NCBI GenBank assembly: GCA_002711215.1
Contig: PAHA01000052.1
Span: forward strand, 1 to 32,442
Length of the DNA stretch: 32,442 nucleotides
Origin: Flavobacteriaceae bacterium
GTDB taxonomy: Bacteria; Bacteroidota; Bacteroidia; Flavobacteriales; Flavobacteriaceae
Direction of reading: 5' to 3'
The notes under the pieces were generated by a model. That model ran no database searches. It saw only the letters and a list, made by a program, of their open reading frames with translations, and was not told the origin of the DNA. Each line of letters begins with the position of its first letter. Position 1 is the stretch's first letter. Below are positions 1-32,442 of the stretch, piece after piece. A program made the position numbers and the translations under genes.

Positions 1-1
1 A

Positions 2-142
2 AAAGGAGACACTGTTATGATCATAGAGGCAATGAAAACAATGAATCATGTTCCTTCAACTTCAGACGGTGTAGTTAAAGAAATTTGTGTTGAAGACGGT
101 CAACCTATCGAGTTTGATCAAAAAATTATAATTCTAGAGTAA
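2..142 (+). CDS. accB: Biotin carboxyl carrier protein of acetyl-CoA carboxylase, C-terminal end (partial)
   Basis: This is the last 46 codons of a gene that begins before the window. The reading frame shows the biotinylation motif EAMKTMN, in which the lysine carries biotin, followed by the usual lipoyl/biotinyl-domain ending ([16 protein letters not shown], then hydrophobic residues to the stop). The protein shuttles carboxyl groups between biotin carboxylase and carboxyltransferase in the first step of fatty-acid synthesis. The stop codon overlaps the accC start as TAATG, so the two are translationally coupled in an accB-accC operon. The canonical bacterial motif is AMKM; here the residue after the lysine is threonine. 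A BCCP domain of another biotin-dependent carboxylase is possible, but the neighbouring 446-residue accC favours acetyl-CoA carboxylase. Confidence 0.9.
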
Positions 143-1482
143 TGTTTAAAAAAATATTAATTGCCAATCGTGGAGAGATTGCCATGCGATTGATAAGGAC
201 TTGTAAAGAAATGGGAATCAAAACGGTTGCAGTATATTCAACAGCCGATGAGGAAAGTCTCCATGTTCGTTTTGCGGATGAGGCAGTTTGTATTGGCCCC
301 CCTAAGAGTTCTGAGTCCTATTTAAAGATTGCTAATATTATTGCCGCTGCTGAAATTTGTAATGCTGATGCGATACATCCGGGTTATGGATTTTTATCTG
401 AGAATGCCAAATTCTCAAAAATATGTAAGGAACATGGTATTAAATTTATAGGTGCTTCTTCAGATATGATTGAAAAAATGGGAGACAAAGCCACTGCAAA
501 AGCTACTATGAAAGCTGCGGGAGTTCCAACTATTCCTGGATCTGAGGGCCTCGTGGAGTCCTTTAATCAAGCCAAAAAAATAGCCATAAAAACAGGCTAT
601 CCTGTAATGCTTAAAGCAACAGCAGGAGGAGGAGGTAAGGGCATGCGTGCAGTTTGGAAAGAAGAGGATTTACACAAAGCATGGGAGAATGCTCGACAAG
701 AAGCTGCAGCTTCGTTTGGTAATGACGGAATGTATATGGAAAAACTCATTGAAGAACCCCGCCACATTGAGATTCAAATTGTAGGAGACTCTAAAGGAAA
801 AGCCTGTCATTTGTCAGAACGCGATTGCTCAGTACAGAGAAGGCACCAAAAATTGACGGAAGAAACCCCTTCACCTTTTATGACCAGAGAACTTCGCGAG
901 GAAATGGGAGCGGCTGCAGTGAAGGCAGCAGAGTACATCAAATACGAAGGGGCAGGAACTATAGAATTCTTAGTAGATAAAAATCGAAATTTTTACTTTA
1001 TGGAGATGAATACCCGTATTCAAGTAGAGCATCCAATTACAGAGCAGGTCATTAACTTTGATCTGATAAGAGAGCAAATTCTTGTGGCAGCTGGAGTAAC
1101 TATTAAAGGCGATAATTATCTACCCAGTATGCATTCCATAGAATGCCGAATCAATGCCGAAGATCCCTATAATAATTTTAGACCCAGTCCAGGAAAAATA
1201 ACTACCCTTCATTTCCCGGGTGGTCATGGAGTTAGACTTGATACACATGTGTACGGAGGATATATCATTCCTCCCCATTATGACTCTATGATTGCAAAAT
1301 TGATTACTACCGCTCAAACAAGAGAAGAGGCTATTAACAAAATGAGACGTGCATTAGATGAATTTGTAATTGAGGGGATAAAAACTACCATTCCTTTTCA
1401 CCGTAAACTGATGGATCATCCCAATTATATTTCAGGGAATTACACCACGAAATTTATGGAAGACTTTTCGATGGAGTATTAG
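142..1482 (+). CDS. accC: Biotin carboxylase subunit of acetyl-CoA carboxylase
   Basis: The 446-residue protein has the normal length for AccC and carboxylates the biotin on AccB using ATP and bicarbonate. The N-terminal biotin-carboxylase domain opens with [17 protein letters not shown]. The ATP-grasp domain has K116 in MGDKATAK, the glycine-rich loop AGGGGKGMR (161-169), and the active-site stretch [11 protein letters not shown] with R292 and E296, matching the numbering of E. coli AccC. The C-terminal domain is complete (NAEDP, then DSMIAKLI). The start overlaps the accB stop by one base. No carboxyltransferase or BCCP domain is fused, so it is a stand-alone subunit rather than a propionyl- or pyruvate-carboxylase chain. 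It is the last gene of its operon; a gene-poor gap with a decayed convergent gene follows. Confidence 0.97.
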
Positions 1483-1489
1483 TATATAC

Positions 1490-1938
1490 TCATCCTATTT
1501 TGAATTCTTCCTCCAAAATTTTTAACTCAGCTATATATTTTTCAATTTCCCCAATTTCCTTTTTCAATAAGCTTAGAGAATCATTGAGTTCCGTCAATTG
1601 TTACTTAAACTTTTCATTCTCCATTTCCAGCTCTTTAATTCTTACTTACAGATACGAGTCCAGCGGATGCAAAGCGGCTATAAGTTATTTTAGATTCCTG
1701 AATAGAGGAACTTTGGTCCTCTAAGCATCAAAAACTGACCCGTTATAAACCAATTAGAGTAAATATTGGTATCTAAAATTAATTTCTATGTTTGTTCAAA
1801 AGTAATTCTTCTTTGCCCCGTCAGCAGTTTGAATACCTCATGTAAAGGTTGATCCGTTAACAAACCTGTTTCAGTCTTGGAGTTAACAACTTCACTTATT
1901 ATCAAGTATTTCAATATTCTAGCATAGAGCTGGGTCAT
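1490..1938 (-). pseudogene. Decayed gene resembling an XRE-type regulator with coiled-coil tail
   Basis: Read on the minus strand from an ATG at 1938, codons run MTQLYARILKYLIISEVV and onward through LLTGQRRITFEQT to a TAG at 1788-1786. The same frame continues as KLILDTNIYSNWFITGQ, then ends at a TAA (1692-1690). Another frame carries LEDQSSSIQESKITYSRFA. A third carries an amphipathic, heptad-rich segment (KELEMENEKFK, a TAA at 1603-1601, then QLTELNDSLSLLKKEIGEIE) to a TGA at 1492-1490. The phrase NIYSNWFITG followed by a coiled coil resembles the second half of XRE/phage-repressor-like regulators of Bacteroidota, where a motif like NxNWLLTGxGxM is common. At least two in-frame stops and two frame changes show it is broken. 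The family assignment is by eye and tentative. Confidence 0.55.
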
Positions 1939-2556
1939 TTAGTTTTAAAATTTTTACTGGCCATGTATACAAATTGTTAGGTGTTATACTCTAAAAAGTT
2001 TGGAAATCAAATATGGAAAAAGTCGACAGATATTTTAAAAAATAAATAGGAGATATATTTACCATATAGCGCCTCGTCGCATGTTTTCTTTTAAAATCAT
2101 GGTAACTTAAAAATTTATATTTTTATTAAAGTTCTACTGAGTAGTTTCATATAGTCTCATAGTTTCCCAATAAGAAACAAATATTAATTAATTTTAAGGT
2201 GCGCGAAATATAATTTTCATGAAAAAATAAACCTAATCACATCACTTTATTATTTCATTTTCTTGGGAATTTAGACGAAATTTTATTTCTTTTAAAAAAA
2301 GAATTCAAAGGAGTTAAAATTTGACAATTTAGCACCCCTTAAGGAATCAATTCATACTTTTTTATCCTGATCTAAGAATCCTCATTCTTTCATTAATAGA
2401 TTTACCCTACAGGTCAAGAGTCTTTTATTAAATGATTTGAAGAAAAGCTTCAAAAGTGGTGTGCTAATGCTAAATAGACAATCGCAGCACTATGTCAGAA
2501 ATCACAATAGGTTTTTAACATTTCACGAAGCAAAGGTTTAAAAACCGTTTGAAAGA
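1939..2556. other. Gene-poor AT-rich stretch, nothing supported
   Basis: This 618-base stretch between the decayed regulator and asd has no open frame of credible length on either strand. It holds many A/T runs and no tRNA-like or strong hairpin structure that I can see. A short plus-strand phrase around 2441-2475 (EEKLQKWCANAK before a stop) looks vaguely protein-like and could be another relic, but I cannot assign it. Confidence 0.4.
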
Positions 2557-3546
2557 TTAGATAAATTTTTGGTTAAGCAGGTACTCAGCAATTTGAATTG
2601 TATTAGTCGCTGCTCCTTTTCTAAGGTTGTCGGCTACCACCCAGAGGTTAAGTGTTTTGTCTTGTGATTCGTCTTTTCTGATTCGTCCAACAAAAACCTC
2701 ATTCTTCCCTTCTGCATAAATGGGCATAGGATAGATATTCATATTGGGATTATCTTGTACCACCAGACCCGGACTCTCATTAAGTAGCTTTATAATGGCC
2801 TCCAATTCGAAATCATTTTTCAATTGCACATTGATCGATTCGCTATGCCCACCTACTACAGGAATTCTTATGGCAGTGGCAGAAACTCCTATTGATTTGT
2901 CATTTAGAATTTTGTGTGTCTCATTCACCAATTTCATTTCCTCCTTGGTGTAACCATTCTCCATAAAAACGTCACAGTGGGGTAATGCATTTCTATGAAT
3001 GGGGTAAGGGTAGGCCATTTCGCCTTTTTCTGCATTGTATTCGTTTTCCAGCTGTTGCACCGCCTTAATCCCTGTTCCAGTTATCGATTGATAAGTTGAC
3101 ACCACTATGCGCTCAATTCCATATTGTTCTTGTAAGGGATTCAATGCCACTAACATTTGAATGGTAGAGCAATTGGGATTAGCAATGATTTTATCAGAAG
3201 AAGTCAATTCATCAGCATTGATTTCTGGAATAATCAATTTTTTTGTGGAATCCATGCGCCAAGCAGAGGAATTATCAATCACTATAGTTCCCACTTTAGC
3301 AAACTCTGGGGCCCATTCTAATGAGGTCGAACCACCCGCAGAAAATAATGCAATATCAGGTTTCATGGAAACCGCTATTTCCAACCCTATAATCTCATAG
3401 GAGTTGCCTTCATATACTACCTTTTTACCGACAGATCTTTCTGAAGCTACAAGAATTAACTCCGTAAAGGGAAAATTTCTCTCTGATAGGACTTGAAGCA
3501 TCACTTCTCCAACCATTCCTGTTGCTCCTACAACTGCTAATTTCAT
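2557..3546 (-). CDS. asd: Aspartate-semialdehyde dehydrogenase
   Basis: This 329-residue enzyme reduces aspartyl phosphate to aspartate semialdehyde with NADPH, the branch point to lysine/diaminopimelate, threonine and methionine. The N-terminus shows the dinucleotide-binding loop VVGATGMVG (5-13). The catalytic cysteine is C126 in NPNCSTIQM, the substrate-binding region is SITGTGIKAV, and the acid/base histidine is H234 in GGHSESINV. The length is typical of the bacterial family. It is read as a single gene: 106 bases separate it from alr upstream, and that gap carries a good Bacteroidota promoter (3563-3592). Diaminopimelate supply links it loosely to the neighbouring alr, both feeding peptidoglycan. 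Confidence 0.97.
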   Translation of the reverse strand: MKLAVVGATGMVGEVMLQVLSERNFPFTELILVASERSVGKKVVYEGNSYEIIGLEIAVSMKPDIALFSAGGSTSLEWAPEFAKVGTIVIDNSSAWRMDSTKKLIIPEINADELTSSDKIIANPNCSTIQMLVALNPLQEQYGIERIVVSTYQSITGTGIKAVQQLENEYNAEKGEMAYPYPIHRNALPHCDVFMENGYTKEEMKLVNETHKILNDKSIGVSATAIRIPVVGGHSESINVQLKNDFELEAIIKLLNESPGLVVQDNPNMNIYPMPIYAEGKNEVFVGRIRKDESQDKTLNLWVVADNLRKGAATNTIQIAEYLLNQKFI

Positions 3547-3562
3547 GGATTAAAATTTTTGG

Positions 3563-3592
3563 CAAAATTAAACTTTATGACATTGCCCACAA
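3563..3592 (-). promoter_or_regulatory. Promoter for asd (Bacteroidota sigma-70 type)
   Basis: On the minus strand a TTG (3592-3590) is followed after exactly 19 bases by TAATTTTG (3570-3563). This matches the TTG-N17-23-TAnnTTTG promoter known for Flavobacteria and related phyla members. The -7 box ends 16 bases before the asd ATG, giving a leader of about ten bases. This is a sequence match only, with no expression data. Confidence 0.5.
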
Positions 3593-3652
3593 CTTCAATA
3601 GTATTTTTTTCAAAATCTCAACAAAATGTTTGATTTATAACAGTTAATAATT

Positions 3653-4741
3653 TTAGGTTTTAATAATCCTTGGAATTCGATTTCCCAAAGCAGAGAGCAA
3701 TTCATAAGAAATGGTTCCAGCGTTTTCTGCCAATTCATCGGCTCTGACTCCTGACCCGATAACCACTACCTCTGATCCTTCATCGCAAGGAATATTTCCA
3801 AGTTCGACCATTATCATGTCCATACAGACATTTCCCACCACTGGTGCCTTGCTGCTATCGATCAATACCCAGCCTTTGCCATGTCCATATTGCCTTGAAA
3901 AGCCATCGGCGTGTCCAATGGGCAAAACCCCAATCCGGGTGTTTTGAGTTGCTTTCCAGCCACAATTATAACCGACAGTCTCACCAGCTTTGATCTCATG
4001 AATCTGGGTAATATTCGTTTTCAGTTGAGCAACTGGTTGTAAAGTTACGTTCCACTGAGGATGATTTGCAAAGCCATACAATCCAATACCAACCCTTACC
4101 CAATCCAAATGATACTCTGGATAATTGAACACCCCTGAGGTATTTAAAAGATGGAACTCAGGCCTAGGATGATTAGCTTCCTTGTGTCTTTGCATCACCT
4201 CCTTGAAGAGACCAATTTGACGCTCTGTTTCAGCATCTGGCCTGAGGGATTCCGTCTGTCCTAGATGGGAGTAGATGGATTTTACCTCAAAAGGGGCATT
4301 ACTGATTTTCTCTACAACCCAATTTGTCTCGTTGGGGTGAAAGCCAATTCTATTTAAACCTGTATTATATTTGATGTGTATTGGATAAGCGGCTTTTTTT
4401 TCCTCCTTTACGCGCTCCGCAAATTTTTCCCAACTCCTCTTGCTGTACAAGACGGGTTCCAAATTGTGATGGATGATATGTTTAAAATTTTCTAACTGTG
4501 GATAGAAAACCAAAATAGGGACCTTAATTCCAATTTGCCTCAGTTGGACAGCTTCCTCAGCATAGGCTACTGCGAGAGCTTTTATGCCCAGCCCAACTAA
4601 TTTTTCTGCAATAGAGGGAGCAACGCTCCCATAAGCATTTGCCTTAATCACTCCTATCATATTAGAATTGGGACTTAACCTTTCTTTTAATGAAAAATAG
4701 TTAAATTCTAATTTTTTTAGATCAATTTCAAGAAAAGTCAA
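3653..4741 (-). CDS. alr: Alanine racemase
   Basis: The 362-residue PLP enzyme interconverts L- and D-alanine for peptidoglycan. The fold-type III barrel begins with the PLP lysine motif MIGVIKANAYGSV (K33), and the second catalytic residue is Y258 in ETVGYNCGW. The substrate-facing motifs KYNTGLNRIGF, SHLGQTE, VRVGIGLYG and GNVCMDMIMVE are all present, and the C-terminus ends normally (NRIPRIIKT). This is the short stand-alone form; some Bacteroidota carry Alr fused to MurF, which is not the case here. Its ATG overlaps the tdk stop by four bases (ATGA), so the two are translationally coupled. Confidence 0.97.
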   Translation of the reverse strand: MTFLEIDLKKLEFNYFSLKERLSPNSNMIGVIKANAYGSVAPSIAEKLVGLGIKALAVAYAEEAVQLRQIGIKVPILVFYPQLENFKHIIHHNLEPVLYSKRSWEKFAERVKEEKKAAYPIHIKYNTGLNRIGFHPNETNWVVEKISNAPFEVKSIYSHLGQTESLRPDAETERQIGLFKEVMQRHKEANHPRPEFHLLNTSGVFNYPEYHLDWVRVGIGLYGFANHPQWNVTLQPVAQLKTNITQIHEIKAGETVGYNCGWKATQNTRIGVLPIGHADGFSRQYGHGKGWVLIDSSKAPVVGNVCMDMIMVELGNIPCDEGSEVVVIGSGVRADELAENAGTISYELLSALGNRIPRIIKT

Positions 4742-5361
4742 GATTTTTTCTTTTTATCATTCTTTTTTGATGCCTCTTTTTTTTGCTCTTTTAACGCTAA
4801 ATTAAAAGCGCCTCTACTCAGAGGTTCATAATTGTTTTTTTCTCCTAGAACAACTAATTCTTTTTGATCCGATGTCCTATGGCTATAATGTGCCAAGTTC
4901 CCCGTTCGGGTGCAAACAGCGTGAACCTTAGTGACATATTCTGCAGTAGCCATAAGAGATGGCATGGGCCCGAAAGGGTTTCCCTTGTAATCCATATCAA
5001 GTCCTGTAACAATTACCCGCATGCCACTATTAGCCAAATCATTACAAACTTTTACGATCTCTTCGTCAAAAAATTGGGCCTCATCAATCCCAATTACTTC
5101 ACAGTCATTCGTCAAATTAGGAATGCTGGACGCTGTAGTGACAGAGGTAGAAAGAATCTGATTGGAGTCATGTGAAGTGACCATCTGGTCGTCGTATCGC
5201 TTGTCAATGGCCGGTTTGAAAATTTCTATTTTTTTATTAGCGAATTGGGCACGTTTTAAGCGACGAATCAACTCTTCTGTTTTTCCCGAGAACATCGACC
5301 CGCAAATTACCTCGATCCATCCAAATTGTTCTTTATGGTTTACAGGGTTTTCTAAAAACAT
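4738..5361 (-). CDS. tdk: Thymidine kinase, type II
   Basis: The enzyme phosphorylates thymidine with ATP in the salvage pathway to dTTP. Counting from the start chosen here (207 residues), the P-loop is GSMFSGKT (21-28), the catalytic glutamate is E94 in IDEAQFF, and the TGLDMDYKG segment is in place. The lasso region has C150 in AVCTRTGN where the family normally has a CxxC pair, and LSRGAF where a second Cys/His pair is usual, so the structural zinc site appears lost. The frame stays open to an ATG at 5379, but the start MFLENPVNHKEQFGW at 5361 is preferred: related proteins begin this way, and a promoter-like TACCTTTG (5388-5381) sits just upstream of 5379. The tail is lysine-rich. It overlaps alr by four bases. 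Confidence 0.93.
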   Translation of the reverse strand: MFLENPVNHKEQFGWIEVICGSMFSGKTEELIRRLKRAQFANKKIEIFKPAIDKRYDDQMVTSHDSNQILSTSVTTASSIPNLTNDCEVIGIDEAQFFDEEIVKVCNDLANSGMRVIVTGLDMDYKGNPFGPMPSLMATAEYVTKVHAVCTRTGNLAHYSHRTSDQKELVVLGEKNNYEPLSRGAFNLALKEQKKEASKKNDKKKKS

Positions 5362-5380
5362 TTTGTAATTTACAGTCAAA

Positions 5381-5408
5381 CAAAGGTATTAAAAACAAAG
5401 TTTCTCAA
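5381..5408 (-). promoter_or_regulatory. Probable tdk-alr promoter
   Basis: On the minus strand TTG (5408-5406), a 17-base spacer and TACCTTTG (5388-5381) match the TTG-N17-23-TAnnTTTG pattern. Transcription would start near 5375, inside the longest possible tdk frame, which supports the shorter tdk start at 5361 with a leader of about 15 bases. Confidence 0.4.
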
Positions 5409-5419
5409 TAGGATAATTT

Positions 5420-6073
5420 ATGTCCAATAAAATCCATCAACAACTCAAACAGTTGGCTAAGGAAATTCTTGAGATGGAGGAGCCTTACAACTATAAGAAG
5501 GTTTACGATGCTACTTTTCTACTATTCGAATGCCTAATTCTAATCAAAAATTCGGAAGGCTTTGAAAAAGATTTTTGGGAAGATTTAGAAACAAATTTCG
5601 ATCGAGCTGTTGACTTTATTAAATTTAAACCCGAGTCTGAAACACCACAAGAACACTTTAGTGATCCGGAGGAATTCCACCCAATTATGGGGACCATCAA
5701 AGAAATCGTCAAAGAAATACCCGAGGTAAAGCCCCCGGTAGCCGACTTATTTCAGGGCAACAATACGGAGATGTCATTTGAAAAGAAAAAAGAAGCTCCA
5801 ATTACAAATAAAGAAACACAAAAAAGTTTAAATGATAAGTTTTCTAAGGGACTTCAAATAGACCTCAATGATAGATTAGCATTCATCAAACACCTATTTG
5901 ATAAAAAGCCAAATGACTATCAACGTGCTATCTCGCAGATTGCTAGCCTTCAGACTTGGGAGGCTGCACAAAAATTCATCCTCAACATGATCAAGCCTGA
6001 TTACAACTATTGGGAGGGGAAAGAACAATATGAAAAAAGATTTTTGAAAATTATAGAGAATAATTTTCAGTAG
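5420..6073 (+). CDS. Conserved Bacteroidota protein of unknown function
   Basis: This 217-residue, soluble, charged protein has no signal peptide or membrane segment. Residues 1-65 look helical (KEILEMEEPYNYKKVYDATFLLFECLILIK). A low-complexity acidic/proline linker follows (about 70-130, with EVKPPVADLF). The C-terminal part (about 135-217) is compact: SLNDKFSKGLQIDLNDRLAF, then KHLFDKKPNDYQRAISQI and NMIKPDYNYWEGKE. I remember this C-terminal arrangement from unnamed Bacteroidota proteins but know no function. It lies divergent from tdk and 27 bases ahead of rsmI, so it probably shares a transcript with rsmI and recJ. No catalytic motif is visible; a binding or adaptor role is only a guess. 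Confidence 0.75.
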   Translation: MSNKIHQQLKQLAKEILEMEEPYNYKKVYDATFLLFECLILIKNSEGFEKDFWEDLETNFDRAVDFIKFKPESETPQEHFSDPEEFHPIMGTIKEIVKEIPEVKPPVADLFQGNNTEMSFEKKKEAPITNKETQKSLNDKFSKGLQIDLNDRLAFIKHLFDKKPNDYQRAISQIASLQTWEAAQKFILNMIKPDYNYWEGKEQYEKRFLKIIENNFQ

Positions 6074-6100
6074 CATTTTTATTTTTATAATTACAAAAAA

Positions 6101-6775
6101 ATGGGGGAGCTTTATTTAGTACCAACACCGATAGGAAATCTTGGAGACGTGACCTTCAGGGCTGTAGATACCCTTAAAATGGTAGACCTGATATTGGTGG
6201 AGGATACTCGAACCAGTAGTAAGCTACTCAATCACTATAAAGTTACCACTCCCATGCAAGCTTTCCATATGCACAACGAGCACAGAAAATTGGAATTGGT
6301 TACTTCAAAATTGACTGCTGGAATAAACATCGCACTCATATCAGACGCGGGAACGCCCGGGATTTCTGATCCTGGTTTTCTTTTGGTTCGTGAGGTATTG
6401 TCACTCAATTTAAAAGTCACTTGTTTGCCTGGTCCTACTGCACTTATCCCCGCATTGGTGCAAAGTGGTTTTGCTTCTGGTCGTTTTGTTTTTGAAGGTT
6501 TTTTACCCTCAAAAAAAGGAAGAAACAAACGTTTGGAAATGTTGTTTAATGAATCTAGAACACTCATTTTTTACGAATCGCCTCACAAACTACTCAAAAC
6601 TTTGGGCCAGTTTTCTGAAATCTTTGGCCCCGACAGAGGGGTTTCAATTTCCAGAGAGCTTTCAAAAATGTTTGAGGAAACTTACAGAGGATCAATAAAA
6701 GATGCGTTGGACCATTTTACCACCCAAATCCCTAAAGGAGAATTTGTCATTTGTATAGCTGGTAATAATAAATAA
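6101..6775 (+). CDS. rsmI: 16S rRNA (cytidine1402-2'-O)-methyltransferase RsmI
   Basis: The 224-residue SAM enzyme belongs to the tetrapyrrole-methylase-like fold and 2'-O-methylates C1402 of 16S rRNA near the decoding site. All family signatures are visible: LYLVPTPIGNLGDVTFRA at the N-terminus, LILVEDTRTSSKLL, SDAGTPGISDPG, PGPTALIPALVQSG, FEGFLPSKKGRNKRL and IFYESPHKLL. It is shorter than the roughly 285-residue E. coli protein because the extra C-terminal domain is absent, as in many Bacteroidota. An A-rich leader with no Shine-Dalgarno sequence precedes the ATG. Its stop lies five bases before recJ, so the two are probably co-transcribed. Confidence 0.95.
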   Translation: MGELYLVPTPIGNLGDVTFRAVDTLKMVDLILVEDTRTSSKLLNHYKVTTPMQAFHMHNEHRKLELVTSKLTAGINIALISDAGTPGISDPGFLLVREVLSLNLKVTCLPGPTALIPALVQSGFASGRFVFEGFLPSKKGRNKRLEMLFNESRTLIFYESPHKLLKTLGQFSEIFGPDRGVSISRELSKMFEETYRGSIKDALDHFTTQIPKGEFVICIAGNNK

Positions 6776-6780
6776 TAGAG

Positions 6781-8469
6781 ATGCAATGGAGCCCTAAACC
6801 TCTCCCCGATGAGAATAAAATCACACAATTACAGTCAGAAATAGGTGTTCCGAAAGAAATCGCATCGCTACTTTTACAACGGGGTATCGATGATTACGAT
6901 TCCGCCAAATCTTTTTTTCGTCCAGAACTCTCAGATTTGCATGACCCATTCTTGATGTTGGGTATGCGAAAGGCAGTTTATCGGATTATTGAGGCCGCTC
7001 AAAAGGAGGAAAAAATAATGATTTATGGGGATTATGATGTCGACGGAACTACGGCCGTGGCTCTAGTCTACTCATTTTTAACGAAAATCCACTCCCATTG
7101 TATTTATTATATCCCTGACCGTTATGAGGAAGGCTATGGTATTTCGATTAAAGGAATAGATTACGCCAAAGGAGAAAAAATAGGATTGATTATTGCTATG
7201 GATTGTGGAATAAAAGCAGTCGACAAGGTTGCCTATGCCAAAACTTTAGGAATCGATTTTATCATCTGCGATCACCATTTACCCAGTGAAGTACTGCCGG
7301 AGGCTGTTGCAATTTTAGACCCCAAACAACCGAATTGTTCCTATCCATTCAAAGAATTATGTGGATGTGGAATTGGATTTAAACTGATTCAAGCCCTCAA
7401 CCACGAACAAAGAGGTACGATTGAGGACCTTCTCCCTCTAATAGATTTGGTCGCTATGGCAATTGCCGCAGACATTGTGCCTATAGTAGAAGAGAATAGG
7501 GTACTTACTCATTTTGGTATTAAACAAATTCAAGAAAACCCAAGATTGGGCATCCGTTTTTTTATCAGTCAACTCAAAAAGAAAATTAACGTATCCGATT
7601 TGGTATTTGTTATCGCTCCGAGAATCAATAGCGCGGGAAGAATTAAACATGGGAGTCATGCTGTTGCGCTCCTTTTGTCAGAGAATCAGGAGGAGGCCCT
7701 TTCCATAGGAAGAGCCATAGAATTATTCAATAGTGAACGCAAAGAGTTGGACCAAAAAATCATCGTTCAAGCCCTTGACCAAATCAAGCTAAATGATGAG
7801 GAAGACACATTTTCAACAGTTGTTTTTCAGCCCGATTGGCACAAGGGTGTTTTAGGGATTGTGGCTTCAAGACTTATAGAGAACTATTACCGACCTACCA
7901 TTGTTTTTACTTCCTCAGGAGGTTATTACACTGGTTCGGTACGATCGATAAAGGGGGTAGATATTTATCAGATTTTGGAGACTTGTAAGGAGTATATTGT
8001 TCAATTTGGAGGCCACCGATATGCTGCGGGACTAACTATCAACCCCGAGGATTATATTAATTTTAAAAGAGCATTTGAATTGGCAGTAGAGCAGACCATA
8101 TTACCAGAACAGCGAATCCCCTCTAAATCATATGACATTGAAATTACATTGGATAAAATCACTCTAAAATTTCATAGAATCATGGCACAGATGGCTCCTT
8201 TTGGTCCAGGCAATATGCGTCCTGTTTTTTTGACCAAAGACTGTCTGGATGGGGGGAGGACAAAGGCCGTTGGTGAAGATCATAGTCACTTAAAAATCGA
8301 AGTGAAAGACGAATCAAAATCTACCATATCGGGAATTGGTTTTGGGATGGCCAACTACATCAGTAAAATCAAAAGTATGAACCTTTTTGATATACTTTAC
8401 ACAGTAGAAGAAAACGAATTCAGGGGAGAGAAGAGCCTCCAACTGAAACTCAAAGATCTTAAATTCTAA
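6781..8469 (+). CDS. recJ: Single-stranded-DNA 5'-3' exonuclease RecJ
   Basis: The 562-residue DHH-family nuclease degrades single-stranded DNA 5' to 3' in recombinational and mismatch repair. Motif I is YGDYDVDGTTA with D84, D86 and D88; the next conserved acidic motif is AMDCGIKA (D141); the DHH triad is 164-166 in IICDHHLPSE. Further on are a conserved asparagine/arginine patch (APRINSAGRIKHG) and the DHHA1 motif GGHRYAAGLT, which binds DNA. The C-terminal OB-like domain (FGPGNMRPVF to the end) is complete. The start lies five bases after rsmI. The stop is two bases from the pgi stop on the other strand, leaving no room for a separate terminator. Confidence 0.96.
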   Translation: MQWSPKPLPDENKITQLQSEIGVPKEIASLLLQRGIDDYDSAKSFFRPELSDLHDPFLMLGMRKAVYRIIEAAQKEEKIMIYGDYDVDGTTAVALVYSFLTKIHSHCIYYIPDRYEEGYGISIKGIDYAKGEKIGLIIAMDCGIKAVDKVAYAKTLGIDFIICDHHLPSEVLPEAVAILDPKQPNCSYPFKELCGCGIGFKLIQALNHEQRGTIEDLLPLIDLVAMAIAADIVPIVEENRVLTHFGIKQIQENPRLGIRFFISQLKKKINVSDLVFVIAPRINSAGRIKHGSHAVALLLSENQEEALSIGRAIELFNSERKELDQKIIVQALDQIKLNDEEDTFSTVVFQPDWHKGVLGIVASRLIENYYRPTIVFTSSGGYYTGSVRSIKGVDIYQILETCKEYIVQFGGHRYAAGLTINPEDYINFKRAFELAVEQTILPEQRIPSKSYDIEITLDKITLKFHRIMAQMAPFGPGNMRPVFLTKDCLDGGRTKAVGEDHSHLKIEVKDESKSTISGIGFGMANYISKIKSMNLFDILYTVEENEFRGEKSLQLKLKDLKF

Positions 8470-8471
8470 AA

Positions 8472-10118
8472 TTATTTTCTCAATTTTTTGTAGTGCTGGA
8501 TCAGCCCTTTGGTTGAAGCATCGTGGTGGTCAAATTCTTTTTTGTCGAAATCTTTGAGGATGTTATTGGCCAATTGCTTACCCAATTCTACTCCCCACTG
8601 GTCGTAGCTAAAAATATTCCAAATGACACCCTGAACAAAAATTCTGTGTTCGTAAAGGGCGATAAGTGACCCTAAGTTACTAGGGGTCAGCTGCTCAATA
8701 AATAAGGTATTGGAAGGGCGGTTTCCTTCAAAAATCTTAAATGGTAATAGTGCTTCAATTTGTGCTGGGGATTTTCCCTGATCGGACATTTCTTTCCTAA
8801 CTGTCTCTTCATTTTTACCCTGCATCAAGGCTTGGGTTTGAGCGAAAAAATTCGATATCAATTTATCCTGATGATCGTTCTTCTTATGCAATGGTTGGGC
8901 AAAACCTATAAAGTCAGCGGGAATCATCTTGGTTCCTTGGTGCATCAATTGGAAAAAGGCGTGCTGTCCATTTGTTCCAGAGGCACCCCAAATGATGTTC
9001 CCTGAATGATAATCTACTGATTTTCCATTTCTATCCACTCCTTTTCCATTGCTTTCCATTATGGCTTGTTGAAGATAGGCCGGGAGATTTCTCAAATATT
9101 GAGAGTAGGGAATAATGGCCTCGGTTTCTACCTTCCAAAAATTATTGTACCAAACTGTGATGAGTGCCAAAATAACAGGAATATTTTCAATAAAAACGGC
9201 GGTACGAAAATGTTGGTCCATTTTGCCTGCCCCTTTAAGTAAATCTTCAAAATGGTTTGGGCCAACAGCCAAACAGATTGATATTCCTACTGAACTCCAT
9301 AGTGAAAAACGTCCGCCAACCCAATCATTCATGGGGAAAACATTCTCTTTGGCAATACCAAAATCGGTTACCTTTTCCAAATTGGAGGAAACAGCGACAA
9401 AATGATTGCTGATGGCCGATTCAGGCGCGTGGTTTAAAAACCATTTCCTTAGGGTTTTAGCGTTACTCACTGTTTCTTGTGTGGTAAAAGTTTTTGAAAC
9501 AATCAAAAATAATGTTGTCTCTGGATCCACTTTCTTTATCACTTCCGCCAAATGATCTCCCTCTACATTCGAGACAAAAATCATTTGAAGGTGATTGCTG
9601 TAAAACTCAAGTGCTTCGGTTACCATAGCAGGTCCCAAATCCGACCCACCAATTCCGATGTTGACTACATGTCTAATTTCTTTTCCTGTATGACCTTTCC
9701 AATTGCCTGAAATGACTTTATTGGCAAAATCATACATCTGTTTTTTGACTGCATGAATTTTTGGAGTGATGTCCTCTCCGTCTACGATTATAGATTTGGG
9801 ATTGAGCTGTCTTAGTGCGGTATGGAGAACAGCTCTGTCCTCTGTCTCGTTTATCTTTACTCCAGTGAAATATGCTTCAATTGCATCGTTTAGACCTGCT
9901 TCTCTTGCCATCTTCGTCAATAGATTTAAGGTTTCTAAATCCAACAAGTTTTTGGAGTAATCTACATAAAAAGAGTCCCATTGAAGGGAAAGGCTTTCCA
10001 CGCGCTTGGGGTCTTCTGAGAAGTAGTCGGTTATTTTTTTCTGAATGTTTTTTTTGAAGTTGGACTCCAATAATTTCCAAGATTTAAGGGACAAAGGATT
10101 TTGCTTATTTAATGTCAC
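8472..10118 (-). CDS. pgi: Glucose-6-phosphate isomerase
   Basis: The 548-residue cytosolic enzyme interconverts glucose-6-phosphate and fructose-6-phosphate in glycolysis and gluconeogenesis. It has the GIGGSDLGP sugar-phosphate loop (155-163), VGGRFSLWSSVG (267-278), and catalytic E355 (MESNGKG), H386 (GTNGQHAFF) and K514 (GVELGKQLA). These positions are the same as in the E. coli enzyme, so it is the long, E. coli-like form with no large insertion. The start overlaps the end of the upstream M23 peptidase gene by 14 bases, so they form one transcription unit. It converges with recJ. Confidence 0.97.
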   Translation of the reverse strand: MTLNKQNPLSLKSWKLLESNFKKNIQKKITDYFSEDPKRVESLSLQWDSFYVDYSKNLLDLETLNLLTKMAREAGLNDAIEAYFTGVKINETEDRAVLHTALRQLNPKSIIVDGEDITPKIHAVKKQMYDFANKVISGNWKGHTGKEIRHVVNIGIGGSDLGPAMVTEALEFYSNHLQMIFVSNVEGDHLAEVIKKVDPETTLFLIVSKTFTTQETVSNAKTLRKWFLNHAPESAISNHFVAVSSNLEKVTDFGIAKENVFPMNDWVGGRFSLWSSVGISICLAVGPNHFEDLLKGAGKMDQHFRTAVFIENIPVILALITVWYNNFWKVETEAIIPYSQYLRNLPAYLQQAIMESNGKGVDRNGKSVDYHSGNIIWGASGTNGQHAFFQLMHQGTKMIPADFIGFAQPLHKKNDHQDKLISNFFAQTQALMQGKNEETVRKEMSDQGKSPAQIEALLPFKIFEGNRPSNTLFIEQLTPSNLGSLIALYEHRIFVQGVIWNIFSYDQWGVELGKQLANNILKDFDKKEFDHHDASTKGLIQHYKKLRK

Positions 10119-11400
10119 TTTCTGTTAGGGCTATTGCTGAGTTAATATATGTTGATTCTGTAAAGAAAGATATGCAATCTAGTTGGGTTTTCAAATCTAC
10201 AATGGCATTTAAATAGTTGAATTTTAGTTGGTTTGAAATGGGTTTTGCTTCAGGTAGTTTTTGTCGGAATGGGTCTACCTGTCTACCGTTTTTCCAAAAC
10301 CTATAGCAAACGTGGGGTCCTGAGGTGTAGCCAGTCATCCCTAACCATCCTATGACTTCACCTTGGGTGACAAACTGCCCTTTTTTGACCTTTCGGCGTT
10401 TCATGTGAAGGTATTGTGTGCTGTAAGTATTGTTGTGCCTTATGGTTACATAATTTCCATTTCCTCTGGAGTATGAGGAGTTGACCACTATTCCATCGGC
10501 AGTAGTAAGTATGGGTGTTCCAACACTAGCAGCAAAGTCGGTACCTCGGTGGGGTTTTATACGATTATTATAATAAGAAATTCTGCGTTTGAGATTGTAG
10601 CGAGATGTTACAGGACCAAACTTCACAGGGGCTTTTAAAAAAACTCTTCTGAGATTTTTGGCATTTTCATCAAAGTATTCAACTATACCTTTAAGGGAAT
10701 CGGGTTGAAACTCGAAAGCGTAAAAATCCTTTCCAGCATGTTGAAATATAGCCGCTTTTATACGCTCTACACCAATGGAAACCGAATCATCTACAAATTT
10801 TTCGGTGTAGATCACCTTAAATCGATCCCCCTTGTGCAGGCGGTAAAAATCTATATTCCAAGCATAGACATCCGCCAAATAATATGTCAATTGATCGTTT
10901 AATCCGCTATTGGCCATGGTCTCGTAGAGCGAATTTTCGATTAGTCCGTTTCCTTCTTTAAGCATAACCTTGATGGGCTTGGTAACCTTTTTACCATATA
11001 TACTGTCCCTAAGCTGAATTACATTGTAGCTCTCCATTTCAGGTTCATAGATAAAGGCTTTTGGTGATGCAATACTGTCTTTTGTATAAAGAAGTTTGTA
11101 AGTTTTACCAGTCACCAAACGCTTGACACTTACTTTATTTTTGATGTTTTGTAGAATATTGTAAACCTCCGGATAGTTAATTCCATTATCCTCTAAAATC
11201 GAACTAAATGTATCTCCCCTTCTGATTTTTTTCTTTACGATTCTGAATTGATCCAAGTCATAACCGTATTTCAGATTTTTAAGTTTGATTTCCGCTTTAG
11301 TTTCAGTGGTTTCATCTATAACATGAGAGTTGTTGGATTCACATGACGGAAGCAAAACAACAACGGCCAATAGGTATAGTTTGACAAAAACCTTATTCAT
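10105..11400 (-). CDS. M23-family cell-wall metallopeptidase, LysM-like, lipoprotein
   Basis: The frame is open from 11457, but the start at 11400 (MNKVFVKLYLLAVVVLLPSC) is preferred because it gives a clean lipoprotein signal with the cysteine at residue 20. That makes 431 residues. A LysM-like segment (IRRGDTFSSILEDNG) precedes a beta-rich region and the M23/LytM domain. The zinc motif HRGTD (H284, D288) and YLHM (H332) are present. The final motif reads GPHVCYRF, so the usual HxH is HxC: H363 is kept and C365 stands in for the third metal ligand. Family members cut peptide cross-links of peptidoglycan; activity here is likely but depends on whether Cys replaces His. I recall the same GPHVC phrase from other Bacteroidota peptidases. 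It overlaps pgi by 14 bases. Confidence 0.88.
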   Translation of the reverse strand: MNKVFVKLYLLAVVVLLPSCESNNSHVIDETTETKAEIKLKNLKYGYDLDQFRIVKKKIRRGDTFSSILEDNGINYPEVYNILQNIKNKVSVKRLVTGKTYKLLYTKDSIASPKAFIYEPEMESYNVIQLRDSIYGKKVTKPIKVMLKEGNGLIENSLYETMANSGLNDQLTYYLADVYAWNIDFYRLHKGDRFKVIYTEKFVDDSVSIGVERIKAAIFQHAGKDFYAFEFQPDSLKGIVEYFDENAKNLRRVFLKAPVKFGPVTSRYNLKRRISYYNNRIKPHRGTDFAASVGTPILTTADGIVVNSSYSRGNGNYVTIRHNNTYSTQYLHMKRRKVKKGQFVTQGEVIGWLGMTGYTSGPHVCYRFWKNGRQVDPFRQKLPEAKPISNQLKFNYLNAIVDLKTQLDCISFFTESTYINSAIALTESDIK

Positions 11401-11507
11401 AGGTTTACGAATACTTTTTTGTTTAATGCAAATTTGCTGCTTTGTACATTGAATCACAAGTGATTTAACAAAAAGTTATTCAAAGAGTAATAAACAACAG
11501 GAAAGCT

Positions 11508-12323
11508 TCAATTATACTGGATATTGAAAGGGGCATTTAGATTTTTGAATTGATCCAAATCCACCTTAATTGAACCAATTGCTAATTCGGCTTGAAGTCT
11601 GATAGGAATTTTATTAAAGTCGTCCGTAATCCATATTGTTACACTTTCTTTTTCCCTAAATACCCTTCCTGATTGAACGTAAGGCCTAAACTTCATACAT
11701 TTAATTTTACCAAATTTGGTAGGGAGGATTTCTTTTCCCACGTATTTCATTTTAAAAATATAGTTTTCTTTATCAAAAAACATGTTGATGCCAAAAGTTT
11801 CATTGATTGTCAGTTTATCCTTTGGGAAGAAGGCGCGAAGGTAGTAAAAAGCAGAAATCAAATCTTGGGCATTTTCAGCAATTAAGAAAGACTCTTTTTT
11901 TTGGTGTTTCTTATCATTTACGTGAGCTAAATTTTGATCGTGATCAAAATTAATTTCTAAATTTTTGGTATATCCCCCTTCATATATATCCCTCACAAAT
12001 CGATAGGGAATGACTTTTTTTTCATCAAAATAGGTATCGTAATGATCCTCTACTTTAAAAAACCACCGAGCCAGTCCTGTTGTCGTTCCATAACCCTTGG
12101 CATGTAAAACAGCTTTATTTTTTACTGTATCTTTGGTTAGACCTAAGGTGGCATAACTTGCATTGAAAATACCGTAATGGATTCTGAATTTAAACCATTC
12201 ACCTGCCTTGAAGGGCAGTTTAACCTCAGGTACGTCAACTTTAGCAGGGGGTTGAGCAAAATTAAGCGTACTTATACTGCTTATAAAAAGGATAAGTAGC
12301 TGTTTTTTATTTGGTAGCACCAT
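11508..12323 (-). CDS. DUF3108-domain periplasmic protein
   Basis: This is a 271-residue exported protein. The N-terminus is a signal peptide (NKKQLLILFISSISTLNFAQ, cut after about residue 23). The rest is a beta-rich domain with KAGEWFKFRIHYGIFNASYATLGL at its beginning and GYGTTTGLARWFFKVEDHYDTYF, which I recognise as the DUF3108 pattern of Bacteroidota and Proteobacteria. No catalytic residues are evident. The family has no established biochemical function; a role in envelope structure is inferred from the signal peptide and from the neighbouring M23 peptidase gene, which starts about 107 bases downstream. The start at 12323 is the only ATG ahead of the signal peptide. Transcription is toward the peptidase and pgi. 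Confidence 0.8.
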   Translation of the reverse strand: MVLPNKKQLLILFISSISTLNFAQPPAKVDVPEVKLPFKAGEWFKFRIHYGIFNASYATLGLTKDTVKNKAVLHAKGYGTTTGLARWFFKVEDHYDTYFDEKKVIPYRFVRDIYEGGYTKNLEINFDHDQNLAHVNDKKHQKKESFLIAENAQDLISAFYYLRAFFPKDKLTINETFGINMFFDKENYIFKMKYVGKEILPTKFGKIKCMKFRPYVQSGRVFREKESVTIWITDDFNKIPIRLQAELAIGSIKVDLDQFKNLNAPFNIQYN

Positions 12324-12386
12324 AAGGCAAAATTAAGTAAATGATTGTTAAACCGTTTTTTCACTGTTAAGAAGTCTAAAAGTAAA

Positions 12387-14180
12387 TCAAAGTCGCTGTA
12401 ACTTTTGATAAATTTTAACACCTTTAACATTGCCCAACAGTTGAATGATAGCTGCTCTTGGAGCGGATTTGATCCTTTTCAGGGATTTAAATTCCTTGAG
12501 TAATAGTTCTTTGGTCTTTGGGCCGATCCCTTCCACACCATCCAAAGGTGATTTCAGCGCACTCTTAGAGCGAATTTTACGGTGAAGGGTCAATCCAAAG
12601 CGGTGTGCCTCATTACGTAACTGTTGAATGATTTTCAAAGTTTCCGATTTTTTATTCAGATGCATGGGAATACTGTCTCCAGGATAGTAGATTTCCTCCA
12701 GTCTTTTGGCAATACCTATGATGGCAATTTGACCTCGAAGTCCCAGTCGATCCAAACTTTTTACAGCCGAAGAAAGCTGTCCTTTCCCACCATCGATTAC
12801 GATCAACTGGGGTAGGGATTGCCCCTCGTCAGACAGGCGTTTGTAGCGTCGGTGTACGACTTCTTCCATGGAGGCAAAATCATCGGGACCTTCCACGGTT
12901 TTGATCTTAAAATGACGGTAGTCTTTCTTAAAGGGTTTACCATTTCTAAACACTACACAGGCTGCAGTAGGATTCGATCCTTGGATATTGGAATTGTCAA
13001 AGCACTCGATATGAGTGGGTTCCTGATGGAGGCGGAGGTCGGTTTTCATTTGGTTCATCAAACGCTTTACATGGCGTTCGGGGTCAACGATTTTCATTTG
13101 TTTAAAGCGCTCTAAGCGGAAAAACTTGGCATTTCTTTGAGATAATTCTACTAGCTTCTTTTTATCGCCGAGTTTGGGAATGGTCACTTTAATATTTGGG
13201 CCCAAGTCTATTTTAAAAGGGACATATATTTCTTTGGATTGGGAATTGAAACGCTGACGTAAGCCGACGATGGCTAAGGGCAACATCTCGGCATCGTTTT
13301 CCTCTAGTTTTTTTTTGATTTCCACTGTATGGGACATTATGATGGAGCCAAAGGCTACCTGGAAAAAGTTGACATAACCATAGCTTTCATCGGATATGAT
13401 GGTAAAAACATCCACATTGGTGATTTTGGGGCTCACAACAGTAGATTTGGCTTGGTAGTTTTCCAAAGACTCAAGTTTTTCCTTGATCTCATGTGCACTT
13501 TCAAATTTCATTGCGTTGGCATATTCCTCCATTTGACTTTTGAACTGGTTTATTGAGCTTAGGAAATTCCCTTTGATGATATCTCGTATTGCTACAATGT
13601 TTTGGTCATAATCTTGTTCACTCACTTTCGCCTCGCAAGGAGCCATACAATTACCAATATGGTATTCCAGACACACCTTATAAGACTGTTTTTGCACTTT
13701 TTCTGCACAGAGATCGAAGTTGCATGTGCGAATAGGATAAAGTCCTCGAATGAGTTCGAGTAAGGTATAAACCGTTTTTACATTTGGATAGGGCCCAAAA
13801 TAGCTCGACCCATCTCGGATGACTTTACGTGTGCTAAAGACCCTCGGGAAAGGTTCTTTCTTGATGCAAATCCAAGGATAAGTTTTGTCGTCCTTTAAAA
13901 GGATATTGTACCGAGGACGGTATTTCTTGATGAGATTATTTTCCAATAAAAGTGCGTCAACTTCTGTAGGGACAACTATATGCTCCATACGGTGGATTTT
14001 TTTTACCAGTATTCGGGTTTTTGCGTTGTCGTGAACTTTTGTAAAATAGGAAGTTACCCTGCGCTTGAGGTTTTTGGCTTTACCTACATAGATCACCGTG
14101 TCATTTTTATCAAAATACTGATACACTCCAGGATCGGAGGGTAGTGTTTTGAACTGAATCGCAATGGGCGGTTGTTCCAT
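12387..14180 (-). CDS. uvrC: UvrABC excinuclease subunit C
   Basis: The 597-residue nuclease makes both incisions in nucleotide excision repair. The N-terminal GIY-YIG domain has GVY (18-20), YVG (31-33) and R40 for the 3' cut. A cysteine-containing segment (CNFDLCAEKVQ, then CLEYHIGNCMAPCEAKV) and a UVR domain (AMKFESAHEIKEKLESLE) that contacts UvrB follow. The RNase H-like endonuclease domain for the 5' cut has ECFDNSNIQGSNPTAACVVF and LIVIDGGKGQLSSA. The C-terminus holds helix-hairpin-helix motifs (LDGVEGIGPKTKELLL, IQLLGNVKGVK). Length and order are standard. It is divergent from the cyclo-ligase gene, with 98 bases between. Confidence 0.97.
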   Translation of the reverse strand: MEQPPIAIQFKTLPSDPGVYQYFDKNDTVIYVGKAKNLKRRVTSYFTKVHDNAKTRILVKKIHRMEHIVVPTEVDALLLENNLIKKYRPRYNILLKDDKTYPWICIKKEPFPRVFSTRKVIRDGSSYFGPYPNVKTVYTLLELIRGLYPIRTCNFDLCAEKVQKQSYKVCLEYHIGNCMAPCEAKVSEQDYDQNIVAIRDIIKGNFLSSINQFKSQMEEYANAMKFESAHEIKEKLESLENYQAKSTVVSPKITNVDVFTIISDESYGYVNFFQVAFGSIIMSHTVEIKKKLEENDAEMLPLAIVGLRQRFNSQSKEIYVPFKIDLGPNIKVTIPKLGDKKKLVELSQRNAKFFRLERFKQMKIVDPERHVKRLMNQMKTDLRLHQEPTHIECFDNSNIQGSNPTAACVVFRNGKPFKKDYRHFKIKTVEGPDDFASMEEVVHRRYKRLSDEGQSLPQLIVIDGGKGQLSSAVKSLDRLGLRGQIAIIGIAKRLEEIYYPGDSIPMHLNKKSETLKIIQQLRNEAHRFGLTLHRKIRSKSALKSPLDGVEGIGPKTKELLLKEFKSLKRIKSAPRAAIIQLLGNVKGVKIYQKLQRL

Positions 14181-14249
14181 ATTACGAAGTTACGATTTTC
14201 TCTAGGCATTAGAAAAAAACATCTTGATGAGGAGGATGCATAAATATGC

Positions 14250-14278
14250 TTAATTTTAGAATAAAAAATTAAAATTAA
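14250..14278. repeat. 9-base inverted repeat abutting the TTG start
   Basis: TTAATTTTA (14250-14258) and TAAAATTAA (14270-14278) form a perfect inverted repeat with an 11-base spacer, ending one base before the TTG start of the cyclo-ligase gene. In RNA it would form an A/U-only hairpin against the initiation codon; as DNA it could be an operator. The left arm also resembles a -7 box (TAATTTTA). Being A/T only, it may be a chance product. Confidence 0.35.
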
Positions 14279-14842
14279 TTGAATACTAAATCAGCTTTAA
14301 GAAAGGAATACCGGGAGCGCAGAGAATCCTTAACGGAATCGAGAATCGAGGATTGGAGTATTGAAATTTCCAACCGTTGTTTGTCTTTGGACTTATGGGA
14401 TTATTCCGTATATCATTTGTTCATGACGGCCGAAAAAAATAAAGAAGTAGATACTTCCTATCTGCTTTCCGTATTACAGGGCAAAGACAAACAGCCAGTT
14501 GTCCCAAAGATCGCTGAGGGCTATATTTTGGAACATTTCTTACTCACTGATCAAACCCCTTTGAAAATCAATCGCTGGGGTATACCCGAGCCTGTATATG
14601 GGATTCCCATCATGGCTCAACAAATTGAGGTAGTTTTTGTTCCACTTTTGACCTTCGATCGCGAGGGTCATCGCGTTGGATATGGCAAGGGCTATTATGA
14701 TCGTTTTCTAGCGCAATGTTCTAATAGCACTCTTAGGATCGGCCTCTCTTTTTTTGATCCCGTTACCAAAATTGAGGATGTAGATGCCCATGATATTGCC
14801 TTGGATTTTGCAATTACTCCGAAGGAAGTCTATACTTTTTGA
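14279..14842 (+). CDS. 5-formyltetrahydrofolate cyclo-ligase
   Basis: The 187-residue enzyme converts 5-formyl-THF to 5,10-methenyl-THF with ATP, returning the storage folate to one-carbon metabolism. Evidence is the N-terminal pattern SALRKEYRERRESL, the middle KINRWGIPEP, and the signature VPLLTFDREGHRVGYGKGYYDRFL (two short pieces of one motif, 121-144). The frame has only a TTG codon at the natural start; the first internal ATG would remove about 48 residues including the conserved N-terminus, so TTG is accepted. It stands alone on the plus strand, divergent from uvrC, and is followed by a gene-poor gap. The name ygfA/fau is used for E. coli; no symbol is asserted here. Confidence 0.93.
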   Translation: MNTKSALRKEYRERRESLTESRIEDWSIEISNRCLSLDLWDYSVYHLFMTAEKNKEVDTSYLLSVLQGKDKQPVVPKIAEGYILEHFLLTDQTPLKINRWGIPEPVYGIPIMAQQIEVVFVPLLTFDREGHRVGYGKGYYDRFLAQCSNSTLRIGLSFFDPVTKIEDVDAHDIALDFAITPKEVYTF

Positions 14843-15349
14843 TTAATTATTCTTAAATCACACTATTTAGATGAGATCTCGATTTTATTTGGTATTTCAA
14901 ATGCAATAAAAGGGTGTAAGGATAACGTTTTTCAATATTATTGTTTTTAGTTTACTCCGCTCGAGATATTATAAGTGACAATGATTATACAGTATTTTGG
15001 TAAATAATTTTGGAATTGAAATCGACAAAAGATGAGTTACTGATAATACTAAAGACTCATGTATGTAATAAGCAAAATGAATAAGTAATTTACCCCTCAA
15101 GACAAAGCATAGATAAATATGAGACTAAATTTTAATAATGGGATTACACTCGTATTTGTTTTGGTTGCTTTGACCAATTTACTGAATTTAGATTTTCCCT
15201 TTAGAGCGGAACTAATTTTTCTATCGGTAATCTATATTTAGGGGTTGATTTTACCTGCCTTTTGATTAGGAGAATAAGAAAAAAATGATTTATTACCCTT
15301 TTACGCAAATAGGGGGATATAAACTTATTCTAACATTTAAATCAAAAAG
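14843..15349. other. Gene-poor stretch with one small hydrophobic ORF
   Basis: This 507-base AT-rich region follows the cyclo-ligase and precedes the decayed VOC gene. Apart from the 40-codon frame at 15119-15241 described separately, I see no credible frame, RNA gene, strong terminator or repeat. A TAATTTTG box at 15003-15010 resembles a -7 element but has no matching TTG upstream. Confidence 0.4.
15119..15241 (+). CDS. Possible 40-residue membrane peptide or gene remnant
   Basis: An ATG at 15119 opens a 40-codon frame, MRLNFNNGITLVFVLVALTN followed by LLNLDFPFRAELIFLSVIYI, stopped by TAG. It would form one or two membrane-spanning helices. After the stop the same frame continues as GLILPAF before another stop, which suggests an N-terminal piece of a broken small membrane protein rather than a complete gene. 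Its position directly ahead of a clearly decayed gene supports the relic view. No family is recognised. Confidence 0.22.
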   Translation: MRLNFNNGITLVFVLVALTNLLNLDFPFRAELIFLSVIYI

Positions 15350-15740
15350 ATGAAATACGCATATACAATCATTTATGTTGAAAATGAAAAAAAACGATAG
15401 CCTTTTACCAAAGTATTTTTTGATTTCAGTTCAAATTCCTGAACTCTGTAAATGACTATGGAGAACCGATTTCAGGGGAATCTAATATTGCTTTTGCTTT
15501 AAAGTAACAGGTAAGTTCAAAATGTAGTAAAGGCTATCATCTTCTTACCAATACCTCAAGCCGATGAGAGTTGAAATAGCATTTGTAACTGAAAATATTG
15601 AAGTTGATTTTAAAGAGCCGTTGAAAAGGGCGCATTCGAATGGGTACTCTTAATCTAAAACCTTGAGGCCAGACGTTAGGTTATGTCAGAGACAATAATG
15701 GTTTTTAATTGAAATTTGCATTTCAATGAATTATGAGTAA
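15350..15740 (+). pseudogene. Decayed VOC/glyoxalase-fold protein gene
   Basis: Fragments of one VOC (glyoxalase/bleomycin-resistance-like) protein appear in order in three frames. MKYAYTIIYVEN from the ATG at 15350 is ended by TAG at 15398. VNDYGEPISGESNIAFALK (15448-15504) is ended by TAA. VEIAFVTENIEVDFKEPLKRA starts at 15570. LKP-stop-GQTLGYVRDNNGF follows, where the stop TGA at 15664 replaces the tryptophan codon of the family motif KPWGQ. After a one-base slip in a T run near 15702, LIEICISM leads to TAA at 15740. The spacing matches an intact protein of about 125 residues: beta-strand start, GE.IAFA strand, and a terminal DP/DNNGF.IEI strand. Several independent stops and shifts rule out a single sequencing error. 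Confidence 0.75.
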
Positions 15741-15974
15741 ATAATATACCGTTTGCTTTTGAATAGTAGTTATGTATTGTGATGTCTATAATTGGAATTT
15801 AAATATTATTTTAAGCTTTCAACATTATGATTGATGAAGTGCGGGCAATTAACAATGAAAAATTAATATTAAAAGCTGTTGTTCCTTTATATGATCAGAC
15901 AGAATTTTATAATAATAGACATGGAATAATTGCGAAAAAGAATACTTTGCTTTTTAACTCACTAGTCATCACCC
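15741..15974. other. Short gene-poor stretch downstream of lspA
   Basis: This 234-base stretch lies between the decayed VOC gene and the lspA stop. A 56-codon plus-strand frame (15827-15997, starting MIDEVRAINNEKLILKAV) runs into the 3' end of lspA on the opposite strand. It matches nothing I know and is not called a gene. A weak minus-strand hairpin with arms AAAAAG/CTTTTT lies just past lspA (about 15935-15955), which could help terminate that transcript. Confidence 0.3.
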
Positions 15975-16622
15975 TTACCCAAAAATCTTTTTATTAAAAA
16001 AGATCATAATCCCAACACCAATGCTAATAGCGGAGTCGGCGATATTAAAAACATATTGAAAAAAGGTGTAGGATTCTCCTCCTACCCAAGGCATCCATTG
16101 TGGCCAATTCCAGCTTACCAAAGGAAATTGCAGCATGTCCACCACATTACCCTGAAAGATAGGGGCATAGCCACCTCCCTCAGGGAAGAGTGTAGCTATC
16201 TGTCCATAGCTGTGGGAAAAGATCACCCCATAAAAAACGGAGTCGATGATGTTACCTAAAGCCCCAGCAAAAATAAGACAAAGGGCCAAGCGAAAGAGGT
16301 TGGAGGTCTGTTTCCTTATATTATCCCACAACCAATAGCCAATTCCTACAATAGCCAATAAACGGAATAGGGTTAAGACCAGCTTTGCCCCTTTATCCGT
16401 TAAAAATGGAAGAATATCATTGAGTTTTGTTCCCATAGCCATCCCCTTGTTTTCAACAAATAGCAGTTTGAAAAACCCCCAATCTATGATGGCACTATTG
16501 CCATATATTGAAAGCGGATAACTCAGTTTGATGAAAAACTTTGATGCCTGATCAATCAACAGCAAGCAAAGTATGATCACAATGGCTGTTAACAGATTGA
16601 TATTAGAGACCTTAAATTTCAA
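15975..16622 (-). CDS. lspA: Lipoprotein signal peptidase (signal peptidase II)
   Basis: The 215-residue inner-membrane aspartyl protease removes signal peptides from prolipoproteins; the lipoproteins encoded in this window would be its substrates. Hydrophobic helices occur near 9-29, 81-99 and 108-127, with a final one near 192-209. Conserved motifs are LLIDQASKFFIK, VENKGMAMG, GNIIDS, and the catalytic aspartates D162 (GNVVDM) and D196 (FNIADS). It is about 50 residues longer than E. coli LspA because of an insertion around 131-160 and a loop before the last helix (WPQWMPWVGGESYTF), a form common in Bacteroidota. It follows the DksA-like gene by three bases and ends the ileS transcription unit. 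Confidence 0.95.
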   Translation of the reverse strand: MKFKVSNINLLTAIVIILCLLLIDQASKFFIKLSYPLSIYGNSAIIDWGFFKLLFVENKGMAMGTKLNDILPFLTDKGAKLVLTLFRLLAIVGIGYWLWDNIRKQTSNLFRLALCLIFAGALGNIIDSVFYGVIFSHSYGQIATLFPEGGGYAPIFQGNVVDMLQFPLVSWNWPQWMPWVGGESYTFFQYVFNIADSAISIGVGIMIFFNKKIFG

Positions 16623-16625
16623 TTG

Positions 16626-17009
16626 CTATTTTTGCATATTTTTGGCCTCTATACTCAAAGTTGCGTGGGGCACCAATAAAAGTCTTTTCTTATTGATTAA
16701 TTTCCCAGTCACACGACATACACCATAGGTTTTATTCTCTATGCGAATCATTGCGTTTCTGAGATCGCGAATAAACTTTTCTTGACGGATGGCTAATTGC
16801 GTGTTCGCCTCCTTGGACATGGTTTCAGAACCTTCCTCAAACGCCTTAAAAGTGGGAGACGTGTCGTCTGTTCCATTATTGCCATCATTCATATAAGCAC
16901 TCCGGAGCAGTTCCAAGTCTGCTTGCGCCTTTTTGATCTTTTCGTCAATCAATTTTCTAAAATTATCCAACTCTTCATCAGAATATCGTGCTTTTGTTTC
17001 TTTAGCCAT
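16626..17009 (-). CDS. DksA/TraR-family protein with degenerate zinc finger
   Basis: The 127-residue protein starts with a long charged coiled coil (about 10-95, including IDEKIKKAQADLELLRSAYM and IRDLRNAMIRIENKTYG). It ends with the family's globular motif, YGVCRVTGKLINKKRLLLVP then HATLSIEAK. DksA/TraR proteins enter the RNA polymerase secondary channel and adjust promoter response, often with ppGpp. Only C98 and H115 remain where a four-cysteine zinc site would be, so it probably folds without zinc. I recall this Cys-poor version as usual in Bacteroidota. It lies one base after ileS and three before lspA. That order is familiar from the phylum. Function as a DksA-like regulator is inferred from the fold, not shown. 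Confidence 0.85.
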   Translation of the reverse strand: MAKETKARYSDEELDNFRKLIDEKIKKAQADLELLRSAYMNDGNNGTDDTSPTFKAFEEGSETMSKEANTQLAIRQEKFIRDLRNAMIRIENKTYGVCRVTGKLINKKRLLLVPHATLSIEAKNMQK

Positions 17010-17010
17010 C

Positions 17011-20000
17011 TTAAATCTTTTTAATGGTTATTTGTGTTTTAATATCATCAAATACAACTTCGGTACCTTCATTCATTTTGTGTGGAAAATCAATTTTTTC
17101 TCCTAAGGTTTCCAAGCAAATGTACTTTTTGTTTTTATCAATTTTCTCTTTTAAACTTTCATCAGCCAAAAAGCTAATATCAATTTTATCAGTAACTTTT
17201 AGACCATTGTTCTTTCTGATGTTTTGAATCCGATTGACCAACTCTCTCGCAATCCCCTCGTCTATCAAATCTTCTGTAAGGGAAATATCCAAGGCTACAG
17301 TCAAACCATTATCATGAGCAACAAGCCACCCTTCGATATCTTTGGAGGTAATTACGACCTCACTCAGGTCTAAAATAATATTTTTTTCATTAAGAGGAAT
17401 GTTAATTTTTCCTTCCTGCTCCAAGGTCTTTATTTCATTCTCTCCAAAACGACTGATCTCTCCTAACACAGTTCCGATTTCTTTTCCGAATCGGGGCCCA
17501 AGCACTTTGAAGTTGGGTTTGATCTCCTTCACTAAAATATTACTGTCGTCATTGATCAATTCTATGGATTTGACATTGATTTCGGAGCGTACCTGTTCTT
17601 GTATCTTTTCAATCTCAATTTTTTCCTCTGGGCTGTTGGCTGCAATCATTAAAGTTTGAAGGGGCTGTCTTACTCTTATTTGCTTTTTTTTCCTTAGCGA
17701 AAGGGCCAAGGAAGTGATGTTTCTTGCTTTGTTGATGCGGTTTTCCAGTGCAGAGTCGATAGACTTGCCATTGACCGTTGGAAAAATGGATAAGTGGACC
17801 GATATGGATTTATCGCTTACCGTATTTTCGGTCAAATCTTGGTACAAACGGTCACAGTAAAATGGAGCAATAGGCGCAGCCAATTGGGTTATCTTGAGCA
17901 GGCACTCCCAAAGGGTTTGATAGGCAGCGATCTTATTTTTTTGATATTCTCCTTTCCAAAAGCGTCTTCTACACAATCTCACATACCAATTGCTCAGTTT
18001 CTCTTGAACAAACTCGGAGATGGCACGGCTGGCCTTGGTGGGCTCATAATCCTCATAAAAAGCGTCAACTTTTCCTATAAGACTGTTTAATTCCGATAAA
18101 ATCCAACGGTCTAATTCGGCGCGTTCGGCTAAAGGTATAGGAGCCTCTGTATTTTTAAAATCATCAATATTAGCATAGAGGCTAAAAAAAGAATAAGTAT
18201 TGTGTAAAGTGCCAAAAAACTTTCGCTGGACTTCGCCTACACCTTCCAAATCAAATTTGAGGTTGTCCCAAGGATTGGCATTGGAAATCATATACCATCG
18301 AGTAGCATCTGCACCATATTGGTCAATGGTTTCAAATGGATCTATCGCATTGCCCAAACGTTTGGACATTTTCTGACCGTTTTTGTCCAAAACCAGTCCG
18401 TTGGATATAACGTTTTTGTAGGAAATGGAATCAAAGACCAATGTACTGATGGTATGAAGGGTGTAAAACCACCCTCGAGTCTGATCCATCCCCTCGGCGA
18501 TATAGTCCGCTGGAAAGGCAGTCCCTCCGTCAATTTTATCTTTATTTTCAAAGGGGTAGTGCCATTGTGCGTAGGGCATAGAACCAGAGTCAAACCATAC
18601 GTCGATCAAATCCTTTTCACGATGCATGATAGTTCCTTGTGCCGATGTCAATACAATATTATCTACAATATGTTTGTGAAGATCCACCTTTTCATAATTA
18701 GAATCGCTCATATTCCCCACTTCAAAACCTGAAAGGGGGTTGGAAGCCATATGTCCTTGCTCAATGGACTTTTCGATTTCCTCGAACAACTCTGCTAGTG
18801 AACCAATGACTTTGGTTTCCTTGCCTTCTACTGTCCTCCACACTGGTAGTGGGATGCCCCAAAAACGTGATCTGGAGAGGTTCCAATCATTAGCATTGGC
18901 GAGCCAATTGCCAAAACGCCCTTCACCTGTGGCCTTTGGTTTCCAGTTGATTTCATCATTCAAGGCGTTAAGTCGATTTCTAACTTCTGTGACTTTGATG
19001 AACCAAGAGTCAAGGGGATAGTAGAGGATGGGCTTGTCTGTTCTCCAGCAGTTGGGATAGGAGTGAACATATTTCTCTACCTTAAAAGCAGCATTCTCAT
19101 CCTTAAGCCTTATGGCAATTTGTATATCAACGGATTTTTCGGGAGCTTTGCCTTGTTCGTAGTATTCGTTTTTGACGTATTGCCCTGCTAGGCTTCCCAT
19201 TTCTGGGCGGAATTTACCTTGTAAATCAACCAATGGAACCTTATTATTGTTTTCGTCTAAAATCAGAAGTGGAGGCACTTCGGGCGAAGCTTCCTTTGCG
19301 ACTTTGGCATCGTCTGCACCAAAAGTAGGGGAGGTGTGCACAATTCCTGTTCCGTCCTCAGTGGTTACGAAATCTCCTAAAATTACCCTGTAAGCATTTT
19401 CAGGATTATCAACGGGTAAGGGAGCTTCATGCCATATTTTTTCATAACGAAGGTCGGTGAGGTTGGTTCCTTTCATTTCCTTCTCGATGAAAAAAGGAAT
19501 TTTTTTGGCCCCTTCAGAGTAATTATCTAAATCTGAAATTGTTCCGACTTCTTCGTATTTTCCATAGAATTGTTTGCCCACTAAAGCCTTTGCTAAGATT
19601 ACACGTATGGGTTTAAATGTATATTGGTTGAAGGTGCGAACTACAACATAGTCAATTTTGGGACCTACGGACAGAGCGGTATTGGAAGGCAGCGTCCAAG
19701 GGGTAGTGGTCCATGCCAAAAGATAAAGCGGTACAGAGCCCTTCAGTGAATTAGGCAACGAATCTTCCTTGGTTTTGAACTGCGCTGTAACAGTGGTTTC
19801 GTTAACATCTTGGTAGGTACCAGGTTGGTTCAACTCGTGTGAGCTCAGCCCAGTTCCCGCCATCGGAGAATAGGGTTGAATGGTATATCCTTTATATAAG
19901 AGTCCTTTCTCGTGTATTTGTTTGATCAGCCACCACACCGTTTCCATGTATTTAGAGGTATAGGTCAAATAGGGGTCGTCAATGTCTACCCAGTAACCCA

Positions 20001-20412
20001 TTTTTTGGGTCAGGACGTTCCAAACATTGGTGAATTTCATTACCGCTTCTTTACAAGCGGTGTTGTATTCCTCTACTGAGATAGATTTACCTATGGCATC
20101 TTTGGTTATCCCCAATGTTTTTTCAACACCCAACTCAACAGGAAGTCCGTGGGTATCCCAGCCTGCTTTTCGATTTACTTTAAAACCCTTTTGAGTTTTG
20201 TATCGACAAAAAATATCTTTTATCGTACGTGCCATAACGTGGTGAATCCCGGGCATTCCATTAGCTGACGGAGGACCTTCATAAAAAATGTATGGAGGAT
20301 GATTTTCTCTTTCTAAAATACTTTTATTAAAAACCTCGTGCGCTTCCCAATAGTCAAGTATCTCCGAAGAAATTGAGGGTAAATCCAGTCCTTTATACTC
20401 CTTAAAAACCAT
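17011..20412 (-). CDS. ileS: Isoleucyl-tRNA synthetase, long form with GIHH signature
   Basis: The 1133-residue class I synthetase charges tRNA-Ile. The catalytic domain opens with YEGPPSANGMPGIHHVMART. The HIGH motif, normally HxGH, reads G55-I-H-H58, that is, with first and third positions exchanged. KMSKR is at 681-685 (DKNGQKMSKRLGNAIDP). The CP1 editing domain is present between them (LLAWTTTPWTLPSNTALSVG, then GTGIVHTSPTFGADD). The anticodon-binding part has ELDRWILSELN and ends in a long C-terminal region of the eukaryote-like, type-2 form, without the zinc finger of E. coli IleS. Type-2 enzymes tolerate mupirocin, and the swapped GxHH motif has been linked to hyper-resistance. It leads a unit with the DksA-like gene and lspA; a weak TAATTTCG box sits at 20437-20444. 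Confidence 0.97.
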   Translation of the reverse strand: MVFKEYKGLDLPSISSEILDYWEAHEVFNKSILERENHPPYIFYEGPPSANGMPGIHHVMARTIKDIFCRYKTQKGFKVNRKAGWDTHGLPVELGVEKTLGITKDAIGKSISVEEYNTACKEAVMKFTNVWNVLTQKMGYWVDIDDPYLTYTSKYMETVWWLIKQIHEKGLLYKGYTIQPYSPMAGTGLSSHELNQPGTYQDVNETTVTAQFKTKEDSLPNSLKGSVPLYLLAWTTTPWTLPSNTALSVGPKIDYVVVRTFNQYTFKPIRVILAKALVGKQFYGKYEEVGTISDLDNYSEGAKKIPFFIEKEMKGTNLTDLRYEKIWHEAPLPVDNPENAYRVILGDFVTTEDGTGIVHTSPTFGADDAKVAKEASPEVPPLLILDENNNKVPLVDLQGKFRPEMGSLAGQYVKNEYYEQGKAPEKSVDIQIAIRLKDENAAFKVEKYVHSYPNCWRTDKPILYYPLDSWFIKVTEVRNRLNALNDEINWKPKATGEGRFGNWLANANDWNLSRSRFWGIPLPVWRTVEGKETKVIGSLAELFEEIEKSIEQGHMASNPLSGFEVGNMSDSNYEKVDLHKHIVDNIVLTSAQGTIMHREKDLIDVWFDSGSMPYAQWHYPFENKDKIDGGTAFPADYIAEGMDQTRGWFYTLHTISTLVFDSISYKNVISNGLVLDKNGQKMSKRLGNAIDPFETIDQYGADATRWYMISNANPWDNLKFDLEGVGEVQRKFFGTLHNTYSFFSLYANIDDFKNTEAPIPLAERAELDRWILSELNSLIGKVDAFYEDYEPTKASRAISEFVQEKLSNWYVRLCRRRFWKGEYQKNKIAAYQTLWECLLKITQLAAPIAPFYCDRLYQDLTENTVSDKSISVHLSIFPTVNGKSIDSALENRINKARNITSLALSLRKKKQIRVRQPLQTLMIAANSPEEKIEIEKIQEQVRSEINVKSIELINDDSNILVKEIKPNFKVLGPRFGKEIGTVLGEISRFGENEIKTLEQEGKINIPLNEKNIILDLSEVVITSKDIEGWLVAHDNGLTVALDISLTEDLIDEGIARELVNRIQNIRKNNGLKVTDKIDISFLADESLKEKIDKNKKYICLETLGEKIDFPHKMNEGTEVVFDDIKTQITIKKI

Positions 20413-20470
20413 GTTAGGCCGCGTTTGATAAAGATGCGAAATTAAGGATTTTAGGTAAAAAAAAGAGATT

Positions 20471-22966
20471 TTAGATTTTAACCTTTACTCCTAACTGTAA
20501 ACTTCTCCCTTCTGCCGAGATGCCTGAAGCAAATGTTCTGTAATGCAAATCAAAAATATTTTTAAGTCCAACATTGAAAACAATATTTTTTCTGAACTGA
20601 TATTGGGATAAAATCGACCATATATTCCATGAGGGCATACCGTAATAACGATCTATTTCATTGATGGCTTCAGGATTTACTAATGGAGTTTCATTCAATC
20701 CATCCTCACCTCCCAAACTGTATTGGTTAGGATATTTTCTTTGACTGAATTTCCAAATCAGTAAGGTTTTCAAGTTACTAATTTCATTAGAAACGGTAAA
20801 GGTTCCAAATAATGGTGAGATGGAAGGCATGGGACCATAATCCTGATTCTGGTCAGCCCTAGTGTAGGTAATTCCTCCAATGATTTCAAAGGATTTACTC
20901 AGTGGCCATTTGCCCTGAAGGGACCCCCCATATATAAAACGGTTTCCCAAATTTTTATTGGCTTGTGTAATGACCTCCTCCCCGTTGTATAAGATAGTTT
21001 TTTCATCGATGGTCGTGGTATCGGTGAAAACAATAAAATCAGACCTTACAATATGTCTAGATACCAATGTTATAAAAGGCCTTAGGTCGATAAAATTGAT
21101 TTTGTTAGGGGAGATACGCTTGATACCCAATTCAAAAGTATAAGCATATTCAGGTTTTAAAAAGGAATTGGGCATTAATAAAAAACCATTGTTCTCACGA
21201 ATTTTTCCAATATCATCTATGTTGGGATTTCTAAATCCACTGGAAATTAAACTATTGATTTGCCATTTTTGGTTGGGTCGATAGGTCATTGCCAATGTAT
21301 AAGTCAACGCCTTTGATTGAAGATTTAAAGTGGAAAGAAGTTTGTCAACCTGTGCGGTATCATTCCACCTTGCACTGATTTTCGATCCTGTTAGCCTTAG
21401 CCCTCCATTAAGTATCAAATTTTCATTTGCCCTGTAAATCCAATTCAAATAACCAGCAAAACTCGAAGCGCTACTCCCTTCGTTGGGGTATCTTGAAGGG
21501 ATCATCGTTCGGTTGCTGTAGCCAATTATATTATCTGAATCAAGCACTAGATCAAGTGAAAAACCTTCTGATCGAATTTTGTTATGGGTCCATTCCAAAC
21601 CATAAGATACAGAATTCCCCTCCGCTATATTTCCGTAAAAGTCTGCATTGATACTAAAAATATCTACTTTTTCAATTTGGTGGGAACGAGTTAGACTTCC
21701 AAACTTTCGATTGATTCTGGACTCCTCCACATTTTGATAGGCAGCCGTTAGCGTTCCTTTTTTCAGCCAATTTTTACCCATAAAAAACTTCAGTTGAGGG
21801 GAGAGAAAAAATCTCTTTTGAGGGCCGTAATACCATTCGCTAAACCGCAAACTACTATTGCGCTCCTCCACCAATTTATCGTACCTATCTATATCTGATG
21901 ACTCTGAGTATTGGAGGTTTAAATTTAAAAATATGTCGCGAGGAAGACGAACCAAGAATTTTTGAAAAATATCTAATTGGTCATAAGCGGTATTTTTTTG
22001 GATTGTAGGTCTAGAGTTCGTAGTTGGATTGACTTTGTATTCATTCCTACTGTTTAGGGATTGATAAGGGGTTAATCCCCAATCCGAGAAACCATGCTTC
22101 CTGTTTTCGCCAATTTTGATATCACCAAAACTAGAATAGGATACACTGGTTAGACTGCCCCAATTTTTATAGCTCATAGCTGTACTGACATTATTTATGA
22201 AAGAGAGGTTGGCACTATTAAAATTGGATGAGAATTCTGATTGGATAGCTGTCTTACTGTTCAATTTAGGAGACTTGGTATAGTAGTGGATTACCCCCCC
22301 TAGTGCATCGGAACCGTATCCAACCGAGGAAGACCCAAAAGTGACCTCAACTCTATCAATATTGCGGGGGTCAATGGTAATGGCATTTTGTAAATGACCA
22401 GACCTGTAAATAGAGTTATTCATTCTTACTCCATCGACGACAATTAATACTCGATTGGCCTCAAAGCCTCTCAAAACTGGGCTCCCCCCTCCTCCTTGTG
22501 ATTTTTGAATTCTTATATTTGGATTGATTTCTAAAAGTTCCGCTCCTGTAGCTACTGCTTCTATTTCAATTTCTTTTTGTGAGATAATTCCCACTTGTTC
22601 TGCAATTTTGTCTCTCGTCGACTGGGAACGAGCTACGGATAGAAGCACTTCCTCCAAAACTTCACCTTCCGAAGTCATTTGGATTATTTTTTTCCCTTCC
22701 AATACCTCAAGTATAGATATCATCAAGGGTTTGTACCCCAATAAATTTAATCTGATTCGTCCTTGGTCTGGAAAATTCTTGAGTGAGGCCCTCCCCAATG
22801 CATTAGTTGTAATATTATGAATGCCATTTTCTGTGAAAATAATTACACTTTCTAGAGGGTCCCCTGTAACAATATCCTCTACCCAAACCTCCTGACCCAA
22901 CAGATTATCGCAGAATGTGAGAAATGTAAATAAAACAAGAAAACAATTTCTACAGAAAAATTTCAT
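20471..22966 (-). CDS. TonB-dependent outer-membrane receptor, possibly for haem
   Basis: The 831-residue protein has a signal peptide (CFLVLFTFLTFCDNLLGQ, cut near residue 25) and a carboxypeptidase-regulatory-like beta domain (about 26-95, VWVEDIVTGDPLESVIIFTE). The plug domain (about 105-230) holds NPNIRIQKSQGGGGSPVLRG and VTFGSSSVGYGSDALGGVIHYYT. A long beta-barrel ends in the aromatic-containing strand typical of outer-membrane proteins (GISAEGRSLQLGVKVKI). The plug phrase GSSSVGYGSDALGGVI is the pattern of the haemoglobin/transferrin/lactoferrin group, so haem or iron uptake is the best guess; no haem ligand histidines could be assigned. Its start overlaps recO by 17 bases, so it is probably co-transcribed with a DNA repair gene. 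Confidence 0.9.
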   Translation of the reverse strand: MKFFCRNCFLVLFTFLTFCDNLLGQEVWVEDIVTGDPLESVIIFTENGIHNITTNALGRASLKNFPDQGRIRLNLLGYKPLMISILEVLEGKKIIQMTSEGEVLEEVLLSVARSQSTRDKIAEQVGIISQKEIEIEAVATGAELLEINPNIRIQKSQGGGGSPVLRGFEANRVLIVVDGVRMNNSIYRSGHLQNAITIDPRNIDRVEVTFGSSSVGYGSDALGGVIHYYTKSPKLNSKTAIQSEFSSNFNSANLSFINNVSTAMSYKNWGSLTSVSYSSFGDIKIGENRKHGFSDWGLTPYQSLNSRNEYKVNPTTNSRPTIQKNTAYDQLDIFQKFLVRLPRDIFLNLNLQYSESSDIDRYDKLVEERNSSLRFSEWYYGPQKRFFLSPQLKFFMGKNWLKKGTLTAAYQNVEESRINRKFGSLTRSHQIEKVDIFSINADFYGNIAEGNSVSYGLEWTHNKIRSEGFSLDLVLDSDNIIGYSNRTMIPSRYPNEGSSASSFAGYLNWIYRANENLILNGGLRLTGSKISARWNDTAQVDKLLSTLNLQSKALTYTLAMTYRPNQKWQINSLISSGFRNPNIDDIGKIRENNGFLLMPNSFLKPEYAYTFELGIKRISPNKINFIDLRPFITLVSRHIVRSDFIVFTDTTTIDEKTILYNGEEVITQANKNLGNRFIYGGSLQGKWPLSKSFEIIGGITYTRADQNQDYGPMPSISPLFGTFTVSNEISNLKTLLIWKFSQRKYPNQYSLGGEDGLNETPLVNPEAINEIDRYYGMPSWNIWSILSQYQFRKNIVFNVGLKNIFDLHYRTFASGISAEGRSLQLGVKVKI

Positions 22967-23678
22967 GGAGTATATCGACTGATTTTATTTTTCCAAAACC
23001 TTGTAAATGTAAATTAAAATAATCTATCAATATGCTCAACACCTTTGATCTCAATGTGTTTGACAAAGTTATTTGAGCTAAATCTTCAAAATTAGTGCCA
23101 AGTAATTTTTTTAAAGCATTTACCGACTCACCTTCAATCACATATTTGGAGGTACAGCTACAACAAAAGCATCCATTTTCCAAATCAAAAAAATCCTCTT
23201 TCAAATTCAACTGATTTGGATAAAAGCCGAGATGATTGGTGAGTTCTAGCACAAACTTTAAATGAAATAGGGGGGAAAATTCTTTTACCTCCAAATGAAT
23301 AACGTATTTTTCGATGAAATGATATAAACTGTTATTGGGTGCGCCATCCTCTGAAATTACTTTTGTCAATACTTCTGATAAGAAAATAGTGATAGCATTT
23401 TTCTTGATATCTGAGGGAATCTCCACCAAAGGGAAATAGACTTTTGCTTCCTTAATAAATTCAAGCCTCTCATGGTTTTCATTTTTTACCTGTGTAATCA
23501 GACTAATGATGTTTAGGGGTTGAAAGAGGGATTTTTTTAAGGCCCCTTTTTTGGAGGAAAGTATGCCTTTGAGCAAAAATGACTTTAATCCTAACTTTTT
23601 ACAATAGCAGCGAGCGATTAGACTGGAATCTCCATATTTTAGAGAGCTAAGTACAACGGCATTGGTTTCAATCAACAT
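22950..23678 (-). CDS. recO: DNA repair protein RecO
   Basis: The 242-residue protein helps load RecA on SSB-coated DNA in the RecFOR pathway and anneals strands. The N-terminal OB fold is recognisable (ETNAVVLSSLKYGDSSLIARCYCKKLGLKSFLLKG). The helical C-terminal part holds HLGFYPN and a cysteine cluster, ENGCFCCSCTSKYVI (C170, C172, C173, C175), where many RecO proteins bind zinc. Length is normal. It starts 17 bases after gdhA and overlaps the downstream TonB-receptor gene by 17 bases. Sequence similarity to known RecO is moderate by eye, as is usual for this poorly conserved family. Confidence 0.92.
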   Translation of the reverse strand: MLIETNAVVLSSLKYGDSSLIARCYCKKLGLKSFLLKGILSSKKGALKKSLFQPLNIISLITQVKNENHERLEFIKEAKVYFPLVEIPSDIKKNAITIFLSEVLTKVISEDGAPNNSLYHFIEKYVIHLEVKEFSPLFHLKFVLELTNHLGFYPNQLNLKEDFFDLENGCFCCSCTSKYVIEGESVNALKKLLGTNFEDLAQITLSNTLRSKVLSILIDYFNLHLQGFGKIKSVDILHEIFL

Positions 23679-23695
23679 GTTTGGCAGTAGTAGAT

Positions 23696-25036
23696 TTAGA
23701 CCACTCCTTGAGCAAGCATGGCATCGGCTACTTTTACAAATCCAGCAATATTGGCTCCTTTAACATAATTAATGTAGCCATCTTCTTTTCCAAAATCCAA
23801 GCAGGATTGGTGAATATCGGCCATGATGGATTGTAATTTAGTATCGACTTCTTCTCTAGACCAATTGTAGCGTAATGAATTTTGTGCCATTTCTAATCCT
23901 GAAACGGCAACACCTCCCGCATTGGAAGCTTTACCCGGAGCGTAAAGTATTTTGTGGTTAGTGAATTGATGAATGGCTTCTGGAGTGGAGGGCATATTGG
24001 CTCCTTCACCCACACAGACACAGCCATTTTTGATTAATAAGGATGCATCATTTTCTTTTAATTCATTTTGGGTAGCACAAGGAAGTGCAACTTCACATGA
24101 CACCTCCCAAGGTGTTTTACCAGCTACAAATTTCGCTTTAGGGTATTTTTCGAGATAAGCACTGATGCGGGCTCTTTTTATATTTTTAAGCTCCATAATG
24201 TGGGCTAATTTTTCCTCATCAATACCTTGGTCATCGAAAATGTATCCAGAGGAATCCGATAGTGTCAAAACTTTAGCTCCCAATTGAAAAGTCTTTTCGG
24301 CAGCATATTGCGCTACATTTCCACTCCCAGATATTACTACTTTCTTACCTTTTAATCCTCCCCCATTATGTTCCATCATTTTTTTAACAAAATAAACTAC
24401 ACCGTAGCCAGTAGCCTCTGGTCTTATTAATGATCCTCCCCATGAGATTCCTTTGCCAGTCAATACCCCCGTAAACTCATTTTTCAGTCTTTTGTATTGA
24501 CCGAACATATAACCAATTTCTCTACTCCCTACACCAATATCACCAGCAGGAATATCGCGATTCGGACCAATATGACGGAACAATTCCGTCATAAAACTTT
24601 GACAAAAACGCATTACTTCGGTATCAGTTCTTCCTTTGGGATCAAAATCCGATCCCCCTTTTCCTCCCCCCATTGGAAGGGTAGTCAAACTGTTTTTGAA
24701 GATTTGTTCGAAGGCTAAAAATTTAAGAACACTTAGGTTGACACTAGGATGAAAACGCAAGCCTCCTTTGTAGGGCCCAATTGCAGAATTCATCTCTATT
24801 CTGAAGCCTCGGTTCACTTGAATTTCCTCTTGATCGTCAATCCAAGCAACACGGAAGGAGACCACCCTTTCGGGTTCTACCATTCTCAGTAAGATATTTT
24901 GACCATAGTAAACGTTATTTTTCACAATATATGGAATTACCGTTTCAGCGACTTCGGTTACCGCCTGCATAAACTCAGGTTCATTTTGATTTTTTTTGTT
25001 GACTTCTGCCAAAAAATTCTTAATTACTTTCTCCAT
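23696..25036 (-). CDS. gdhA: Glutamate dehydrogenase, GdhA type
   Basis: The 446-residue enzyme interconverts 2-oxoglutarate plus ammonium and glutamate. It is the hexameric short form (about 450 residues), commonly NADP-dependent and anabolic. The substrate domain shows VNRGFRIEMNSAIGPYKGGLRFHPSV and the catalytic-lysine motif PMGGGKGGSDFDPKG (K126). The dinucleotide domain has GKKVVISGSGNVAQYAAEK and TLSDSSGYIFD; the residues after the second strand do not decide NADP versus NAD by eye. The C-terminal APGKASNAGGVAVSGLEMAQNS is intact. It lies 56 bases after radA, the second-largest gap in this ten-gene block, and a short inverted repeat lies just ahead of its start, so it may have its own promoter. 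Confidence 0.97.
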   Translation of the reverse strand: MEKVIKNFLAEVNKKNQNEPEFMQAVTEVAETVIPYIVKNNVYYGQNILLRMVEPERVVSFRVAWIDDQEEIQVNRGFRIEMNSAIGPYKGGLRFHPSVNLSVLKFLAFEQIFKNSLTTLPMGGGKGGSDFDPKGRTDTEVMRFCQSFMTELFRHIGPNRDIPAGDIGVGSREIGYMFGQYKRLKNEFTGVLTGKGISWGGSLIRPEATGYGVVYFVKKMMEHNGGGLKGKKVVISGSGNVAQYAAEKTFQLGAKVLTLSDSSGYIFDDQGIDEEKLAHIMELKNIKRARISAYLEKYPKAKFVAGKTPWEVSCEVALPCATQNELKENDASLLIKNGCVCVGEGANMPSTPEAIHQFTNHKILYAPGKASNAGGVAVSGLEMAQNSLRYNWSREEVDTKLQSIMADIHQSCLDFGKEDGYINYVKGANIAGFVKVADAMLAQGVV

Positions 25037-25038
25037 TG

Positions 25039-25057
25039 AATTGATTTTTGATCAATT
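25039..25057. promoter_or_regulatory. Inverted repeat ahead of gdhA
   Basis: AATTGAT (25039-25045) and ATCAATT (25051-25057) are perfect 7-base arms with a 5-base spacer, ending two bases before the gdhA ATG. The spot suits a repressor site or a hairpin over the initiation region. No regulator is known from the sequence, and the A/T richness makes chance occurrence possible. Confidence 0.3.
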
Positions 25058-25092
25058 AAATTTACATTTTATAATGGAAATGGGGAGAGTTT

Positions 25093-26451
25093 TCAGCCAA
25101 AAAGCGCTGAGATTAGTGCTTCAATTTTGGATACAGGAAGTACTTTGATAGATTCATTTTGTTTGCCAAATTTTGCAAATTTGGAGATCATTATGGTGTC
25201 AAAACCCAGTTTAGATGCCTCTTGTATACGTTGTTTTATTTTGGGAACAGGTCTGATTTCTCCTGATAAACCTACTTCCCCCGCAAAGCAAAAATTTTCT
25301 GAAACATCTATATCGTGGTAACTGGATAATATGGCAACTAGAACTGCCAAATCAATGGCTGGATCAGCGAGAGAGATCCCTCCTGTAATATTGATGAAAA
25401 CATCCTTCGTCCCCAGAGCAAAGCCTGCTCTTTTTTCCAAAACAGCCAAAAGCATATTGAGTCTTTTGGTATTGTAACCTGAGGTTGTTCTTTGTGGAGT
25501 GCCATAAACGGCAGTACTGACCAATGCCTGAATTTCGATCATCAGAGGGCGAATTCCCTCAACGGTGGCGGCGATAGCATGGCCGCTAAGCTTTTCATCT
25601 TTTTCTGAGATTAGCAGTTCACTTGGGTTGCTTACCACTTTCAATCCCTTAGATAGCATTTCGTAAATACCGATTTCAGAAGTAGAACCGAAGCGATTTT
25701 TTTGGGTTCTCAAAATACGGTAGATATGACTGTGGTCTCCCTCGAAATGTAGGACTACATCTACCATGTGCTCCAATATTTTGGGACCTGCAATTTGACC
25801 GTCCTTGGTTATATGTCCTACCAAAAAAACGGGCACATTAGTCTCTTTAGCAAATTTGATGAATTCTGCTGTACATTCTTTGATTTGAGAAACACTCCCT
25901 GGACTGCTATCAATGTAATTCGTATACAGGGTCTGTACAGAATCAACAATCACCAGTTCGGGTGTTAGGGCCTCAATTTGAGAAAATATATTTTGGGTTT
26001 TTGTTTCACTCAGTATATAACACTGTTCTGAGTAGGCATCCATTCGGTCGGAGCGAAGTTTGATCTGGTGCTGGCTCTCCTCTCCAGAAACGTAAAGGAC
26101 TTTACACCCTACAGTCATAGCAATCTGTAATAGTAGGGTAGACTTTCCTATACCAGGTTCTCCTCCTAAAAGCATAAGGGACCCTCGAATAATACCTCCG
26201 CCCAAAACACGGTTCAATTCCTCATCTCCTGTATTTATTCTTGATTCAGAGGATATTTCTATCTCATTGATTTTGATGGGTTTTGAAATAGCACATGACT
26301 TTTTTTCGCTTTTCCAATTTTTTTTATCTGGCTTTTCTAGTACTTCTTCAATTAATGTATTCCATTGTTTACAAGAGTTGCATTGGCCCTGCCATTGGGC
26401 GTGTTGAGTCCCACAGCTTTGGCAAAAGAAAGAGGTTTTGATTTTACTCAT
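25093..26451 (-). CDS. radA: DNA repair protein RadA (Sms)
   Basis: The 452-residue RecA-like protein promotes branch migration and D-loop extension in recombination. It begins with a C4 zinc finger (C10, C13, C24, C27 in FFCQSCGTQHAQW and GQCNSCKQW). The Walker A motif is GGEPGIGKS (96-104), Walker B lies at ELVIVDSVQTLY, and the RadA-specific KNRFG motif occurs in TQKNRFGSTSEIG. The C-terminal Lon-protease-like domain (TTSGYNTKRLNMLLAVLEKR, AGEVGLSGEIRPVPKIKQRI) lacks an obvious catalytic serine-lysine role, as usual for RadA. Length and order are standard. It follows the flippase-like gene by 22 bases. It is the fourth DNA-repair gene in this window, with recJ, uvrC and recO. Confidence 0.97.
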   Translation of the reverse strand: MSKIKTSFFCQSCGTQHAQWQGQCNSCKQWNTLIEEVLEKPDKKNWKSEKKSCAISKPIKINEIEISSESRINTGDEELNRVLGGGIIRGSLMLLGGEPGIGKSTLLLQIAMTVGCKVLYVSGEESQHQIKLRSDRMDAYSEQCYILSETKTQNIFSQIEALTPELVIVDSVQTLYTNYIDSSPGSVSQIKECTAEFIKFAKETNVPVFLVGHITKDGQIAGPKILEHMVDVVLHFEGDHSHIYRILRTQKNRFGSTSEIGIYEMLSKGLKVVSNPSELLISEKDEKLSGHAIAATVEGIRPLMIEIQALVSTAVYGTPQRTTSGYNTKRLNMLLAVLEKRAGFALGTKDVFINITGGISLADPAIDLAVLVAILSSYHDIDVSENFCFAGEVGLSGEIRPVPKIKQRIQEASKLGFDTIMISKFAKFGKQNESIKVLPVSKIEALISALFG

Positions 26452-26473
26452 AGAATCCCATGAAAAACAAATT

Positions 26474-27436
26474 TTATTTTTGGCGATTAATCAAAGGTAA
26501 AATAAAAAAGGCCAGAGCACCGAAAGTCACTATAATAAGCGTTTGGCAAGTCCAAATGATCCAGCCAAATGCTAGACTGGACTCTTTAGAAATTCCAAAA
26601 CCGATCAATACCAAGGATACAGTATAGGGGTAAATACCAATGCCTCCATTGGTTGCAGAAATGGTCAATCCCCCTATCACAAAAGCTGCGATCAAAGCGT
26701 CAACCTCAAGATTAACTGTTTCTGGGATAGAAAACTTGATGATCCAAAACATCAATACGTACATTAGCCAAATAAAAAGAGTATGCGCAATAAAGAGACC
26801 TTTCTTTTTCATAAATGCTATAGAAATGATTCCTTCCCAAATGCCTTGAAAAAACTGTTTAATTTTTTTGTTGATAGGATGGGAAGATTGAAGAAAAAAC
26901 TTTCTTATAAAGAAAAATCCAAGGGTTAGGGTGACTACGCTCAAGCCCAATTGAAAAAAATTGAGCTCTTTCAAGTTCAAATAATTTATAATCAAATCAA
27001 ATTGAAGTCCCAATGCAAATAAGATGCAAGACATCAATATGGCAAGGTCAACAACTCGTTCAGCAATGACGGTGCCAAATCCCTTTTGAAAAGGTATATT
27101 CTCATATCGATCCATGGCGGTGGCCCGGAATAACTCACCGGATCTAGGAATGCCTAGATTAGAGAAATAACCAATCAAAACTGCTAAAATTGAATTAATA
27201 GTTTTTGGACGATAGCCCAGCGGTGCCAGAAGATATTGCCAACGTACAGCTCTTGAAATATGACTTAAGATGCCAAAAAAAGCAGAAAGTATTACAAACC
27301 GATAATCTGCATTTTTTATGTACTTAAATATATTGGAGCGGTCTTCGGGGGTGGTGTTTTGGTAACTGAGATAAATAAAAAATATACCAATGAAAAGTGG
27401 AATTATTTTTTTTGAAAGTGAAAAAACTTTCTTCAA
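26474..27436 (-). CDS. YbhN/UPF0104-family membrane protein (LPG synthase TM-like)
   Basis: The 320-residue integral membrane protein has about eight hydrophobic segments, starting with KIIPLFIGIFFIYLSYQNTT and ending with LIIVTFGALAFFILPLI. It has motifs of the lysylphosphatidylglycerol synthase transmembrane family: SHISRAVRWQYLLAPLGY, IGYFSNLGIPRSGELFRA, and ERVVDLAILMSC. In Bacteroidota such proteins often lack the aminoacyl-transferase domain, as here, and they are thought to flip or move lipids; the substrate is unknown. It lies four bases after panD and 22 before radA, so it is part of a panC-panD-ybhN-radA unit. No enzymatic domain is fused. Confidence 0.87.
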   Translation of the reverse strand: MKKVFSLSKKIIPLFIGIFFIYLSYQNTTPEDRSNIFKYIKNADYRFVILSAFFGILSHISRAVRWQYLLAPLGYRPKTINSILAVLIGYFSNLGIPRSGELFRATAMDRYENIPFQKGFGTVIAERVVDLAILMSCILFALGLQFDLIINYLNLKELNFFQLGLSVVTLTLGFFFIRKFFLQSSHPINKKIKQFFQGIWEGIISIAFMKKKGLFIAHTLFIWLMYVLMFWIIKFSIPETVNLEVDALIAAFVIGGLTISATNGGIGIYPYTVSLVLIGFGISKESSLAFGWIIWTCQTLIIVTFGALAFFILPLINRQK

Positions 27437-27440
27437 TATT

Positions 27441-27791
27441 CTAATTTATAAGGTTGGTGTTTTCGTCAGGAAAAATAAAAGTAGGCTTAAAATTCTTGGC
27501 CTTTTCATACTCAACCTGTGCATACCCGATTATAATCACAATATCTCCTTTTTGAACTTTCCTCGCCGCAGGACCGTTTAGGGTAACTTCCCCGCTTGCC
27601 CTTTTACCCTCGATGATGTAAGTTTCTAAACGTTCACCATTATTTATATTTACTACCTGTACTTTTTCACCTACAATTAAATTTGCGGCGTCAATCAAGT
27701 CTCTATCAATGGTGATGCTACCAATATAACTTAGGTCAGCATCGGTTACCTTGACTCTGTGGATTTTCGATTTTATTACTTCTACAAGCAC
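27441..27791 (-). CDS. panD: Aspartate 1-decarboxylase precursor
   Basis: The 116-residue pyruvoyl enzyme makes beta-alanine from aspartate for pantothenate. It is made as a proenzyme that cleaves itself between G24 and S25 in [11 protein letters not shown], turning the serine into the pyruvoyl group. Other family motifs are seen: [17 protein letters not shown] at the N-terminus, [30 protein letters not shown] and VIIIGYAQV. The length is normal. It follows panC by 17 bases, so both halves of the pantothenate pathway (beta-alanine supply and condensation with pantoate) are co-transcribed. Confidence 0.97.
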
Positions 27792-27808
27792 GCGGTAAAT
27801 TTAGTGAT

Positions 27809-28648
27809 TTAAGACATATCCAAATTATCAATCAACCTAATTTTTCCCAAATAGGCTGCAATAAAGCCTCGGCCCAAATCGACAGGTTCCTTCAAATCAA
27901 CTTCTTTAAGTGTTTTAGGATGAGCAATTGTAAAATAATCCAGATTAAGTTCATCGTATTTTTCAAAGAAATCCATGACCATTTTTTTTAAGGTATTGTA
28001 GGATTCCTTTTTAGCATTGGATTTTGCAAATTTCAGTCCTTTAAATATTTTGGAAGCTAATTTTCGTTGATCCGATGACAAGAAATTATTTCGAGAGCTC
28101 ATTGCAAGTCCATCTCTTTCTCTAATTATTGGACATCCAATTATTTCGGTATTCAATTTCAGTGATTGGGTAATGTGCTCTATGATGCGCAATTGTTGAA
28201 AATCTTTCTCCCCAAAATAGGCATGGTTAGGAGTAAATACTTTAAGGAAATGTACAACCACAGTAGCTACGCCCTGAAAATGACCAGATCTTTTTTTCCC
28301 CTCCATAACTTGGTCTAGGCCTCCGAGGTCAATAGATTTTGATGCCACAAGATTCCCATAAACGTCTTTTACTTTGGGTGTGTAAACAAAAATTTTTCCT
28401 GGTAATTGTTCAATTTTTTTCAAATCAGTCTCAATGTTGATGGGGTAGTTTTCAAGATCGGCTTTGTTATCAAATTGCGTGGGATTGATGAAAATACTTA
28501 CCAAAACCGTCTGATTCTCACTAAGCGCTCTTTCAATAAGAGATAAATGCCCTAAATGAAGCGCACCCATGGTAGGAACCATGCCAATAGGTCGAGTTTC
28601 TTTTGATAAATGTTCAACCAAAGATTGGGAAGTATGAAAAACCTTCAT
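27809..28648 (-). CDS. panC: Pantothenate synthetase
   Basis: The 279-residue enzyme condenses pantoate and beta-alanine using ATP. The nucleotide-binding signature is GMVPTMGALHLGHLSLIERA with the HLGH motif (31-34). Further motifs are VSIFINPTQF, HFQGVATVVVHFLKVFTPNHAYFGEKDFQQL, and the KMSKS-equivalent region RERDGLAMSSRNNFLS. The C-terminal domain (DLNYFTIAHP-like stretch, then RLIDNLDM) is intact. It is the first gene of the panC-panD unit and is divergent from the GT5-like gene with 100 bases between. A -7-like TATCTTTA at 28677-28670 lies ahead of it but lacks a matching upstream box. Confidence 0.96.
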   Translation of the reverse strand: MKVFHTSQSLVEHLSKETRPIGMVPTMGALHLGHLSLIERALSENQTVLVSIFINPTQFDNKADLENYPINIETDLKKIEQLPGKIFVYTPKVKDVYGNLVASKSIDLGGLDQVMEGKKRSGHFQGVATVVVHFLKVFTPNHAYFGEKDFQQLRIIEHITQSLKLNTEIIGCPIIRERDGLAMSSRNNFLSSDQRKLASKIFKGLKFAKSNAKKESYNTLKKMVMDFFEKYDELNLDYFTIAHPKTLKEVDLKEPVDLGRGFIAAYLGKIRLIDNLDMS

Positions 28649-28748
28649 TTAGTAAAAAATTAACAACCGTAAAGATACAGAATTCAGCATATTCCGTTTA
28701 ATTTTCGTAATTTCGCCAAACTTTGTTTCCCTCGATTATATAGAGTTT

Positions 28749-29555
28749 ATGAAAGACAAAAAGGTTCTAAATATTTCGTCTGAAGTGGTTCCATACCTTC
28801 CTCAGACTAACCAAGCTATAAATTCTTTCAAAATCCCAAAAAACATTAATGATCATGGTGGTCAGACACGGATTTTTATGCCCAGATATGGGCTGATTAA
28901 TGAGAGAAGACATCAACTCCACGAAGTGATTCGCCTTTCTGGAATGAATCTTGTAATCAATGATGTTGATATGCCTTTAATTATCAAAGTAGCCTCTATC
29001 CCAAAAGAGAGAATGCAAGTTTATTTTATTGACAATGAAGAATATTTTAAAAGGAGAGCCATATTAAAAGATGAAAGTCAAGCTCTTTTTCCGGACAATG
29101 ATGAAAGAATGATTTTCTTTACTAAAGGGGTAATTGAAACCGTCAAAAAACTAAATTGGTCGCCTGACATAATTCATTTACACGGTTGGTTCACTTGTCT
29201 TTTCCCTCTTTATCTCAACACCTATTACAAAGATGAACCCATCTTTGCCAACAGTAAAATTGTTACCTCTGTATACGCCAAAGACTTTGATGGTGTCTTA
29301 TCTCACCAATTTCATAAGAAAGTAGCCTTTGATGACATCCCTGAAGAATTGATTGAACCGCTAAAAAAAGCAGATTTTGAAAGTTTGGAGCAGTTAAGTT
29401 TAAACTTTTCAGATGGATATGTCATTGCTGACCAAGACACGCCTAACTCGATTGAAAAGTATTTAAAAGAGAATAAAATTCCTGGCCTCATTTTTGAGGA
29501 ATCGCAAAAAAACGACGCTCTAGTCAATTTATACACTAATCATATTTTAAAATAA
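28749..29555 (+). CDS. GT5 starch/glycogen-synthase N-domain protein, half length
   Basis: The 268-residue protein matches only the N-terminal Rossmann half of glycosyltransferase family 5 (GlgA-like). Similar phrases are KVLNISSEVVPYLPQTNQAI, NDHGGQTRIFMPRYGLI, NERMIFFTKGVIETVKKL, PDIIHLHGWFTCLFPLYL, and IVTSVYAKDFDG. The KxGGL motif that binds ADP-glucose after SEVVPY is replaced by PQTNQ, and the whole C-terminal nucleotide-binding half is absent, so glycogen synthase activity is very unlikely. It is not a broken gene: the end is clean and the next gene begins three bases on. I recall such short GT5 proteins next to panC and ahead of a DUF4270 gene in other Bacteroidota. The role is unknown. 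Confidence 0.85.
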   Translation: MKDKKVLNISSEVVPYLPQTNQAINSFKIPKNINDHGGQTRIFMPRYGLINERRHQLHEVIRLSGMNLVINDVDMPLIIKVASIPKERMQVYFIDNEEYFKRRAILKDESQALFPDNDERMIFFTKGVIETVKKLNWSPDIIHLHGWFTCLFPLYLNTYYKDEPIFANSKIVTSVYAKDFDGVLSHQFHKKVAFDDIPEELIEPLKKADFESLEQLSLNFSDGYVIADQDTPNSIEKYLKENKIPGLIFEESQKNDALVNLYTNHILK

Positions 29556-29558
29556 GGT

Positions 29559-31391
29559 ATGTACTCTTCTAATATGATAATTAGTCGTTTAGCGATTCTT
29601 TTGGTGTTTTCACTAAAAGTTTTATCATGTGACAAAGAGTATCATTCTGCTGGATCCGAAGTACTTCTTCCTATAGCTCTCAAGTCAAAATCATATAGCG
29701 CACCTGTTTATTCTTTTCAGAAAAAGGTCAATTATTATCAAACAGATGGCCTTCCGTTCGCGCAACTCGGTAGAATCCAAATTCCTGGTTTTGGGATTTC
29801 TGAGGCAAGCATTACTGCAAGATTAGAAGCTTCTACTAACCCTATCTTTGGTAAATTTTCTCAAATAAGAGAGGATGATGGAGATTTGGATAATCCAAGT
29901 GTAATAAATGAGAGGGAGACCGTAACACAAGTTTATCTTGAAATACCATTTTTCAATAATCAGAATGATAAAGATGGGGATGGTGTTATAGATGCTTTAG
30001 ACCTAGACCCTGAGGATAGGGAAAGTGATACAGATGGCGATGGTATAACTGATTATGAGGAATCTCGATCTAATCTTAATCCATTGAGTGAGGATAGTGA
30101 CGGCGATGGTGTCTTGGATGATCTAGATCAAGATAGTAGCAGCTATGATAATGAAAATAAAACATATGAGATAGATTCCATTTATGGAAATAGGGAGACA
30201 TTTTTTAATTTGAAAGTATATGAGCTTAAATACTATTTGTCGCAATATGACCCCACAACAAACTTTGCTAAAAACTCAATATTTTTTTCCAATACTGATT
30301 ACTTCAAAAGTGGATTTTATGGAGAAACACTTCATGACGAGCGCTATAAACTTAATTTTGAAGAGTTACGGTTTAATTTTGAAGAGGACGATCCCAATAC
30401 TGAGGATGTGGATGAGAGTGAAATTGTAGAAACCCGTTTAACGCCAAGAATAAGAGTACCTCTTGACAAAGAATTTTTTCAAGATAAAATACTCGACCAA
30501 GAAGGCGAAGTAGTTTTCTCCAACAATGATAATTTCTCCAGACACTTTAGAGGCCTCATTATTAGAGCCGATAACTTTGATGATGATTTGTATATGATAT
30601 TAGACATCAATAGCGCGAGAATAACTATTGAATATCAATACGATGAGGTCAACATCAATGGCACCCTTGATGACACATCAGATGATACTACAGAAAAAAT
30701 CTCAAAAACTTTTTTAATTAATTTTGGGCTATACTTCAATACGGTTGAAAAAAAAATATTCAACAGCCAAGTTGATCAGGAAATACTGGCCAGCCAAAGC
30801 AACGTCCCTTCTCAGCACATGTACCTCACTGGTAATGGATTATTTTCTACTTTGAAACTATTTGAGCATAGCAGTAAAGGAAATCAATTACTAGATGAAC
30901 TGAGAGAGAACCAATGGTTGATTAATGAAGCCAATTTGATTTTATACATTGATCAAAATCAATACAATCACATGAACAAATCCCAATTTCCCGACCGTCT
31001 CTATTTGTATAAATACGAAACTGGTTTTCCACTTACTGATTACAGCATTGACAATACAGTAAACAACAATGAAATTAATAGAAGTAAGTTCATATATGGT
31101 GGAATTTTAGAGTTGGACGAGGAAAACAAGCCATATCGTTACAAGTTTAGGATTACCGATCATGTCAATCGACTTTTTAGAAGTGACTCTGCCAATGTTT
31201 ATTTAGGACTGGTCCCCTCCAACGGAATAAGTAATATAGAGCCTAAAAGAGCAGAAACATTTGATCAAGAATTTATCAATTATCCTGCCACCGCAATTCT
31301 TAATCCAAAAGGGGTTATTCTTCATGGAACTGAAAGCGAAAATCATCCTGATGGCGGGCTAAAGCTTGAGATTTTCTATACTGAATTCTAA
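29559..31391 (+). CDS. DUF4270 lipoprotein with calcium-type acidic repeats
   Basis: The 610-residue protein has a lipoprotein signal (LAILLVFSLKVLSC, cysteine 24) followed by acidic/charged DKE, so it is outer-membrane anchored, perhaps surface exposed. The DUF4270 pattern is seen in PVYSFQKKVNYYQTDGLPFA, QLGRIQIPGFG, FRGLIIRAD, YLTGNG and EANLILYID. Between two parts of the domain (136-200) lies an inserted acidic region of thrombospondin type 3-like repeats: DKDGDGVIDALDLDP, DTDGDGITDYEE and DSDGDGVLDDLDQD, which typically bind calcium. DUF4270 has no known function. It begins three bases after the GT5-like gene and is almost certainly co-expressed with it. Several DEDD-type acidic segments follow the insertion. 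Confidence 0.88.
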   Translation: MYSSNMIISRLAILLVFSLKVLSCDKEYHSAGSEVLLPIALKSKSYSAPVYSFQKKVNYYQTDGLPFAQLGRIQIPGFGISEASITARLEASTNPIFGKFSQIREDDGDLDNPSVINERETVTQVYLEIPFFNNQNDKDGDGVIDALDLDPEDRESDTDGDGITDYEESRSNLNPLSEDSDGDGVLDDLDQDSSSYDNENKTYEIDSIYGNRETFFNLKVYELKYYLSQYDPTTNFAKNSIFFSNTDYFKSGFYGETLHDERYKLNFEELRFNFEEDDPNTEDVDESEIVETRLTPRIRVPLDKEFFQDKILDQEGEVVFSNNDNFSRHFRGLIIRADNFDDDLYMILDINSARITIEYQYDEVNINGTLDDTSDDTTEKISKTFLINFGLYFNTVEKKIFNSQVDQEILASQSNVPSQHMYLTGNGLFSTLKLFEHSSKGNQLLDELRENQWLINEANLILYIDQNQYNHMNKSQFPDRLYLYKYETGFPLTDYSIDNTVNNNEINRSKFIYGGILELDEENKPYRYKFRITDHVNRLFRSDSANVYLGLVPSNGISNIEPKRAETFDQEFINYPATAILNPKGVILHGTESENHPDGGLKLEIFYTEF

Positions 31392-31551
31392 TAGCAAGTC
31401 GTTTCCACTTAATTTGCGTTTGCATAATTTAGTAAAATAATATTTTACAATTATTTTTATATATTTCATAGTAATAAACTATATTAATAATTTTTTGGGA
31501 TTTAATTAGCGAAAATATTGCATATAACTAAATTACTATAATAGAAAACTA
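31392..31551. terminator. AT-rich convergent spacer with possible bidirectional terminator
   Basis: This 160-base spacer separates the convergent DUF4270 and acyltransferase genes. GTAAAATA (31432-31439) and TATTTTAC (31441-31448) are perfect arms one base apart; as RNA they would form a stem of about six pairs with a small loop, followed by U-rich runs. It is A/U only, so a weak terminator at best. No other feature is seen. Confidence 0.3.
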
Positions 31552-32442
31552 TCAAGAAAACTTATTTGATAGAATTTGTCTAACATATAGAAGGGAAATA
31601 CAACTTATTGTAGTGAATAATCCAATTTTTGATCCCCACATTGCATAGCTTGCTGTGAAAATAATAATCCACCAAAGAACAAATAATATCATGCCTGCAC
31701 TCATTTTAATCGAGCTATAGAAAACAATATCTTCAAATAGCCCTAAAACTTTTTTTATGATCAAAAGGGGAGGTAAGTTAGGTATCGAAAATAATCCTAC
31801 GATCATTTTTTTCCAGCTTTGTTTTTTTAAAGTATTTCTCGGGGCCAAACTCTGATCTTCAATACCTTTTTTAATTTCTTCAAAAGACTTTTTGGTATTT
31901 CCATCGTGAATTAATTTTTTACGATCTTTATAATACTGATCATTATTTGGCAACCACAAGCATCTTTTCATCCCCAACCTTAAGCTTTCTTTAACCTGGT
32001 TTATCAATTCTGGTTTATCACCTTTTTTTTTGGTGAAGGTCTTTATTAATATGGGTTCACCAAAAACCAAATGAAGATCACAAAAGGGATTTCTGTGGTG
32101 ACCGTAATTTATTCCTACTGGAACAATGTAAACGGGGGTGTCGGAGTTTTCTTGAGCTTCAAAAGCCAAACGACTGCTCCCCTTAGACAGCGCCTGTAAA
32201 TAGTACTCATCATGATGAGAGGCCTCGGAAAACATCATAATCATTTGGTTTTTTGAGAGTAGATTCTTACATCGCTGAAAAATGGCTTCATTTTTTCTCA
32301 GATTCGAATAACCGTTTCTAATTCTGTAAATAGGCAGCATATTTAGCGCATCCATAAACCATTGTAATGGTCCGCCAAAAACGTCACTTCGGGTCAATGA
32401 AGTAACTTGTGCGGGAATATTACACCCCACTAAGAGAGGATC
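31552..32442 (-). CDS. PlsC-like 1-acylglycerol-3-phosphate acyltransferase (5' end outside window)
   Basis: The frame is open to the last base, so the N-terminus, which should hold the HxxxxD catalytic motif, is missing. The visible 297 codons include LTRSDVFGGPLQWFMDALNM, IYRIRNGYSNLRKNEAIFQR, the FPEG-like substrate motif in MIMMFSEASHHDEYYLQAL, KGSSRLAFEA, and IVPVGINYGH, all in family order. The acyltransferase makes or remodels phosphatidic acid on the inner membrane. The C-terminal third has two or more hydrophobic helices (about 245-290), longer than minimal PlsC proteins. A GTG at 32430 could be taken as a start, but the conserved sequence continues upstream of it. Confidence 0.85.
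   Translation of the reverse strand, partial: DPLLVGCNIPAQVTSLTRSDVFGGPLQWFMDALNMLPIYRIRNGYSNLRKNEAIFQRCKNLLSKNQMIMMFSEASHHDEYYLQALSKGSSRLAFEAQENSDTPVYIVPVGINYGHHRNPFCDLHLVFGEPILIKTFTKKKGDKPELINQVKESLRLGMKRCLWLPNNDQYYKDRKKLIHDGNTKKSFEEIKKGIEDQSLAPRNTLKKQSWKKMIVGLFSIPNLPPLLIIKKVLGLFEDIVFYSSIKMSAGMILFVLWWIIIFTASYAMWGSKIGLFTTISCISLLYVRQILSNKFS

Follow-up and report, generated by a model that had tools for sequence, protein, structure and literature searches.

The analysis was carried out on a stretch of 32,442 nucleotides from a Flavobacteriaceae bacterium (contig PAHA01000052.1), hereafter called the window. A gene coding for a half-length GT5 protein (half-GT5) is followed there by a gene coding for a DUF4270 lipoprotein, named bamH below for reasons of homology, and is divergent from panC (Table 1). 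The original prediction had described a 268-residue GT5 N-terminal half devoid of the KxGGL motif and, three bases downstream, a DUF4270 gene. Both descriptions were confirmed at the level of the open reading frame, of the 3-nt gap and of the Pfam matches given below. The gene after bamH codes for an acyltransferase on the opposite strand, and no glmS follows bamH in the window. Scans of the window with Rfam (gathering thresholds) and for tRNA genes gave no matches.

Table 1. Coordinates of the features at the half-GT5 locus of the window.
Feature	Position	Strand	Remarks
panD, adjoining panC	27441..27791	-	
panC, divergent neighbour	27809..28648	-	
100-bp intergenic stretch, panC start to half-GT5 start	28649..28748		divergent; presumed promoter region
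half-GT5 gene (268 aa, ATG start)	28749..29555	+	keeps the N-terminal Rossmann domain of GT5 and the C-terminal crossover helix; lacks the donor domain and the presumed catalytic residues
bamH (DUF4270 lipoprotein, 610 aa, ATG start, lipobox Cys24)	29559..31391	+	putative member of the extracellular BAM subunit family
Asp-rich TSP3-like (calcium-type) insert in bamH	29964..30152 (approximate limits)	+	

The profile of the GT5 N-terminal Rossmann domain, PF08323, matches residues 5-215 of the half-GT5 protein (profile positions 1-199 of 239, 139 bits), and no C-terminal GT domain, the donor-binding Rossmann domain, was present among its Pfam matches. No signal peptide was apparent by eye. The AF2 model obtained with 96 homologues has a pLDDT of 95.2 and a pTM of 0.93. 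In the VIA-align list, its top structural matches are starch and glycogen synthases (Z 21-27, rmsd 2.4-3.0, 228-248 residues aligned), below which appear glycogen phosphorylases with Z up to 20.8. With the E. coli glycogen synthase 2qzs (Z 23.1, rmsd 2.8, 239 residues aligned), residues 4..267 of the model are placed on residues 1..477 of the chain. When the sequences are aligned, the window protein lacks some 220 residues of full-length GT5 between its residues ~225 and ~257 and keeps the final helix. Since the N-domain and the final helix are retained and the donor domain is gone, the short form is the product of an internal excision and not of a simple truncation.

The short protein is thus a descendant of a GlgA-type GT5 starch synthase. 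It shares the N-terminal Rossmann domain and the C-terminal crossover helix with GlgA (E. coli 2qzs, A. tumefaciens 1rzu and plant SSIV 6gne), whereas it is devoid of the second Rossmann domain, of KxGGL, of D137 and of H161, and possesses new invariant blocks. In the window protein, the KxGGL loop reads PQTNQ. K15 (the lysine of KxGGL), D137 and H161, in what we take to be the E. coli numbering, are presumably the catalytic residues; the window protein has P, G and Y at these positions. Among 18 full-length GT5 proteins, K15 is kept in 17 and both D137 and H161 in 18/18, whereas 73 of the 86 half proteins have G at D137, 69 of the 86 have Y at H161 and only 2/86 keep D and H together. The half-GT5 protein is, from these substitutions, apparently catalytically dead. 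It is the sole PF08323 match of its own 2.2-Mb genome (estimated to be 91.5% complete). A "GlgA-GT5 fragment conserved in Bacteroidetes" appears in one sentence of a paper (Chem Rev 2024, PMC11046441) and is apparently the same family; the sentence names no gene and mentions no operon, catalytic loss, symbiont retention or function.

The residues under constraint differ between the half and the full-length proteins. In the old donor loop (18-26), the column entropy is 2.66 bits in the half proteins versus 0.69 in the full-length ones, whereas the inverse is observed in block 41-67 (0.66 versus 2.22 bits) and in block 76-102 (0.78 versus 2.21 bits). Blocks 41-67, 76-102 and 116-147 of the half proteins are almost invariant. 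In alignment A1, which holds 96 of the 103 half sequences, seven members of the window genus being dropped, 11 residues are invariant in 96/96 sequences; three of them (P15, P45 and P139) are near-universal in full-length GT5 as well. Judged from these alignments, the old catalytic site has decayed and another surface has become strongly constrained. Within the window's genus, a finite dS was obtained for 50 of 136 pairs, among which dN/dS has a median of 0.048 and reaches 0.267 at most; the other 86 pairs have no finite non-zero dS, and five of the 16 pairs against the window are infinite. Only 7 pairs show a dS below 1, with a median dN/dS of 0.072. These values are the opposite of the dN/dS near 1 that would accompany a truncated relic under relaxed selection, an eventuality raised with the original prediction.

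The product of the second gene matches PF14092 (DUF4270) with 192 bits, and its solved-structure match is PDB 9n2d_C, "Bam H" (E 1.3e-43). With the NCBIfam model BamH_fj, it scores 391.6 bits in two stretches, below the equivalog cut-off of 420, and it differs further from the described BamH by its TSP3-like Asp-rich insert. The lipoprotein cysteine Cys24 is invariant in 28/28 aligned rows. BamH (Fjoh_0823, Bt4306, PGN_1735), to which the window protein is homologous, has been described as a lipoprotein that belongs to the BAM complex of Bacteroidota and is located extracellularly; F. johnsoniae cannot do without it, whereas in B. thetaiotaomicron it is important but dispensable (PMC12611786, PMC12578637). 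By homology, the window protein is a member of the BamH family, and the earlier statement that DUF4270 has no assigned function is contradicted by the structure match and by these two papers of 2025. The TSP3-like insert is mostly confined to the window's own genus.

To describe the neighbourhood of the gene in Bacteroidota, a draw of 247 genomes, taken as Bacteroidia, was searched with PF08323, which matched in 238 of them; 125 of the 150 matches listed, in 125 genomes, are half-length. Among the matches listed with a known DUF4270 place, half-GT5 lies directly upstream of the DUF4270 gene on the same strand in 92 of 99 and not in the other 7; in this count half-length means an ORF of up to 345 aa, 26 rows with no listed DUF4270 are left out and nine DUF4270 rows were added from a separate DUF4270 search. 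Sixty loci were then considered as fetched sequences. In this non-random set, six loci (G012, G041, G057, G025, G068 and G053) were fetched at their DUF4270 match, a bias toward bamH, and five (G146, G343, G232, G405 and G002) were picked as known unlinked loci, a bias against the linkage. The bamH gene comes directly after half-GT5 in 53 loci (47/54 if the six DUF4270-fetched loci are set aside), half-GT5 is away from bamH in 7, and bamH of L074, missed by the first profile, was detected with the A2 profile. A glmS gene is found downstream within 4.5 kb in 47 loci and is absent from the stretch searched in 13; its identity is NCBIfam-confirmed in the two loci scanned. Both bamH and glmS are present in 46 loci and panC is divergent in 49. 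From these frequencies, the usual operon is halfGT5-bamH-glmS, divergent from panC and presumably co-transcribed.

The linkage is therefore wide, and its restriction to a few relatives is ruled out by both counts. The pairing with panC in other Bacteroidota, mentioned in the original prediction, is found as well. The usual third gene, glmS, had escaped that prediction; it does not stand beside bamH in the window. In the class draw, 0/23 full-length GT5 genes lie within 3 kb of a listed DUF4270, among the matches listed, unlike the early-branching loci presented below. A role of half-GT5 as a subunit of a full-length GlgA is ruled out in the window's own genome by its single PF08323 match.

A phylogeny was built on 105 rows (87 half and 18 full-length proteins; the window's genus is represented by the window protein, its other 16 sequences being left out). 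A branch with a support of 100/99 groups 86 of the 87 half proteins. The remaining one, from G172 (L018), lies inside the full-length group and is an independent halving. Eighteen early-branching loci (L181-L198) were selected on their GT5 score, except one (G097) that was taken for its known adjacent DUF4270. In these lineages, a full-length GT5 gene is located upstream of a BamH-like lipoprotein gene, often with a GmhB-like phosphatase gene between them, and KTGGLAD is kept at 16/18 loci as judged by eye. Matches of the BamH profile near the GT5 gene were obtained at 11/18 loci (18-56 bits, with E values reaching 0.1; chance may account for the weakest) and at none of the other 7, including the two apparent Chlorobia loci. 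Neither Pfam nor NCBIfam called any early-branching BamH-like protein BamH, and the three Pfam-scanned proteins gave no DUF4270 match; a DNRLRE domain is present in L183, L128 and L181, and DUF4270 is absent from L183 and L126. Their BamH identity is based on our own profiles and on the adjoining BamG in three loci. BamG is above the NCBIfam cut-off in the 3/3 loci scanned, which are L183 (full-length GT5), L126 (half-GT5) and L128 (independent half). At L185, L186 and L189, what follows the BamH-like gene is unlike bamG by eye. Since a full-length GT5 gene heads a bamH-bamG operon in early-branching lineages, the GT5-bamH linkage most likely predates the loss of the donor domain.

The fate of half-GT5 was followed in reduced symbiont genomes. 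A family profile matches in 229/246 genomes of the window's order and in 189/192 of those of good quality. In family f111, the Blattabacterium family with genomes of 0.3-0.6 Mb, half-GT5 is found in 39/40 genomes, namely 38/38 of genus g241 and G447. The name Blattabacterium for g241 comes from a plasmid of one genome (G508), 100% identical to NZ_CP029821.1. The family-profile search did not find half-GT5 in the f111 genome G648, where 0/14 query genes, dnaK included, were seen in the 145,432 of 334,739 bases (43%) examined. BamH was found in 0/20 f111 genomes searched, 19 of which have half-GT5. At 5/5 g241 loci, the gene after half-GT5 is glmS, one of them NCBIfam-confirmed. Genome G219 (CP063811, 489,825 bp) yielded no Omp85/BamA, DUF4270/BamH or glmS and keeps half-GT5 between eno and gyrB; mur-type genes and nagB, among others, are present (all names given by eye, from protein starts). 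The whole genome of G447 (344,793 bp) yielded no bamH and no glmS, and has matches for murA, murB, murC, murG, mraY and ddl, the queries being the G219 genes named by eye. The maintenance of half-GT5 where BamH was not found, and in two genomes where GlmS was not found either, indicates a function separable from both. The synthesis of peptidoglycan precursors is common to the half-GT5 keepers examined, a link which we presume to hold for Blattabacterium also. As to the published proteins, BamG is reported to have no match in any endosymbiont (PMC12578637), and BamG and BamH are called universally conserved in the phylum (PMC12611786).

Because half-GT5 heads the bamH operon across much of Bacteroidota and persists in very small symbiont genomes in which no bamH was found, we regard it as a probable core protein whose annotation as glycogen synthase is mistaken. 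We propose, with a probability of about 40%, that it is a cytoplasmic pseudo-glycosyltransferase of envelope sugar supply, coordinated with BAM through the operon, and neither a BAM subunit nor a glycogen synthase. In the window's class, the protein has lost the donor-binding Rossmann domain and the presumed catalytic residues, and other residues have become almost invariant; the reshaped pocket or the hairpin region may bind a ligand or a partner. The pseudoenzyme would act from the cytoplasm on envelope sugar precursors (amino sugars, UDP-GlcNAc, peptidoglycan), possibly by regulation, and the operon would coordinate the supply of these precursors with BAM. Several observations weigh against this proposal. 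No glmS was detected in G219 or G447, which excludes a function through GlmS alone in these genomes; the peptidoglycan link comes from two reduced genomes and from what we presume of Blattabacterium; and operon order can persist by inertia. The window itself has no glmS after bamH. The enrichment of BT_4307 by a B12 probe and, if it concerns this gene, the listing of a P. gingivalis "glycogen synthase" as positively selected, both presented below, also count on this side. A more complete scenario, unlikely to be right in all its parts, is that the starch synthase heading the bamH-bamG operon became a core pseudoenzyme which would sense a sugar-nucleotide or sugar-phosphate and match the amino-sugar/peptidoglycan supply to the assembly of the outer membrane, via GlmS in the genomes that have it, phylum-wide and separably from BamH.

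The original prediction saw in the GT5 half a possible binding or regulatory protein that would work with, or regulate, the DUF4270 protein. The non-catalytic character, the strong constraint and the wide coupling stand, whereas a BamH-specific role does not agree with the 39/40 f111 genomes keeping the gene against 0/20 for BamH. A dedicated partner or regulator of BamH or BAM biogenesis, acting from the cytoplasm on bamH translation or on the OMP client load for example, would account for the position directly upstream of bamH (92/99 among the matches listed, 53/60 fetched loci) and for the full-length GT5 preceding BamH(-BamG) in early branches. Moreover, one inducible promoter for the depletion strains in the Nature BAM paper was made from the 100 bp upstream of fjoh_0824, a gene numbered next to bamH (Fjoh_0823) and which, from numbering and synteny, should be half-GT5. 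However, the gene is kept in 19/20 f111 genomes where BamH was not found and in G219 where no Omp85 was found, it is unlinked to bamH in 7/60 loci, and half-GT5 is not named among the BAM co-purifying proteins in the passages considered from PMC12611786 and PMC12578637. A direct partnership with BamH is unlikely, given the lack of an apparent signal peptide versus the extracellular location of BamH and the retention where BamH was not found, and this reading as a whole is distinctly improbable. GlmR/YvcK and RapZ are regulators of GlmS, and half-GT5 might be their Bacteroidota analogue, a specific activator or sensor of GlmS; the analogy would be functional only, that of a cytoplasmic protein tied to glmS, the families presumably being different. 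This reading, which we hold unlikely, finds support in the glmS gene downstream of halfGT5-bamH in 46/60 loci and directly after half-GT5 where bamH is absent (the 5/5 Blattabacterium-genus loci and G146). It agrees poorly with G447 (whole 345 kb) and G219, which keep the gene with no detectable glmS, and with the 13/60 loci having no glmS in the stretch searched, and the adjacency where bamH is missing may be a plain deletion of the middle gene.

The near-universal presence of the gene, 0.3-0.6-Mb genomes included, and its place between eno and gyrB in G219 (by eye) would also suit a housekeeping protein of another kind (linked to RNA, translation, or a cobamide or other ligand), the gene order being then a matter of inertia. 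In line with this, BT_4307, the first gene of the pair in B. thetaiotaomicron, came out enriched with a vitamin B12 photo-probe in both screens of one study, with log2 values of 2.61 and 1.05 (PMC8941943), an enrichment that may reflect another kind of ligand or noise. Most fetched loci nevertheless have envelope-gene neighbours (bamH and glmS, or GmhB-like, BamH and BamG genes in early branches) over deep divergence, and we consider this housekeeping role rather unlikely. A persisting role in glycogen metabolism, as a glucan-binding subunit or as one part of a split enzyme whose C-half is encoded elsewhere, would agree with the fold of the GT5 N-domain. It would also agree with a paper in which BT_4307 is taken for a potential glycogen synthase and B. 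thetaiotaomicron is on this ground considered possibly able to store glycogen (PMC10797578). This role is made very improbable by the loss of K15, D137 and H161, by the single PF08323 match of the window's own genome and by the conservation of the gene in genomes of 0.3-0.6 Mb. As for a decaying truncated relic, it would explain the half length and the lost catalytic residues, and a P. gingivalis "glycogen synthase" is listed among positively selected genes (PMC10394638), a possible argument if the gene is the same. The dN/dS values, the 11 invariant residues and the presence in 189/192 good-quality genomes of the order, as in very small ones, rule out relaxed selection, and a relic has practically no chance of being the correct explanation.

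If the more complete scenario above is true, half-GT5 would be a phylum-wide envelope regulator annotated so far as glycogen synthase. Its conserved operon joins amino-sugar synthesis to the extracellular BAM machinery reported in 2025. Nearly every sampled genome of the class and the 0.3-0.6-Mb genomes keep the gene, which is probably important for growth. Among the papers listed and consulted from the openly licensed PMC literature, none links half-GT5 to bamH or glmS, subscription journals being mostly outside this scope. The words "glycogen" and "starch synthase" are absent from the main texts of PMC12611786 and PMC12578637, and the main text of the P. gingivalis essential-gene paper (PMC3547785) contains no mention of glycogen, starch or lipoprotein. 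In bamH deletions and depletions, effects on the upstream half-GT5 gene are worth checking. In a further paper, BT1785-86 are listed as a hypothetical protein and a DUF4270 protein (PMC10434189).

The GT5 enzyme has been halved a second time, independently, in genome G172, which lies outside the class of the window. In the corresponding locus (L128), the genes after that of the halved GT5 code for a GmhB-like phosphatase, then for a BamH-like lipoprotein, and then for BamG. The full-length GT5 proteins of loci L194 (genome G153) and L195 (genome G075), both apparently from Chlorobia, also have a degraded KxGGL loop, which reads IRVSSLAD and VRTSALAD, respectively. These loop-degraded proteins could possibly be intermediates. 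A profile search of both loci revealed no BamH match near GT5. The apparent assignment to Chlorobia draws on a bchL-like gene, recognized by eye, that adjoins GT5 in L194.

In B. theta, the orthologue of half-GT5 is BT_4307, as identified by its position beside Bt4306, the BamH of this species. PMC8941943 reports two screens with a vitamin B12 photo-probe, each of which showed enrichment of BT_4307. In PMC10797578, the role cited for this protein is that of a potential glycogen synthase.

Features and their coordinates in the window and in the fetched loci and genomes
Feature	Coordinates	Remarks
217-aa ORF	window 5420-6073	flanked by thymidine kinase gene and tetrapyrrole-methylase-family gene
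Asp-rich TSP3-like repeats (DxDGDG)	window 29964-30152	inside bamH; insert in BamH
Tandem pair of bamH genes	L061:1691-4522	flanked by half-GT5 and glmS
Second, independent half-GT5 locus	L128:2825-5435 (G172)	another class
Half-GT5 convergent with Skp-like and BamA-like genes	G447 144881-149028	neighbours named by eye

The 217-aa ORF has no Pfam match at E 0.001. In the 345-kb genome G447, candidate Skp and BamA-like genes, recognized by eye, face half-GT5 convergently. At least two TSP3-like repeats were found in 15 of the 103 BamH ORF rows, a rough count since ORFs were cut by the locus limits. Three of these rows are the window's own gene, 11 are others of its genus, and the remaining one, L098, belongs to another family.
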